Below are positions 1-63,424 of a stretch of DNA of 63,424 bases, in pieces. Both the position numbers and the translations under genes were made by a program. Each line of letters starts with the position of its first letter. Position 1 is the first letter of the stretch. The stretch covers positions 1 to 63,424 of the forward strand of contig JAGCPJ010000078.1 in assembly GCA_017965765.1 (NCBI GenBank). The letters are read 5' to 3'. The stretch is from Bacteroidales bacterium (GTDB lineage Bacteria; Bacteroidota; Bacteroidia; Bacteroidales; F082). The notes beneath the pieces were generated by a model. That model was not told the DNA's origin. It saw nothing but the letters and a program-made list of their open reading frames with translations, and ran no database searches.

Positions 1-16
1 AAAGATAATATTTTTA

Positions 17-24
17 TATTTTTG
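17..24 (+). promoter_or_regulatory. Bacteroidota -7 promoter element before the M3 peptidase gene
   Basis: TATTTTTG matches the Bacteroidota -7 consensus TAnnTTTG. It lies 27 bases before the ATG at 52, so a start site near 28 would leave a short leader. The -33 region falls outside the window. Confidence 0.6.
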
Positions 25-51
25 CCACTACTAATCTTAAAAACTATTTCA

Positions 52-2172
52 ATGTACAAAAAAATCATTCCTATGATAGCTTTAAGCATCATCGTCATGG
101 CTTCCTGCACTCACGACAAGAAGCAGGCTGAGACCCCAGCAAATCCTTTCCTCTCGGAATACCAGACGCCTTTCAAGGTGGTCCCGTTCGACAAGATCAA
201 GACCGAGCATTACATGCCCGCCTTCGAGGCCGGAATGAAGGAGCAACTGGCGGAAATCGACGCCATCGTCAACAACACGGAGACGCCCACCTTCCAAAAT
301 ACCATCCTGCCCTACGACAAGTCGGGTGAGACCTTAAACCGCGTGAGCAACGTGTTCTTCAACATCCTGGAGTGCAACTCCGACGACGAACTCATGGCAT
401 TGGCCGAGCAGGTCATGCCGCTGCTCTCGAAACACGGCGACGCCATCGCGATGAATCCCAAACTCTTCGAGAAGATTGACTATGTGTATCAACACCGCAA
501 CGAGATGGGACTGGACGAGCAACAGATTCGCGTGGTGGAGAAATACCACCAGGACTTCGTCCGCAGCGGTGCCGCCCTGCCTGACGACAAGAAGGCCGAG
601 CTGAGCAAGATCAACGAGCAGCTCTCCACCCTCAGCCTCCAGTTTGGCAACAACCTCCTGAAAGAGAACGGCAACTACAAGCTCGTCATCGAGAACCAAG
701 CCGATCTCGCCGGCCTGCCCCAGTCCAGCATCGACGCTGCCGCCGAGCAAGCCAAGGCCGACGGCATGGACGGCAAATGGGTGTTCACGCTCTCCAAACC
801 CAGCCTCATCCCCTTCTTGCAATTCGCTGAAAACCGCGAACTCCGCAAGCAAATGTACCTAGCCTATTACAACCGCGGCGACAACGGCAATGAGTTCGAC
901 AACAAGAACCTCATCAAAGAGATGCTGCGCCTGAGACAACAGAAGGCTCAGCTGCTGGGCTACGACAACCACGCCAACTACGTGCTGGCGGTCAACATGG
1001 CCCACGACGCCGCTACCGTTGACCAGTTCCTGGCCGACATCTTCAACCCCGCCCAGGAGTTGGCCAAGAAAGAACTCGCCGAGATGCAGGCCATCGCCAA
1101 GAAGGAAGGCGCCAAATTCAAATTGGAAGGCTGGGACTGGTGGTACTATGCCGAGAAGCTTCGCAAAGAGAAATACGACTTCGACGAGAACTACATCAAG
1201 CCCTACCTCAGCGTTGACAACGTCCGCAACGGCATGTTCTCCGCCGCCAACAAACTCTACGGCGTGACCTTCACCAAGAACAACACCATCCCGGTGTATT
1301 ATCCTGGCGTAGAGACCTACGAGGTCAAGGAAGCCAACGGCGACTTCCTCGGCATCCTCTACCTCGACTATTATCCACGCGCCAGCAAGAGCGGCGGCGC
1401 CTGGTGCACCGAATTCCGCACTGCCGGACACGACATCAACGGCAACAAGGTGTATCCCCTGGTGTCCTTGGTGATGAACTTCACTCCTCCCACCGACAAC
1501 ACCCCCGCCCTGCTCAACTGGGACGAGACCGAGACCATGTGGCATGAGTTCGGACATTCCCTCCATGCCTTCTTCTCCGACGGCCTCTACAGCCGCACCT
1601 GCGGTGCTGTGCCGCATGACTTCGTGGAGCTGCCTTCCCAGATCATGGAAAACTGGGCCGCCGAACCTGAAGTCATCCGCATGTACGCCAAGCACTACCA
1701 GACCGGCGAAGTCATGCCCGACAGCCTGATCCAAAAGATTGAGAACAGCGCCCTGTTCAACCAAGGCTTCATGACCACCGAGCTCATCGCTGCCTCCATC
1801 CTCGACATGAAGTTCCATGAACTCACCGATGTCGAGAACCTGGACGTCGATGCCTTTGAGAAACAGCAGATGGATGCCATCAAGCTGATTCCCGAGATCC
1901 TGCCCCGCTACCGCGCCACCAACTTCTCCCACATCTTCAACGGCGGCTACAGTGCTGGCTACTACGGCTACACCTGGGCCGAGGTCCTCGACAAGGATGC
2001 CTTCAACTATTTCAAGACCTCAGGCAACCTCTTCAACCCCGAAATCGCCAAGGCATTCCGTCAGTACTGCCTCCAGGATGGTGGCAACGACGAAGGCATG
2101 GTCCAGTACCGCAAGTTCCGCGGTCAGGATCCGGAGAAAGAGCCGTATCTGAGAGCGAGAGGGCTGGAGTAA
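52..2172 (+). CDS. M3 family metallopeptidase (dipeptidyl carboxypeptidase/oligopeptidase type), lipoprotein
   Basis: A 706-residue zinc peptidase of the thimet oligopeptidase/Dcp family, which cleaves short peptides. The zinc motif HEFGH is at about residues 498-502. The downstream VELPSQ segment supplies the third zinc ligand (Glu) in this family. The start at 52 is preferred over an ORF opening at 22 because it gives a clean lipoprotein signal (positively charged start, hydrophobic stretch, lipobox MASC near residue 19) and leaves room for the -7 element at 17-24. The protein is therefore probably periplasmic, anchored by the lipid, unlike cytoplasmic E. coli Dcp. Length is normal for the family. 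It is the first of two plus-strand genes; a repeat cluster separates it from the patatin gene. Confidence 0.93.
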   Translation: MYKKIIPMIALSIIVMASCTHDKKQAETPANPFLSEYQTPFKVVPFDKIKTEHYMPAFEAGMKEQLAEIDAIVNNTETPTFQNTILPYDKSGETLNRVSNVFFNILECNSDDELMALAEQVMPLLSKHGDAIAMNPKLFEKIDYVYQHRNEMGLDEQQIRVVEKYHQDFVRSGAALPDDKKAELSKINEQLSTLSLQFGNNLLKENGNYKLVIENQADLAGLPQSSIDAAAEQAKADGMDGKWVFTLSKPSLIPFLQFAENRELRKQMYLAYYNRGDNGNEFDNKNLIKEMLRLRQQKAQLLGYDNHANYVLAVNMAHDAATVDQFLADIFNPAQELAKKELAEMQAIAKKEGAKFKLEGWDWWYYAEKLRKEKYDFDENYIKPYLSVDNVRNGMFSAANKLYGVTFTKNNTIPVYYPGVETYEVKEANGDFLGILYLDYYPRASKSGGAWCTEFRTAGHDINGNKVYPLVSLVMNFTPPTDNTPALLNWDETETMWHEFGHSLHAFFSDGLYSRTCGAVPHDFVELPSQIMENWAAEPEVIRMYAKHYQTGEVMPDSLIQKIENSALFNQGFMTTELIAASILDMKFHELTDVENLDVDAFEKQQMDAIKLIPEILPRYRATNFSHIFNGGYSAGYYGYTWAEVLDKDAFNYFKTSGNLFNPEIAKAFRQYCLQDGGNDEGMVQYRKFRGQDPEKEPYLRARGLE

Positions 2173-2178
2173 GTTGAA

Positions 2179-2199
2179 AACGGAAAACGGAAAACGGAA
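2179..2199. repeat. Tandem heptamer array, 3 x AACGGAA
   Basis: Three perfect head-to-tail copies of the 7-base unit AACGGAA start a few bases after the M3 peptidase stop. The same unit forms a six-copy array at 38472-38516. Confidence 0.9.
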
Positions 2200-2202
2200 A
2201 AT

Positions 2203-2273
2203 CATCCCGAAGGGATGCTAGCTCTGTAGAAAGGGATTTACTAACCATTCGCATCCCGAAGGGATGCTAGCTC
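2203..2273. repeat. Two direct copies of a 22-base palindromic repeat
   Basis: The 22-base sequence at 2203-2224 recurs unchanged at 2252-2273. Each copy contains the short hairpin CATCCC-GAA-GGGATG followed by CTAGCTC. The second copy ends 6 bases before the patatin start codon. Nothing T-rich follows, so a terminator is unlikely. It looks like a small REP-like intergenic element. Confidence 0.8.
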
Positions 2274-2279
2274 AATAGC

Positions 2280-4601
2280 ATGAGAATAAAGGGAATTATC
2301 ATTGTTGTAGCGCTTTGCATTATCTGCCTACAAGCAAGCGCATCGGAACGGCCGGGGGACACCATTCGTCCGCCCAGGCCAAAGGTAGGTATCGTTTTAG
2401 GTGGCGGCGGCGCCAAAGGCGCCGCCCACATCGGTGCATTGAAATACATCGAGGAGGTCGGACTCCCTGTGGACTATGTCGCAGGCACCAGCATGGGTTC
2501 CATCATCGGTGGCCTCTATGCCTTGGGCTATAGTCCCGACGAGATCGAATATTTCATCTCCCAACTGGACTGGTCAAAATACATGACCAACAGCATCGAC
2601 CGCCTCGACATCTCTTCCGCTGACAAAGAACGAAGAAGCACTTACCTCGTTAATATCCCGTTCAACCACGGCCAGCTCTTCGACAAGATCCGCAAAATCA
2701 GGATGGAGGACGAAGCCAACAGCGGCACCTCTTTCATCGCTTCCCTCCCCGACTCTTTCATTGGCGGCACCGACTTGCTCAACCTTTTCAACAGCCTCTG
2801 CATCGGCTATCAGGACCCCATGGACTTCAACGACTTCCCCATCCCCTTCGCCTGTGTGGCCACCAACCTCACCACGGGCGAGCCTGTCGTCCTACGTAGC
2901 GGCAAGTTCCCGGAAGCCATCCGGGCCAGCATGGCCATCCCCGGCGTGTTCTCCCCCATGGTCATCGACGGGAAGATCCTGGTCGATGGCGGACTGGTCA
3001 ACAACTTCCCCGTTGACATCTGCCGGGAGATGGGTGCCGACATCATCATCGGCATCGAGGTCGCCCAAGGCATGATCAAAGATGCCAACAAACTCAAATC
3101 ACTTCCCCAGCTGTTCTCCCAAATGAAAAACATCGTCGTCAAGGGACACAATGAAGAGAACCGCAAGCTGTGCGACCTATACATCCACCCGGAAGTCAAC
3201 GACTTCAACATGCTCAGCTTCAACACGCAAGCCATTGACACCATCGTGAACCGCGGTTATGCTTGTGCGGAGAAATACCAAAACGAGCTCAAAACCATCA
3301 AACGGTACATCGACAGCTTCGAGCCCGCAGAAAAAGTATTGCAAAACGCCAAGGCGCAGTATGTCACCAACGACACAATCCAGCTGGAGACCATCACCAT
3401 GGATAATGTCAACACGAAAGAGTTCAAGTGGTTATTCAAGAAAAGCAAACTCCACTTGAACCAAGGCATCACGGACAATGACATCCAGCGAGCCCTCAAC
3501 ATCTTCAAGGGGACAGGCGTCTTCAGCGGCATTGAATACCGTTTGAGCCCCGCCGAGCACGGTGAAATGCCTGCGAAGCCCAAGGACTTCGACCTCCACC
3601 TGAAGTTCCATCCCGCCGAGCCCCACTGCCTCTCCCTCGGTTTCAACTACAGCTCCGAAGAGAGCGCTGCCGTGATCCTGAATCTAGGCATCGGCCAAAA
3701 CAAGTTCTCCGGTTTGAAGTTCAACCTCTCCAGCCGCCTCGGTATCAACCCCAGGATCAGCGGCACCCTGACTTGGGCAGGCATTTCCTTGGCCAACATC
3801 AACCTCTCCTACGACCTGCGCAGGGCCAAATACAGCGTGTTTAACGACAACAAGTCCGAGGCCCTGATCCTTAACCAGCGACGTTTTCGATTCTATATCT
3901 CCGAGTTTTACCTGCGCAACATCCAAACCAATGTGGGTATTGAATCAGAACGAAGCACCTTCCCCATCAGTCCACTGCTTGGCAAAGACCTTGAGACCCA
4001 GCGGGCGACCCACCTAAAGAGCCGCACCTGGGGACCGTTTGTCAAATTGAAATACGACGATATGGATCACGCCTATTTTGCCACCACAGGTATGGTGGCC
4101 GAGATGGATGTCCATGAACGTGTGATTAAAGATGCGGAGATGCCCTTCACCGATCTCGGTTTCAACTTCAAATACCACTACACCAAGAGGAAGTTCACAC
4201 TCATCCCACAACTCTACACCCGTTTCCTGGTAGGCGACTCCATCCCTTATGCCTACAATAATATCATTGGCGGCGAGGTTTATGGACGCTATCAGGATTT
4301 CCAGTTGCCCTTCATTGGAATCAACAACACCTCATTGGCCAAAGACCAATGTGCCATCCTGCGACTTGACGTACGCTACCGGCTGCTCAAGAAACATTAC
4401 CTCACGGCATCGGGCAACTATGTCAGAAGCGCCAACACCTTTGGATCATTGTTTACCTTTGATGATGAAAGCATCGGGCATTACGGTTGCGGGCTGAAGT
4501 ATTCCTACGACAGTCCTTTGGGACCCATTTCGTTTGGGTTCTATTATTCCGACATCACACGGAACTTCTGTTCCTATTTCAGCCTAGGGTACATATTCTA
4601 A
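2280..4601 (+). CDS. Patatin-like phospholipase fused to an outer-membrane beta-barrel
   Basis: A 773-residue protein with an N-terminal signal peptide (about residues 1-22). It then has a patatin domain: oxyanion loop GGGGAKG at 41-47, nucleophile Ser71 in GTSMG, and catalytic Asp236 in DGG. The middle part, about 350-430, looks POTRA-like. The C-terminal third has alternating strands like a BamA/Omp85 surface-antigen barrel and ends in an aromatic residue (GYIF). The layout resembles type Vd autotransporter-like patatins, with the lipase held at or moved through the outer membrane. All catalytic residues are present, so lipase activity is expected; the substrate is unknown. The ATG at 2280 gives the signal peptide directly. 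Confidence 0.9.
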   Translation: MRIKGIIIVVALCIICLQASASERPGDTIRPPRPKVGIVLGGGGAKGAAHIGALKYIEEVGLPVDYVAGTSMGSIIGGLYALGYSPDEIEYFISQLDWSKYMTNSIDRLDISSADKERRSTYLVNIPFNHGQLFDKIRKIRMEDEANSGTSFIASLPDSFIGGTDLLNLFNSLCIGYQDPMDFNDFPIPFACVATNLTTGEPVVLRSGKFPEAIRASMAIPGVFSPMVIDGKILVDGGLVNNFPVDICREMGADIIIGIEVAQGMIKDANKLKSLPQLFSQMKNIVVKGHNEENRKLCDLYIHPEVNDFNMLSFNTQAIDTIVNRGYACAEKYQNELKTIKRYIDSFEPAEKVLQNAKAQYVTNDTIQLETITMDNVNTKEFKWLFKKSKLHLNQGITDNDIQRALNIFKGTGVFSGIEYRLSPAEHGEMPAKPKDFDLHLKFHPAEPHCLSLGFNYSSEESAAVILNLGIGQNKFSGLKFNLSSRLGINPRISGTLTWAGISLANINLSYDLRRAKYSVFNDNKSEALILNQRRFRFYISEFYLRNIQTNVGIESERSTFPISPLLGKDLETQRATHLKSRTWGPFVKLKYDDMDHAYFATTGMVAEMDVHERVIKDAEMPFTDLGFNFKYHYTKRKFTLIPQLYTRFLVGDSIPYAYNNIIGGEVYGRYQDFQLPFIGINNTSLAKDQCAILRLDVRYRLLKKHYLTASGNYVRSANTFGSLFTFDDESIGHYGCGLKYSYDSPLGPISFGFYYSDITRNFCSYFSLGYIF

Positions 4602-4602
4602 C

Positions 4603-4640
4603 AAACAGAAAAGGCATCCTGAAGGATGCCTTTTCTGTTT
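4603..4640. terminator. Bidirectional terminator between convergent genes
   Basis: A perfect 17-base stem (4603-4619 with 4624-4640) closes on the loop TGAA. Each arm carries an A-run or T-run, so it can stop transcription from both the patatin gene (plus) and the CpsB-like gene (minus). It overlaps the last two bases of the minus-strand stop codon. Confidence 0.9.
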
Positions 4641-5367
4641 ACAGTGCCTTGTTGTTTTCCATCAGCAACAGCAAAGCGTCGATTTCTTTTTTGGATAGCC
4701 TGATGGCGCGCACTTTGTCAGCAATGTTGTCCAATCGGTGCAAGTCGCTGCCGACATAGTCATACATCCCTTCCTTGAGCAGTTGATGGGCTTTCGCTCT
4801 CGCCGGCTCACCATAGGCTCCTGCCAAGGAAAACAGGTTGAGTTGGAAAAGGTAGTCCTTTTGTTTCCAACGATGATACAGCGACTTGGAGGCATATTGA
4901 TACCTTTCGGGATGCGCCATCACCGGTTGGATGCCTTTCAACATCACGTCATAGAGCATCTCTCTCATCCGAGGCTCCATCATCATATAAGAGGTCTCGC
5001 AAAGCACCTTCGTCCCGGCTTTGTCCAAGGTCAGGAATCCTTCATTGAAACGGTCGGGAAAGCAGGAATCCAGCATGTATTCACCACCCAACGACAATTC
5101 CAAGGGGATCGCAGCCTGGCGGTCTGACACGAATGCCTTGTATTTTTGTTCGATGGTTTCACGGGTGTTTTCCAGATAATCCTTCATGAAATGCGGCGTC
5201 ATCTTGACCGCTTTCACCCCCTGTTGATGGAGGAAGGTCAAAGCTTCCACCGTCTTCTCGGGCGTAGGGAATCCATCATCTACTCCAGGAAGCAGATGGC
5301 TGTGCATATCAAAGGCACCCTGGAAGAATCCCTCGGGTAGTTTAGTTTTGAATAGTTCGAATAGCAT
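4639..5367 (-). CDS. CpsB/YwqE-type PHP-fold tyrosine phosphatase for capsule synthesis
   Basis: 242 residues. The opening motif DMHSHLLPGVDDG (about residues 20-32) is the metal-binding signature of the PHP-fold phosphotyrosine phosphatases CpsB/CapC/YwqE. Further His residues (TPHF, AHPERY, SDLHR) complete the usual metal site. In Gram-positive capsule systems this enzyme dephosphorylates the tyrosine-rich tail of the autokinase, and here the autokinase gene is immediately upstream (26-base gap). It is the last gene of the wza-wzc-cpsB unit and ends at a strong terminator. Confidence 0.88.
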   Translation of the reverse strand: MLFELFKTKLPEGFFQGAFDMHSHLLPGVDDGFPTPEKTVEALTFLHQQGVKAVKMTPHFMKDYLENTRETIEQKYKAFVSDRQAAIPLELSLGGEYMLDSCFPDRFNEGFLTLDKAGTKVLCETSYMMMEPRMREMLYDVMLKGIQPVMAHPERYQYASKSLYHRWKQKDYLFQLNLFSLAGAYGEPARAKAHQLLKEGMYDYVGSDLHRLDNIADKVRAIRLSKKEIDALLLLMENNKAL

Positions 5368-5393
5368 ATAAAGTAGAATCTAGTTATCCTGAT

Positions 5394-7898
<2,505 letters not shown>

Positions 7899-7920
7899 AG
7901 ACAGCTTTTTACATCACTAA

Positions 7921-8703
7921 TTAAAACCTTCCTGAAACCATCAAGTAGATCATGGCCACGGAAGAGAGCACCGAGGCGATGGTGCCGACAATATTGAGGC
8001 CAGTTCCGAAAGCATCCTGAGCGTATGCCCTGCGGAAGGATTGGGTAACGATGACATCATTCTGTTGAAGCAGGAAGAACTCGTCATAAAAGACGTCCGT
8101 GGAACGAGGATCAAGGAAATGGGTGATGATCTTTCCGTCAACTTCTCGCATGACGGCAATCTTATCCCGTTTGGTGTATTGGTTCAGTCCTCCCGCCATG
8201 GCCAGAGCTTCAAGGAATGTGCAACGTTCGTTATTGATATTCAACACTTTACCACCATCAGACGTACCCAAGACAAAAACCCTGAAGTTCATAAAGCGCA
8301 CGTCCACCATAGGGTCGTTCATATAGCCGCCAGCCACCAATTTGGTTTTGATCAGGTCTTGGAGTTGAATTCGCGTCATGCCTTTCACATGGATTATTCC
8401 CAAGGTGGGGAACTGGATATTTCCATGGACATCCACGAGGTATCCGACACTGGCGTTGGAATTCGAGGATTGCGTCGTTCCGAAGGGGTTGAATGGTTCG
8501 GCCAACTCTTTTTCATCACCCACACCGATCACGGTGATCCTCAGCTGATCGTAGGGACTGATGACAGCCTCGAAGTTCCCGTTTAATGGAACGGTTTGGT
8601 TGTGTTTCAGGTTCTGGAGATAGCTGACTTCCTTGGAGGAGATGCAAGAGCAGGCCAAAACAGCGACGCAGGCCAGAGCGGTGAACAATTTGATGGATTT
8701 CAT
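7921..8703 (-). CDS. Wza-like outer-membrane polysaccharide export lipoprotein
   Basis: 260 residues. A lipoprotein signal peptide ends in ACSC near residues 17-20. A polysaccharide export (Poly_export) domain follows (EAVISPYDQLRITVIG region), then an SLBB-like domain (FVLGTSDGGKVLNIN) and a hydrophobic C-terminal helix (SVLSSVAMIYLMVSG) that could cross the outer membrane. It would form the outer-membrane channel for the polymer. It is the first gene of a three-gene unit with Wzc- and CpsB-like genes and has its own -7 element upstream. Confidence 0.9.
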   Translation of the reverse strand: MKSIKLFTALACVAVLACSCISSKEVSYLQNLKHNQTVPLNGNFEAVISPYDQLRITVIGVGDEKELAEPFNPFGTTQSSNSNASVGYLVDVHGNIQFPTLGIIHVKGMTRIQLQDLIKTKLVAGGYMNDPMVDVRFMNFRVFVLGTSDGGKVLNINNERCTFLEALAMAGGLNQYTKRDKIAVMREVDGKIITHFLDPRSTDVFYDEFFLLQQNDVIVTQSFRRAYAQDAFGTGLNIVGTIASVLSSVAMIYLMVSGRF

Positions 8704-8725
8704 GGCAATTGTTTAAATAATTTTG

Positions 8726-8733
8726 CAAAAATA
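8726..8733 (-). promoter_or_regulatory. -7 promoter element of the wza-wzc-cpsB unit
   Basis: On the minus strand this reads TATTTTTG, matching TAnnTTTG, 22 bases before the ATG of the Wza-like gene. It suggests that the export/kinase module can be transcribed separately from the long glycosyltransferase operon that ends at 8756. Confidence 0.6.
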
Positions 8734-8755
8734 ATACAAATCACGCAAAACAGCG

Positions 8756-9844
8756 TCATTTCCTCACGATTATATCAACAATTCTTTCGGCGGCATGACC
8801 ATCCCAGAGCGGAGGAATCCCACCCTTCTTCCATTGTCCCGAGAAGAGTCTATCCAACGCAGGTTTAATATGGTCAGGGTTGGTACCGATCAACTCATTG
8901 GTACCGATCGTGCAAGTCTCAGGACGTTCCGTATTGTCGCGCAAGGTAATACACGGCACCCCCATCACCGTAGTTTCCTCCGTGATGCCGCCGCTATCGG
9001 TAATCACCGCCTTGGCGCGCTCCACGAGATAGTTGAATTCCAGGTAGCCCATCGGCTCCACAATATGGAGATTGGGGTCTTCTATGCCCAAATCCTTGAA
9101 GATCTTCGCCGTGCGAGGATGGATGGGAAAGACGATGGGCAAACCCTGCACATGGTTGACAATTTCATGCATCATCCGTTGCAACTTGTCCGCCTCATCC
9201 ACATTGGCCGGACGGTGCATGGTGAGCATCAGATACTGCTGAGGTTGAAGATTCAATTCGTCAAAAGCTGAGGGTCTTACGAATCGCGAACGATTGGCCA
9301 GCAAGGTGTCGATCATCACATTGCCGACGAAAAACAGATTGTTCTCCTCAACTCCACAGCGACGCAGGTTGGCATTGGCCACCTCCGAGGTCGTAAAGAA
9401 ATAATCCGCCAGGCTGTCCGTCACCATCCGATTGATCTCCTCCGGCATCGTAAGGTCCCAGGAGCGAATGCCCGCCTCAACATGTGCCACTTTTGTGCAC
9501 AGCTTCTTGGCCACGATGGAACAAGCCATGGTGGAAGTGACGTCGCCGACCACCAACACCAGTTCTGTAGGATGGGCCATCAGATCTTTCTCGAAGGCCA
9601 CCATGATGGCGGCAGTTTGCTCGGCCTGCGTGCCTCCGCCACAGCCCAAGTTGGCATCGGGCTGGGGGATGTTGAGTTCCTCAAAGAAGGTGTCGCTCAT
9701 CTGACGGTCGTAGTGCTGCCCCGTATGGACCAGACGATAATGGATGTCCTCCCCTGCTCGTTGCGCCTTTTGGATGGCGTGGATCAAGGGAGCGATTTTC
9801 ATGAAATTGGGCCGCGCGCCCGCAATCAACGTGATATGTCGCAT
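8756..9844 (-). CDS. wecB: UDP-N-acetylglucosamine 2-epimerase (non-hydrolysing)
   Basis: 362 residues, full length for WecB/MnaA. Family marks include the start ITLIAGARPNFMKIAP, VHTGQHYD, VVGDVTSTMA, VEAGIRSWD, MPEEINR, and near the end TDSGGITEE with MGVPCITLRDNTERPET. It interconverts UDP-GlcNAc and UDP-ManNAc. WbpI, the epimerase for UDP-2,3-diacetamido-uronic acid, belongs to the same fold, and that alternative is realistic because WbpE/WbpD-like genes lie in the same locus. It is the last gene of the long minus-strand polysaccharide operon, 2 bases after the DUF354 gene. Confidence 0.88.
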   Translation of the reverse strand: MRHITLIAGARPNFMKIAPLIHAIQKAQRAGEDIHYRLVHTGQHYDRQMSDTFFEELNIPQPDANLGCGGGTQAEQTAAIMVAFEKDLMAHPTELVLVVGDVTSTMACSIVAKKLCTKVAHVEAGIRSWDLTMPEEINRMVTDSLADYFFTTSEVANANLRRCGVEENNLFFVGNVMIDTLLANRSRFVRPSAFDELNLQPQQYLMLTMHRPANVDEADKLQRMMHEIVNHVQGLPIVFPIHPRTAKIFKDLGIEDPNLHIVEPMGYLEFNYLVERAKAVITDSGGITEETTVMGVPCITLRDNTERPETCTIGTNELIGTNPDHIKPALDRLFSGQWKKGGIPPLWDGHAAERIVDIIVRK

Positions 9845-9846
9845 GT

Positions 9847-10950
9847 TTATTTGAATCTAAATTGATAATCGGGATTCTCTTTCATGACCTTCCGGCTTTC
9901 GGGATAGTTTTCAATGAACCAGGTAAGGAATTGCGCATAGTCGATCTTTTCGGAAAGCATCTTCTGGCGACGGGCTTGCCATACCGCTTCCCTATCCGGC
10001 ATGGCCAACAATTCTTTCACCGTGGCATACATCTTCTCTTCGGCACCTTGTTCGGAGGCTTTGATGCCGAAACCAAGATGATAAACCTCTTCCAATTCCC
10101 TCAAATATCCTATCCTCCCCACGAAGTCATTAAACCGCACAAACGGCACTCCAAGCACCCCGGCCTCTGCGGCCATGGTCTGGCTGTCACCGATATATAA
10201 AGATGAAAATGCCATCACGTGGTGCATGTCCAAGGTGTTGATCTTGATCCTATAAGGCTCAAACTGCGGTTCCAGCTCCCTTTCCGAAGTGATGTAGATA
10301 CGGCCAAAAGGTTTAAGGATATCGATCAGTTTTTGGGCAATTTCCGCATTGATCCCTTTGATGCCGCTATCATGATGGGCTTTCAACTTGGCAAAACGGA
10401 TGATGAAATAGGGCTTATCCACTGGGAAATACTTCTCAACGACTTGTTTGTCAGGGGAAAAGTGGTTGGGGTGCAGATAAGCCAGCTCGTGATAGGAAGC
10501 GTATTTGACGGATTTCTCATTCCACTTGCCGTTGTCACAGACCACAGGCGACAGCACCACCGAAGCCTTGGGGTAGCTCAATTTGGCATACAAAGGCACG
10601 GCTTGTGCGTCATCTTCATTGACATTGATCACTGGGCGGTGACGAAACGAACCCACATAGGAATTCTCGACACTGGTCCCCGTCAACACATCCGGTTTGT
10701 AAGACCTACAGAAACGGCTTAGCCTCAAGATGCGTTTGATAGTGCCGATCAATATCCCAATCTTGGAATCCTTCCGGCCCTCTTCAAGAATATTGTAGAA
10801 AGGCAGCCCAGCTTGCTGCAAGAGCTCTTGCAGGATATCTTTTTTCTTGATGAGAATCTTCACCTCATGCCCATCCTCTTCCAGTTTCAGAATGGTGTTC
10901 CGGAAAAGATAGAAATGCGCAGGATGTCCCAAATATACAAGTATCTTCAT
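9847..10950 (-). CDS. DUF354 family protein, GT-B-like
   Basis: 367 residues. The start MKILVYLGHPAHFYLFRNT and the later GDSQTMAAEAGVLGVPFVRFNDF segment are characteristic of DUF354, a family with a GT-B/UDP-GlcNAc-2-epimerase-like fold often found in bacterial and archaeal polysaccharide loci. The second motif resembles the nucleotide-sugar binding region of GT-B enzymes. It probably acts as a glycosyltransferase or epimerase-like enzyme in the cytoplasm; the reaction is not known to me. It sits between a GT4 gene (12-base gap) and wecB (2-base gap). Confidence 0.75.
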   Translation of the reverse strand: MKILVYLGHPAHFYLFRNTILKLEEDGHEVKILIKKKDILQELLQQAGLPFYNILEEGRKDSKIGILIGTIKRILRLSRFCRSYKPDVLTGTSVENSYVGSFRHRPVINVNEDDAQAVPLYAKLSYPKASVVLSPVVCDNGKWNEKSVKYASYHELAYLHPNHFSPDKQVVEKYFPVDKPYFIIRFAKLKAHHDSGIKGINAEIAQKLIDILKPFGRIYITSERELEPQFEPYRIKINTLDMHHVMAFSSLYIGDSQTMAAEAGVLGVPFVRFNDFVGRIGYLRELEEVYHLGFGIKASEQGAEEKMYATVKELLAMPDREAVWQARRQKMLSEKIDYAQFLTWFIENYPESRKVMKENPDYQFRFK

Positions 10951-10962
10951 ACCAAATAACAG

Positions 10963-11889
10963 TTAATGCTTTGCTATATTCCTATAGATGGCAATTACTT
11001 TTTCAGCAACAGTTTTATTGTCCAGGCCTTCGGCAATCAGTTTTTCCCTTCCCAAGGTTTTGCCCTTGAACGAAAACGCTTGCCACAACATAGCGCCCAA
11101 TTCCTTGGGATTGCTTGTCTCGGCCACATGGCACCCCTCCGTTCCAGCGACACGCTCCTTTACATCTCCCACATCCACACTTACGATGGGACAGCCACAA
11201 GCCATCGCCTCCTTGATCACCTGCGGGGATCCTTCTGAGAAGGATGTCATCAGGAAAGCGTCCGCAGCGCACATCAATAAAGTCACTTCCTCTCGGGAAT
11301 AACCCTTTAACTCGAGCAATACCACCTCAGGGTCACCCATCAACGCCACCGTTGCTTTGGCCAAAGGCGCGTTCTTCACCGCATTGTCAAATGCCCCGGC
11401 GAAAAGCACATAACGGCCTTCCTCCGCAAGGTGCATTTTCTTTCGTGCTTCTTCTTTTGAAACCAGCTGATTCTCTGACAAATCGACGCCACAAGGAATC
11501 AACGAGTATTGCTTTCTTGGCTTTGCGATGGCCAGGGTCTTTTCCGAGACGAAGACATTCCATGCAGAAAGCCGCATTGCCATCTTTGAGAACCTACGCA
11601 CGCTCTTGTCGTTGATGTCCGACCCATGGTAGGTCGTCATCACAGGAACCCTGCGTTGCAGATTGGCAAAAAGTCCGGACAAGCCATAATGGGCATGGAT
11701 CACATCGGGCTGGAACTCGCGGATCTTTTGCTTCAAGGCTGGAAGGTTTTTCAGATAGCCTTTCAGCCCCTTCCCCTGCAACCCAAAGAAATCCACCTCG
11801 CAACCTGCGGCCTTCACCGCCTCGGCCTGCTCCGTGATGAATGGCGCAAAACGGCCTTTATTAAATGATGCTACAACCAATACTTTCAT
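10963..11889 (-). CDS. Glycosyltransferase family 4
   Basis: 308 residues from the ATG at 11889, which starts MKVLVVASFNKGRF, a typical GT4 N-terminus. A longer reading frame exists upstream but would run far into the neighbouring gene. The C-terminal donor-binding motif is SFSEGSPQVIKEAMACGCPIVSVDVGD (residues about 225-250), with the E-x7-E pattern of GT4. HAHYGLSG and TYHGSDIN mark the acceptor side. The start shares one base with the upstream stop (TGATG), which suggests coupled translation. Confidence 0.9.
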   Translation of the reverse strand: MKVLVVASFNKGRFAPFITEQAEAVKAAGCEVDFFGLQGKGLKGYLKNLPALKQKIREFQPDVIHAHYGLSGLFANLQRRVPVMTTYHGSDINDKSVRRFSKMAMRLSAWNVFVSEKTLAIAKPRKQYSLIPCGVDLSENQLVSKEEARKKMHLAEEGRYVLFAGAFDNAVKNAPLAKATVALMGDPEVVLLELKGYSREEVTLLMCAADAFLMTSFSEGSPQVIKEAMACGCPIVSVDVGDVKERVAGTEGCHVAETSNPKELGAMLWQAFSFKGKTLGREKLIAEGLDNKTVAEKVIAIYRNIAKH

Positions 11890-13289
11890 CAGAACAACCC
11901 TCGACTTCCGATCTTGAACACTGCCCATCCAATTTCCATGACAGGAACGAAGAGAAACCAATACTTGACAAACCTATAGTTTCTTGCGTTCAGCAAGGAT
12001 ATACCGTAAGCCCAGAAAATGATCATGCAAGGCAATCCAGGCAACAAGAACCGCTCCGAATTGGAGAATCCACTAAGCGACACCGCACCCAGATAAGCCA
12101 CCACAAACGAGCCTATCAAAGCAAAATCCCTCCAGTTTTTCTGAATGAATAAGGCACTGATAAACGCAAGCAACACAAAGACACCCATGAAGTTGCGAAC
12201 ATAATTGCCGCCATGAAGCACCAATTGATTCTCTTGATGCATATCCACCATGGTGGAGAAAGGGAGCACGAAAACCATAGGAACCATCACGGTTCCAGTA
12301 GCATACTTTGCCCATTGGTTGCCACGAACGGTTTGCTCCATTCGTTTTAATTCCTGGTTGGTTTCCCTATGTGACCACAAGTCTTCCACTTCATTCATGA
12401 TAGCGCCACCGCCCAAAACAGCAACAGCAAGGATCATCCAAAACGCGATCACCCATTTGCGACCTCTTGCAACAATTTTTTTCGGCGAAAAGACCAGCGC
12501 CGTCAGCAATGAGAACAAGGCAACAGCCCCCAGGACGGTACGGAACAAGAACAGACTGAAAGCCAACAAGATAGGAACTCCAATACTCAAAAGGTCATTT
12601 TTGTTACTTCTCATCAAGTAATCCGCCCGTTCCAAAAAAGCAACCATCAGAAACAACATCTCCGTCTCTTTCAGATGCAGACCGCAATAGACAATTAGAT
12701 TCGGCATCAGCATGGCGAAAATGCCTGCCATCCTACCCACTTTTTCATCCGTGTTTCGAGCGGCCAACTTATAGAGCAACACACAGGTAAAACTGCTCAT
12801 CAGCACTTTCAGGAAACGCGCGAGCAGCACATGGGGTCCGAACAATCTATATAAAACCGTTAGATAAAGCGAATAGCCGGAATCGGAATAAGCCGTTCGT
12901 TTGACAAACAGATAGTCCCAAGTTTTCTTCCAAGGTTGGCTAGCCAACCATTTAGCCTCTTCATGATAACCCAAGGCATCAGCGGATTCAAATTCGAATG
13001 GCTGGCCCGTTTGTCTGATATAGAAAAAATAAGAGAACACCACCCATACCACACGAATGCCAAGCGCAACCCAAAACAACTGTTGTGCGAATTGCTTGGC
13101 TGGCAACTGCTGCCATTGAACCGTAAGTTGTTGGGAACCATAGAAAAAGAGCAACACCCCAGCCATGCCTATCAACATGAAAGGCAAGCCCATGGTATAG
13201 TTCATAAACACCAGACTCACCACGGCAAGGCTGATAAAATAAAACAGCAGCCCTTTATTGGAGATGGCCTTAGGAAAAAATGGAATCAT
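11889..13289 (-). CDS. Polytopic membrane protein, possible GT-C enzyme or polymerase
   Basis: 466 residues with about ten to twelve hydrophobic segments. An early loop between membrane segments holds acidic residues (FEFESADALGYHEEAKWLASQ), and the gene lies among glycosyltransferases. That pattern suits GT-C enzymes of the ArnT/PMT type, which use polyprenyl-linked sugars, or an O-antigen polymerase (Wzy). I recognise no diagnostic signature that decides between them. Translation is coupled with both neighbours (no gap to the GT32 gene, 1-base overlap with GT4). Confidence 0.6.
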   Translation of the reverse strand: MIPFFPKAISNKGLLFYFISLAVVSLVFMNYTMGLPFMLIGMAGVLLFFYGSQQLTVQWQQLPAKQFAQQLFWVALGIRVVWVVFSYFFYIRQTGQPFEFESADALGYHEEAKWLASQPWKKTWDYLFVKRTAYSDSGYSLYLTVLYRLFGPHVLLARFLKVLMSSFTCVLLYKLAARNTDEKVGRMAGIFAMLMPNLIVYCGLHLKETEMLFLMVAFLERADYLMRSNKNDLLSIGVPILLAFSLFLFRTVLGAVALFSLLTALVFSPKKIVARGRKWVIAFWMILAVAVLGGGAIMNEVEDLWSHRETNQELKRMEQTVRGNQWAKYATGTVMVPMVFVLPFSTMVDMHQENQLVLHGGNYVRNFMGVFVLLAFISALFIQKNWRDFALIGSFVVAYLGAVSLSGFSNSERFLLPGLPCMIIFWAYGISLLNARNYRFVKYWFLFVPVMEIGWAVFKIGSRGLF

Positions 13290-14009
13290 TTACCCGAAAA
13301 GTTTTCTTTTCAATTTAATCAAACGCGTCATGTTCTGCTGACCGACCAGTTTGCCGACCTTCTGCTTCCACCCTGCACCCTGTTCCGACCAAGAACCCAA
13401 GCCAAGATGGTCGCAATACGTATGCTCCGTACGGCAGTATTCCCCAGTGGTCTGTCGAGGACTGAAATAATCGACCGGGAAGATATGCAAGTCCTTATAG
13501 TCCTGTTCAAGCCCATTCTGGACAAAACCGTGCTGGACCATGTTACCAGAAATGAAGTTCACGTTGGTTGTCAGGTCCATGGCTCCATCCGACATCAGGA
13601 AATGCCGGTCTTGATAACGCTCCAGCTGTTCCGAGACCCACAGTCCATGTGCTTCGCTCGCCATCACGCAGGTCCCCATCGGACAATGCTTGCTCCCCTC
13701 AAACCCGGCGAAAGCTTTCCAGCCCAGCAAGTCTTCAAACGACTTGAATACTTCAACGTCGGTATCCAGATATACCCCACCTTCTTGGCACAAGGCCCAC
13801 AGTCTCACATAATCGCTGACGAAGGCGAACTTCTTTGCTTCGTATGCTTCTTTCGTATAAGGAACACTGTTGACGTCGAAATTCGTCTCATTCCACAAAA
13901 GATATTCCCAGTCAGGCATGCACTGACGCCAGCTGGCAATACAATCCTTGGCCTGCTGAGGCATTTCTCCTTTCCCAAACCAACAATAATGGATCTTCTT
14001 AGGAATCAT
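13290..14009 (-). CDS. Glycosyltransferase family 32-like (DXD sugar-binding)
   Basis: 239 residues. The start MIPKKIHYCWFGKGEMP is the classic opening of capsular GT32 enzymes, and the DXD motif is in YLDTDVEVFKSFEDLL (about residues 95-110). FAFVSDYVRLWALCQEGG is another conserved stretch. It would transfer a sugar in the cytoplasm during repeat-unit assembly. It directly follows a GT2 gene (1 base) and abuts the membrane-protein gene. Confidence 0.88.
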   Translation of the reverse strand: MIPKKIHYCWFGKGEMPQQAKDCIASWRQCMPDWEYLLWNETNFDVNSVPYTKEAYEAKKFAFVSDYVRLWALCQEGGVYLDTDVEVFKSFEDLLGWKAFAGFEGSKHCPMGTCVMASEAHGLWVSEQLERYQDRHFLMSDGAMDLTTNVNFISGNMVQHGFVQNGLEQDYKDLHIFPVDYFSPRQTTGEYCRTEHTYCDHLGLGSWSEQGAGWKQKVGKLVGQQNMTRLIKLKRKLFG

Positions 14010-14010
14010 A

Positions 14011-14964
14011 TCAAGAATATAGCTTCGTTTTCAATCGGGAGCCCATCTTACGCAAGGCATAATTGATCCGTTGAATGGCCAGGGGGCGCTGATATCGTTT
14101 CTGAGTCTCTCGCGGTTGATGCTCCCAATCCACTTTCTCCAGTTCCTTTGCGGCTGCAGCATGATAGTCCCGCGACAGGAAGTAAGGATAGAGATCATAG
14201 ACCCTGAGATTGTCCACCAACTGTTTGTAATCTTGATCGGTTTGTTCCAGAGGCTCCAGGTCTGTCAGGTTCCAAAGCATGTGTTCTTCGGGTTTTCGCA
14301 GATGACCGATCCCCCTATTTGAGACGTCCACATCCTGGTTGTAATAGGACAAGGGCTTGTTCAAGAAAGCCACCTTGTATTTCAAAGCGATATGGATCCA
14401 CAGCAGGAAATCCTCCCCTAACTTGATGCCTTGGGGGAAGCCTCCCATCTCGTCAAACACACGGCTCGGGACACAGGCAGCGCCGGTCCACAAAGGCATG
14501 ATCAAGGTCTTCGAATATACTTGGCAATAATTGATGTAGCCCATCTCAAAACCAGCATCCACACCGATACGTGCCGCCCCGGTCTTTCGCTTGAGCTCGT
14601 TGACAATGGTGTAGCCAGTTCCGTAAACGCCTGCCTCTGGGAACTCCGCAACCAACTTGGCCATCTCTTCCAGGAAATCCGGTGCCCACCAATCATCAGC
14701 ATCCAAGAAACACAAGTACGCTCCCTTCGAGAGCGCCACGGCATTGTTTCTGGCCATCGACACCCCGGCATTCTTCTGTTGGCATAGCCGACCCTGCGGA
14801 CATCCTTCCAGGGCCTTCAGCGCCACATCGTGGGAATCGTCAACACTACCGTCGTCCATCACGATCAGTTCATAGTCCGTGAAAGTCTGGGCAAGGACAC
14901 TTTGAATGGCTTTCGCCACGTAAGGTGCCTTGTTGTAAAGCGGTATGATGACAGAGAATTTCAT
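14011..14964 (-). CDS. Glycosyltransferase family 2
   Basis: 317 residues. The N-terminal GT-A domain begins FSVIIPLYNKAPYVAKAIQS and has the nucleotide-binding motif VMDDGSVDDS and the metal-binding DXD in CFLDADDWW (about residue 90). GEDFLLWIH supplies the family's later acidic motif. Acceptor and donor cannot be read from the sequence. The start codon overlaps the upstream GT2 stop by 4 bases (ATGA). Confidence 0.92.
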   Translation of the reverse strand: MKFSVIIPLYNKAPYVAKAIQSVLAQTFTDYELIVMDDGSVDDSHDVALKALEGCPQGRLCQQKNAGVSMARNNAVALSKGAYLCFLDADDWWAPDFLEEMAKLVAEFPEAGVYGTGYTIVNELKRKTGAARIGVDAGFEMGYINYCQVYSKTLIMPLWTGAACVPSRVFDEMGGFPQGIKLGEDFLLWIHIALKYKVAFLNKPLSYYNQDVDVSNRGIGHLRKPEEHMLWNLTDLEPLEQTDQDYKQLVDNLRVYDLYPYFLSRDYHAAAAKELEKVDWEHQPRETQKRYQRPLAIQRINYALRKMGSRLKTKLYS

Positions 14965-15806
14965 TCGACCTTCGACACGTTGTTTTTTCTTCTTTGCCGC
15001 TTCTCTTTTTTAAACAGGCAGCGTTCCAAAAACCAAAACACCTTGTAAGCCCAAGGATGCCTTTGGAGTCTCTTGATCTGCTGCATCGGGAATGCAAAAC
15101 GTTCGTAGTCCGACAAGATGGCTTTCGGGAACAACTGTTCCAGCACTTGCTTGCGTTCGGCTTGGTCCAGCTCCTTGTTGGTTTCACTGATACCTGTCAT
15201 GTCGAACAAGGTAACATCCATATCCACATAGTAAGGCTTCTCACCACCAAGGATGATCGCTTGCAGATACCATTTCCAATCGGAAACAATCTTTAGGCTT
15301 TCGTCATAATACCCATAACGCTCAAAAAGGTCGCGTCGGAGATAGGCGGGGTCGTGGTTCAAGGTACCTGTGAACATGCCCAACAAGGTGATGTCTTGTC
15401 CGGCAAACCCCTTGTCAACCACTTGATGGCCATCCGGGAAGCACTTGACCATGTTCCCATAGAAGATGGAGGGGTTCCCTGCTGCTTCCAAGGCCTCGAG
15501 CATCCGCTCCGTCACCTCGGGAGCGGCGAGACAATCTGCCGAGTTAAGGATCTGTATATAGTCGCCCGTTGCCATGCGAAGCCCTTTGTTCATGGCATTG
15601 TAAATACCGGCATCGCGTTCTGAGACCCATTTCAGATGGGCAAATTCAGGCTCAAGTTTTTGGATGATTTCCACACTCCCATCGGTCGAAGCGCCATCCA
15701 CGACGATATACTCAAACTCTTTTAGGGTTTGACCTGCCACGCTCCGCATGGTCTTTTCCAGACCAACGGCATTGTTACGGTTGATGGTGACAATAGAGAG
15801 TCTCAT
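14961..15806 (-). CDS. Glycosyltransferase family 2
   Basis: 281 residues. GT-A domain with LSIVTINRNNAVGLEKT, VVDGASTDGS, SERDAGIYNAMNKGL and the DXD-equivalent ILNSADCL. This variant (VDGxSTDGT, ExDxGIYDAMNKG) is the WcaA/colanic-acid-like GT2 subgroup, common in exopolysaccharide clusters. The DXD is reduced to NSAD, as often in this subgroup. It overlaps both neighbouring GT2 genes by 4 bases. Confidence 0.92.
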   Translation of the reverse strand: MRLSIVTINRNNAVGLEKTMRSVAGQTLKEFEYIVVDGASTDGSVEIIQKLEPEFAHLKWVSERDAGIYNAMNKGLRMATGDYIQILNSADCLAAPEVTERMLEALEAAGNPSIFYGNMVKCFPDGHQVVDKGFAGQDITLLGMFTGTLNHDPAYLRRDLFERYGYYDESLKIVSDWKWYLQAIILGGEKPYYVDMDVTLFDMTGISETNKELDQAERKQVLEQLFPKAILSDYERFAFPMQQIKRLQRHPWAYKVFWFLERCLFKKEKRQRRKNNVSKVE

Positions 15807-16687
15807 ACCTTAAGCCCTTTTCTCAATAGTTTTTTCAGCATTCGTTTATAGGTCTTGAACCTGAACCATTTACGCCAAGGATGCTTCATCTCCTTCTCAT
15901 AAAAAGCCATTTCCTCACGGAAAAACTGCATGCGTTTTTCAAAGACAGGCATGTATTCCTGGGGATAGATCGTGGAGAAACCTTCAAGAATCCTCAACAA
16001 CTTGCCATCAATCAGTAATTGATCGGAATAACCGATGGAGATGTTCGCATCATGATGCCGATACGCCGCCATCACATCGGGCATGTAATAATACGGACCG
16101 TGCATCACCACCGACAAGTTGACCACGTAGTCGTCATTCACAATCTCTTCGTACCAAGTTGGAAACGACACCAATTCCCGGCGCATCATGACAGAATGGA
16201 TCGGCATGAACCAGCGTTTGGAGATCACGTCTTCCGCAGTAACCTCAGAGGGAAAGTCAAGGGGGAGGAACAAGGATCTGGCCCCTGTGCTTTCATACAC
16301 ATTCATCACATTATGGAAGCAGGCCACATACCGATCGTTTGCTTCCAGAAACTCCACCTGCTTTTGTAACTTGTAACAGTCGGTGTAATAATCGTCACCG
16401 TCAAGGCAGGTGATGTATTTGGCCTGGCTAGCTTCGATGACCTTACGAAGATTCTTGGGGCCGCCTTGGTTGCTTTCACCCAGCAACAGCCTAAATCTGT
16501 CAGGATACCGTTGATGGTAGTCCCGCAACACCTCTTGGGTCTTGTCCTTGGAGCCATCGTCACTGACAATGATCTCAAAAGGGAATGAGGTCTTTTGCAT
16601 CAAGATGCCATCCAAAGCTTGCGCAATGAATCGTTCTTGGTTATAGGTTCGAACACAAACAGACAAGATCATCGGTTTCTCATTCAT
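15803..16687 (-). CDS. Glycosyltransferase family 2
   Basis: 294 residues. GT-A domain with LSVCVRTYNQERFIAQALDGIL, IIVSDDGSKDKTQEVL and the DXD motif in ITCLDGDDYY (about residue 97). The C-terminus is basic and may contact the membrane face where lipid-linked acceptors sit. Acceptor and donor are unknown. The gene overlaps the polysaccharide deacetylase upstream by 8 bases. Confidence 0.92.
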   Translation of the reverse strand: MNEKPMILSVCVRTYNQERFIAQALDGILMQKTSFPFEIIVSDDGSKDKTQEVLRDYHQRYPDRFRLLLGESNQGGPKNLRKVIEASQAKYITCLDGDDYYTDCYKLQKQVEFLEANDRYVACFHNVMNVYESTGARSLFLPLDFPSEVTAEDVISKRWFMPIHSVMMRRELVSFPTWYEEIVNDDYVVNLSVVMHGPYYYMPDVMAAYRHHDANISIGYSDQLLIDGKLLRILEGFSTIYPQEYMPVFEKRMQFFREEMAFYEKEMKHPWRKWFRFKTYKRMLKKLLRKGLKV

Positions 16688-17615
16688 TTTCTGTAAACAT
16701 GATTCGTTTCACTCCAAATAAATCCGCATCATTTTTCCGGATCCCTCCTCCATGGGACACCAAACCCATCTTATAACCGGCTTGCCGGGCAGCGTCGAAT
16801 ACTTCCGCATTGACATCTGTCGTCCAGCCATACGGGTAGGAGACATAGTCGCAGGACTTGCCCAGCTTTTCTTCTATCTGGCGTTTGCTCTCCCCTAACT
16901 CATGCGCGAGTTTTTCCTTGGGGACGTTGCTCAAACGACAATGCGTCACCGTATGCGACCCGATGGTACACAGCGGCGAGGCGACCAATTGCCGGACCTC
17001 ATCCCAATCCATCGTCAAGTCTTCCCGTTTTTCATCGGAAACATAGTTCGCAAACAACGTCTCAAACGACTGCTCAAAACCTTCGTATGGCAGACGGAGC
17101 ACCTTGTCTTTCAACTGGGCAAATACGGCGTTTTTCTGTTCGATCGTTTGGCAAATGTACTGTTGTCCATCAACCCACAACTCGTCATGGTCACGAACGA
17201 CCCGTTCCATGATGAAAGGGTAATTGAAAGCGGGATGCCTGTTGATGAAATCCGTGGTGAGAAAGACGGCAAACGGAATGGCATTTTGCTCGAAGAACGG
17301 CAGCCCTTCGGTCAAGTTATCCCGATAGCCATCGTCCAAGGTGAAGCAGATGAACGGACGCACTCGTTTTGTTGGATGGCTGATCCTTTCATACACTTCA
17401 CCAAGCGTAACAAAATCATAATCAGCACGTTTCGCATCAACAAAACGTTGCAACCGGTCAACGTCAACCCGCAGCTCATCCAAACACGGCAGCCGGTCCG
17501 GTTCTTTCGGACCAACCCTATGGAGCATGAGCACTTGGCCATACGCCCGATTGAAACAGGCGTTGTAGGCGTTCACCGCCCATTGTTTCCCGATCCGCCT
17601 GACTTTCCTAAACAT
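16680..17615 (-). CDS. Polysaccharide deacetylase (NodB/CE4 fold)
   Basis: 311 residues. The CE4 signatures are present: ICFTLDDGYRDNL (catalytic Asp pair, about residues 88-100) and the zinc-binding GSHTVTHCRLS (H-x3-H). The C-terminal part has a typical YPYGWTTD stretch. The enzyme would remove N- or O-acetyl groups from a sugar of the polymer or its lipid-linked precursor. No signal peptide is evident, so it probably acts in the cytoplasm or at the inner face of the membrane. Confidence 0.88.
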   Translation of the reverse strand: MFRKVRRIGKQWAVNAYNACFNRAYGQVLMLHRVGPKEPDRLPCLDELRVDVDRLQRFVDAKRADYDFVTLGEVYERISHPTKRVRPFICFTLDDGYRDNLTEGLPFFEQNAIPFAVFLTTDFINRHPAFNYPFIMERVVRDHDELWVDGQQYICQTIEQKNAVFAQLKDKVLRLPYEGFEQSFETLFANYVSDEKREDLTMDWDEVRQLVASPLCTIGSHTVTHCRLSNVPKEKLAHELGESKRQIEEKLGKSCDYVSYPYGWTTDVNAEVFDAARQAGYKMGLVSHGGGIRKNDADLFGVKRIMFTENE

Positions 17616-18576
17616 ACACTTTCCCTTTCAGGGCGAATTCATCCTTATGGAAGTACTTCCTTCCAATCCAATTCTTCAGTTTTCCCCACTTGGAACGCGG
17701 CTTGGGGATGGAAAAAGAATACCAGGCATTGATGATACGCCGGTCTTCATACAACACATCCAACAACCTGAGCTCCTTTTTGTCCGCCAATCGCTCAAAG
17801 TTCCATTGTGACGAGCCTTTGGCATTGGTGGCTTCGCTATCCCAGCCAATGTGGTTGACGTAGGAAACGATCGGGCAGATGGAAACGGCATGATTGACAA
17901 AATGGGCGAAGCTAAAACGCACCGACCATACATTCTGTCCGGTTTGCTGTTGATGTAGCAAGGCATCATATTCCCCATACTCGATCCTACGGAAGGCGTT
18001 GATCATTTCAGGTTGGTTTTGCACTTCGGAGAACAGATCGACGTCCCAATCCACTTGTTCCCACCGGTCTTTCCAAGTCGCCCAACCCGTGGGGTGATGC
18101 ACCAACGAGACATATACATCGTAAAGATAATCCGCTGGATAGAAACGTTCCGGATGGGGACGCGACAGCGATGAGATGGAAAAGACGCTCTTTCTTCCCT
18201 CATAGTGATCCAGGCACTGGTTCATGTAATCCAAAAACAGCGGAGAGGTCTGGAGATCGTCCTCCAAGACAATCACCTTCCCGTATTGCTGGATGATTTC
18301 CGTTGCTCCCGTGATGATGGAGGTTCCCAAGCCCAGGTTTTCGGACCGCTCGACGAAATGGACCTCTTTAAAGGCAGGCACCACGGCCAATTCGTGGGCG
18401 ACCGCTCTCGCCTGCCGGATCTTCTTCATTTGTTCGTCCGAAGCATCCGTCTTGGGTCCGTCGCAATAGACATAGAGGACCGACTGGTCGGCCAATTCGT
18501 TTTGCGCCAGCCAGGTGAGGGTCTTGCGCAAATGCTCCGGTCGGTTATAGGCAAATACAATAATCGGTGCCAGCAT
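17608..18576 (-). CDS. GT-A glycosyltransferase
   Basis: 322 residues from the ATG at 18576 (MLAPIIVFAYNRPEHLRKTL). A longer frame reaching 18615 would overlap the upstream gene and lacks support. The GT-A features are FAYNRPEHL at the start, a CDGPK loop, and VIVLEDDLQTSPLFLDYM, where EDD is the metal-binding DXD equivalent. This pattern recalls GT13/GNT-I-like enzymes and many Bacteroidota sugar transferases. HHPTGWATWKDRW is another conserved stretch. It follows wecE by 2 bases. Confidence 0.85.
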   Translation of the reverse strand: MLAPIIVFAYNRPEHLRKTLTWLAQNELADQSVLYVYCDGPKTDASDEQMKKIRQARAVAHELAVVPAFKEVHFVERSENLGLGTSIITGATEIIQQYGKVIVLEDDLQTSPLFLDYMNQCLDHYEGRKSVFSISSLSRPHPERFYPADYLYDVYVSLVHHPTGWATWKDRWEQVDWDVDLFSEVQNQPEMINAFRRIEYGEYDALLHQQQTGQNVWSVRFSFAHFVNHAVSICPIVSYVNHIGWDSEATNAKGSSQWNFERLADKKELRLLDVLYEDRRIINAWYSFSIPKPRSKWGKLKNWIGRKYFHKDEFALKGKVYV

Positions 18577-18578
18577 CT

Positions 18579-19712
18579 TTATTTCTTTTTGTAAAAACCT
18601 TGAATCAACGAACACACGGTTTCCACCTGCCCTGTTGTCAAGTCATAATACATGGGCAAACGGACCAGGCAGTCGGCATAGTGGTCGCAACAGGGCAAGG
18701 CCCTGCCGTCATGTTTGTCAACATAATACGGGCTGCTGTGCAGACTCAGGTAATGGAACACAGCCTGAACGCCGTTCTCCTTCAGGTAGCGGATCAAAGC
18801 GCTCCTTTCTTCAAGCGACTTGCAGACGATGTAGAACATGTGTGCGTTGTTTGTAGCGTAATCGGGTATTGCCGGCAAGCTGATGAAGCCCGCTTCAGCC
18901 AACGGTTCGAGCAACCTGTGGTAGTGATCCCACAGCTGTTTGCGTTTGCTTTGGATATCCTCCAGCTGCTCCAACTGCGCCCAAAGGAATGCCGCGGTCA
19001 TCTCACTCGGCAAGAACGAGCTGCCGACATCCACCCAGCCGTACTTGTTGACCTCGCCACGGAAAAACTCCGCCCTGTTGGTTCCCTTTTCCCATAGGAT
19101 CTCAGCTCGGCGGATGAATCTTTCGTCGTTGACGACCAGCATTCCGCCTTCGCCTGAGATGATGTTCTTGGTCTCATGGAATGAAAAAGCGGCAAGATGG
19201 CCAAAACCACCCAAAGGCTTGCCTTGATAACATGAATCGATGGCTTGAGCGGCGTCTTCCACGACCCAAAGGCCGTGCTTCCGGGCCAGTTCCCTGATAC
19301 GCCCCATGTCGCAGGCCATCCCAGCATAATGCACAGGAACGATCACCTTCGTCCTTGGGGTAATCAAATCCTCGATCTTCTCCACATCCAAGTTGGGATT
19401 GTCGGACCTGCTATCCGCGAAGACGATCCTGGCACCTTGCCTAACGAAAGCCAATGCCGATGAGACGAAGGTGTAACTAGGTACAATGACCTCGTCGCCA
19501 GGCCCAATGTCACAAAGCAAGGCTGCCATTTCGAGCGCATCGGTGCAACTGGTGGTCAAAAGGCACTTTCTGAAACCATACTTCTGTTCAAAGAACTGCT
19601 GGCAACGTTTCGTGAAAGGTCCATTGCCGGAAAGCTGAACATTCTGTCTGACAGCCTCTTCGATATATTTCAGTTCATTACCCGTCAGATGAGGGACATT
19701 AAAGCCTATCAT
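18579..19712 (-). CDS. wecE: dTDP-4-amino-4,6-dideoxygalactose transaminase
   Basis: 377 residues, almost exactly the length of E. coli WecE (RffA). The identity-rich stretches are unmistakable: SCTDALEMAALL, PGDEVIVPSYTFVSS, VIVPVHYAGMACDM, FSFHETKNIISGEGG (Lys in HETKN binds PLP) and EKGTNRAEFFRGEV. It makes TDP-Fuc4N from TDP-4-keto-6-deoxyglucose, using Glu as amino donor. The start at 19712 overlaps the upstream ATP-grasp stop by 4 bases; a longer frame to 19769 is not needed. The GT56 gene three places upstream in the operon is the matching transferase family in enterobacterial common antigen synthesis. Confidence 0.92.
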   Translation of the reverse strand: MIGFNVPHLTGNELKYIEEAVRQNVQLSGNGPFTKRCQQFFEQKYGFRKCLLTTSCTDALEMAALLCDIGPGDEVIVPSYTFVSSALAFVRQGARIVFADSRSDNPNLDVEKIEDLITPRTKVIVPVHYAGMACDMGRIRELARKHGLWVVEDAAQAIDSCYQGKPLGGFGHLAAFSFHETKNIISGEGGMLVVNDERFIRRAEILWEKGTNRAEFFRGEVNKYGWVDVGSSFLPSEMTAAFLWAQLEQLEDIQSKRKQLWDHYHRLLEPLAEAGFISLPAIPDYATNNAHMFYIVCKSLEERSALIRYLKENGVQAVFHYLSLHSSPYYVDKHDGRALPCCDHYADCLVRLPMYYDLTTGQVETVCSLIQGFYKKK

Positions 19713-20821
19713 AGTACCAGTTTGTTTTGCGATTGATAAATCAGGTATCCACTCCGATCCCCACTGCATTTGGCCGCTCTGATCACAGGATCGGTGATCT
19801 CCGCCCGGACGACTTGAGGCAACGTGGCATTTTGTATTATTTCTTTTAGACGTTTGGTCTCCTCACACAAGAAATAGACACCTGCAGATTGAGATGCACC
19901 AAAGACCGGTTCCTTGAACTTGCCCAGGGCGACTTGGATCACTCCTTCCAAGAAGTCATATCCCGTGGATAGCTTCACCAGGTCGCTACCGATGAAATCG
20001 CCGCCCATGCGAGCGCCAATCTCCATCACATAGATCTCCCCTTCCTCGGTAATCTTGTATTCAGCATGGGAAGCACCATTGGTCACGCCTAACGCTTCGA
20101 GAGCTTTAGCCGTCAGCGCATAGATCTTCTCATAGAGGCCATGACTCAAGGCTGCGGGTTGATGGTGCTCGATCTCCACGAAATACGGGGCTCCCGTCGT
20201 CACCTTATCGGTAATTTGCAACGGATAATGGACGCCTTGATACGAGATGAATTCCACACTAATCTCCTTGCCTTCAATAAAATCCTCAACGACAGCCTCA
20301 TGCCTGAAGGAACAGTCCAAGGCATTGGCAACAGCCCCTGCCAGGTCGTCCCTCCGTTCCACCTTTGCCACGCCCAAACTGCCTGAGCGATCGGTAGGTT
20401 TGACAATCACCGGGAAATGCAGCTCATGTCCATCCAGTTGATCCAACGATGTGATTTTCAGACTATTGGGACTTGGTATCCCCGCAGCCATGAATGCCTG
20501 CCGCATCAGATATTTGTTGCTGGCTCGCAAGGCCACTTCGTATGGGTTTCCTACCAAGCCCATCTTCTCGGCAACATAAGCTACCGTGGGTGCCGCCACA
20601 TCAGAGGCGATGGTACAAATCCCGTCGATACACTTTTCACGACATACTTCTAAGATCTGTTCCTTCTCGACAATGGATATCGGAAAGAACTCGTCCGCCT
20701 CATCCTTGCACACGGCACCTTCCGTCCATGCAAAACAGAGCGTATGCAGTCCCTGCTCCTTGGCTTTATACACCAAAGGCAACTGCAAGTAGGAGGCTCC
20801 TATGATGGCGAGTGTTTTCAT
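19709..20821 (-). CDS. ATP-grasp ligase of the polysaccharide operon
   Basis: 370 residues with the three-part ATP-grasp layout: an N-terminal Rossmann-like domain (LAIIGASYLQLPLVYKAKE), an ATP-binding region (FPVIVKPTDRSGSLGVAKV), and a catalytic core with metal ligands (EIGARMGGDFIGSDLV, the usual E-x-N/G-R motif). Such enzymes join a carboxylate to an amine through an acyl phosphate. Translation is coupled on both sides (4-base overlaps with wecE and GT61). No WecD-type acetyltransferase is present, so N-acylation of the WecE product is an attractive but unproven role. Carbamoyl-phosphate-synthase-like family resemblance alone does not give the substrate. Confidence 0.8.
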   Translation of the reverse strand: MKTLAIIGASYLQLPLVYKAKEQGLHTLCFAWTEGAVCKDEADEFFPISIVEKEQILEVCREKCIDGICTIASDVAAPTVAYVAEKMGLVGNPYEVALRASNKYLMRQAFMAAGIPSPNSLKITSLDQLDGHELHFPVIVKPTDRSGSLGVAKVERRDDLAGAVANALDCSFRHEAVVEDFIEGKEISVEFISYQGVHYPLQITDKVTTGAPYFVEIEHHQPAALSHGLYEKIYALTAKALEALGVTNGASHAEYKITEEGEIYVMEIGARMGGDFIGSDLVKLSTGYDFLEGVIQVALGKFKEPVFGASQSAGVYFLCEETKRLKEIIQNATLPQVVRAEITDPVIRAAKCSGDRSGYLIYQSQNKLVL

Positions 20822-22083
20822 CCCAATAGATGTCTGACTTTGGATTTCACGATTCGAGTAACGAGTTTGGTCTTGATGCGATTCGGCAGAGGCAGATACT
20901 TGAAGGTGGACGAGACTTTGACCTGATATCGCTGCCTTTCGGATTCGATTTCTCTAGCCAACAGACTGGCGTATTCCTCCGGGGCGCTCAACTTCGCTAG
21001 CAGTCCAGGAAAGTCATCATACAGGTTATAACGCAAGTAGGCTCTAAATGCCGACCAAGGGAATGGTGGGCGGGAAACATTCAGATAGCTGCAAAGCAGC
21101 TCATTGGCGTAAACGAAAAACGGACCACCGTAGGGGAACCTCTCGTTGTTCATCCAGCTTAAGTGGACATCGATGATGTTCACCTCATAGTCCCTGATTC
21201 CGTTGACCAGCATCTGATACTCATTGATGTAGTTGGCTTTCCGTAAAACGGCTATTCGTGTCCCGGGTTTACAGAAAAGGACGTTGTGTCCGACACTGCC
21301 GTCGAACGTCATCACCGCTTCAGCGGCCTGCAGCATGGAGATTTGCTCTTGCAAAGAGAACCTTGCAGGATAGACCACCTCATAACCCGCTTTCCTGGCG
21401 ACGTTCTCGATGTGAGACACCCCCCAGTTCCTGGTATCTTCAGGCAATGAAAGAAAGATTTTCTTTTGATGATGCGACTCCGCCGAGCCATTCGCCACGA
21501 TGAAATCCAGCGTGCGGATGTATTCAGGGTGGTAATGGATCTCGGGATAATTGGAAACGAAGCAACTATCGGGTACGATAACGGAACGGAAGCGCAGGAT
21601 ACGGTCAACAAAACACAGCTTGGAGACCTCCACTCCCGCCAAGCGCAAGAGTTCCAAGAAATTACCCGAAAGTGGTGCATCTCCGCTATAATAGATCCGT
21701 GTTTGCTTATGCTTGCTTTGGTATTCCTCCGTGGAGAGCCACCACAGGTGTTGGATCCCATCGGTAATGGCATGACCCCAAATCGACGACAACATGCCTA
21801 TGTAAATCACCTCTTCGTCCAAAAACAACGCTTCATTCTGGTCAAAACGATAGGGCGTAAGGCTGTTATAGTTGACGCCAGAGTTAAAAATCCATTCCCC
21901 GTCGCAACACAGTCCTCCTCCCCAGCACTCTTCTCCATTGGCGTTCTTCGTCTGCCGAAGCGGCAACGCATGGCAATTCGAATACACGCGGACACCCAAA
22001 GGAGTCGAATCCAGGAAAGACTCGCCAGACACCTCTTGAGTCTTCTTCAGTAACGATGGATAAATGTAGTTCTCAGAGGGCAT
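20818..22083 (-). CDS. Glycosyltransferase family 61 (capsular polysaccharide type)
   Basis: 421 residues from the ATG at 22083; a TTG two codons earlier is possible but less likely. The GT61 (formerly DUF563) marks are VIYIGMLSSIWGHAITDGIQHLWWL near residue 90, VIVPDSCFVSN, and near the C-terminus FDGSVGHNVLFCKPGTRIAVLRKANY. GT61 enzymes often add xylose or GlcNAc, but the donor here is unknown. It overlaps GT56 upstream by 11 bases and ATP-grasp downstream by 4. Confidence 0.82.
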   Translation of the reverse strand: MPSENYIYPSLLKKTQEVSGESFLDSTPLGVRVYSNCHALPLRQTKNANGEECWGGGLCCDGEWIFNSGVNYNSLTPYRFDQNEALFLDEEVIYIGMLSSIWGHAITDGIQHLWWLSTEEYQSKHKQTRIYYSGDAPLSGNFLELLRLAGVEVSKLCFVDRILRFRSVIVPDSCFVSNYPEIHYHPEYIRTLDFIVANGSAESHHQKKIFLSLPEDTRNWGVSHIENVARKAGYEVVYPARFSLQEQISMLQAAEAVMTFDGSVGHNVLFCKPGTRIAVLRKANYINEYQMLVNGIRDYEVNIIDVHLSWMNNERFPYGGPFFVYANELLCSYLNVSRPPFPWSAFRAYLRYNLYDDFPGLLAKLSAPEEYASLLAREIESERQRYQVKVSSTFKYLPLPNRIKTKLVTRIVKSKVRHLLG

Positions 22084-23170
22084 TGACAATGTTTATAATC
22101 TGTTCTCTCATGACTTCCTTGTCATATAAGGAAGCAATAATTCTCCGATTCTCTTCCCTTTCAAGGGTTGGAAGGGGCGAAACCTTGTCCTTTTTCAAAT
22201 CGTTTTCGATGGAAAACACATGCAATCCTATGCGTTGATAGAACTTAAACAAATGGCTTCTTTCGCTCATGAACACTCGCGATCCCAGCCACAGGGCCGT
22301 CAAGATATTCCCAAAGGCTTGGGGCCGGTAGTGTGGCATGATGACCACGGCACAACTCTCGATGATCTTGTTGTATTCATCCCGAGGCATGAAATCGACG
22401 AGTGGGCGGAAGCGTTTCCCGAACATGCTCTTCCCAATCCTTAGCAGTCCACGTCTCAGCCAAGGTTCTCCATAACTCAAGGGAACAATGATTTGGGAGT
22501 CTTCTCCTTGCAGTTTTTGTGCCGCCCGAAAGCCATCCCAATGATTGCATTCCAAAGTACAGGAATTCCCAATCAGTATGTTGTTGCCATTCACGGTCTG
22601 GTCCCGCAAATCGCCCAAAGTCTCCTCAATGGAATAATAGTTATACCAAAGCTCTTTCGCTTCAAATCCACAGTAGGATTTCACAAACTCGTAATCCTCA
22701 TGGATATCCGTGAGGCAATAATCAATCCGTTGGAAAAGCTCCTTGGGAAGTTCGAAATGAGGAACCGGCTTCTTATGCTTCAGCCCTTGCATCAACTGAT
22801 GCAATCGAAGAAGTCTTTTGGAACGCTTTGAAAGGAACGAAGCTCTAAGATCTTTTCTGCTATACACCTCGCCTCCCCAAAACACCCAAGCAACTTTCAC
22901 CTGCTCGGGGACATGTCTGAGGATGGCTTCACACCAAGGGAAGAAAAGCCCGTGCAACACAATGGCCGAATAGTCCGCAAGTGAATCAAATAGCAGCGTC
23001 ATCCGATCACTTTGGCTGGGATCGATCACTTTAACCGCCGCTATGTTCTTGAAATACGATGCATGTTCCTCAGTTGCCATCAACACAAACTCAGAACACA
23101 TTTCCGGTTCAGAGAACTGGTGGATCACATAATCGGAAAACTTGTCGTCTGGCAAAAGATGGAGTATCAT
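22073..23170 (-). CDS. GT56 family transferase, WecF-like (TDP-Fuc4NAc type)
   Basis: 365 residues, close to the 359 of E. coli WecF. Matching regions are the VFWGGEVY segment (HIWGADLY in WecF), ILIGNSCTLECNH (ILVGNSGDRSNEH), IIVPLSYGEPW (VVVPMGYPPNN) and the late FGNILTALWLGSRVF stretch. GT56 enzymes transfer 4-acetamido-4,6-dideoxygalactose from TDP-Fuc4NAc to a lipid-linked saccharide. The wecE homologue in the same operon makes the direct precursor, so the two genes support each other. The start overlaps the upstream stop by 4 bases. Confidence 0.8.
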   Translation of the reverse strand: MILHLLPDDKFSDYVIHQFSEPEMCSEFVLMATEEHASYFKNIAAVKVIDPSQSDRMTLLFDSLADYSAIVLHGLFFPWCEAILRHVPEQVKVAWVFWGGEVYSRKDLRASFLSKRSKRLLRLHQLMQGLKHKKPVPHFELPKELFQRIDYCLTDIHEDYEFVKSYCGFEAKELWYNYYSIEETLGDLRDQTVNGNNILIGNSCTLECNHWDGFRAAQKLQGEDSQIIVPLSYGEPWLRRGLLRIGKSMFGKRFRPLVDFMPRDEYNKIIESCAVVIMPHYRPQAFGNILTALWLGSRVFMSERSHLFKFYQRIGLHVFSIENDLKKDKVSPLPTLEREENRRIIASLYDKEVMREQIINIVNAL

Positions 23171-24930
23171 CCTTCAATCAGTTTTATTGCCGCAAGGACC
23201 GACAGACACTGCATCTTGTCGTAAGGCACACAGTCCTTAAACAGATGTTCCATGTCATCATGCAATTGTGGGTCTGGGACAAGGGTATGATTCTCCTCCC
23301 AAAAAGCATCCATAAACCGCTTGATGGCAGGATTGGTATCATACCAATAATCCACAGGATTCATGTTGTAAGACGACTTTTCGACAATGGTCTTGGGCTT
23401 CTCCCCTTTCTTACGCAAGCCCAAACGTCGCAGGACAAAACCCTTGACATATTTTCCAAAATCCGGTGACAAGATATGCGGCACTTCATAGCCCAACACT
23501 TTCATGGTTTTTTGAGGATGGTTCTCGATACGATGGATCTTTTGGCGGGTGTTCTCCCAGACATACTCGCCCGCCTGGGGATATTTGTCAAGAATCCAAT
23601 CAAAATAGATCTTGTGTCTGAATCTCAGATTCAGCGGGATGCTATAACAAAACTCAAAAAAATCCACATCAGTGAACGGTGAATAGCTTTCCGTGTTCTC
23701 CTGGTAAGTTAATAATCCCTGATTAATACCATTCAGTCCTCTATTGTAAATACGGAACAACTCACTATTCTCATACTCAAAAGTAAACTTATAATCTTCT
23801 AAACGTTCAATTATTTCAAGAGAATAGGCTCCGTCCTTAATAGTAGGTATACCATAATCCAAGTTCTGCAAATATGATCCAATTATCACATCGCCCAATT
23901 GTCCTGTATGAAAAAGCCCAAAGCTATCATAATCAATTAATTGCTCCAAGCTATAGCCATGGCCAAGCATAAAACCGCTGCCATAGGTCAATGCTGGCAG
24001 GAATTGGTATCGATGGATGAAATCGCCATGGTCCAAGGGGCTGAAGAAATAATCATGATGCAGATCTATCGCAATTTGTTGAGAGATGGTGAAGTCAAGA
24101 TAACCAGATTGCGAATAGTCTATGTTGGTTTGGTCGGTATAGCCCAACTCGTGGGCCACCCAGACCGTCATTCGGGAGTCGAGCCCGCCACTGAGACAGG
24201 TCAGATGGCGGTAGCCGTATTCCTTGTCTTTCTCGAAGGCTCGCCTCACCGCTTGGCGGAACAACCGGTCGATGCCCTCAACGGCCTCGGCCACCGACAT
24301 CGCCACGGGCTTGTTGGAGAAACGATGGTACTGGACGACTTCCAATTTCCCATGTTGAATCCTCAAATAATGGCCGGCAATAAGTTTATGCACCTCCTTC
24401 ACCAAGGTTCTGTCTTCGATGCAGAACCCATGGGTTAATGAGAAATAGCATCCAACCTCATCGATCGCTGGGTGGATCTGGTTCGCTTTCATGGTCTCCA
24501 CCATGAAACGCATCTCAGAAGCCATCAAGAAACCATTTTCAAGGGATGTATAGAAGACTTGCTTTTCCCCGGTATGGCAGGTATAGACGATCCATTTGTC
24601 CGCCTTTTTGTCATAAAGTGCACCGCTGAACGAGCCACGGAAGGCATTGAAGAATGCCTCTCCCTCCTGCTCATACATCTTCACGACACAATCCAACCAC
24701 GTATCCGTCTGGTATTTCGCCATCAACTCATGGTTGTTCAGGACGATGCCTTCCACAACCACGAGGTAGCCGGTGGTTTCGGAGAACAAGCGGTCATTCA
24801 TGAACTTGTTGACCACCCGCCGTTCCAGTTGGAAGTCCTCCCCTTCCATGCGATCGATGACCAAGGCATGACGCACTTCGTTGGGAAGACTCAGTTTTTC
24901 TTTTCCGATGTTGAGGATAAAACCCGGCAT
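23167..24930 (-). CDS. Asparagine-synthase-like amidotransferase lacking the glutaminase Cys
   Basis: 587 residues. The C-terminal synthetase domain has the PP-loop LSGGLDSRM near residue 245 and the family's STHGFCIEDRT-like connector. The N-terminal class II glutaminase fold is kept in outline, but the protein starts MPGFILN where active enzymes start MCGI; the catalytic Cys at position 2 is replaced by Pro. It probably uses free ammonia or another amine, or another nucleophile. In polysaccharide loci, relatives such as WbpS make uronamides from uronic acids. An AT-rich stretch at about 23700-23945 contrasts with the rest. The 3' end overlaps the next gene by 4 bases. Confidence 0.82.
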   Translation of the reverse strand: MPGFILNIGKEKLSLPNEVRHALVIDRMEGEDFQLERRVVNKFMNDRLFSETTGYLVVVEGIVLNNHELMAKYQTDTWLDCVVKMYEQEGEAFFNAFRGSFSGALYDKKADKWIVYTCHTGEKQVFYTSLENGFLMASEMRFMVETMKANQIHPAIDEVGCYFSLTHGFCIEDRTLVKEVHKLIAGHYLRIQHGKLEVVQYHRFSNKPVAMSVAEAVEGIDRLFRQAVRRAFEKDKEYGYRHLTCLSGGLDSRMTVWVAHELGYTDQTNIDYSQSGYLDFTISQQIAIDLHHDYFFSPLDHGDFIHRYQFLPALTYGSGFMLGHGYSLEQLIDYDSFGLFHTGQLGDVIIGSYLQNLDYGIPTIKDGAYSLEIIERLEDYKFTFEYENSELFRIYNRGLNGINQGLLTYQENTESYSPFTDVDFFEFCYSIPLNLRFRHKIYFDWILDKYPQAGEYVWENTRQKIHRIENHPQKTMKVLGYEVPHILSPDFGKYVKGFVLRRLGLRKKGEKPKTIVEKSSYNMNPVDYWYDTNPAIKRFMDAFWEENHTLVPDPQLHDDMEHLFKDCVPYDKMQCLSVLAAIKLIEG

Positions 24931-24948
24931 AGAATCAAACTATTGCTT

Positions 24949-26229
24949 TTAAACTACAGTCACTTGAAGTGGATAGACACTCTCGCCCCAATAGCTATAC
25001 CATTCGTTGATGAGTTTGTCGCCGATGGCTTCCACTTCGAAGGTCAAGGTGTCGTAAACGGCATCGTAATACTTGCATGAGGAGGTGGCGTCGCCGATGC
25101 CCGTCCAAACATCCAAGATATACTTTCCCTTGGTCAGATGATGATGCGGTATCCGGACCTCAAACTCGGCTTCGTCTTTCCCTTCCGGCCAAGCGATGAC
25201 GTCGGAATAGGCCATCCCCACCCGTGTACCTCCATTGGCCACATTATCAATCAGGGTGGTGAACTGGAAGCTTGAGACATTGCCATTCCGTTTCACTCGA
25301 GCCGTCAAGACAATATCTTGAAGGCTATCCATTTTGTAGGGCGACTGTCTTTTCAGCGAAACGACCTCCACTTCTTTTGTTTGTGCACTGATGCGAGTAA
25401 ACTCGGTCACTTCAGAAACGTCGCCTATCTCGGCCAGGTTGGCCGACATATATTCTGCGACCACATCGTCGATGGTCCCCATGGTCTTGATCATCCCGTT
25501 CTCAAGCAACACGCCGCTTTTACAAAGGTTTTTAATGGAAGCCATGTTGTGGCTGACGAAAAGCACGGTTCTGCCTTCACCTTGCGAGACATCCTGCATC
25601 TTGCCAATTGCTTTTTTCTGGAACTCCGCGTCACCTACGGCGAGGACCTCATCCACCACCAGAATCTCGGGATCCAAGTGGGCGGCTACGGCAAAGCCGA
25701 GACGCACCATCATGCCGCTGGAATAGCGTTTCACGGGAGTATCGATATAGCGCTCACATCCAGAGAAATCGACAATCTCATCCAGCTTCCGGGTGATTTC
25801 AGCTTTGGTCATCCCCAAGATGGCTCCGTTCATATAGATGTTCTCACGTCCGGTCATTTCCTGATGGAAACCCGTGCCCACTTCGAGCAAGGAACCGATA
25901 CGTCCCCTGGCTTTGATGGTACCTGTGGTAGGCCCCGTAACACGTGAAAGGAGTTTCAGCAGGGTGCTCTTTCCGGCACCGTTCTTACCGATGATGCCTA
26001 CCACATCACCTTGTTCCACCTTGAAGTCGATGTCCTTCAAGGCCCAGACGTAATCGCTATCGCCCTTGGCACTTCGGTCATTGGTCTCCCCAATCTTAAG
26101 ATAAGGATCCTCTTTCCTCCGGACATTGACTGTCCACCAACGTTTCAAGTCGTGGCTCAGGGTTTTGGTCGATACCAACCCCAAGCGGTATTGCTTGCTG
26201 ATATTGTTGAATTCAATTGCTGTCGTCAT
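24949..26229 (-). CDS. ABC transporter ATPase for polysaccharide export (Wzt-like)
   Basis: 426 residues. The nucleotide-binding domain has Walker A GIIGKNGAGKST (about residue 80), signature YSSGMMVRLGF, Walker B EILVVDEVLAVGD and switch His in LFVSHNM. From about residue 250 a beta-rich C-terminal domain follows. This is the Wzt extension that in E. coli O8/O9a and related systems binds the modified non-reducing end of the O polysaccharide before export. It pairs with the permease gene upstream (33-base gap containing a heptamer array). Confidence 0.92.
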   Translation of the reverse strand: MTTAIEFNNISKQYRLGLVSTKTLSHDLKRWWTVNVRRKEDPYLKIGETNDRSAKGDSDYVWALKDIDFKVEQGDVVGIIGKNGAGKSTLLKLLSRVTGPTTGTIKARGRIGSLLEVGTGFHQEMTGRENIYMNGAILGMTKAEITRKLDEIVDFSGCERYIDTPVKRYSSGMMVRLGFAVAAHLDPEILVVDEVLAVGDAEFQKKAIGKMQDVSQGEGRTVLFVSHNMASIKNLCKSGVLLENGMIKTMGTIDDVVAEYMSANLAEIGDVSEVTEFTRISAQTKEVEVVSLKRQSPYKMDSLQDIVLTARVKRNGNVSSFQFTTLIDNVANGGTRVGMAYSDVIAWPEGKDEAEFEVRIPHHHLTKGKYILDVWTGIGDATSSCKYYDAVYDTLTFEVEAIGDKLINEWYSYWGESVYPLQVTVV

Positions 26230-26236
26230 TATAATT

Positions 26237-26264
26237 ACTCTTTACTCCTCACTCCTCACTCTTT
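26237..26264. repeat. Tandem heptamer array, 4 units (ACTCCTC family)
   Basis: Units ACTCTTT, ACTCCTC, ACTCCTC, ACTCTTT lie head to tail in the wzt-wzm gap and run into the permease stop codon. On the other strand the core is GAGGAGT, the same family as the array at 28446-28480. Confidence 0.85.
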
Positions 26265-27141
26265 AAACCGTATCCATGAAACTCTTTTGTACCTTGTTGA
26301 ACACCACGATGCCCACAACCAAGAGCAGCACCATGAACAGGAAACTGTAGATCAGCCAGCGCCAACCAACGAAGTCACCACATCCCAAGAAGCCATATTT
26401 GAAGGTCTCAATGACGGGTGTCACGGGATTCAAGCACATCAGCTTGTGGACAGGGACCCCCATCCAGCGCATCCCCTTGGTCTGCGACAAAGGATAGACG
26501 ATAGGTGTGGCATACATCCACAACTGCACGATGAAGGAAAACAACACCTGCAAGTCACGGTATTTGGTGGTCATTGACGATATCAAGATGCCGAATCCCA
26601 AGGCCAATCCCGCCAGCATCAGCACCAAGACGGGGAACAGCAAGGCATACCAATTGACTGAGGCACCTGAGTCTCCGATAATGGCGTAAATGACATAGAT
26701 GAGGATGAAAAATCCGAACTGGATGCCAAAACGCAACAAGTTCGACAACACATCAGCGATAGGCATCGAAAGCCTCGGGAAATAAACTTTGCCAAAGATA
26801 CTGGAGTTGGTCACGAAGGTGTTGGACGTCTTGTTGAGGCACTCCGAGAAATAATTCCACATACAGGTGCCCGCCAGATAAAACAGGGGCCGAGGCACCC
26901 CGTCGGTAGGAATGCCGGCAATGCCACCGAAGACAATCATGAACATGATTACCGTCAAGGCGGGCTGCACCACAAACCAGACAGGGCCCAAGACGGTTTG
27001 TTTATATTGCGTGATGATGTTTCGTTTGATAAAAAGGGCGATCAAATCCCTATACCGCCACAATTCCTTCAAATCCACCTCAAAAAGCTTGTTTTTGGGC
27101 TTGATGACTGTGGTCCACTGGGGTTCTTGATTATGATTCAT
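26263..27141 (-). CDS. ABC-2 type polysaccharide export permease (Wzm-like)
   Basis: 292 residues with six hydrophobic segments. The ABC2 export-permease marks include the cytoplasmic start LKELWRYRDLIALFIKRN, YKQTVLGPVWFVVQPALTV and the late AGLALGFGILISSMTTKYRD region followed by QLWMYATPIVYPLSQ. Together with the ATPase it forms the Wzm/Wzt exporter, moving finished polymer across the inner membrane. It starts a long transcriptional unit downstream of a good -7 element. Confidence 0.92.
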   Translation of the reverse strand: MNHNQEPQWTTVIKPKNKLFEVDLKELWRYRDLIALFIKRNIITQYKQTVLGPVWFVVQPALTVIMFMIVFGGIAGIPTDGVPRPLFYLAGTCMWNYFSECLNKTSNTFVTNSSIFGKVYFPRLSMPIADVLSNLLRFGIQFGFFILIYVIYAIIGDSGASVNWYALLFPVLVLMLAGLALGFGILISSMTTKYRDLQVLFSFIVQLWMYATPIVYPLSQTKGMRWMGVPVHKLMCLNPVTPVIETFKYGFLGCGDFVGWRWLIYSFLFMVLLLVVGIVVFNKVQKSFMDTV

Positions 27142-27328
27142 GGGATATTGTTATTCGGAAAAGGATACAGCACTGCCTCCTGAATCCCATATCATTATGA
27201 TAAAATACTATAAATCACAAAGATACAAGAGACAGTAGGCCGTCTTTTCTTATGCGGCAAATGTACTAAATTATTTTTAATAATTAAACAAGAAAGAAAA
27301 CAAAAAATAATTCAACATGAATAAAAAT
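27142..27328 (-). promoter_or_regulatory. Intergenic promoter region upstream of wzm
   Basis: This 187-base gap is the longest in the polysaccharide locus. A -7 element (TATCTTTG on the minus strand, 27218-27225) lies 76 bases before the wzm start. The part from about 27255 to 27328 is very A+T-rich, follows the sugar transferase stop and contains small AT inverted repeats that could help end transcription of that gene. I see no reading frame or RNA gene in it. Confidence 0.55.
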
Positions 27329-28438
27329 TCAATTTGAATGTTTTCTCTTAATCACGATACTGGATAATATTTTCCAAAAATACTTCCAATCGGTACGGAA
27401 AGGATGCTTCAAATAGGCCTCGCAATAGCGACGCTCACTTTCCTGGATCTGCTCCAAGGTCCCCATCTCGTCAGCATACAAAGGCGGTAACATACCTGGC
27501 TTAGTCTTAATGCGAAGTTGTTGGATCTCAGGACTATAGAGGCTATAATACTGCTGACTCAAAGGGCGTACACCGACAATCTTCATCTGCCCTTTGAAGA
27601 CATTGATAAACATGGGCAACTCGTCAAGCCAGAACTTCCGCAGGAAACGCCCCCAAGTGGTCACGCGGTAATCGTCCTTAAACTTACCTCCCTCTTGCAG
27701 TTTGTTGTTCTCATAGACGTAGGTCTGAAGATAATCCGCATAGGCGTACATGGTACGGAACTTATACACCCAAAACAGTTCCCCGTTCTTGCCCACCCTG
27801 TTCAGTTTGACAATCGGACCATAATGCCGATGTTCCTCCGCTGGATGGCGCCGCTTCTGTGCGATGACGCAATAGCGGTCATGGATATACTGCTCCGAAA
27901 CCACATCGAATCCGCAGTAATAGAGTCGTCCTAGAATCTCCGGCCTGGGGAAGACCTTCCTCACTTTTTTGGTGCAGAAATAGTAAAACCGTCGCGTCAG
28001 GGCCAATTTGGGACAGACCCTATGCCACAGAAAGTCATTGAAATAGAGAAACTCCGCAAGAAATCTCGGATACTTGCTGAAGAACTGGGCACGACGTTTG
28101 GCAGCCGTGTCGAAGGCAACCACCAAATAACCGTTCTGCTTCAGCTTTTCGTTGGACTTACGCAGGTAACGGTTCACGTAACGGATGGCGTTAAGGTGGT
28201 CCTCCGCAAACAGCAACTCCGCCTCGCCGTCGGGCACCGACCAAGTCTTGGCGGCAAAGTCGTTGAGCCACTTGGAACGTTCCTCCCCTCGAGGCATGTA
28301 AGCTACGCGGATCAGTTCCTGTAATTCCAAAGGGGCGTTAACAAGATCGAACTTGGGCGCATGCTGGGGCTCCTCCCTGGAGAGGTACTCCATGGCGGCT
28401 TCATAATTTTCTCGGTAGGTCAGACTTTTACGTGGCAA
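27329..28438 (-). CDS. Initiating sugar transferase (phosphoglycosyl transferase), membrane helices reduced
   Basis: 369 residues if the TTG at 28438 is used; an in-frame ATG at 28393 would give 354. The C-terminal catalytic domain is clear: VWVYKFRTM-type motif (LFWVYKFRTMY), the LDELPMF segment that carries the Asp-Glu dyad of polyprenyl-phosphate sugar transferases, and VGVRPLSQQY. It transfers a sugar phosphate to undecaprenyl phosphate to start the repeat unit. The N-terminal 200 residues lack the multi-pass membrane region of WbaP and have only weakly hydrophobic stretches. The gene is 19 bases after the aminotransferase and upstream of a promoter gap. Confidence 0.85.
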   Translation of the reverse strand: MPRKSLTYRENYEAAMEYLSREEPQHAPKFDLVNAPLELQELIRVAYMPRGEERSKWLNDFAAKTWSVPDGEAELLFAEDHLNAIRYVNRYLRKSNEKLKQNGYLVVAFDTAAKRRAQFFSKYPRFLAEFLYFNDFLWHRVCPKLALTRRFYYFCTKKVRKVFPRPEILGRLYYCGFDVVSEQYIHDRYCVIAQKRRHPAEEHRHYGPIVKLNRVGKNGELFWVYKFRTMYAYADYLQTYVYENNKLQEGGKFKDDYRVTTWGRFLRKFWLDELPMFINVFKGQMKIVGVRPLSQQYYSLYSPEIQQLRIKTKPGMLPPLYADEMGTLEQIQESERRYCEAYLKHPFRTDWKYFWKILSSIVIKRKHSN

Positions 28439-28445
28439 AACGATG

Positions 28446-28480
28446 GGGAGTTAGGAGTTAGGAGTGGGGAGTGAGGAGTA
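28446..28480. repeat. Tandem heptamer array, 5 units (AGGAGTG family)
   Basis: Units GGGAGTT, AGGAGTT, AGGAGTG, GGGAGTG, AGGAGTA run head to tail between the aminotransferase and the sugar transferase. The array provides the stop codon and about the last seven codons of the aminotransferase. Confidence 0.85.
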
Positions 28481-29600
28481 AATGGGAGGTGATGGTATTG
28501 CAAATCAGGTCTTGGTCGGCCTCAGAGAGGTAGGGATGGATGGGCAAGGAAAGCACCCTGTCAGCCAAATGATCGGAGACGGGGCACTGGTTCGTAGCCA
28601 TGTCAAGATCATTGAACGCCGTTTGACGGTGCATCGGTATCGGATAGTAAATAGCCGTAGGGATGTCCTTGGCTTTCAAGGCTTCTTGTAACTTCGCCCT
28701 GACTTCCTTGTTGGCAACCTGAATGGTATATTGCGCCCAACTGGAATAGAAGCCTTGAGGTATCTCGGGGGTCTTTACCACATCGTGAAGCAATTGCGTA
28801 TAACGGGCAGCGACCTTGTTCACTTCCTCGAGTTCATAGTCTTTAAAGGCTTTCAACTTCACCAACAAGATGGCGGCCTGAAGGCTGTCCATACGGGAAT
28901 TCATGCCGATGCGTACGTTGTCGTACCGATCGCTTCCCTTCCCGTGGATATGATAAGAATCGATCAACGCGGCCCATTCGTCATTGTCGGTAAACACCGC
29001 TCCGCCATCGCCGTAGCAACCTACTGGCTTGGCCGGGAAGAACGAAGTGGTGGAGATGTCACCGAAGGTACAGGCCTTGCGGTCTCCTATACGACCTCCA
29101 AAGCCCTGGGCGGCATCCTCAAGCACATAAAGTCCAAAACGGTCGGCCACGGCCCGGATCATCTTGAAGTCGGCAGGAAGACCAAACAAATCAACAGCAA
29201 TGATGGCTCTAGGCTTCAGCTGGCGCGCCTTGATCGTTCGTTCAATCTTGGCAATCAGATCACGGATGTCGATGTTGAAGGTGTCGGGATCCACATCGAC
29301 AAAGACGGGCGTAGCACCCTGCATGGCGATGACCTCTGCTGAGGCGAAGAAAGTGAAACTCGGTACAAAAACCGCATCCCCAGGTTGCACGCCCCAGGCT
29401 TTCAAAGCCAGCAGCAAGGCATCGGTGCCACTATTGCAAGCAATGCAGTGTTTCACTCCGACATACTCGGCGAAAGCGTTCTCCATCTCTTTCACCTTGG
29501 GGCCCATGACGTATGCGCTGGAGGCAGCCACTTCCAGCATGGCTTGATCCATCTCGCCCTTCAAGGCCTCATATTGTTTCTTTAGATCGCGAAATTGCAT
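28458..29600 (-). CDS. DegT/DnrJ/EryC1 aminotransferase, WbpE/PorR-like
   Basis: 380 residues, PLP-dependent sugar aminotransferase. Marks: MQFRDLKKQYEALK start, CNSGTDALLLALKA, PGDAVFVPSFTFFASAEV, VDLFGLPADF, EDAAQGFGG, and the PLP lysine in TTSFFPAKPVGCYGDGG. This pattern matches WbpE/WlbC, which makes the 3-amino group of UDP-2,3-diamino-glucuronic acid, and PorR of Porphyromonas. The adjacent WbpD-like acetyltransferase supports that role. The natural C-terminus seems extended: the last residues (LLLTPHS) are coded by a heptamer array. Confidence 0.88.
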   Translation of the reverse strand: MQFRDLKKQYEALKGEMDQAMLEVAASSAYVMGPKVKEMENAFAEYVGVKHCIACNSGTDALLLALKAWGVQPGDAVFVPSFTFFASAEVIAMQGATPVFVDVDPDTFNIDIRDLIAKIERTIKARQLKPRAIIAVDLFGLPADFKMIRAVADRFGLYVLEDAAQGFGGRIGDRKACTFGDISTTSFFPAKPVGCYGDGGAVFTDNDEWAALIDSYHIHGKGSDRYDNVRIGMNSRMDSLQAAILLVKLKAFKDYELEEVNKVAARYTQLLHDVVKTPEIPQGFYSSWAQYTIQVANKEVRAKLQEALKAKDIPTAIYYPIPMHRQTAFNDLDMATNQCPVSDHLADRVLSLPIHPYLSEADQDLICNTITSHLLLTPHS

Positions 29601-29612
29601 GTTTTTAGTATT

Positions 29613-29640
29613 TAGAAGTTAGAAGACAGGAGTCAGAAGG
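29613..29640. repeat. Tandem heptamer array, 4 units (TAGAAGT family)
   Basis: Units TAGAAGT, TAGAAGA, CAGGAGT, CAGAAGG are head to tail. They fill the gap between acetyltransferase and aminotransferase and encode the final residues and stop of the acetyltransferase. Confidence 0.8.
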
Positions 29641-30176
29641 CCTTCGGACTCTTCATAACATCGGCCACAATCACAATGTAACGTGGCATTTAATCGTTTG
29701 CCGCATTCGCACACCCATCCGATACGGCGGGCGGGAACGCCGGCCATCAGAGCATAGTCGGGAACATCCTTGGTGACCACAGCTCCTGCAGCAATCAAGG
29801 CACAACGTCCAACAGTATGGCCGCAGACCACCGTGCAATTGGCGCCAAGAGAAGCACCTTCGCGAATTAGGGTCTTGGCATAGACTCCGTGAACAGGGAA
29901 ATGGGCTCGTGGCGTGACTACATTGGTAAACACGCAACTGGGTCCGCAAAACACATTGTCCTCGATCTCCACGCCTTCGTAGATGGAAACATTGTTCTGG
30001 ATCCTAACCCCATTCCCGATCTTAACGTTGTTTCCGACATTGACATTCTGTCCCAATGAACAACGTTCTCCAATCGCCGCACCGGACTGGACATGGCAGA
30101 AATGCCATATCTTGGTGCCTTTGCCAATGGTCACGTTGTCATCAATATAACTGCTCTCGTGAACGAAATAATCCAT
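29619..30176 (-). CDS. Left-handed beta-helix sugar N-acetyltransferase, WbpD/WlbB-like
   Basis: 185 residues from the ATG at 30176 ([14 protein letters not shown]); an upstream extension reads into non-conserved sequence. Hexapeptide repeats run from about residue 10 to 145 ([27 protein letters not shown]). [17 protein letters not shown] and the [17 protein letters not shown] stretch match enzymes acetylating the 3-amino group of UDP-GlcNAc3NA. After GVPARRIGW a Cys-rich tail (C-x-C-x9-C-x-C-x2-C) may bind zinc. It is 18 bases upstream of the partner aminotransferase. Confidence 0.88.
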
Positions 30177-30198
30177 GTAAGATTTAGATTTAAAGATT

Positions 30199-30915
30199 TT
30201 AAAAACTGGCCAGGATATCCGCAATGTGAATCACCTGAATAGGCTGCCCGTTGGCCTCAATGAAACCTTTCTGGTGCATCAGGCAAGAGATGTCGTTGGT
30301 GACGATATACTCTGCCCCGGTATTCATGGCGTTGCGCACCTTATGGCTGGCCATACCCGTCGAAACCGTTTCATTGTTCATCGCAAAGGTGAACTCGCCT
30401 CCACAACACACATCCCGTTGTTTCATCTCCACCAGTTCCAAGCCATTGACTTTCGCCAACAGCTGCCGGGCTTCCCTGCCCAATCCCAATTCACGCAACC
30501 CACTGCAACTGTCGTGATAGGTCACTTTGTGGGGGAACTCCGCACCAAAATCATCATAGCCCAAGACATTCACCAAAAAATCGGTCAATTCATACACATT
30601 CTTCTCCAAACGCTTGAAATTCAAATGATTTGCAGTATTGAAGAACAATTCAGGATAACGTCTTTTGATATAGGCGACACAAGAAGTCGTTGGCGCAACC
30701 ACGGGTCGGTCATCACAGAAATCGGCAAGGAACTTGTCCCCCAATGATTTGGCTTCCTCAATAAAACCAGCATTGTAGGCAAAACGGCCACAACAGGTCT
30801 GGTCGGGATTATAATGGACTTCAACACCTGCTTTCTCCAACACCTTCACGGTATTGAGCGCCGTCTGAGGATAGAACTGGTCGATAAAACAGGGTATGAA
30901 TAGATCGATGATCAT
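30199..30915 (-). CDS. lutA: (Fe-S)-binding protein, LutA/YkgE family (CCG domain)
   Basis: 238 residues from the ATG at 30915, the exact usual size of LutA. Two CCG-domain motifs are present: [11 protein letters not shown] near residue 45 and [12 protein letters not shown] near residue 170, with SCSGLRELG between them. In Bacillus LutABC, this subunit is part of L-lactate oxidation and binds iron-sulfur or heterodisulfide-type centres. No lutB or lutC is next to it, so the partners are elsewhere or absent. The ATG at 30915 leaves 28 bases to the -7 element. It is followed by the acetyltransferase after 22 bases. Confidence 0.85.
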
Positions 30916-30943
30916 ACGGATAGTATTTTCAAAAAAACATCGG

Positions 30944-30951
30944 CAAAGATA
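30944..30951 (-). promoter_or_regulatory. -7 promoter element of the lutA-like gene
   Basis: The minus strand reads TATCTTTG, 28 bases before the lutA ATG. It would start transcription of lutA and possibly of the acetyltransferase, aminotransferase and sugar transferase behind it. Confidence 0.6.
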
Positions 30952-30953
30952 AT

Positions 30954-30984
30954 AAAAAAATCCTGTGCTAGACATCACCAGCAC
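30954..30984 (-). terminator. Weak candidate terminator after aroA
   Basis: On the minus strand a five-base stem (GTGCT/AGCAC) is followed after four bases by seven T. The stem is short, so this is tentative. It would end the tsaE-aroB-aroA unit just before the lutA promoter. Confidence 0.35.
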
Positions 30985-31022
30985 CATTGTTAATAATTTT
31001 TTTTAAATAAAGATGGATTGGG

Positions 31023-32249
31023 CTATTTTTCAAGCATTTGCAAATCATCCCAAAATGTCGGGTAGGATTTGGCCACGACCTCTGGCTGGTCAAAGGCAAT
31101 ATTGTCGGATTTCATCAGCAATCCAGCCAACGCCATGGCAATACGATGGTCATTATAAGTATTAAACACAATTTTGTTGATACCTATATTAATACTATAT
31201 GAACTATATATATTAATATAATTAGTATTAATTATATAGGTAAATTTGAATAGTTTTTCCAATTCAGTGATAATAGATACCACTCTATTGGATTCTTTGA
31301 TTGCCAGGTTTTCGGTCCCTTGGAAATGGGCAGGGACCCCGAGCGCGACACAGGTCACCATCACGGCGGGGAAAAGGTCGGGATGGTCGGTAAAGTCAAA
31401 GGACAGAGGCTCCCTGACAGCGCCGGTCCCGGCTGGGGTGCGACGCAAACGCACACCCTCAGGTCCAAACGAGGTCTCTACGCCAAAGGCCTGATACCAC
31501 GATGACAGGATGGCATCTCCTTGGAGACTGTCTTTTCCGAGTCCTTTTAGCAGGATGTCACACGAATCGCTCAACGCCGCCAACTCGTACCAATAGGAGG
31601 CTGCGGTCCAGTCAGGCGACACCGAGAAAGCAGTCGGCCGATACGGTTGAGGGGCGACGGTCATCGTATCTCCATCCCGATGCGCCTCTGCACCGAAATG
31701 CTGCATCAGCGCCAAGGTCATGTCGATATAGGGCATGGAGGCCGACTTGTCCCGCAAGCGAAGGACCAATCCTTTTTCCCACATCGGTGCGGCCAGTAGC
31801 AACGAGGACACGAACTGGCTGCTTTGGGCGGCATCCACTTCCACCGTCCCTCCGGAGAGATCAACACCTCGGATACGCATCGGGAGGCAGCCCTCTTCCC
31901 CTTCATAGTGGAGTTCAGCACCCAGTTGTGCCAAGGCGTCCACCAAGGGTTTCATGGGTCGCTGGCACAGCCGCTGCGAACCCGTGAGCAGCCATGATCC
32001 TGGATGGCAGGCGAGCCAAGTCATCATGAAACGGGCAACGGTACCGGCATCCTCGCAATCCACCACACCACGGACTCCTTGACCATGAGTCACCTCGGCA
32101 AGACGCTGACGCAACAAGGTGGTGTCATGGGCTTGGGAAAGGTTTGCGACAGTTGAAGCAAAACCACCGTATGCAGCAATCATGAGCGCCCTGTTGCTCT
32201 CGCTTTTGCTGCCGGGAAGGTTGACCTCTCCTTTCAGGTGCCTGTTCAT
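31023..32249 (-). CDS. aroA: 3-phosphoshikimate 1-carboxyvinyltransferase (EPSP synthase)
   Basis: 408 residues. Catalyses the sixth step of the shikimate pathway. Marks are LPGSKSESNRALMIAA at the start (phosphate-binding Lys and Arg), DCEDAGTVARFM, LTGSQRLCQRPMKPLVDAL, and NTYNDHRIAMALAG near the end. Residues about 330-367 are coded by very AT-rich DNA (about 31150-31265) full of TATTAAT-like runs, giving Ile/Asn/Tyr-rich protein in a segment that is normally variable. The frame and the following NDHR motif are kept, so the enzyme is probably active. Coupled with aroB (1-base gap). Confidence 0.95.
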   Translation of the reverse strand: MNRHLKGEVNLPGSKSESNRALMIAAYGGFASTVANLSQAHDTTLLRQRLAEVTHGQGVRGVVDCEDAGTVARFMMTWLACHPGSWLLTGSQRLCQRPMKPLVDALAQLGAELHYEGEEGCLPMRIRGVDLSGGTVEVDAAQSSQFVSSLLLAAPMWEKGLVLRLRDKSASMPYIDMTLALMQHFGAEAHRDGDTMTVAPQPYRPTAFSVSPDWTAASYWYELAALSDSCDILLKGLGKDSLQGDAILSSWYQAFGVETSFGPEGVRLRRTPAGTGAVREPLSFDFTDHPDLFPAVMVTCVALGVPAHFQGTENLAIKESNRVVSIITELEKLFKFTYIINTNYINIYSSYSINIGINKIVFNTYNDHRIAMALAGLLMKSDNIAFDQPEVVAKSYPTFWDDLQMLEK

Positions 32250-32250
32250 A

Positions 32251-33255
32251 CTATTGGTTCAAAAACGCAAAGAGGGCTTCCAGGGATTGCCGCACCAGTG
32301 ACTCAGGGACTTCCTGGTCCCAGACGGGATCTGCGATATCTTCAAGCAGTACAAAAAGCGTCTGTCCTGCCAGGTTTTTCTTGTCGTGGGCCAGATAAGC
32401 CAGGACACCGTCCACATCCTCGGCGTCGAACTCCGTGGTGGCCAGCGAAAGCAGCATACGCAGGGTGGGTCCATAATCGTCCAAGACGGTTTCGTCCAAT
32501 CCGCACTGTTTCACGGAAAGCCAGAGGGCACACCACATTCCCATAGCCACGGATTCGCCATGGGTCAGTGGATCGGCAGCGTTCATTGTATAGCTCTCCA
32601 AAGCATGGCCGAGGGTATGGCCGAAATTCAACACTTTGCGTGGGCCTTCTTCCTTGAAATCCCGTTCCACCAGATCTTTCTTGATTTCTCCGGCACGAAG
32701 CAGGTACTGTTCGTAATTGCATTCGTTGACTTGGAGCATGTCCGAGTCATCGATGAACCCGTATTTCACCATCTCCGCCAGTCCGGAATAGAGATCCCTT
32801 TCGGGCAATGTGCTGAGATACACGGGGCTGATCATCACCTCTACCGGTTCCGCGAAGACGCCGATCTGGTTCTTGCAGCCTTCAAAGTCCACGCCTGTCT
32901 TTCCTCCGATGGCGGCGTCCACCATGGCCAGCAAGGTCGTGGGGACGTTGACAAAGCGGATGCCACGCTGATAGCACGAGGCCACGAATCCGCCCAAGTC
33001 GGTGATCATGCCGCCACCCAGGTTCACCAGCACCGCATGGCGGTCGGCACCATGTTTCAAAAGCGCGTCCCACACCAGCCGAGCCGTGTCGAGGGTCTTA
33101 TTTCGTTCGCCAGCCTTGACCACAATTTCCACAGCCCTTTCGCAATCCAGCCAGTGCTTCAGTTCCGGAAGCCAATACATGGCCACGTTCTCATCCGTAA
33201 GCACAAACACCTGCGAAGCGTCTGCCAAGATCCGTTTCAGTTCTTCAAGCCTCAT
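32251..33255 (-). CDS. aroB: 3-dehydroquinate synthase
   Basis: 334 residues. NAD-dependent cyclisation of DAHP to 3-dehydroquinate. Marks: NLGGGMITDLGGFVAS, the FVNVPTTLLAMVDAAIGGKTGVD stretch, KNQIGVFAEP, NFGHTLGHALE (zinc His) and HGESVAMGM. The ORF overlaps the tsaE end by 11 bases. Together with aroA this gives two shikimate steps in one unit. Confidence 0.95.
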   Translation of the reverse strand: MRLEELKRILADASQVFVLTDENVAMYWLPELKHWLDCERAVEIVVKAGERNKTLDTARLVWDALLKHGADRHAVLVNLGGGMITDLGGFVASCYQRGIRFVNVPTTLLAMVDAAIGGKTGVDFEGCKNQIGVFAEPVEVMISPVYLSTLPERDLYSGLAEMVKYGFIDDSDMLQVNECNYEQYLLRAGEIKKDLVERDFKEEGPRKVLNFGHTLGHALESYTMNAADPLTHGESVAMGMWCALWLSVKQCGLDETVLDDYGPTLRMLLSLATTEFDAEDVDGVLAYLAHDKKNLAGQTLFVLLEDIADPVWDQEVPESLVRQSLEALFAFLNQ

Positions 33256-33682
33256 CTTGTGTAACAGTGATTATTCGTTTGTCGTCGGTGTCGCCCAAAC
33301 GGAGGTCCACCCGAACGAAACGTTCAGGCAACAAGGGCTCGATCAACTCCGGCCATTCGATCAGGCAAAGGTTCCCACTATAGAAATAGTTCTCGTAGCC
33401 AATATCGTAGGCCTCTTCCAGCTTTTTGATCCGATAAAAGTCGAAGTGATACACCGACTCCTCTGTTTCGGTAACATATTCGTTGACGATGGCAAAGGTG
33501 GGACTGTTCACTTCATCGGTAACCCCCATGCGGTGACAGAGATCCTTGATCAAGGTCGTCTTCCCTGCGCCCATAGGACCATAAAAGGCGACCACGTCGG
33601 CCCAATCCCTCAGCGACAAAAGGTAATCCGAGACCTCACCAAGGCCTTCCACACCATCAACATGAAATTCTTTCGCCTTCAT
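33245..33682 (-). CDS. tsaE: tRNA threonylcarbamoyladenosine biosynthesis ATPase
   Basis: 145 residues. P-loop ATPase with FYGPMGAGKTTLIKDLC (about residues 33-49), SPTFAIVNEY and the VYHFDFYRI motif typical of TsaE. It partners TsaB/TsaD in making t6A37 on tRNAs that read ANN codons. It is the first gene of the tsaE-aroB-aroA unit and has a -7 element 19 bases before its ATG. Confidence 0.93.
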   Translation of the reverse strand: MKAKEFHVDGVEGLGEVSDYLLSLRDWADVVAFYGPMGAGKTTLIKDLCHRMGVTDEVNSPTFAIVNEYVTETEESVYHFDFYRIKKLEEAYDIGYENYFYSGNLCLIEWPELIEPLLPERFVRVDLRLGDTDDKRIITVTQDEA

Positions 33683-33701
33683 TGCTTTATGATTACGGCG
33701 G

Positions 33702-33709
33702 CAAAGATA
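33702..33709 (-). promoter_or_regulatory. -7 promoter element of tsaE-aroB-aroA
   Basis: TATCTTTG on the minus strand, 19 bases before the tsaE ATG and 6 bases past the porX stop. It suggests the shikimate unit is transcribed separately from porX. Confidence 0.6.
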
Positions 33710-33715
33710 AGGATT

Positions 33716-35272
33716 TTATCGTTTTGATTTCAGATAGATCACGGGAACGAGCATTTCGCTCATGGAGATGCCGCCATGTTGGAAGGTGTTGCGGTAGTAG
33801 TTCACATAGTAGTTGTAGTTGTTGGGATAGGCGAAGAAGTCACCAGCCCCGGCAAACACGTAAGAGGTGCTGAGGTTGACCCTGGGTAGGAAGATCTTTT
33901 CAGGTTCCTTGATCTCGAAGACCTCCTTGGCGTTGTACTTCAGGTTCTTCCCGTATTTATAGCGGAGGTTGGTGTTCACCTCACGATCGCCAAGGATCCT
34001 CACCGGATGTTGCACGTATGTGGAGCCATGGTCCGTGGTGACGATCATGTCGCAATGCTTCTCGGCAATGAACCGCATCATATCGAGCAGACTTGAGTGC
34101 TCAAACCAGGAATACATCAGTGAGCGATAGGCCTCTTCGTCATCGGCCAGCTCTCGGATGATCTCCATCTCCGTACGGGCGTGCGAAAGCATGTCAACGA
34201 AATTATAGACGATGACATTGATTTTGTTCTTCATGAGGTTGGACATCTGCTCGTAGAGCTTCTTTCCTGCCTGGAGGTTCAGCACCTTATTATAGGAATA
34301 CTTGATGTTCTTTCCAAAACGTTTCAGCTGTTCGCCAAACAATTCGGCTTCATACTGGTTCTTGGTCTGCTCCTCTTCCTCATCGACCCACCATTTGGGA
34401 TAACGCCGACGAATCTCAAGAGGCATCAGTCCGGCAAACAAGGCATTACGGGCATATTGCGTCGTGGTGGGAAGGATGCTATAGTACACATCGTCGGAAT
34501 CCACCCTGAAATAGGACTCAAGGATGGGTTGTATGGCTTTCCACTGGTCATAGCGCAGGTTGTCGATCACGATGAAGAACAGGGGCTTGTCGTCCTCCGT
34601 GATTCTCGGGATCACCTTGTCGCGGACGAGGGTATGCGACATCACTGGCTTCTCGGACTTACCTTGGATCCAATCCACATAATTGCGTTCCACGAAACGG
34701 GTGAAAGCGGTGTCGGCTTCCTGTTTCTGGTCGATGAGGATCTGCTTGATGCCTTCATCGGTGGACTTTTGGAGTTCCAGGTCCCAACGCACGAGTTTCT
34801 TATACAGTTCGATCCACTCGTTGCTGCCAAGGTTGTTGTTGATGTCCATGGCGATCTGGCGGAATTCCTGCTGATAGCCCATGGAGCTCTTCTCCTCGCG
34901 GAGTTTCCTGTTTTCCAGGTTGCGTTTCAGTGAAAGCAGGATCTGATTCGGGTTCACCGGCTTGATGAGGTAGTCGGCGATATCCGAGCCAATGGCATCC
35001 TCCATGATGCGCTCTTCCTCACTCTTGGTGATCATCACCACCGGGATATTCGGATATTCACGTTTGATGACTTCGAGGGCCTCGATGCCGCTCACGCCAG
35101 GCATTTGCTCATCAAGGAATACAATATCGAAATGTCTGCTTCGGACCAAGTCGATGGCATCCGAACCACTATTGGCCGTAACCACTTCGTAGCCTTTTTG
35201 TTCCAGGAAAATAATATGGGGCTTCAACAGGTCAATCTCGTCATCTGCCCAAAGGATGGTGGTTTTATCCAT
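33716..35272 (-). CDS. porX: PorX, T9SS response regulator with PglZ phosphodiesterase domain
   Basis: 518 residues. An N-terminal receiver domain (about 1-120) has the acidic pair DDE at 10-12, phospho-acceptor Asp54 in VFLDEQMPG and conserved Lys in LIKPVNP. A helical linker follows, then a C-terminal PglZ/alkaline-phosphatase-like domain (about 200-518) with NLRYDQWKAI, YNFVDMLSHAR and TTDHGSTYVQHPVR metal-binding stretches. In Porphyromonas and Flavobacterium PorX works with PorY and SigP to control T9SS genes, and its PglZ domain hydrolyses (oligo)nucleotides. It is transcribed away from the HD gene. Confidence 0.95.
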   Translation of the reverse strand: MDKTTILWADDEIDLLKPHIIFLEQKGYEVVTANSGSDAIDLVRSRHFDIVFLDEQMPGVSGIEALEVIKREYPNIPVVMITKSEEERIMEDAIGSDIADYLIKPVNPNQILLSLKRNLENRKLREEKSSMGYQQEFRQIAMDINNNLGSNEWIELYKKLVRWDLELQKSTDEGIKQILIDQKQEADTAFTRFVERNYVDWIQGKSEKPVMSHTLVRDKVIPRITEDDKPLFFIVIDNLRYDQWKAIQPILESYFRVDSDDVYYSILPTTTQYARNALFAGLMPLEIRRRYPKWWVDEEEEQTKNQYEAELFGEQLKRFGKNIKYSYNKVLNLQAGKKLYEQMSNLMKNKINVIVYNFVDMLSHARTEMEIIRELADDEEAYRSLMYSWFEHSSLLDMMRFIAEKHCDMIVTTDHGSTYVQHPVRILGDREVNTNLRYKYGKNLKYNAKEVFEIKEPEKIFLPRVNLSTSYVFAGAGDFFAYPNNYNYYVNYYRNTFQHGGISMSEMLVPVIYLKSKR

Positions 35273-35279
35273 AATTAGA

Positions 35280-35311
35280 ATTCAAAGATTTAAAGAATTA
35301 AAGATTCAAAG
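35280..35311. repeat. Tandem octamer array, 4 units (ATTCAAAG family)
   Basis: Units ATTCAAAG, ATTTAAAG, AATTAAAG, ATTCAAAG are head to tail between the divergent porX and HD genes, 7 bases before the porX ATG. Confidence 0.8.
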
Positions 35312-35336
35312 ATTCGATTTATAAACGCAATATTAC

Positions 35337-35344
35337 TAATTTTG
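35337..35344 (+). promoter_or_regulatory. -7 promoter element of the HD-domain gene
   Basis: TAATTTTG, 41 bases before the GTG start of the HD gene. I found no equivalent element for porX on the other strand of this gap. Confidence 0.55.
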
Positions 35345-35385
35345 TTGCGAAATACCTTCAATTTTCAACTATCAATCTTATTAAG

Positions 35386-36618
35386 GTGGAAACCAACAAG
35401 AAGAAAATCGTCAACGACCCCATCTACGGATTTGTCAACATCCCTGACGAACTGCATTTTGACATCATTGAGCATCCATATTTCCAACGCCTGAGGAGGA
35501 TCAAGCAGGTCAGCATGACCAACATGGTCTATCCCAGCGCCAACCACACCCGATTTGCGCACAGTTTGGGCGCCATGCATCTGATGCGGCGTGCCATCCA
35601 GTTGCTCCGGGGCAAGGGTTACGACATCAGCGAGCAGGAGTTGGAAGCGGTATCGTTGGCCATCTTGCTGCATGACAGCGGACACGGTCCATTCTCGCAC
35701 ACTTTGGAGAGCAGCATCGTGAAAGGCATCTCGCACGAAGACCTCTCCTTAATGATCATGAGGCGATTCAACGAGCTCCATGACGGGAAACTTGACTTAG
35801 CCATCAAGATTTTCATGGGTGAATACGAGAAGGGGTTCCTCAGCAAGTTGATCTCGAGCCAGTTGGACGTGGACCGCATCGATTACCTGAATCGCGACAG
35901 TTTCTTTACCGGGGTGGCCGAGGGCAACGTGAATGCCGAGCGGCTCCTCGACATGATGGAAGTGGTAGGCAACGAGCTGGCCATCGAGGCCAAGGGAATC
36001 TATTCTGTGGAGAGTTTCCTCGTGTCGCGTCGCATCATGTACTGGCAAGTCTATATGCACAAAACCGTGTTAAGTGCCGAGTATATGCTGCGCGAGATCC
36101 TGAAACGGGCTCGTCTTATCAGCCGTCACCGCGACCTCCCCGCCACTCCTGCCCTGTCGTTCTTCCTGAAGCACCAGGACGACTTCGGTCCCAACGACGA
36201 CATGAACCATGTGTTGGGGATGTTCTGCCAGTTGGACGACTACGACGTGATGACTGCCGTGAAGCTCTGGTACAACGACGAGGACTTCGTGCTTCGGGAG
36301 TTATGTCGCAGGCTTCTTGACCGGAACCTGTTCCGCATCGAGATTTCGAAAGAACCCTTCGCCCCCGATTACATCGACGGCATCCTCCATGCCATCGCGG
36401 CGCAGTTCAAGCTGTCGCTGTACGACGCGAGTTTCCTGTTGCTCCAAGGGGTGTCGTCCAACCACGCCTACCAGCTGAACAAACCCGCCATCAACATCTT
36501 GTACCGTGACGGCAGCATCAAGGACATCAGCGAAGCCTCCGACCAACTGAACATCTCCGTTTTGTCGCATCCGGTGGTGAAATACTTCATCTGCTACCCC
36601 AAGGAATTGGAGCGCTAA
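35386..36618 (+). CDS. HD-domain phosphohydrolase (dNTPase/SAMHD1-like)
   Basis: 410 residues. The metal-binding His/Asp set is intact: HTRFAHSLGAMHLM (about residues 53-66), LLHDSGHGPFSH (about 93-104) and SQLDVDRIDYLNRD (about 158-171). This arrangement matches YpgQ/SAMHD1-like dNTP triphosphohydrolases. The start must be GTG at 35386 or lie inside the conserved domain; no upstream ATG is in frame. The substrate is unproven. Downstream I see AT-rich sequence but no hairpin. Confidence 0.88.
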   Translation: METNKKKIVNDPIYGFVNIPDELHFDIIEHPYFQRLRRIKQVSMTNMVYPSANHTRFAHSLGAMHLMRRAIQLLRGKGYDISEQELEAVSLAILLHDSGHGPFSHTLESSIVKGISHEDLSLMIMRRFNELHDGKLDLAIKIFMGEYEKGFLSKLISSQLDVDRIDYLNRDSFFTGVAEGNVNAERLLDMMEVVGNELAIEAKGIYSVESFLVSRRIMYWQVYMHKTVLSAEYMLREILKRARLISRHRDLPATPALSFFLKHQDDFGPNDDMNHVLGMFCQLDDYDVMTAVKLWYNDEDFVLRELCRRLLDRNLFRIEISKEPFAPDYIDGILHAIAAQFKLSLYDASFLLLQGVSSNHAYQLNKPAINILYRDGSIKDISEASDQLNISVLSHPVVKYFICYPKELER

Positions 36619-36664
36619 AAAAATATTTTTCGTTTCAATGTAACATCTCTAAAAAGCTGCTACT

Positions 36665-36704
36665 AAAAAAATGACTGGATGGGGCATCACTGCAGCATCC
36701 AGTC
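36665..36704 (-). terminator. Rho-independent terminator of the HTH gene
   Basis: A perfect nine-base stem GACTGGATG/CATCCAGTC (36673-36681 with 36696-36704) is followed on the minus strand by seven T. It lies 41 bases past the HTH stop. Confidence 0.75.
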
Positions 36705-36745
36705 GGTCGAGATACAAATGAACCATTAGTTATACAACTAAATAG

Positions 36746-36991
36746 TTAGAAGTGTTTCATTAAGGTTGTGTAACGTTGAAGCATTTTGGAGATATCCGCG
36801 AAGAAATCATGGTTGAGCACCACGCTGACCATCATCAACGTGCTGATGTCCAAACTCTTTCTGGAAAGCATTTTATAGACGCCACTGCGTTCTTTATGTA
36901 GCTGACGCGCGAGCCATGTCACAGAGTAGCCTTGCTTGCGCAATTCCAGCTTCACAAGGCTGCCGACGTGTATCATTGTTGGATCTATCAT
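36746..36991 (-). CDS. Small helix-turn-helix protein (XRE-like)
   Basis: 81 residues. The pattern VGSLVKLELRKQGYSVTWLARQLHKERSGVYKMLSRKSLDISTL fits a Cro/C1-type helix-turn-helix. The usual Bacteroidota version reads similarly (LARxLxxxRxxVYxxxxRxxxD) and is a stand-alone regulator of unknown target. It may start at 36991 or at the in-frame ATG at 36976. It is monocistronic, with its own -7 element (37015-37022) and terminator. Confidence 0.8.
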   Translation of the reverse strand: MIDPTMIHVGSLVKLELRKQGYSVTWLARQLHKERSGVYKMLSRKSLDISTLMMVSVVLNHDFFADISKMLQRYTTLMKHF

Positions 36992-37014
36992 TGTTCAATC
37001 TTAATAAATTGACA

Positions 37015-37022
37015 CAAAAATA
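37015..37022 (-). promoter_or_regulatory. -7 promoter element of the HTH gene
   Basis: TATTTTTG on the minus strand, 23 bases before the ATG at 36991. Confidence 0.6.
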
Positions 37023-37076
37023 GCAAATTTTACAATAATACAAATTAATTAATGAAAATAATTTTAATCTGATAGT

Positions 37077-37847
37077 TCAATCATTTATAACAAAGCTGAG
37101 ACCATCATACGCAAGCATCATATTATCAGGGAGTTCCGCATTCACGTCCACGGCTTTCCCCATGTGATGGCTGCAATGGGTAAACCATGCCTTTTTCACC
37201 TTGAGGTCGGTGGCAATCTGCACGGCCTGCTCCAAATTGATGTGCGAATAATGCTTGTGTCGGCCCAGGGCCTCGATGATCATGTACTCCACGCCCCGAA
37301 GACGGTCCAAAGCCTCATCGGAGATTTCGCTGAAATCCGTCACATAGGCGAACTTCCCGATACGGAAGGCATAGCAGGTGAGCGTGTAGTGCTTTAGCTT
37401 GATGGGCTCCACATAAAGATCGCCGAAAGTGAATGGCGTCTCGTCAATGATATGCACGTCATAGGTAGGAGCACCTGGATAGAGATGGTCCGAAAAGGCG
37501 TAGGAGAACTCCCTTTTGATCTCTGGCAAGGAGGTCTCCTCGACATACAAAGGCATCGGCTTGTTGTCCTGCATGAAGATGTACGGCCTCACATCATCCA
37601 AGCCCCCAATATGATCCTTGTGTTCATGGGTGATGAACACCGCATCCAAGTGGTCAATGCCCTCCCGCAACATCTGCTGCCGGAAATCCGGCCCAGCATC
37701 CACCGCCACCGTCACCTTGTCGGTCCTAATCAGAATCGAAGTGCGCGTCCGCTTGTCCCGAGGATCCGTCGATTGGCACACCGGACACTTGCAGCCGATA
37801 ACGGGAACGCCCTGAGAAGTGCCACTTCCTAAAACGGTGATCTGCAT
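37077..37847 (-). CDS. Metallo-beta-lactamase-fold hydrolase, PhnP-like
   Basis: 256 residues from the ATG at 37847 (MQITVLGSGTSQGVPVIGC). A start further upstream would overlap the -7 element. Marks: GCKCPVCQS Cys pair as in PhnP, metal motif FITHEHKDHIGGLDD (about residues 72-86), VTDFSEI and HCSHHMGKA. PhnP opens phosphoribosyl cyclic phosphates. The exact substrate here is unknown because no phn genes are nearby. It shares a divergent promoter region with the gene at 37934. Confidence 0.85.
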   Translation of the reverse strand: MQITVLGSGTSQGVPVIGCKCPVCQSTDPRDKRTRTSILIRTDKVTVAVDAGPDFRQQMLREGIDHLDAVFITHEHKDHIGGLDDVRPYIFMQDNKPMPLYVEETSLPEIKREFSYAFSDHLYPGAPTYDVHIIDETPFTFGDLYVEPIKLKHYTLTCYAFRIGKFAYVTDFSEISDEALDRLRGVEYMIIEALGRHKHYSHINLEQAVQIATDLKVKKAWFTHCSHHMGKAVDVNAELPDNMMLAYDGLSFVIND

Positions 37848-37862
37848 ATCTGAAATTTTGTG

Positions 37863-37870
37863 CAAAAATA
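37863..37870 (-). promoter_or_regulatory. -7 promoter element of the MBL-fold gene
   Basis: TATTTTTG on the minus strand, 15 bases before the ATG at 37847. It fixes the start choice for that gene. Confidence 0.65.
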
Positions 37871-37894
37871 CGACAATTAATGATAAGAATTCGC

Positions 37895-37902
37895 TATCTT
37901 TG
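37895..37902 (+). promoter_or_regulatory. -7 promoter element of the gene at 37934
   Basis: TATCTTTG on the plus strand, 31 bases before the ATG at 37934. With the element at 37863-37870 it makes a compact divergent promoter with 24 bases between the two -7 boxes. Confidence 0.65.
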
Positions 37903-37933
37903 CCGTTTTATTTATGGAACACCGAAACTGACT

Positions 37934-38470
37934 ATGTTCGACAAACTGAGATACAAACTGCTGATTCGTTCCATCGACCAATTCATCGCTGAGAAGAATG
38001 GATGCAAGATGCCCGATATGGACAGGCTTTCCTCCATCATCATCATCCTTGAAGACCTCGACAAACAAAACGTGAGAGCCATCGAAGATTGTGTCAAATC
38101 CATCTTCGGCATCACAAGGACCCGATTCATCATCATCAGCGAAAAAGCCTCCGAGGATATGTTGCTTAGCGACCAATACTGCGAAGTTACCACCCAGGAT
38201 TTCGGTTTCATGAAGGTCCTGACCTCGGAAAAACAAGAAGAAATAAGCAAACTGCCCAAGACCAACCTGTTGGTCAATATGGCGAAAAAACATATCGACA
38301 TCAGCGACTACCTGGCTACCCTGCCCAACGTAAGCTTCCGGATCAGCTTCAACAAAAGCGACCACTCCGGAATCTATGACCTGATCATCGACAACGAGAA
38401 AAACCCCGAACCCGAACAAAACATTCAAGTGTTGTACAACTACTTGCAGGCACTGACGGGACAGGGTTAA
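37934..38470 (+). CDS. Conserved Bacteroidota protein found next to dapA
   Basis: 178 residues from the ATG at 37934 (MFDKLRYKLLIRS). No signal peptide or membrane segment is seen. It has alternating helices and strands with RLSSIIIILEDLDKQN, TRFIIISEKASED, NLLVNMAKKHIDISDYLATL and GIYDLIIDNEKNPEPEQNIQVLYNYLQAL. From memory it belongs to a Bacteroidota-only family (probably DUF6913) that usually sits beside dapA, as here. Function is unknown. Confidence 0.75.
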   Translation: MFDKLRYKLLIRSIDQFIAEKNGCKMPDMDRLSSIIIILEDLDKQNVRAIEDCVKSIFGITRTRFIIISEKASEDMLLSDQYCEVTTQDFGFMKVLTSEKQEEISKLPKTNLLVNMAKKHIDISDYLATLPNVSFRISFNKSDHSGIYDLIIDNEKNPEPEQNIQVLYNYLQALTGQG

Positions 38471-38471
38471 G

Positions 38472-38516
38472 AACGGAAAACGGAGAACGGAAAACGGAAA
38501 ACGGAAAACGGAAAAC
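38472..38516. repeat. Tandem heptamer array, 6 units of AACGGAA
   Basis: Six units (one is AACGGAG) plus a partial seventh fill almost all of the 54-base gap before dapA. Identical in unit to the three-copy array at 2179-2199. Confidence 0.9.
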
Positions 38517-38524
38517 TTCTTACC

Positions 38525-39406
38525 ATGAAATTTAGAGGAACTGGAATTGCACTGATTACGCCTTTCAACGAGGACAAGTCCGTTGACTTCCAAGCGTTAG
38601 AACGCATTGTCAACCATGTCATCGACGGAGGCGCCGACTTCTTGGTAGCGCTGGGCACTACCTCCGAAGCCCCTACACTTACCCCTGAGGAGAAAAAGTT
38701 GGTGGTGGCTACCATCTTGAAAGCCAACGCCGGCCGCCTCCCCGTGCTACTCGGCCTGGGTGGCAACAACACACAAGCCGTGATCGAGCAGATCAAAGCA
38801 CAGGATTTCAACGGTATTGACGGCATCTTGAGCGTCGTGCCTTTCTATAACAAGCCCAACCAACGCGGCATGAAAGCCCACTTCGAAGCCATCGCCGACG
38901 CCAGTCCCGTACCCGTCATCCTTTACAATGTCCCCGGGCGTGTCGGCGTCAACCTGCAAGCCGCCACCTGCGTCGCACTCGCCAAACACCCCAACATCAT
39001 CGCCGTCAAGGAAGCCTCGGGCAACCTCACACAGATCATGGAAATCCTACGCGACAAACCCGCCGACTTCGACGTGATCTCCGGCGACGACGGCATCACC
39101 CAACCGCTGATGGCCCTCGGGGCCCAAGGCGTCATCTCCGTGGCCGCCAACGCCTACACCAAGCCTTTCAGCAAGATGATGAACGCCATGAAAGAAGGCC
39201 ACACCGCAGAAGCGCTGAAACTCCACTACGCCATGCTTCGCATGAACCAACTCATCTTCGCCGATGGCAACCCCGCCGGCATCAAATGCCTGATGAGCCT
39301 CATGGGATTGTGCAAAAACGTCCTGCGACTCCCCTTAGTACCCGTTTCGGACAACGTCAAGCAAGATATTGAGAATGAATACAATAACAAAATAATTAAT
39401 TTTTAA
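38525..39406 (+). CDS. dapA: 4-hydroxy-tetrahydrodipicolinate synthase
   Basis: 293 residues. First committed step of lysine/diaminopimelate synthesis, condensing pyruvate and aspartate semialdehyde. Marks: GTGIALITPF, LGTTSEAPTL (active-site Thr), LYNVPGRVGVNL (Tyr) and IIAVKEASGNL with the Schiff-base Lys. Length and order are normal. It ends immediately before the ATG of the M14 peptidase (no gap), so the two may be cotranscribed despite unrelated roles. Confidence 0.95.
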   Translation: MKFRGTGIALITPFNEDKSVDFQALERIVNHVIDGGADFLVALGTTSEAPTLTPEEKKLVVATILKANAGRLPVLLGLGGNNTQAVIEQIKAQDFNGIDGILSVVPFYNKPNQRGMKAHFEAIADASPVPVILYNVPGRVGVNLQAATCVALAKHPNIIAVKEASGNLTQIMEILRDKPADFDVISGDDGITQPLMALGAQGVISVAANAYTKPFSKMMNAMKEGHTAEALKLHYAMLRMNQLIFADGNPAGIKCLMSLMGLCKNVLRLPLVPVSDNVKQDIENEYNNKIINF

Positions 39407-41935
39407 ATGAAACACATTCTTTTACTGGTTTTATCCCTTTTCATTTCCTTGGGACTCACCGCCCAGAAAAATGAGTTGAACCAACTCATGCAAGAGCGGA
39501 ATGAATACTATTTTAGTTTTAACCTCAACGGCAACGACGACCTGAACACCATTGCCCGCACCATCTCCGTGGACCGCATGAACGGCAACACGGTTATCGC
39601 ATACGCCAACAACGAGCAATTTGCCCGTTTCCAGAAACTCGGCTATGAAGTGTCGCTGTTGACTCCTCCTTCCATGCTGGAAAAAGCCGCCATGTGGGAC
39701 GGCAGCAACCGTGCCGACTACGAGTGGGACAGCTACCCGACCTATCAGGCCTACGAAGATATGATGTACCAATTTGCCACCGACCACCCCGACAAATGCG
39801 AAATCATCACCTTGGGCACACTCCCCAGCAACCGCAAGATCTTGATTGCCCATATCAACAACGGTTCCAGCGAAGGCAAACCCAAGTTCCTCTACACCTC
39901 CACCATCCACGGTGACGAGACCACCGGCTGGATCATGATGCTTCGCCTCATTGACTACCTGCTTGAGAACCCCTCCCTGCCGGAATGCCAAAATGTACTT
40001 GCCAACATCGATCTTTACATCGCTCCCAACACCAACCCCGACGGCACCTACCACGGCGGCAACACGAATGTGAACGGCGCTACCCGCTACAATGCCAACG
40101 GCGTGGATATGAACCGCAACTACCCTGATCCTCATAGCGGCCCACACCCCGACGGAGAAGAATATCAACTTGAGACCCAATGGTTTATGCAATTCGCCCA
40201 AGACATTCCGTTTGTGATGGGCGCCAACTACCACGGCGGTGCGGAGGTGATGAACTATCCTTGGGACAACACCTACACGCTACACGCCGATGACGCTTGG
40301 TATCAGTTGATCAGCCACGAATACGCCAACCTCACCCATGAAGTGAATTCCAACTATATGACCGATTACAACAACGGTATCACCAACGGCGCTCAATGGT
40401 ACATGATCGGCGGTGGCCGTCAAGACTACATGAATGGCTATGTCCAATGCAGGGAGCTGACCATCGAATGCTCCAACACCAAACTGCCTAGCGGCAGTCA
40501 ACTCCCGAGTTTCTGGAATTACAACAAGAACTCCATCTTCTCTTTCATGAACCAATGCCTTTATGGCATCCATGGTACAGTTACCGACATGGCTAACGGC
40601 AATCCCCTTGAGGCCACGGTAACCATCACCGGCCATGACGACAACTATTCCGTTGTGAGCAGCCATCTACCTGCTGGGGATTACCACCGCCCCATCAAAG
40701 GAGGCACCTACACCCTGACCTTTACCGCCAACGGCTACTATCCGCACCAGGAGACCATCACCGTGGCTGACGGCGAGACCATTACGCTCAACGTGCAACT
40801 CGAAGCTGGCGAGGGACTCCTCCCCGACTTCACCGCCGACCCCACCGACGTCTCCCTCCATGGCAGTGTCAACTTCACCGACCAGACTTGGGGCGCCAAC
40901 CTGGTCAGCTGGGAGTGGACGTTTGAAGGCGGCAACCCGTCCACCTCTACGGCCCATAACCCCACAGGCATCGTCTATGACGCCATCGGCGACTTCGACG
41001 TCACCCTGACCGTCACTAACGGCAACGGCCAAACTGAGACCGTCACCAAGCAGAACTTCATCCATGTGAGCGAGTCATACAACATGCAAAACGGCACCAT
41101 CGAGACCTGCAACGCCTTGTTCTACGATGATGGAGGTCCGAATGGCGACTACGGAAACAACAAGGACCTGGTCCTCACCTTCAAGCCTGGTACCCCTGGA
41201 GGTATCATCGAGGCCATCTTCTCTTCATTCGCCATGGAAAACAACTACGATTACCTCTATATCTATGACGGCACCAGCGTCGGCGCAAGCTTAATTGGCG
41301 AATACACCGGAAGCAACAGCCCCGGCACCGTCACCGCCACCAACCCCGATGGAGCCCTGACATTCAAGTTGTATTCCGACTACTCAGTTACTGCCAACGG
41401 ATGGGCTGCCACCATCCATTGCATCGGCATCAACTATGACCCGCTAACCGTAGAAGTTTCCGCCGAACCTACCCTCATCCAAGAAGGCACCACCTCGCAA
41501 CTCCATGCTGTGGTCACTGGAGGCGACGGTAACTACACCTATCTCTGGACACCAGCCGAAACCCTCGACGACCCCCACTCCGCTTCACCGATCGCTACAC
41601 CCACAGATCCTCAGACCACCTACACCGTCACCGTTACCGACGGAATAGGACAAACCGCTGAAGCCTCCGTCATCGTCAGCATCGAGAATTGGGCGGCCGG
41701 AGAGAATGCCATGGACAATGTCAAGGTGTTCCCCAACCCCACCAACGGACTGATCCATATCGAAGGCATCCATACGACAACGACCTACAACCTGGTCAAC
41801 AGTTTGGGACAAATCGTCCTGCAAGGCCAATGCGATGGCAACTTCGACATCCAACGCGACTTGGAACAAGGGGTCTATTTCTTGAGACTCTCCGACAATT
41901 CGTCCGTATCCACAAGGAAAATCATTGTCAAATAA
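39407..41935 (+). CDS. Secreted M14 zinc carboxypeptidase with PKD, CUB-like and T9SS sorting domains
   Basis: 842 residues. Signal peptide (about 1-20, ending LTAQ). The M14 carboxypeptidase domain has zinc motif IHGDE (near residue 169), APNTNPDGT, VDMNRNYPD, the third-ligand His in GANYHGG, and catalytic Glu in CRELTIECSN. Then come a carboxypeptidase-regulatory-like beta-sandwich (IHGTVTDMANGNPLEA), a PKD domain (DFTADPTDVSLHGSVNFTD), a CUB-like stretch (YDYLYIYDGTSVG), a second Ig/PKD-like repeat, and a type A T9SS sorting domain (VFPNPTNGLIHIEG to RKIIVK). It should be exported by T9SS to the cell surface or medium and trim peptides. Confidence 0.93.
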   Translation: MKHILLLVLSLFISLGLTAQKNELNQLMQERNEYYFSFNLNGNDDLNTIARTISVDRMNGNTVIAYANNEQFARFQKLGYEVSLLTPPSMLEKAAMWDGSNRADYEWDSYPTYQAYEDMMYQFATDHPDKCEIITLGTLPSNRKILIAHINNGSSEGKPKFLYTSTIHGDETTGWIMMLRLIDYLLENPSLPECQNVLANIDLYIAPNTNPDGTYHGGNTNVNGATRYNANGVDMNRNYPDPHSGPHPDGEEYQLETQWFMQFAQDIPFVMGANYHGGAEVMNYPWDNTYTLHADDAWYQLISHEYANLTHEVNSNYMTDYNNGITNGAQWYMIGGGRQDYMNGYVQCRELTIECSNTKLPSGSQLPSFWNYNKNSIFSFMNQCLYGIHGTVTDMANGNPLEATVTITGHDDNYSVVSSHLPAGDYHRPIKGGTYTLTFTANGYYPHQETITVADGETITLNVQLEAGEGLLPDFTADPTDVSLHGSVNFTDQTWGANLVSWEWTFEGGNPSTSTAHNPTGIVYDAIGDFDVTLTVTNGNGQTETVTKQNFIHVSESYNMQNGTIETCNALFYDDGGPNGDYGNNKDLVLTFKPGTPGGIIEAIFSSFAMENNYDYLYIYDGTSVGASLIGEYTGSNSPGTVTATNPDGALTFKLYSDYSVTANGWAATIHCIGINYDPLTVEVSAEPTLIQEGTTSQLHAVVTGGDGNYTYLWTPAETLDDPHSASPIATPTDPQTTYTVTVTDGIGQTAEASVIVSIENWAAGENAMDNVKVFPNPTNGLIHIEGIHTTTTYNLVNSLGQIVLQGQCDGNFDIQRDLEQGVYFLRLSDNSSVSTRKIIVK

Positions 41936-41946
41936 CAAAAATTGGT

Positions 41947-41954
41947 TAATTTTG
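41947..41954 (+). promoter_or_regulatory. -7 promoter element directly before bamD
   Basis: TAATTTTG ends 4 bases before the bamD ATG at 41959, so transcription would begin at or very near the start codon. Confidence 0.55.
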
Positions 41955-41958
41955 CCGC

Positions 41959-42759
41959 ATGTTTCATCGTAGGCTCATTTTAGGCATCTTATTTCTCCTG
42001 ACCTGTTGCACCTCGTGCAACGTGTTCACCCGTATTCTCAAGAGCACGGACAACGACTTGAAGTATGAGGTCGCCATGGACTACTACGACCGCAAGGACT
42101 ACAACAAGGCGCTGCAGTTGTTCGATCTGCTACAGAACACCTTCCGCAACACGCCCAAAGGCGAGTTCATCGCTTATCGTACCGCCATGTGCTACTATCT
42201 CACCAACGACTTCGAGATTGCAGGCTATTATTTCAATAAGTTCATCAACGGCTATCCTTTCTCCAAAGATGCTGAGTTGGCCGCCTTCATGAATGCCTAC
42301 TGCACCTACATGACCTCCCCGATCTCCAGCCTTGACCAGGAAAACACCAAGAAAGCCATCACCCAATTTGAGAATTTCATTGAACAATACCCGCAAAGCG
42401 ACAGTCTGGCTCGGGCCCAGGAACTGCTTAACGACCTCAATAGCAAACTGGAAGAGAAAGACTACGACATCTGCATGCTCTACTACCGGATGAGCAACTA
42501 CAATGCGGCCATTACCAGCTTTGAGAACCTCCTGAAAAAGTATCCCAACACCAAACATCGTGAGGAAATCCTCAGCGAGATGGCTATCACCTATTACGAC
42601 TATGCGGAGAACAGCATCCCTGAAAAGCAAAAGGAACGCTATGAAGCCTGCATCGAGCGCTGCAACACCCTCACCTACCTATTCCCCGACAGCCCCTACC
42701 TTAAAAAGGCTCAAGCTGTCGCAAACAAAGCAAGAAAAAAACTAGAAAACATACATTGA
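41959..42759 (+). CDS. bamD: BamD, outer-membrane protein assembly lipoprotein
   Basis: 266 residues. Lipoprotein signal with lipobox LTCCTSC (Cys near 16-20). TPR-like helices follow (YYDRKDYNKALQLFDLLQNTF, KYPNTKHREEILSEMAITYY), the BamD/YfiO pattern. It supports BamA in folding outer-membrane beta-barrels. It heads the bamD-rpoZ-DUF4835-recN group, typical of Bacteroidota. The ATG follows the -7 element by only 4 bases. Confidence 0.92.
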   Translation: MFHRRLILGILFLLTCCTSCNVFTRILKSTDNDLKYEVAMDYYDRKDYNKALQLFDLLQNTFRNTPKGEFIAYRTAMCYYLTNDFEIAGYYFNKFINGYPFSKDAELAAFMNAYCTYMTSPISSLDQENTKKAITQFENFIEQYPQSDSLARAQELLNDLNSKLEEKDYDICMLYYRMSNYNAAITSFENLLKKYPNTKHREEILSEMAITYYDYAENSIPEKQKERYEACIERCNTLTYLFPDSPYLKKAQAVANKARKKLENIH

Positions 42760-42763
42760 CACT

Positions 42764-43099
42764 ATGGATTTCAAAAAAATCAGAACCGAAACGACGGTGG
42801 TTACCCGTCAGAAAGACCAGTTTTACAAAGGCACCGGAAACATCTATGAGACCGTGGCTATCTTAACCAAACGCGCCAACCAGATCGCTTCCGAGATGAA
42901 GGAAGAACTCAACAAGAAAATCGAAGAGTTCGCCACCAACAACGACAGCCTGGAAGAAGTCTTTGAGAACCGCGAACAGATTGAAATCGCCAAGTTCTAC
43001 GAACGCCTTCCCAAGCCCACGCTTATCGCCATTCACGAGTTCCTTAACGACGAGATCTATTTCCGTAACCCCCGGAAGGAAACCCAGGACGAGTTCTAA
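42764..43099 (+). CDS. rpoZ: RNA polymerase omega subunit, Bacteroidota type
   Basis: 111 residues. Start MDFKKIRTETTVVTRQ and the NIYETVAILTKRANQIASEMKEEL region match the Rpb6/omega fold (helical region with KRANQI like the omega ARRA-x-QI motif), and it lies in the usual place after bamD. The tail LPKPTLIAIHEFLNDEIYFR is the Bacteroidota-specific extension. Omega helps assemble the beta' subunit. 4 bases separate it from bamD, 3 from the next gene. Confidence 0.88.
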   Translation: MDFKKIRTETTVVTRQKDQFYKGTGNIYETVAILTKRANQIASEMKEELNKKIEEFATNNDSLEEVFENREQIEIAKFYERLPKPTLIAIHEFLNDEIYFRNPRKETQDEF

Positions 43100-43102
43100 C
43101 CC

Positions 43103-44014
43103 ATGAACAGACTACACGCAATACTACTCTGTCTTCTGGTGTTCTTTACGAACATCCTTGCCGCCCAGGAGATCAAATGCGACATCCGCATCAACTCCAA
43201 CCAAGTGGCCGGCACGGACAAGACCGTATTCGAAAACCTGCAGACCGCCTTGTATGAGTTCATCAACAGCACCAAGTGGACCAACATCAACTTCAAGACC
43301 GCAGAGAAGATTGAATGCTCCATGGCCATCACAGTTCGTGAGCGCACCGACTCCGACTCCTTTGTTGCTGAACTCAACATGGCTTTGCGTCGTCCCTGCT
43401 ACAAAGCCAGCTATACCACGCCGCTTTTCAACTACCTGGACCAGAACTTCAGCTTCAGCTACATGGACGGACAAGCCCTTGATTTCAGCCTAAGCACCCA
43501 TTTCTCGGACCTGACCTCCACCATCGCTTTCTACATCTACACCTTCCTGGGCCTCGACTTCGACTCGTTCTCGCCCCATGGCGGAGAACCTTTCTTCAAA
43601 GCCGCCCAACAGATCGTGAACAACGCTCAAAGTTCCAGCCAAAGTGGATGGAAAGCCTTCGATGGCAACAAAAACCGGTACTGGATTGCAGAGAATCTGA
43701 ACAACAACAGCTACGAGCCGCTCCATAGCTTCCTGTACGACTATCACCGCCTTGGCCTCGACGTCATGTCAGAGCACCCTGCCGAAGGCCGCGCTGCCAT
43801 CCTGAAGTCACTGGAATATCTCCAACAGGTACACCAAGAGTACCCCACCTGTTTCTTCCTCCAGCTGATCATCGAATCCAAACGCGACGAGATCATCAAT
43901 GTGTTCAGCCAAGGCTCGCAACAGGAAAAAACGAAAGCTGCCAACATCATGAAAGAAATCGACCCCTCCAAGGCCACACAATACGATGCCATCCTGCAAG
44001 GGCCGCGTGGGTAA
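43103..44014 (+). CDS. DUF4835 family protein, annotated as T9SS protein PorD
   Basis: 303 residues with a signal peptide (about 1-21, ending LAAQ). The family (DUF4835) is periplasmic; from memory it carries the label PorD in T9SS annotation. Conserved parts include VFENLQTALYEFINSTKWTN, and FYIYTFLGLDFDSFSPHGG near residues 150-170. No catalytic motif is seen. In other Bacteroidota coaBC often lies between rpoZ and this gene, but here it is missing. Confidence 0.82.
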   Translation: MNRLHAILLCLLVFFTNILAAQEIKCDIRINSNQVAGTDKTVFENLQTALYEFINSTKWTNINFKTAEKIECSMAITVRERTDSDSFVAELNMALRRPCYKASYTTPLFNYLDQNFSFSYMDGQALDFSLSTHFSDLTSTIAFYIYTFLGLDFDSFSPHGGEPFFKAAQQIVNNAQSSSQSGWKAFDGNKNRYWIAENLNNNSYEPLHSFLYDYHRLGLDVMSEHPAEGRAAILKSLEYLQQVHQEYPTCFFLQLIIESKRDEIINVFSQGSQQEKTKAANIMKEIDPSKATQYDAILQGPRG

Positions 44015-44026
44015 ACCTTTCTTGAC

Positions 44027-45682
44027 ATGTTAGCCCACCTCCATATAAAAAACTACGCCCTTATTGAAGACCTCTCCGTCGGCTTTGCCGAAGGCTTTAG
44101 CGTAATCACCGGCGAGACCGGTGCAGGTAAGTCCATCCTGCTTGGCGCTCTCGGCTTCGTGCTGGGCGACAGGGCCGACACGGGAGTATTGTTCGACAAG
44201 GACAAGAAATGCGTGGTGGAAGCACAATTCCAACTGCAAGACGAACTGCTCAAGCCTCTTTTCGAGCAATGCGACTTGGACTTTGAACACCATTGCATCT
44301 TCCGCCGGGAACTCAGTCCCCAAAAGAAAAGCCGCGCCTTCATCAACGACACCCCTGTCAACCTTCAAACCCTCAAAGAAATCGGCAGCCAACTGGTGGA
44401 TATCCACTCCCAACACGACTCGTTGCTGCTTACCGACACCGGTTTCCAGCTTCACTTGCTGGACGAAATCGCACAAAACCATGACCTGTTGGCCGAGTAC
44501 CGGTCCGGTTTCAACAAATACAACAACATCCAACGTCAGCTGAACGAACTTCGGGAAACTGCCTCGAAGAACATCGCCGAGAACGATTACCTGAAGTTCC
44601 AACTCGACGAACTCCAAAAAGCCCAACTCAAGGAAGGCGAATATGCCGAGGCAGAACAAAGCCTGAACCTCATGGAGAACGCCGAGGAAATCAAATCATT
44701 GCTCTTCAACGCCAACGGACTGCTAGAGCATGCGGACACGGCCATTTTACCTCAACTTAACGAGTTGTCGTCGATGCTCCACCGCCTCCAACAACTCGTC
44801 CCCAACACCGAAGATTTGCAACAACGCCTCGACGACATCCAAGTGGAGCTGAAAGACATCGCCTACGACCTTGACCGGCTGGGTGGCGACGCACAATTCG
44901 ACGAGGACAAGCTCCAGGAGTTACAAGAGCGCTTCGACTTGCTCAACCGACTGATGATGAAGCATCATGTCAAGGATTATGATGCCCTGATTCAGTTACG
45001 CAACGATCTTGAAGCTAAGGTTGATGCCTTTGAAAACATCGACCAAGAGATCGAGAAAGCCGAAAAAGCACTGAAAGAGCAAACGTCACTGCTGCAACAG
45101 TTGGCCAAGAAGCTCCATGCCCAACGCACTAAGGCGGCCAAGACCTTTGGCGAGAATGTCACCGGACTTGCTCGGCAATTGGCCATGCCCCATGCCGTGT
45201 TCCAAGTCGCAGTGGAACCTTGCCCAGCCTTCAACGCCAACGGCTTGGACCAGGTCCGTTTCCTCTTCTCCGCCAACAAAGGCGTAGCGGTGGACGAGCT
45301 TAGCAAAGTGGCATCTGGCGGTGAGCTCTCCCGACTGATGCTCTCCATCAAGAGCGTGGTGTCACAACACAACTATATCCCCACCCTCATTTTCGACGAA
45401 ATCGACACCGGCGTTTCTGGCGAGGTAGCCGCCAAAATCGGCAGCATCCTGCAACAGATGGGCGGAGACCTGCAACTCATCGCCATCACCCACCTGCCCC
45501 AGGTGGCCAGCAAAGCCCAGCACCATCTCTTTATCTACAAAGACAACGAAGGCCAACGCTCCCAGTCTCATATCAAGGTGTTGTCCAACGCTGACCGCAT
45601 CACCGAAATCGCCAAGATGCTCAGCAACGACAAAGTGACTCCCGAGGCACTGAAAGCCGCGGAAGTGCTGCTGAAAAATTAG
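44027..45682 (+). CDS. recN: DNA repair protein RecN
   Basis: 551 residues. SMC-like ATPase with Walker A GETGAGKSILLGAL (about residues 30-43), central coiled coil, VASGGELSRLMLSIKS signature and Walker B TLIFDEIDTGVSGEV. Acts in double-strand break repair. The tag stop lies inside the left arm of a long palindrome. Confidence 0.95.
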   Translation: MLAHLHIKNYALIEDLSVGFAEGFSVITGETGAGKSILLGALGFVLGDRADTGVLFDKDKKCVVEAQFQLQDELLKPLFEQCDLDFEHHCIFRRELSPQKKSRAFINDTPVNLQTLKEIGSQLVDIHSQHDSLLLTDTGFQLHLLDEIAQNHDLLAEYRSGFNKYNNIQRQLNELRETASKNIAENDYLKFQLDELQKAQLKEGEYAEAEQSLNLMENAEEIKSLLFNANGLLEHADTAILPQLNELSSMLHRLQQLVPNTEDLQQRLDDIQVELKDIAYDLDRLGGDAQFDEDKLQELQERFDLLNRLMMKHHVKDYDALIQLRNDLEAKVDAFENIDQEIEKAEKALKEQTSLLQQLAKKLHAQRTKAAKTFGENVTGLARQLAMPHAVFQVAVEPCPAFNANGLDQVRFLFSANKGVAVDELSKVASGGELSRLMLSIKSVVSQHNYIPTLIFDEIDTGVSGEVAAKIGSILQQMGGDLQLIAITHLPQVASKAQHHLFIYKDNEGQRSQSHIKVLSNADRITEIAKMLSNDKVTPEALKAAEVLLKN

Positions 45683-45743
45683 GAATGCGGAATTATTAGA
45701 CTCCGAAGGCTAATTCCGAATTCCGAATTCCGCATTCCTAATT
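45677..45743. repeat. Palindromic element between recN and the DUF4159 gene
   Basis: An 18-base perfect inverted repeat (45677-45694 with 45726-45743) encloses a 31-base loop made of GAATTCC-type units. The stop codons of both convergent genes lie in the arms. Its 29-base core (45689-45717) is identical, in the opposite orientation, to 51919-51947. It probably also works as a bidirectional terminator. Confidence 0.85.
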
Positions 45744-46385
45744 CTCAAAAACGTATCTCAGGATATTCGCTCCCATTCTCAAGGCCTTCTCACGGGTCTC
45801 CTGGGAGTCGTGATGAACGCGTTGGTCCTCCCAGCCATCGCCGAGGTCGCATTCGTAAGTGAAGATACACACGATCCTTCCTTCGTAAATCAACGCAAAA
45901 AGTTGAGGAGGCTTGTTATCGTGTTCATGGATCTTCGGCAAGCCATTGGGGAAGGGATAAGGTTTCGTAAAGATGTCATGGGAATAAGGCAGCTCCACAA
46001 ACTCCAATTCCGGAAAGACCTTTTTCATTTGGGGTTCGATGTATTGGCGGATGCCATAGTTGTCATCGATATGCAGGAAACCACCCGCCAGCATGTAATT
46101 GCGCAAGTTTTGCGCCTCCACGGCATCAAACACCACATTGCCATGCCCCGTCATATAGACGTATGGGTAGTTGAAGATGTCGGGGCTGGATGGCTCCACC
46201 GTAGGGACATCCGGGTTGATGTCCGTCCCCAGCTCCTGGTTGCAGAAACGCACCAAGTTGGGCAAAGAAGTGGGATTGCCGTACCAGTCTCCTCCCCCAC
46301 GGTATTTCAACAGGGCAATGTTGAGTTGCTGGGCTGAAACCAATAACGGAAATAAAAACAATATAAATATTGCAATTCTTTTCAT
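45738..46385 (-). CDS. DUF4159 domain protein
   Basis: 215 residues from the ATG at 46385 (MKRIAIFILFLFPLLVSAQ), which gives a signal peptide. DUF4159 marks: LLKYRGGGDWYGNPTSLPNL, YVYMTGHGNVVF, GGFLHIDDNYGIRQYI and the late VCIFTYECDLGDGWED. The fold resembles a glutamine-amidotransferase-like/DUF domain used in surface or secreted proteins of Bacteroidota. No catalytic role is known to me. The ATG overlaps the rsmE stop by 4 bases. Confidence 0.85.
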   Translation of the reverse strand: MKRIAIFILFLFPLLVSAQQLNIALLKYRGGGDWYGNPTSLPNLVRFCNQELGTDINPDVPTVEPSSPDIFNYPYVYMTGHGNVVFDAVEAQNLRNYMLAGGFLHIDDNYGIRQYIEPQMKKVFPELEFVELPYSHDIFTKPYPFPNGLPKIHEHDNKPPQLFALIYEGRIVCIFTYECDLGDGWEDQRVHHDSQETREKALRMGANILRYVFEN

Positions 46386-47089
46386 TTCATCTGATTGATC
46401 AACTGGATGGTATGGCAAGCCACCAGCGCGGCAGTCTCCGTACGCAATCGGGCATCGCCCAAGCTACATGGCACAAAGCCGTTCTCCTTGGCTAGCGCAA
46501 CTTCTTCGGGACTGAAATCTCCTTCGGGACCGATGAGGATCAAAACGTTTTCACCTTTATGATATAAGTCGCAGAGGCAATCCTTCACGTTATCATCAAT
46601 CCATGCGATGAACTTCTGGCCTTCAAAAGGTTGTTTCACCAATTTATCAAAAGGAACCAAATCGTCGATAAGTGGCAACCTGGATTTGATGGACTGTTTC
46701 ATGGCGGCGACCATCACTTTTTGGAAGCGTTCCACATTGGCGGCACGGCGTTCCGAGTGGTAGGAAGTGAACAGCCGCACCCGGTCGATACCAATCTCCG
46801 TAGCCTTTTCGAGGAACCACTCCATACGTTCATTGAGTTTGGTAGGCGCGATGGCTATTTCCAGATTGAAGTTCCAATGGTCGTAACCGGGGCGTTTGTT
46901 CGTCAGGTTCACCGTGGCGTGTTTCGGCAAGGCCTCCACCAGCTCGGCATCATAAAGGCTCCCCTCCCCGTCGGTCACGTAAAAACGCTCCCCTTCGGTC
47001 ATCCGAAGCACTTTCACACAGTGTTTGGATTCCTCTTCGGGAAGGGTGTTGAGTCCTTCAACAGCTCCTTTGAGATAGAAGACGTTCAT
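46382..47089 (-). CDS. rsmE: 16S rRNA (uracil(1498)-N(3))-methyltransferase
   Basis: 235 residues from the ATG at 47089 (MNVFYLKG). SPOUT methyltransferase with an N-terminal PUA-like part and C-terminal knot: EKATEIGIDRVRLFTSYHSERR, LILIGPEGDFSPEEVALAKENGF and SLGDARLRTETAALVA. It methylates U1498 of 16S rRNA. A start upstream would overlap the -7 element at 47098-47105. Confidence 0.93.
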   Translation of the reverse strand: MNVFYLKGAVEGLNTLPEEESKHCVKVLRMTEGERFYVTDGEGSLYDAELVEALPKHATVNLTNKRPGYDHWNFNLEIAIAPTKLNERMEWFLEKATEIGIDRVRLFTSYHSERRAANVERFQKVMVAAMKQSIKSRLPLIDDLVPFDKLVKQPFEGQKFIAWIDDNVKDCLCDLYHKGENVLILIGPEGDFSPEEVALAKENGFVPCSLGDARLRTETAALVACHTIQLINQMK

Positions 47090-47097
47090 AACTGGTG

Positions 47098-47105
47098 CAA
47101 AGGTA
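47098..47105 (-). promoter_or_regulatory. -7 promoter element of rsmE
   Basis: TACCTTTG on the minus strand, 8 bases before the rsmE ATG. Supports the start at 47089. Confidence 0.55.
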
Positions 47106-47226
47106 GGAAAAAACATGTAACATCACCATCCACCATCTATAATGTTGGCAATAACCTTGTCAACCACATAGTCAAAATGAGGTTTCCGAAGAAAACAATC
47201 AATTATTATATATAATCTATTAATAG

Positions 47227-49038
47227 TTACATTCTCTCTGGCATTCCGATACCAAGAAGCTCTGAAGCATTTCTCAGCAGGGCGGCCACCATGTCGCAAA
47301 CCTGCAAACGGAACAGGCGCCGGTTGGCATCTTCTTCCTTGAGGATGCTGCATTCCTGATAGAACTGGTTGAACTCCTTGGCCAGGTCGTAAATGAAGTT
47401 GGCGATCATCGCAGGGCTACGGCCTTCGGCGGCTTGGTTCAGCACGGTCGGCCAGCCATACATCATCACGAGGATTTCTTTCTCCTTAGGTTGAAGGTCG
47501 GCAACTTTCACCTCGTTCTCCAGTTTGATACCCTGTTCAGCGGCTTTACGGAGCACTGAACAGATACGGGCGTGGGTATATTGCACGAAGGGACCCGTAT
47601 TGCCATTGAAGTCGATGGATTCTTCCGGATTGAACAGCATGGTCTTCTTGGGATCGACGCGAAGGATGAAGTACTTCAGGGCGCCCAAGCCAATGGTATG
47701 ATAGAGTTTGTCCGCATCTTCAGGAGAGAGGTCCTTGGCCTTGCCCAACTCCTCTGAAACGCCTTTGGCGGTGGCCACCATCTCGTCCATGAGGTCGTCG
47801 GCATCCACCACGGTACCCTCACGTGACTTCATCTTGCCGTTGGGCAGTTCCACCATCCCGTACGAGAGATGTTCGATATCCTTACCCCATTCACGGCCCA
47901 GGCGAACCAGCACCCGTTTCAGCACGTCAAAATGGTAAATCTGTTCGTTACCCACCACATAGATGAGCTTCTCAGGATCATATTCCTCCACACGCAGCTG
48001 TGCGGTACCCAAGTCTTGGGTCATATATACCGAAGTGCCATCACGACGGAGCAACAGTTTCTCGTCGAGGCCCTCATCGCGGAGATCACACCATACCGAG
48101 TTGTCCTCGCGGCGATAAAGCACCCCTTTCTCAAGTCCCTCCTGTACGAGCGACTTGCCCAACAGATAGGTCTGTGATTCATAATAGATCTTCTCGAAGC
48201 TCACGCCGAGACGTTTGTAGGTCACGTCAAAACCGTCATAGACCCATTGGTTCATCATCTCCCAAAGCTGGCGTACCTCGGGGTCGTTGGCTTCCCATTT
48301 ACGCAACATCTCACGGGCTTCCTGCATCAAGGTGGATTGGGCTTCGGCCTTGGCTTTAGCTTCTTCCTGGGCTTTCTCATCCAAGGTATCGTAGTTCTCC
48401 GGCAACAGGGTCTTTAGCTCTTTTTTATACTCCTTGTCAAACAACACATAGAAGTCGCCGATGAGATGGTCCCCCTTCTTCCCAGTGGATTCTGGAGTAC
48501 AGCCGTTGCCCCACTTCTTCCAAGCCAACATGCTTTTGCAGATATGGATGCCACGGTCATTGACCAAGTTGACCCTCACCACGTTCTTACCGTTGGCTTT
48601 CATGATTTCCGACACGCTCCAGCCCAGCAGGTTGTTACGGATGTGTCCCAAGTGCAAGGGCTTGTTGGTATTCGGCGAGGAATACTCCACCACCACAGGT
48701 TTGCCAGTGACTTCTTTCCTGCCATAGTTCACCTTTGGGTGATTCTCACGGAAGAAGTCCAGCCAGAAATTGTCGGAAATGAGGATGTTGAGGAAGCCTT
48801 TCACCACATTGAATTTTGCGATCATCGTGGATTCTTTCATCATCTCGGCACCCATCTCGTTGGCCAATTGCTCAGGGTTGCGGCCAGCCAGTTTCCCGAA
48901 AGGAAACACCACAACAGTAAGGTCGCCTTCAAACTCGGGACGAGTCTTCTGGAAATTAACTTGTTGTACCGGAGGCTCTTGGCCGTATAACGTCTTGAAC
49001 GACTTGATAAACAGCTGTCTAAGGATTTCTTCTAACAT
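47227..49038 (-). CDS. argS: Arginyl-tRNA synthetase
   Basis: 603 residues. Class I synthetase: LHLGHIRNN (HIGH motif, near residue 130), a KMSKS equivalent KMKSREG (near residue 400), the N-terminal Arg-S domain, and the C-terminal anticodon-binding helices (YTHARICSVLR, LFRLQVCDMVAALLRNASELLGI). Catalyses charging of tRNA-Arg. Normal length for the family. The KMSKS motif is reduced to KMKSR, as in many ArgRS. Confidence 0.95.
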   Translation of the reverse strand: MLEEILRQLFIKSFKTLYGQEPPVQQVNFQKTRPEFEGDLTVVVFPFGKLAGRNPEQLANEMGAEMMKESTMIAKFNVVKGFLNILISDNFWLDFFRENHPKVNYGRKEVTGKPVVVEYSSPNTNKPLHLGHIRNNLLGWSVSEIMKANGKNVVRVNLVNDRGIHICKSMLAWKKWGNGCTPESTGKKGDHLIGDFYVLFDKEYKKELKTLLPENYDTLDEKAQEEAKAKAEAQSTLMQEAREMLRKWEANDPEVRQLWEMMNQWVYDGFDVTYKRLGVSFEKIYYESQTYLLGKSLVQEGLEKGVLYRREDNSVWCDLRDEGLDEKLLLRRDGTSVYMTQDLGTAQLRVEEYDPEKLIYVVGNEQIYHFDVLKRVLVRLGREWGKDIEHLSYGMVELPNGKMKSREGTVVDADDLMDEMVATAKGVSEELGKAKDLSPEDADKLYHTIGLGALKYFILRVDPKKTMLFNPEESIDFNGNTGPFVQYTHARICSVLRKAAEQGIKLENEVKVADLQPKEKEILVMMYGWPTVLNQAAEGRSPAMIANFIYDLAKEFNQFYQECSILKEEDANRRLFRLQVCDMVAALLRNASELLGIGMPERM

Positions 49039-49061
49039 AATAACAAAGCTATATCTTGGTG

Positions 49062-49069
49062 CAAAGATA
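49062..49069 (-). promoter_or_regulatory. -7 promoter element of argS
   Basis: TATCTTTG on the minus strand, 23 bases before the argS ATG. Confidence 0.6.
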
Positions 49070-49110
49070 CGTATTTTAGAGCAGTAGATTAAACGAATCC
49101 TGGTTTTTTG

Positions 49111-49118
49111 TAATTTTG
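49111..49118 (+). promoter_or_regulatory. -7 promoter element of the gene at 49150
   Basis: TAATTTTG on the plus strand, 31 bases before the ATG at 49150; together with the argS element it makes a divergent promoter region. Confidence 0.6.
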
Positions 49119-49149
49119 CCGCTCAAAACTTCATCCTAATTGTTTTTTT

Positions 49150-49734
49150 ATGAAAAAGTATGTATTTATCACCCTGCTGTTCTCCATGATGACGATCAGC
49201 ACCCAAGCACAATGGTTTGACCTAACAGAAAACAAAGAACGCGCCGTTGTCGGCTTCAACACCGGCTTGGTTGGTTACCGCTCAGTCCAAGATCTCAGTA
49301 GCTCCCAAACGTGGGATTTAAGCGACGTTGGCGTAGGCGCCAGTATCGCCATCGCTGGTTTCTATGCTGATTTCATCTATGTCACCCCCGACCATCGCTT
49401 TGACAGTCACATCATTTTAGGCAATTGGGACGACCATTCCGCATTCACCCTTAACGCAGGTTACCAATTCCCGATTTACAAAGACTATGTGTTCGTCACG
49501 CCCATGATTGGCTGGAGCCGCGTTACCACGGGTTACACCGAGGGCAGCGACGTTGAGATCGATTTCGAAGCTCAGTCCATCTACCACAAATACCACCCGA
49601 CCTGGCATCGCGACAACTTCAACTATGGAGCAGGCCTCACCGTGGTTCCCTGCAAGTGGTTCGAGATCAATGCCACCTGTACCGCTCACGCCTTCTACTT
49701 TGGCGTTGCTTTAAATATCATGAATTACAACTAA
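49150..49734 (+). CDS. Hypothetical exported protein, beta-strand rich
   Basis: 194 residues. Signal peptide about 1-20 (MKKYVFITLLFSMMTISTQA). The rest alternates short strands with aromatic residues (VVGFNTGLVGYRSV, YVFVTPMIGWSRVTTGY, FNYGAGLTVVPCKWFEINATC) and ends in an aromatic/polar run, as in small outer-membrane barrels. I do not recognise a named family. It has its own promoter. Its transcript may read through to the pyrB leader. Confidence 0.7.
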   Translation: MKKYVFITLLFSMMTISTQAQWFDLTENKERAVVGFNTGLVGYRSVQDLSSSQTWDLSDVGVGASIAIAGFYADFIYVTPDHRFDSHIILGNWDDHSAFTLNAGYQFPIYKDYVFVTPMIGWSRVTTGYTEGSDVEIDFEAQSIYHKYHPTWHRDNFNYGAGLTVVPCKWFEINATCTAHAFYFGVALNIMNYN

Positions 49735-49774
49735 GATTTTTTTAAAAAAAGACTTTGTTTTTGAAAGATATTCC

Positions 49775-49782
49775 TATATTTG
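49775..49782 (+). promoter_or_regulatory. -7 promoter element of the pyrB leader
   Basis: TATATTTG, 40 bases past the end of the preceding gene, upstream of the leader frame and of the terminator. No other -7 element lies between the terminator and pyrB, so pyrB transcription from this promoter must cross the terminator. Confidence 0.65.
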
Positions 49783-49789
49783 CATTCCG

Positions 49790-49912
49790 ATGATGTACGA
49801 AAAAATGTCACCGGAATACTTTATCAAAGGAATCGAGACGGTTGCTTTATCGCAGCCGTCTTTTTTTTGCAATCAACAAACTAAACACCATAGGCCATGT
49901 CCATCTCACTGA
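49790..49912 (+). CDS. Possible 40-codon leader peptide of pyrB
   Basis: The frame from the first of two adjacent ATGs (49790, 49793) reads MMYEKMSPEYFIKGIETVAL in its first 20 codons. It runs through the terminator stem and the T-run and ends at 49912, past the pyrB start at 49897. The E. coli pyrBI leader peptide (pyrL) has a similar length (44 codons) and also passes its attenuator. Coding potential is unproven; length and position are the only support. Confidence 0.4.
   Translation: MMYEKMSPEYFIKGIETVALSQPSFFCNQQTKHHRPCPSH
49836..49868 (+). terminator. Attenuator-like terminator in the pyrB leader
   Basis: A ten-pair stem (AGACGGTTGC with GCAGCCGTCT, one G-T pair) closes on a six-base loop TTTATC and is followed by eight T. 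It lies 28 bases before the pyrB ATG and downstream of the -7 element at 49775-49782. Confidence 0.8.
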
Positions 49913-50817
49913 AAAACCGTAGCTTGATCTCCATCAGCGACTACACGCCCGAGGAGATCTGCCATGTGCTTGACATCGCAGAAGATTTCGAGCGCAATCC
50001 GCACCAGAACCTTCTCAACGGGCGCATCATCGCCTCGTTGTTTTTCGAACCTTCCACCCGTACGCGACTGAGTTTCGAGACGGCCATCCAACTGCTGGGT
50101 GGCAATGTCATCGGCTTCAGCAGCACCTCTGGCACCAGCGTCCAAAAAGGAGAGTCGCTTGCCGACACCATCACCATGGTCGCCAGCTATGCCGACCTCA
50201 TCGTCATGCGCAACCCCATCGACGGCTCCGCCCGCCTCGCCTCCGAAGTGTCGAAGGTGCCGATCATCAATGCCGGCGACGGCTCCAACCAACACCCCAC
50301 CCAGTGCATGCTCGACCTTTACAGCATCCGCAAGACACAAGGCACGCTGGAAAACCTCGAAATCACCCTGGTGGGAGACTTGAAATACGGCCGCACCGTA
50401 CACAGCCTAGTGGAAGCCATGAGCCACTTCAACGCCAAATTCAACCTGGTGTCACCCGTGGAACTGAAACTCCCCAGAACCGTGAAACAACACATCAAGG
50501 ACGCCCATCTCGAATACGAACAGTTCACCGAATTGGAGGATGTCATCCCCCACTCCGACATTATCTACATGACGCGTGTACAACGCGAGCGTTTTCCCGA
50601 TCCATTGGAATACGAAAAGGTGAAGAACTCATACGTGCTGCGTAACGCCATGTTGGCCAATGCCAAGCCCAACTGCCGCGTCCTACACCCCCTGCCGCGC
50701 GTCAACGAAATCCATGTCAATGTGGACGCCAACCCGAAGGCCTACTACTTCCAGCAGGCACAAAACGGCGTATATGCTCGTCAAGCGCTCATCGCAGCTA
50801 TCCTAGGGTTAAAATAA
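49897..50817 (+). CDS. pyrB: Aspartate carbamoyltransferase, catalytic chain
   Basis: 306 residues. First committed step of pyrimidine synthesis. Marks: FFEPSTRTRLSFETA (carbamoyl phosphate binding), MRNPIDGSARLASE, NAGDGSNQHPTQCMLDLYSI and HPLPRVNEI. Length is normal. It precedes pyrI by 45 bases, and its leader has an attenuator-like structure. Confidence 0.96.
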   Translation: MSISLKNRSLISISDYTPEEICHVLDIAEDFERNPHQNLLNGRIIASLFFEPSTRTRLSFETAIQLLGGNVIGFSSTSGTSVQKGESLADTITMVASYADLIVMRNPIDGSARLASEVSKVPIINAGDGSNQHPTQCMLDLYSIRKTQGTLENLEITLVGDLKYGRTVHSLVEAMSHFNAKFNLVSPVELKLPRTVKQHIKDAHLEYEQFTELEDVIPHSDIIYMTRVQRERFPDPLEYEKVKNSYVLRNAMLANAKPNCRVLHPLPRVNEIHVNVDANPKAYYFQQAQNGVYARQALIAAILGLK

Positions 50818-50862
50818 CGAATCTTTAAATCTTGAAATTATAAAATTTTGAAATCTAAAGCT

Positions 50863-51327
50863 ATGGAAAAGAGAAAAGAACTGATCGTTTCAGCCATTGA
50901 GAATGGCACGGTCATCGACCATATCCCCGCCGACAAAGTGTTCCAGGTCGTCAAGATCCTGGGCTTGGACAAAGTGACGCATCCGGTGTATCTTGGCATC
51001 AACGTCGAAAGCAAGAAGTTCGGCACCAAAGGATTCATCAAGGCGGCTGACAAGTACTTTGCCCCCGAAGACGTGAACAAGATCGCGCTGGTGGCCCCTA
51101 CCGCATCCATCATCGAAATCAAGGACTTTGAAGTGGTCAACAAAATGACGGTACAAATCCCTGAGCGGATTGAGAAGATCGTCAAATGCTTCAATCCGAA
51201 CTGCGTCACCAACAAGGAGCACGACATCGCCACGAAATTCCGCGTGAAATATGTCGATGGCAAGCTTCGCTTGGTATGCCACTACTGTGAGAAATACACC
51301 TCGGAAGAGAACATTGAATTCATCTAA
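50863..51327 (+). CDS. pyrI: Aspartate carbamoyltransferase, regulatory chain
   Basis: 154 residues from the ATG at 50863 (MEKRKELIVSAIENGTVIDHI); a TTG at 50848 would be less likely. The N-terminal allosteric domain binds CTP/ATP. The C-terminal zinc domain has the Cys set in CFNPNCVTN and CHYCEKY. Together with PyrB it forms the allosteric dodecamer, inhibited by CTP in E. coli. Confidence 0.95.
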   Translation: MEKRKELIVSAIENGTVIDHIPADKVFQVVKILGLDKVTHPVYLGINVESKKFGTKGFIKAADKYFAPEDVNKIALVAPTASIIEIKDFEVVNKMTVQIPERIEKIVKCFNPNCVTNKEHDIATKFRVKYVDGKLRLVCHYCEKYTSEENIEFI

Positions 51328-51339
51328 ACACGCCGTCCC

Positions 51340-51894
51340 ATGGGAAAGCACCGCCTCCTTTGGATCATCCTTATTATCTTGGCCATCCTACTCCTCTGGG
51401 GAGTACGCACCTACAACAACTTCGTGAAAACCGAGGAGAAGATGACACAGGCCTGGTCACAGGTGGAAAACGTCTATCAAAGGCGCATGGATCTCATCCC
51501 CAACCTGATTGCTGTGGTAAAATCCTATTCCGAATACGAGAGCGGGACGCTGGTAGCAATCGTTGAGGCCAGAGCCAAGCAGGCCGCCACTGATAAGCTC
51601 GACCCTAAGACCGCAACACAAGAGCAGCTGTCGGGTTTCGAAAACACCCAACAGCTGCTTGGGGACGCCGTGAACGACGTTATCTTGTCCATTGAAAACT
51701 ACCCCGACCTTAAGGCGGAGGAGGCGTATCAGACCTTTATGGCCCAGTATGAAGGCAGTGAGAACCGCATCTTAGTAGAGCGCAAACGCTACAACGAGAT
51801 GGTGCAGGACTACAACAAGTCCATCCGCAGGTTCCCTGGCAACCTCATCGCCCAATGGTTCGGCTTTGAGCAGAGAAACTACTTTGGGAATTAA
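51340..51894 (+). CDS. lemA: LemA family protein
   Basis: 184 residues. One N-terminal membrane helix (about 6-22, LLWIILIILAILLLWGV), then long helices with TYNNFVKTEEKMTQAWSQVENVYQRRMDLIPNLIAVVKSY, the LemA signature. Role unclear; in other bacteria LemA lies with TPM-domain genes, which are not seen here. Its TAA stop overlaps the start of a heptamer palindrome. Confidence 0.9.
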   Translation: MGKHRLLWIILIILAILLLWGVRTYNNFVKTEEKMTQAWSQVENVYQRRMDLIPNLIAVVKSYSEYESGTLVAIVEARAKQAATDKLDPKTATQEQLSGFENTQQLLGDAVNDVILSIENYPDLKAEEAYQTFMAQYEGSENRILVERKRYNEMVQDYNKSIRRFPGNLIAQWFGFEQRNYFGN

Positions 51895-51969
51895 TGCGGA
51901 ATGCGGAATGCGGAATGCGGAATTAGCCTTCGGAGTCTAATAATTCCGCATTCCGCATTCCGCATTCCG
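51894..51969. repeat. Long palindrome made of ATGCGGA heptamers
   Basis: Four copies of ATGCGGA (51894-51921) form the left arm. The right arm is their inverse. The perfect stem is 29 pairs (51897-51925 with 51941-51969) with a 15-base loop. The core at 51919-51947 matches the recN element at 45689-45717. It lies exactly between the convergent lemA and DUF3467 genes and probably acts as a bidirectional terminator. Confidence 0.9.
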
Positions 51970-51974
51970 AATTT

Positions 51975-52283
51975 TCACGCCTGTGCTTTCGGACCCATAG
52001 AGAATGGGGGCAACATCTCGCCACCCACTTCCTTGATATTTCCAAACGTTGACTCGTATTTGCTCAGGTTATCTGCCAAAGCCTTATAGAGGCGCTTGGC
52101 ATGCTGGGGAGTCATCACGATTCTTGACTTGACTTTCGCTTTCGGTGCGCCCGGCATCAGGCTCACAAAATCCAACACAAACTCCGTTGGAGAATGGGTG
52201 ATGATGGCCAGGTTGGAATAAGTACCGCCAGCGACTTCGTCGGTCAATTCAATGTTGATTTGGTTCTTTTGTTTTTCGTCCAT
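51975..52283 (-). CDS. DUF3467 family protein
   Basis: 102 residues. The pattern INIELTDEVAGGTYSNLAIITHSPTEFVLDFVSLMPG and the late RIVMTPQHAKRLYKALADNL stretch fit DUF3467, a short Bacteroidota-rich family of unknown function that often follows rpoC. It lies just downstream of rpoC beyond a terminator, so it may be transcribed separately or by readthrough. No catalytic residues are evident. Confidence 0.88.
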   Translation of the reverse strand: MDEKQKNQINIELTDEVAGGTYSNLAIITHSPTEFVLDFVSLMPGAPKAKVKSRIVMTPQHAKRLYKALADNLSKYESTFGNIKEVGGEMLPPFSMGPKAQA

Positions 52284-52303
52284 GATATTGTTTTTTATTC
52301 GTT

Positions 52304-52339
52304 AAAAAAAGTAGAGACGCCATAGCATGACGTCTCTAC
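52304..52339 (-). terminator. Terminator of the rpoBC operon
   Basis: A perfect nine-pair stem GTAGAGACG/CGTCTCTAC (52311-52319 with 52331-52339), with further CAT/ATG pairing inside the loop, is followed on the minus strand by seven T (52304-52310). It lies 17 bases after the rpoC stop. Confidence 0.85.
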
Positions 52340-52356
52340 ATTGTTAGATGAAAGGA

Positions 52357-55300
52357 TCAATCCGCCAGAACGGCGCCTTTTTCCTTGAGTTCCTCGTATT
52401 CCTCGCGGGAGGCGACGATCAGGTCGTCATACTCGCGGAGACCGGTTCCTGCAGGAATCTTATGGCCGACGATGACGTTCTCCTTCATGCCGAGCAGATA
52501 GTCTGTCTTGGCACTGATGGCGGCATTCGTCAGGACCTTGGTGGTTTCCTGGAAGGATGCGGCAGACATGAAGCTGTCGGTCTGTAAAGCCGCGCGGGTG
52601 ATACCCTGAAGCACCTGGCTTGCGGTGGCAGGTTCGGCGGGACGGGTCTCGACCAACTTGAGGTCCTTACGTTTCAGCAAGGAGTTCTCATCGCGCAACT
52701 TCATGGCGGAGATGATCTGTCCAGCGGAGAGGTCTTCAGAGTCACCTGGATCGGTGACAACCATCTTGCCGTAGATATTGTCATTCTCCTCTTGGAACGT
52801 CAGCTTGCTCACCAGCTCGCCTTCAAGGAAGCGGGTGTCGCCGGGTTCCATGATCTCGACCTTACGCATCATCTGGCGCACGATGACCTCGAAGTGCTTG
52901 TCGTTGATGGTCACACCTTGTGAACGATACACGCTCTGGACCTCATTGACAATGTACTCTTGCACCTTCATCGGTCCCATGATGGCGAGGATGCTGGCAG
53001 GTGTGATGGCACCGTCAGACAAAGGCTGACCAGCCTTCACATAGTCATTCTCCTGAGCCAGGATCTGCTTGGAGGTAGGTACGAGGTAACGTTTCTGGTC
53101 ACCGGTCTTGGAAGTGATGACGATTTCACGGTTGCCACGCTTGAGTTTCTTCTCAAGGTGGACGGTACCGTCGATTTCAGACACCACTGCCGGATCGGAA
53201 GGATTACGGGCCTCAAACAGCTCGGTGACACGCGGCAGACCGCCGGTGATATCACCGCCACCGGAGACGTTACGCGGGATACGGACCAGTTGGTCACCAG
53301 CCTTGATGGCATCCTTCTCTTCGACAACCACGTGGGCATCGACAGGAAGGTCATAGACCGCCAGCACCGTATTGTCGTCGTCAACGATCTCGATCTGAGG
53401 ATTCTTGGTACCTCTCTTACCTTCAATGATGACGCGCTCGCTAAAACCAGTCTCAGCGATGGTCTCACTGTGGTAGGTGATACCTTCAACCACATTCACG
53501 AAGCGGACCTTACCAGCGAATTCGGAAACGATAGTCGCATTGTAGGGGTCCCATTCGAAGATCTTGTCGCCCTTCTTGACCTCTGCCCCATTGCCGAAGT
53601 ATAACTTGGCACCGTAGGGGATGTTGACGGTCATCAGGACAACACCGGTATTCTTGTCGTGAAGTTTCATTTCAGCGGAACGGCCGATGACGATCTGGCA
53701 TTTCTGTCCTTCGCGTTCGGCATCGACGGAACGGAGTTCGTCGATTTCCAATACGCCGTCATACTTGGCCTCGGTGCTGTTGACCACGACGCCCTTGGAG
53801 GCCTTACCACCTTGGTGGAAGGTACGAAGGGTCAGCTGGGTACCAGGCTCACCGATGGACTGTGCGGCGATGACACCGACAGCCTCACCTTTCTGAACCA
53901 GCTTGCCGGAGGCAAGGTTACGACCGTAGCAGTTGGCGCAAACGCCATATTTGGCTTCGCAAGTCAACACGGAACGGATCTCGACGCTCTCCAACGGAGA
54001 CTCGTCGATGGCTTCAGCCAACTCTTCGTTGATTTCGTTGCCGCCAGCGACGATCAGCTCACCGGTAACGGGGCTGAAGATGTCGTGCAAGGCAACACGA
54101 CCGAGGATGCGGTCGTACAGCAGCGAGTGCTTGCCCTTTTCCTTGATTTCCTCACCACGGGAGACCGTCAAGCCGCGCAATGTGCCGCAGTCCTTGCTCG
54201 TGATGATGACATCGTGGGCGACATCGACCAGACGACGGGTAAGATAACCAGCGTCAGCAGTCTTCAAAGCGGTATCGGCCAAACCCTTACGGGCACCGTG
54301 GGTGGAGATGAAGTACTCCAACACGGACAGACCTTCTTGGAAGTTGGAAAGAATCGGGTTCTCGATGATTTCCGCACCACCGGAACCAGCTTTCATAGGC
54401 TTGGCCATCAGACCTCTCATACCGCAGAGCTGTGAGACCTGAGCCTCAGAACCACGGGCGCCGGAGTGCAGCATCATATACACAGGGTTGAAGCCCTGGT
54501 CGTCGGATGACAGCAGGTCCATCACCTCCTTGGTCAGCTTGGTATTGACATCGGTCCAAAGGTCAACGATCTGGTTGTAGCGCTCGTTGGGGCCCATGAA
54601 ACCCATCTTCTCATATTCACGGATCTCGGCGGCCTTCGCATTGGCGTCGCTAATGAGCTTCTCCTTTGCTGCAGGGACGAGAACGTTGCCAAGGTTGAAT
54701 GACAAACCGCCTTTATAAGCCATGTAGTAACCCATGTTCTTGATGTCGTCGAGGAACTTGGTGGTGACGGCAGTGCCGAGCAGACGCACCATTTCACCGA
54801 CGATGCTGCGGAACGACTTCTTGGTCAACAGTTGGTTGATGTAGCCGTATTCCTCAGGAACCACTTGGTTGAAGATGACACGACCCACCGTGGTTTCGAT
54901 CTTCTTGGTGACGATCTCACCATTTTCACGCACCTTGACACGGCAGTTGATGATGGCGTGCATATCCACCCGTTTCTCGTTGTGGGCGATGATGACCTCT
55001 TCGGGAGAATAGAAGGACATGCCTTCACCCTTCACGATATGGTCAGGAGTGCTCTTACGAGGCTTGGTGATATAGTACAGACCCAAAACCATGTCTTGTG
55101 AAGGCAGGGTGATCGGTGCACCGTTGGAAGGATTCAAGATGTTGTGCGAAGCCAGCATCAGGATCTGAGCTTCCAGCACTGCGGCATTGCCCAGCGGTAC
55201 GTGGACAGCCATCTGGTCACCGTCGAAGTCAGCGTTGAATGCCGTACATACCAAGGGGTGTAGGCGGATAGCCTTGCCTTCGACCAGCTTAGGCTGGAAG

Positions 55301-56667
55301 GCTTGGATACCCAGACGGTGCAGCGTAGGAGCACGGGTCAACAGGATCGGGTGACCCTTCAGGATATTTTCGAGGATATCCCAAACCACAGGCTCTTTGC
55401 GATCGACGATCTTCTTGGCAGACTTGACGGTCTTCACGATGCCGCGTTCAATCATCTTACGGATGACAAACGGCTTGAAGAGCTCGGCAGCCATATCCTT
55501 GGGAAGACCGCACTCGTTCATGTTCAGATCCGGACCGACGACGATGACGGAACGGCCTGAATAGTCAACACGCTTACCCAACAGGTTCTGACGGAAACGT
55601 CCTTGCTTACCTTTCAAGCTGTCGCTCAAGGATTTCAGCGGACGGTTCGAATCTGTCTTCACTGCGCTTGACTTGCGTGAGTTGTCGAAGAGCGAGTCAA
55701 CAGCTTCCTGCAACATACGTTTTTCGTTACGCATGATGACGTCGGGAGCGTTGATTTCGATGAGTCGTTTCAGACGGTTGTTACGGATGATGACACGACG
55801 ATAGAGATCGTTGAGGTCGGAGGTGGCAAAACGTCCACCATCCAACGGCACCAAAGGTCTCAGCTCGGGAGGAATCACGGGGACGACCTTCACGATCATC
55901 CACTCGGGACGGTTCTCCATGTGCGTGTTGGCTTCACGGAAGGCTTCGAACACCTGCAAACGTTTCAGGGCTTCCTGTTTACGTTGCATGGCGGTTTCCG
56001 AGTTGGCCTTGTCGCGGAGCATATAGGACTCCTTGTCCAGATCCAGTCTTGAAAGCAGGTCATAAACGGCATCGGCACCCATCTTGGCGATGAACTTGTT
56101 CGGGTCATCGTCAGGAAGATACTGATTCTCGATAGGCAGGGTCTCCAGCAGATCGAGGTATTCCTCTTCGGTGAGGAATTCCATCTTTTGGACCGTACGG
56201 CCTTCGGAATCGTTCGGGATCTCTTTTCCTTCAAGAGCACCGGCTTGGATCACCACGTAACGTTCGTAGTAGATGATGGAATCCAGTTTCTTGGAAGGGA
56301 TACCCAGCAAAGCACCGATCTTGTTCGGCAGGGAGCGGAAGTACCAGATATGGGCTACGGGAACGACGAGTTGGATGTGGCCCATGCGTTCACGACGGAC
56401 TTTTTTCTCAGTCACCTCGACACCGCAGTGGTCGCAGATCGTTCCTCTATAGCGGATACGCTTGTATTTACCGCAGTGGCATTCCCAGTCCTTCACGGGA
56501 CCGAAGATGCGCTCGCAGAACAAACCGTCACGTTCGGGTTTATAGGTACGGTAGTTGATGGTTTCCGGTTTCAGGACCTCGCCGTGTGAACGTGCAAGGA
56601 TGGATTCCGGGGAGGCAAGACTTACCGTAATACTGGCAAAGTTGCTATTGATTGTGTTGTTGACCAT
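52357..56667 (-). CDS. rpoC: RNA polymerase beta' subunit
   Basis: 1436 residues. Catalytic Mg motif [15 protein letters not shown], zinc-binding [19 protein letters not shown] near residue 65, and the second zinc site in [15 protein letters not shown]. Trigger-loop and bridge-helix stretches are normal. Bacteroidota-typical length. Start ATG at 56667, 16 bases after rpoB. Confidence 0.97.
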
Positions 56668-56683
56668 ATACTATCTCCTATAA

Positions 56684-59600
56684 TTAATTCAAGACATTAC
56701 CATCTTTATCCTTAAAGGTCACTTCAAGACCCAGACCACGAAGTTCATGGATCAAGACGTTGAAGGATTCCGGCGTACCGGGCACAGGCATGTTGTCACC
56801 CTTGACGATGGCTTCGTAGGCCTTGGCACGACCGACCACGTCGTCGGACTTGACGGTGAGGATCTCCTGAAGCACGTTGCTTGCGCCGAAGGCTTCAAGA
56901 GCCCAGACCTCCATTTCGCCGAAACGCTGACCACCGAACTGGGCTTTACCGCCGAGAGGCTGCTGCGTAATCAATGAGTATGGTCCGATGGAACGGGCAT
57001 GCATCTTGTCGTCAACCATGTGGTGCAACTTCAGCATGTAGATGTAACCCACCGTGGCGGGTTGATCGAAAGGTTCTCCAGTCTCGCCGTCGTAGAGCTG
57101 CACACGGCCGTTCTTGGGCAGACCAGCCTTCTCCATCAGTTCGTTGATCTGTTCGAGAGAGGCACCGTCGAAGATCGGGGTGGCGAACTTCAGTCCGAGT
57201 TCATGACCAGCCCAACCCAGCACGGTTTCATAGATCTGACCCAGGTTCATACGTGAAGGCACACCCAAGGGGTTCAACACGATGTCCACGGGTGTTCCGT
57301 CAGCGAGGAACGGCATGTCCTCTGCGCGGACGATACGGGAGACGATACCTTTGTTACCGTGGCGACCAGCCATCTTGTCACCGATCATCAGCTTACGCTT
57401 CTTGGCGACATAGACTTTGGCCATTTGGATGATACCGTTGGGAAGCTCATCGCCGACGCTGGCGACATACTTCTCGCGGTTGTACTTACCCAACACCTCT
57501 TTGTACTTGACCATGTAGTTGTCGATCAAGGTGGACACCATGCGGTTCTTGTCTTCGTCGTTCGTCCACTTGTGCGGGTTGACGACGGAGTAGTCAAGTT
57601 CCATGAGGGTCTTGCCCGCAAACTTCACGCGCTTGGGAATCAGTTGTTCCTTGAAGTTGTTGAACACACCAGCGGAGGTCGCTCCGTTGAGGATGACCAG
57701 CAGTTTGTCAACGAGTTTCTTCTTCAGTTCATCCAATTCCACCTTGGCAGCGGCGTCGATTCTTGCGATATCCTCTTTGTCCTTGGCTCTTGACTTACGG
57801 TCTTTCTGAAGTCTGGAGAACAAACGTTTCCCGATGACCACACCCTTCATGGAAGGACCAGCTTTCAAGGAGGCGTTCTTCACATCGCCGGCCTTGTCGC
57901 CGAAGATGGCACGCAACAGTTTCTCCTCAGGAGTAGGATCGCTTTCTCCCTTAGGCGTGATCTTACCGATCAGGATGTCGCCTTCGTTGACTTCAGCGCC
58001 CACACGGATCAAGCCGTGATCGTCAAGATCCTTGGTGGCGTCAGCGCTGACGTTCGGGATGTCGTTGGTCAATTCCTCAAGACCGCGTTTGGTGTCGCGA
58101 ACTTCAAGGGTGAACTCTTCAACATGGATGGAGGTGAAGAGGTCTTCCTTGACGATACGCTCAGAGATCACGATGGCATCCTCGTAGTTGTAACCCTTCC
58201 AAGGCATGAAGGCCACTTTCAGGTTACGACCGAGAGCGAGGTCGCCATTTTGAGTACCATAGCCCTGGGTGATGACATCGCCTTTGTGGACGCGTTGGCC
58301 GCGGCGCACCGTAGGCTTGATGTTGATGCTGGTGTTCTGGTTGGTCCTAGCGTACTTGGTCAGATGATAGGTCTTGTAGTCGTCGTCCATGCTGACCAGG
58401 CGTTCCTCGTCGGAACGGTCGTACTTGATCGTGATCTTGGTGGAATCGACGAAGACCACCTCGCCTTCTCCTTCGGCGGTAATCAGAACGCGGGAATCCT
58501 TGGCAACATAGCGTTCAATACCGGTACCGACGATCGGGGCTTCGGGGTTCATCAACGGAACAGCCTGACGCATCATGTTCGATCCCATCAACGCACGGTT
58601 GGCGTCGTCGTGCTCCAAGAAAGGAATCAAGGAGGCGGCGATGGAGGCGATTTGGTTGGGACCGACGTCGATCAGTTCGATCTCGTCAGGGGTAACGATA
58701 GGATAATCAGCCACGCAGCGGGCTTTGATATTCTCCTCTGTGAAACGACCGTTCTCGTCCATCGGGGTGATGGCCTGGGCGATGATCTTGTTTTCTTCCT
58801 CTTCGGCGGTAAGATAGACCGGAGGCTCGTTGAAATCGACAGCGCCGTTCTTCACCTCACGATAAGGAGTCTCGATGAAGCCCAGGCTGTTGATTTTGGC
58901 GAACACGCAGAGGGAGGAAATCAGACCGATGTTAGGACCTTCAGGGGTCTCGATGGTACACAGACGGCCATAGTGGGTATAGTGCACGTCACGCACCTCG
59001 AAGCCGGCACGTTCACGAGACAGACCACCAGGACCCAGGGCGGAGATACGACGTTTGTGCGTCACTTCCGAAAGCGGGTTGGTTTGGTCCATGAACTGTG
59101 ACAGCTGGTTGGTTCCGAAGAATGAGTTGATCACCGAGGAGAGGGTCTTTGCGTTGATCAGATCCATCGGGGTGAACACCTCATTGTCACGCACATTCAT
59201 GCGTTCACGGATGGTGCGGGCCATACGGTTCAAGCCGACGCCGAACTGGGCATAAAGCTGTTCGCCGACGGTACGGATACGACGGTTGCTCAAGTGGTCG
59301 ATATCGTCAACTTCAGCTTTGCCGCTGAGCATTTCAACCAGGTATTTGATGATGGCGATGATGTCCTCTTTGGTGAGCACTCTCGTCTCAGGATCGATTT
59401 CCAGGTTGAGTTTGCGGTTGATACGATAGCGGCCGACGAGGCCAAGGTCATATCTCTTGTCCGAGAAGAAGAGTTTCTCGATGATGCCGCGTGCGGTTTC
59501 CTCATCGGGCGGATCGGCGCTGCGGAGCAGGCGATAGATGTACTCGACTGCTTCTTTCTCGGAGTTACAGGTATCTTTACTGATGGTGTTGAAAATCACG

Positions 59601-60526
59601 GAGAAGTCAGAAGCTCTGCCTTCTTCGTCGAGATCCTCTTCCCTATGGAGCAGGATGGTTTTGGCACCTGAGTCGATGATGGTCTTGATGTGCTCTTCTT
59701 CGAGAACGGTTTCGCGCTCGATGATGACCTCGTTACGTTCCACGGAGACGCATTCTCCGGTGTCTTCGTTAACGAAGTCTTCGTAGTAGGTATGGAGCAC
59801 ACGGGCAGCCAGTTTGCGTCCGAGGACACGTTTGAGGCTGGCCTTGTTCACCTTCACTTCTTCGGTCAGGTTGAAGATCTCGAGGATTTCCTTATCCGTT
59901 TCATAGCCGATGGCACGCAGCAGCGTGGTGATCGGCAATTTCTTTTTACGGTCGATGTAGGCATACATCACGTCATTGATATCGGTCGAGAACTCCATCC
60001 AAGAGCCCTTGAACGGGATGATACGGGCCGAGTACAATGTCTTACCGTTGGCGTGTTGGCTTTGTCCGAAGAACACGCCTGGGGAGCGGTGCAGTTGGGA
60101 AACCACAACACGTTCCGCGCCGTTGATCACAAAAGTGCCACGGGGCGTCATATAGGGGATCATTCCCAGATAGACGTCCTGGTCAACGGTCTTAAAATCT
60201 TCATTATCTTCATCCGTGCAGGAGAGTCTCAGCTTGGCTTTGAGCGGGACGCTGAAGGTCAGGCCGCGTTCGATGCACTCTTCGATGCTATAGCGTGGGG
60301 CATCGATATAATAGTCCAGAAACTCCAGGATGAAATTGTTTCTTGCGTCAGTGATGGGGAAGTTTTCCGAAAAAACCTTGTACAATCCCTCGTTCTTCCT
60401 GTTGTCTGGGTTGGTTTCCAGTTGGAAGAAATCTTTAAACGACTGCAACTGAATATCCAGGAAATCAGGATATTCGAAAGGTTTCTTAATTGACGCGAAG
60501 TTGATTCTTTCAGTAGTTGTTGCCAA
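56684..60526 (-). CDS. rpoB: RNA polymerase beta subunit (TTG start)
   Basis: 1280 residues. Rif-region [34 protein letters not shown] and active-site regions are intact. The N-terminus [20 protein letters not shown] matches Bacteroidota RpoB from the first codons. The only possible start is TTG at 60526: an in-frame TAA lies four codons upstream with no ATG between, and the next Met is deep inside the domain. This probably lowers initiation and could help balance subunit amounts. Confidence 0.97.
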
Positions 60527-60599
60527 GGTATTAAAGGTTTAAGGTGTGTGAAAGAGAAATAAAGAACGGGAAAAAATAAGAAACGAAATTCTTAGAGCG

Positions 60600-60647
60600 A
60601 AAAAACGGCACAAACCTCAGTCCCTAAAATGGCTTGGGACTGAGGTT
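60600..60647 (-). terminator. Hairpin between rplL and rpoB (attenuator-like)
   Basis: A perfect 12-pair stem AACCTCAGTCCC/GGGACTGAGGTT (60613-60624 with 60636-60647) has an 11-base loop, and an imperfect continuation extends it. On the minus strand it is followed by a T-run at 60605-60600. In E. coli a partial terminator and an RNase III site lie in the same rplL-rpoB gap. Confidence 0.7.
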
Positions 60648-60682
60648 GTTTGCCACGATTTTTTGCAGGAAATAAATCCTTC

Positions 60683-61060
60683 TTATTTAATTTCGACCTC
60701 TGCACCTGCTTCTTCGAGTTGAGCTTTAAGTGCGTTGGCTTCGTCTTTGCTCACACCTTCCTTGATGGCCTTAGGAGCTGCGTCAACGAGTTCCTTAGCT
60801 TCCTTCAGACCGAGGCTGGTGAGTTCCTTCACCAGTTTCACAACGCCCAACTTAGCGGCGCCGGCTGATTTCAGGATAACATCGAAAGAAGTCTTTTCCT
60901 CAGCAGCGGCGGCGGCGCCGGTAGCAGCAGGAGCGGCGACTGCGACAGCAGCAGCAGCAGGTTCAATACCGTATTCTTCTTTCAAAATGGTAGCGAGTTC
61001 ATTTACTTCCTTAACAGTAAGATTCACTAATTGTTCAGCAAAAGCTTTAAGATCTGCCAT
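60683..61060 (-). CDS. rplL: 50S ribosomal protein L7/L12
   Basis: 125 residues. N-terminal dimerisation helices ([21 protein letters not shown]), an Ala/Val-rich hinge and the C-terminal factor-binding domain ([39 protein letters not shown]). Forms the stalk that recruits translation factors. 71 bases separate it from rplJ; no hairpin of note is there apart from a small one. Confidence 0.97.
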
Positions 61061-61131
61061 TTTTAATTTACTTTTTAATAGTTATACAAATTTTGATTCA
61101 ATTACTTACTTGCGAATGTTTACATTCATTT

Positions 61132-61656
61132 TTATTCTGCCTTTTCTGACAACGTCTCGAGGATTCCGGAGAGTTTGTGTCCACCAGACTGGAGGCCGCT
61201 GATGATGTTCTTCATCGGTGACTGCAGCAGGGCGATGATATCGGCGATGAGGTCATTCTTCGACTTGATGTTGACGAGGGTGTCAAGCATGTTGTCTCCG
61301 ATGTAGCAGCATTCTTCGATATAGGCGCCTTTCAGGATAGGACGGTCGTTCTTCTGACGGAAATTCTTGATCAGTTTGGCGGGGGCATTACCCGTCTCAC
61401 ACAGCATCAAAGCGGTCGAGCCCTTGAGGACGTCGAAAAGTTCGCTGTATTCTTTGCCTTCGATCTGCGTCATAGCTTTATGCAGGAGGGCGTTTTTGAC
61501 AACGAGCATCTTGATGCCACTATTGAAGCACTGTCTTCTAAGCTGGCTGGTCTTCTCGGCGTTGAGGTCGGAGACGTCGGTCAGATAGAAATTAGGACAA
61601 GCCTGCAGTTCAGCGAGTATGGAGTCGATAATGACTTGTTTGTCTTCTTTTCTCAT
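61132..61656 (-). CDS. rplJ: 50S ribosomal protein L10
   Basis: 174 residues. Base of the L7/L12 stalk. Marks: KQVIIDSILAELQ start, CFNSGIKMLVVKNALLHKAM, LKGSTALMLCETGNAPAKLIKNF and the C-terminal L12-binding helix. Order and length are normal. Confidence 0.96.
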   Translation of the reverse strand: MRKEDKQVIIDSILAELQACPNFYLTDVSDLNAEKTSQLRRQCFNSGIKMLVVKNALLHKAMTQIEGKEYSELFDVLKGSTALMLCETGNAPAKLIKNFRQKNDRPILKGAYIEECCYIGDNMLDTLVNIKSKNDLIADIIALLQSPMKNIISGLQSGGHKLSGILETLSEKAE

Positions 61657-61676
61657 TTCAATAGTTCCTTTCCAAT

Positions 61677-62372
61677 TTAGATTGCTACTGACTTAATATC
61701 GATCTGCACACCCGGGCTCATGGTACTGGAAATGTAAACACTCTTCACGTAAGTACCTTTAGCAGCTGCTGGTTTCAATTTGATAACGGTGGAGATGAGT
61801 TCCTTGGCGTTATCAAAGATCTTCTCTGGAGTGAAACTGACTTTTGCGACTGCAGCATTGATGATGCCGTACTTATCGACTTTGAAGTCGATTTTACCAG
61901 CCTTTACTTCTTGAACAGCCTTACCCACTTCCATAGTCACCGTACCGGTCTTCGGGTTGGGCATCAATCCACGGGGACCGAGGATACGACCCAAAGCACC
62001 GACTTTAGGCATGATGTTGGGAGTAGTGATGACAACGTCAATATCAGTCCAACCATCCTTAATCTTCTGGATGTATTCATCCAGGCCGACATAGTCGGCA
62101 CCAGCATCCAAAGCTTCCTGCGCCTTGTCGGGGTTGCAGAGAACCAACACGCGCACGACCTTACCAGTTCCGTGGGGGAGGGTGACGGAGCCGCGGACCA
62201 TTTGATTGGCCTTACGCGGGTCAACACCCAGACGGATGTTAAGATCGACCGAAGCATCAAACTTGGTGTAAGTGATCTGTTTTACGATATTAACCGCTTC
62301 AATCAAGGAGTAACTCTTGCTTTTGTCGAACTTAGCCAAAGCTTCTTTCCTCTGTTTAGTAACTTTTGACAT
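61677..62372 (-). CDS. rplA: 50S ribosomal protein L1
   Basis: 231 residues. Marks [53 protein letters not shown] and the late [22 protein letters not shown]. Forms the L1 stalk of the 50S subunit and in E. coli represses its own operon. Confidence 0.97.
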
Positions 62373-62412
62373 TTAACTTTAGTTTTTTGTGTTCTACAAA
62401 TGCATTAAAGAC

Positions 62413-62859
62413 TTAGTCTTTTTTTAAAGGTGATTCGCCTGTAACCTTCACTCCCATACTACGGGCAGTACCGGCCACCATTGACATGGCCGATTCGATG
62501 GTGAAGCAGTTCATGTCCTTCATCTTGTTGGTAGCGATTTCTCTCACTTGGTCCCAAGTCAAAGAACCGACTTTCGAACGGTTCGGCTCCTTGGATCCGC
62601 CTTTGATCTTCGCTGCTTCGATGATGGAGACCGCCACGGGTGAAGCCTTCACGATGAAATCGAAAGACTTGTCCTTGTACACCGTGATGATGACGGGCAA
62701 CACTTTGCCGGCCTGATCCTGGGTACGGGCGTTGAATTGCTTGCAGAACTCCATAATATTCACACCCTTCGAACCAAGAGCTGGTCCAACGGGCGGAGCG
62801 GGGTTCGCGGCTCCTCCTTTAATTTGCAGTTTGATTAATCCGCTTACTTCTTTTGCCAT
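62413..62859 (-). CDS. rplK: 50S ribosomal protein L11
   Basis: 148 residues. Marks [20 protein letters not shown] start, [16 protein letters not shown] and the C-terminal [24 protein letters not shown]. Binds 23S rRNA at the GTPase centre. It is the first ribosomal gene after nusG. Confidence 0.97.
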
Positions 62860-62914
62860 TTTCTTAATCCTTCATTAAAATGATAGGGAAACTGTCGATT
62901 CACAATTTCGGGCA

Positions 62915-63424
62915 TCACTCCAACTTCACCTGGAAGTAGCTCAGTTCCAAAGGAGTCTTACGGCCGAAAATCTTGACGCTGACCTTGAGTTTTTTCTTCT
63001 CGTCGTTCACCTCTTCGATAATGCCGCTGAAGCTCTTGAACGGTCCTTCATTGACAATGACAGACTGTCCAACCATGAACGAGATGTCGCTTCCTTCACC
63101 CATTTCCTGAAGCTCGTCGATCTTACCAAGAATACGGTTGACCTCAGCGGGGCGGAGCGGATCCGGTTCACCTTTCGTACCTAAGAAACCAAGCACATTG
63201 GGGACATTGCGGATGACATGAACGACTTCACCTTCCAAGATCGCCTCAATGAGGACATAACCTGGGAGGTAGTTTCTCTCTTTGGAGACCTTTTTCCCGT
63301 TCTTGACCTCGAAGTACTTCTCGGTAGGGATCAAAACCTGAAAAATGCGGTCCTGATAGTTAAGGCGCTTGATCTCGGATTCAAGGTATTCCTTTACCTT
63401 TTTCTCCTTGCCACTGATCGCCTT
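62915..63424 (-). CDS. nusG: Transcription factor NusG, 5' end cut off
   Basis: 169 residues are visible; the frame stays open to the window edge (AISGKEKKVKEYLESEIKRL at its start), so about ten N-terminal residues are missing. Later: RNYLPGYVLIEA, RNVPNVLGFLG, VNRILGKIDEL and the KOW motif (VGQSVIVNEGPFKSFSGIIEEVN). NusG links RNA polymerase to ribosomes. Its place before rplK is the usual order. Confidence 0.93.
   Translation of the reverse strand, partial: KAISGKEKKVKEYLESEIKRLNYQDRIFQVLIPTEKYFEVKNGKKVSKERNYLPGYVLIEAILEGEVVHVIRNVPNVLGFLGTKGEPDPLRPAEVNRILGKIDELQEMGEGSDISFMVGQSVIVNEGPFKSFSGIIEEVNDEKKKLKVSVKIFGRKTPLELSYFQVKLE

Follow-up and report, generated by a model that had tools for sequence, protein, structure and literature searches.

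A probable pyrL-like attenuator with a pyrimidine start upstream of pyrBI in a family of Bacteroidales

The window, the whole stretch of 63,424 nucleotides analysed from a Bacteroidales bacterium (contig JAGCPJ010000078.1), carries on its forward strand pyrB, encoding the catalytic chain of aspartate carbamoyltransferase (49897–50817; Pfam PF02729, E = 1.5e-45, and PF00185, E = 1.3e-30), and pyrI, encoding the regulatory chain (50863–51327; PF01948, E = 1.4e-28, and PF02748, E = 3.1e-15). The gene that precedes them on the same strand (49150–49734), for which no Pfam match was found, possesses its own −7 element at 49111. The elements found between this gene and pyrB all lie on the forward strand. 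A −7 promoter element, TATATTTG, occupies positions 49775–49782 and is kept in the window's clade; a TTTG at 49754–49757, 17 nt 5' of it, is a possible but weak −33 element, recognized from the sequence alone. The initially transcribed region (49786–49792) consists of a pyrimidine run, TCC, at the predicted +1 (49787), followed by GATG. Hairpin 1 (49784–49817) begins at or beside this position, at the predicted 5' end of the RNA, and encloses the leader AUG; in the minimum-energy fold, ATTCCG (49784–49789) pairs with CGGAAT (49812–49817), with a TGA/TCA extension. Two ATG codons are present, at 49790 and 49793. The first opens a leader ORF of 40 codons (49790–49912) that crosses an intrinsic terminator and stops 16 nt into pyrB. 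This terminator, the putative attenuator (49835–49868), is strong, with a stem of 11 pairs, six of them G-C (49835–49862), and eight T at 49861–49868, followed by a G. The −7 element, the two ATG codons, the 40-codon frame, the terminator and the upstream hairpin had been pointed out in a first-pass annotation, and a check of the window confirmed each of these observations.

Folding of the window leader gives −32 kcal/mol (z = −4.1), a stability that none of 200 shuffled sequences equals. Compared with the window, nine relatives from its clade show 88–91% identity in the segments of the −7 element, the hairpin and the terminator. Identity is lower elsewhere: 58% in the spacer that precedes the promoter, 80% over 49818–49834 and 77% from the terminator to pyrB.

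A PyrB scan yielded at least 572 confirmed relatives, of which the best 80, mostly from rumen and gut Bacteroidales assemblies, were kept and compared together with the window (81 pyrB loci, those of L012 and L013 being identical). The element TAnnTTTG[CT] lies upstream of an intrinsic terminator before pyrB at 64 of the 81 loci. At six others the terminator is present without an upstream −7 element (L005, L033, L042, L052, L070 and L079), the stretches of L033 and L042 beginning just 125 and 76 nt before pyrB, and at the 11 remaining ones the terminator is absent (L004, L009, L015, L032, L043, L074–L077, L080 and L081). In L005, whose PyrB is 99% identical, the terminator directly follows the upstream gene, on which pyrBI may depend for expression by read-through. 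As L005 lacks the −7 element and L004, L009, L015, L032 and L043 lack the terminator, the device is dispensable. By sequence comparison, the leader is conserved across the window's family.

In every one of the 64 leaders that combine a −7 element with a terminator, the ORF starting at the first ATG downstream of the −7 element extends to the terminator region. This ORF ends inside or beyond the stem in 63 leaders, and past the 3' arm in 55. The exception is L008, where it stops 11 nt before the stem; L008 and L007, both of the window's clade, carry indels in the leader. Stop codons between the ATG and the T tract were counted in 58 distinct family leaders out of 60, L004 and L009 being left out for want of a terminator. 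Frames 0, 1 and 2 contain 9, 158 and 99 stops, against about 125 expected from shuffles, the count in frame 1 being biased by the ATGA start. Frame 0 is free of stops in 50 of the 58 leaders, against 6.9 expected. The relatedness of the leaders was controlled for by permutation and by simulation on the pyrB tree. In two groups aligned without gaps (14 and 17 leaders), column permutation gave P values of 0.0016 and 0.0002, permutation within blocks of 12 gave 0.0074 and less than 0.0002, and none of 1500 runs simulated from an open ancestor was stop-free in either group. When the window's clade is considered alone, retention of the frame is not significant (no stops in six leaders, permutation P of about 0.10); the ORF reaches the stem region in all 11 leaders of this clade that have a −7 element and a terminator. 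The terminator is read in different frames by different lineages, and is still reached.

The clear synonymous-site bias anticipated in the first-pass annotation was not observed. Before the terminator, changes are distributed over the three codon positions as 39/55/45 and 54/53/57 in the two largest groups, without excess at third positions. The proportion of synonymous pairs among codon pairs with a single difference was 21% observed for 21% expected in group A, 35% for 22% in group B, 31% for 23% in group C and 25% for 17% in the window's group, that is, a moderate excess in one of four groups. That the ORF serves to encode a conserved peptide is not supported, the changes being spread over the codon positions, and the peptide has no Pfam match up to an E-value of 0.01. 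Some constraint on the peptide may remain, weak overall, with the moderate synonymous excess of group B. The comparison indicates that the open frame up to the stem has been kept in evolution far more than any peptide sequence. Rare stops in frame 0 together with little constraint on the peptide are what would be expected of a pyrL-type leader.

The locus was compared with the attenuation mechanism of E. coli pyrBI, as set out in PMC10135430 and PMC4824070. In both cases, a short ORF begins close to the transcript start, crosses an intrinsic terminator located between the promoter and pyrB, and extends to the start of pyrB. When E. coli pyrL was analysed in the same way, 88 nt were counted on the fold string between ATG and stem, and a hairpin, a U-rich tract and eight T followed by a G were recognized. 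The E. coli ORF stops 3 nt before pyrB, and its U-rich tract contains 44–48% T, the 5' end also reaching 40–44%. The corresponding distance is 87–89 nt in 39 of the 53 leaders outside the window's clade, the other 14 spanning 65–114 nt; in the relatives, the terminator is also preceded by a hairpin and a U-rich tract, and the T tract is likewise T8 followed by G. The comparison with the E. coli leader covered its geometry. Unlike in E. coli, the promoter is of the Bacteroidota type and the leader AUG, enclosed in a hairpin, lies only a few nucleotides from where the RNA is predicted to begin; leaders of the window's clade, moreover, measure only 44–48 nt from ATG to stem and have no U-rich tract. 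With an ORF that reaches the terminator region throughout, little amino-acid constraint and a near-E. coli geometry, the pyrL-like layout first proposed for the window is supported.

T makes up 36–72% of the 25 nt that precede the stem in each of the 47 family leaders outside the window's clade, with group means of 47–59% vs 21–30% in the rest of the leader. Upstream of this U-rich tract, a further hairpin (hairpin 2) is predicted, with mean z-scores of −1.1 in group A, −1.4 in group D, −1.7 in the four basal leaders, −2.7 in group B and −3.2 in group C; it is thus weak in some groups. In the window's clade (10 leaders), the T content before the stem averages 18% (range 4–24%), and no U-rich tract can be discerned. 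The initial remark that a U-rich pause site was not obvious in the window was correct; all 47 family leaders measured outside the clade carry the tract, which by comparison has been lost within it. In the pyrB tree, the window's clade is nested among long-leader lineages (support of 0.84 with group A, and 0.83 with groups A and B), and because of this nesting its short leader is most simply regarded as derived. Hairpin 2 and the U-rich tract were most likely ancestral and lost from the window's clade by deletion, as judged from the relatives. The sequence GGAATC at 49829–49834 looks like a remnant of hairpin 2, namely of its 5' arm; the 3' arm and the U-rich tract that follow this motif in relatives are missing in the window.

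As had been claimed, TAnnTTTG does not recur between the terminator and pyrB, with the qualification that the T tract and the following G (TTTTTTTG) conform to this consensus except for the A. This leaves room for a different explanation, in which the terminator would be a constitutive throttle or belong to the upstream gene, and pyrB would have its own promoter downstream, perhaps with TTTTTTTG as the −7 element. A run of exactly eight T is found in 49 of 55 distinct leader terminators vs 4 of 45 other terminators at the same loci, and a G follows the run in 52 of 55 vs 11 of 45. Such a bias could betray a promoter, but T8G also occurs in E. coli pyrL, and TTTTTTTG is devoid of the conserved A. 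Transcription from the fifth base after the G would produce a 5' UTR of 23 nt, the commonest length in B. thetaiotaomicron (PMC7366714). The absence of a −7 element upstream of the terminator in L005, and the presence in several other Bacteroidales of an upstream terminator with no visible −7 element before pyrB, are also compatible with a downstream promoter; a consensus −7 element is however conserved upstream of the terminator, and the frame-specific absence of stops would be left unexplained. This explanation is considered improbable.

The Flavobacterium sigma-A box TAnnTTTG is positioned at −12 to −5 (PMC9723704), so that +1 is predicted to be the fifth base after TTTG, which is the C at 49787. 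Bases 4–10 after the −7 element read YYYGATG in all 58 distinct leaders, the pyrimidines being TCC in 42, TTT in 10, CCC in 3 and CTT in 3. By comparison, YYYG occurs at none of 36 other promoter-like sites of the same loci, most of which carry purines at bases 5–6. The YYYG start is retained in the terminator-less L004, L009, L015, L032 and L043, in the last three of which the ORF has been lost as well. Across the order, with the box written as TAnnTTT[GA], YYYR follows the nearest −7 element at 15 of 53 pyrB loci, a count that excludes 26 of 79 loci without such an element; the rates in controls are 5/101, 35/519 (overlapping sets) and 4/43, with Fisher P values of 9e-5, 9e-6 and 0.018. The pyrimidine start extends wider than the attenuator, being enriched at pyrB promoters across the order. 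In a separate observation, the start reads TTTG instead of TCCG in L025, L028, L053–L057, L059, L062 and L063, and outside the family in L177. At E. coli carAB, three consecutive T among the first transcribed bases are required for UTP-dependent reiterative transcription.

In E. coli pyrC, transcription switches its start between C and G, and a hairpin covers the gene's own ribosome site. A pyrimidine start followed by a purine 2–3 nt on, and a TCCG...CGGA hairpin in the start region, are common to pyrC and to the leaders described here. Folds were computed from successive start bases. For pyrC, one of three CCG sites was chosen, which we take to be the start, and the folds from its T, C, C and G amount to −9.7, −8.1, −5.0 and −3.0 kcal/mol; the folds from bases 4–8 of the window amount to −9.2, −7.6, −4.5, −2.5 and −2.1 kcal/mol. 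The leaders differ from pyrC in that their hairpin lies over the beginning of a leader ORF and that the gene concerned is pyrB. In the main group (33 leaders), the mean energies from bases 4, 5, 6, 7 and 8 are −8.1, −6.9, −4.1, −2.3 and −0.8 kcal/mol, and the AUG is unpaired to 8% with a start at base 4, 19% at the G (base 7) and 75% at the A (base 8). The corresponding values in the window's clade are 34, 48 and 67%. L071–L073 have a different hairpin in place that behaves in the same way. The computed ladder thus describes a 5'-terminal hairpin that needs the nucleotides of the pyrimidine start; it is weak in group C (8 leaders, −1.4 kcal/mol). Among 23 leaders folded singly, the 5' end of L028, L045, L054, L057 and L061 is no better than shuffles. 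The hairpin had originally been suggested to act as a competitor or to sequester the starts. It holds the leader AUG in its 5' arm and may be a start-switch hairpin of the pyrC kind, beyond a mere competitor.

The resemblance of the energy ladder to that of pyrC raises the possibility that pyrimidines are sensed wholly at the start site, the ORF and terminator being secondary or decaying in the window's clade. Retention of YYYG where the terminator is gone, and the loss of the U-rich tract from the window's clade, would agree with such a scheme. It accommodates less well that, in this same clade, conservation is similar for the terminator, the hairpin and the −7 element and that the ORF reaches the stem region in every leader with a −7 element and a terminator, and it is regarded as unlikely.

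Covariation lends modest support to hairpin 1. The paired cells amount to 87.5%, against 25–49% when the partner is slid and 86.6% when the 3' letters are shuffled among sequences. Nine cells are changed on both sides, a number reached in 2 of 500 shuffles; pairs with changes on both sides and pair types are no more numerous than after shuffling. The conservation of the hairpin and this limited covariation could also reflect the binding of a protein or ligand to hairpin 1 or the leader RNA, in the manner of PyrR or of a ribosomal protein. The hairpin and its loop nevertheless vary widely, the structure is weak in group C and a different one replaces it in L071–L073. A weak match to the L20 leader overlaps the leader (E = 0.58), with a score of 20.7 bits vs a gathering score of 58.7; this lone sub-threshold Rfam match was rejected. 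No PyrR was found over the cut-off in the window's genome (G000, 76% complete) or in a 99% complete congener (G258), and no PyrR-type RNA figures among Rfam matches up to an E-value of 5, so that PyrR attenuation finds no counterpart there. Recognition of the leader by a binder is therefore rated as very improbable.

The extent of the layout was evaluated in the order Bacteroidales. Genes for pyrB were detected at an E-value of 1e-60 in 183 of 198 genomes, and the upstream DNA was taken for 80 loci, 79 of them outside the genus (the pyrB start codon of L110 was set by hand for the counts below and for those of the YYYR start). TAnnTTTG located 60–230 nt before pyrB and followed by a terminator was found at just 9 of the 79 loci, and the expectation that the arrangement would be general among Bacteroidales did not hold. 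The ORF from the first ATG comes within 12 nt of the stem, or goes beyond it, at seven of these nine loci, L156 and L171 being the exceptions. These counts suggest a device proper to the family, with scattered look-alikes elsewhere in the order. Sampling at the level of the class was uninformative, as 7 of 159 genomes passed the E-value of 1e-60. At many loci of the order, a terminator is present without an upstream −7 element in the stretch, several visibly after the end of the upstream gene. In L106–L109, L112, L116, L120, L124 and L131, pyrB follows a terminator without a recognisable −7 element between them. ORFs beginning with MKR were seen by eye to precede pyrB in other families (L110, L118, L142 and L152) and may encode unrelated leader peptides.

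When the YYYR loci of the order were folded (n = 16), only two, L130 and L181, lose a stable hairpin upon a shift of the start. In another Bacteroidales family, a YYYR start was found at 8 of 30 loci, and in five of these eight the hairpin is weaker by at least 1 kcal/mol when the start is moved from base 5 to base 7. At four or five of the eight, the 5' end can pair with the start-codon region of pyrB. This pairing, with 5' ends such as TCCGTAT and TCCA, was noted in L208 (the L181 locus, of G073), L216, L217, L219 and L220, with L223 next to it. If it operates, it would amount to a direct pyrC-like switch on pyrB itself.

The start motif was searched for as a possible mark of a regulon, which was not supported: the exact motif occurs once in the 76% complete window assembly, at pyrB. 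Ten of 70 matches with one or two mismatches were viewed; two are promoter-like, L085 and L095, neither with the leader layout, and the remaining eight lack TAnnTTTG. L085 (G000:C4:31315) is thus a second promoter-like site of the window's own genome, with the start TCCGATA, followed after 35 nt by the ORF of an unknown protein; L095 precedes a thioredoxin-like protein, as identified by eye. Fourteen of 15 loci of pyrE, pyrD and carA were viewed, and none has a YYYR start or such a leader; the window's own genome, in which no match to these three genes was found over the cut-offs, is not represented among them. CarA, the small chain of carbamoyl-phosphate synthase, was over the cut-off in three of seven genomes searched, but not in G000 or in the 99% complete G258.

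The comparison of leaders establishes the conservation of the −7 element, the pyrimidine start, the open frame and the terminator, and, in most groups, of the 5' hairpin. The region is best interpreted, with a probability of roughly 0.7, as a transcription attenuator of pyrBI which, like its E. coli counterpart, is switched by translation of the leader ORF. RNA polymerase would start at about position 49787 and meet the strong intrinsic terminator some 80 nt on. A ribosome close behind on the leader ORF would cover the 5' arm of the terminator, allowing the polymerase to continue into pyrB and pyrI; with no ribosome close behind, transcription would stop. In the ancestral form, whose anatomy is seen in the relatives, hairpin 2 and the U-rich tract would make the polymerase wait at low UTP. 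As the start and the frame persist in the window's clade without this tract, any pyrimidine sensitivity of its leaders should sit at the 5' end. In mapping studies, 5' UTRs shorter than 10 nt represent 3.7% in B. thetaiotaomicron (PMC7366714) and leaderless transcripts 5.5% in F. psychrophilum (PMC9723704). As short leaders are rare in mapped Bacteroidota, efficient translation of the leader ORF is not assured.

A more elaborate scheme can be put forward tentatively, with less than even odds, in which pyrBI of this family would have two pyrimidine sensors in series. The first would be the choice of start at CCGATG, where the hairpin hides a near-leaderless AUG, and translation would then decide on termination; the window's clade would have kept the first sensor and dropped the U-rich pause. 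With plentiful pyrimidines, a start on C would yield the full hairpin over the leader AUG. At low pyrimidines, the start would move to G or A. From the sequence and computed folds, a start on G would leave a weak hairpin with the AUG still mostly paired, and with a start on A the AUG would be leaderless and mostly open. The scheme is weakened by the paired state of the AUG upon a G start, and because L085 has the same start without a leader.

The control of pyrimidine synthesis has been well studied in enterics and in Bacillus. Among the papers listed in literature searches on pyrB or pyrBI control, or on leader peptides, in Bacteroidota, none was on pyrB there, as judged mostly by titles and the beginnings of abstracts. 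Leader peptides or attenuation have been suggested in Bacteroidota for other genes (PMC7366714 and PMC9723704). For the amino-acid operons of Flavobacterium psychrophilum and the leader sORFs of B. thetaiotaomicron, the 5' region is likewise long or structured and bears a leader ORF. These examples concern amino-acid operons or unvalidated sORFs, and pyrBI is not among them in the excerpts of these sources. Relative to the pyrL layout, the YYYGATG start with a 5' hairpin over the leader AUG is new and would add a possible folding switch at the beginning of the RNA.

The near-E. coli spacing between leader ATG and terminator in a distant phylum suggests that this spacing may follow the geometry of the ribosome and polymerase, and the leader offers a natural test of transcription–translation coupling in Bacteroidota. 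If start switching is true, two known nucleotide sensors would be joined in one leader, and the clades that lack one or the other would constitute natural experiments.
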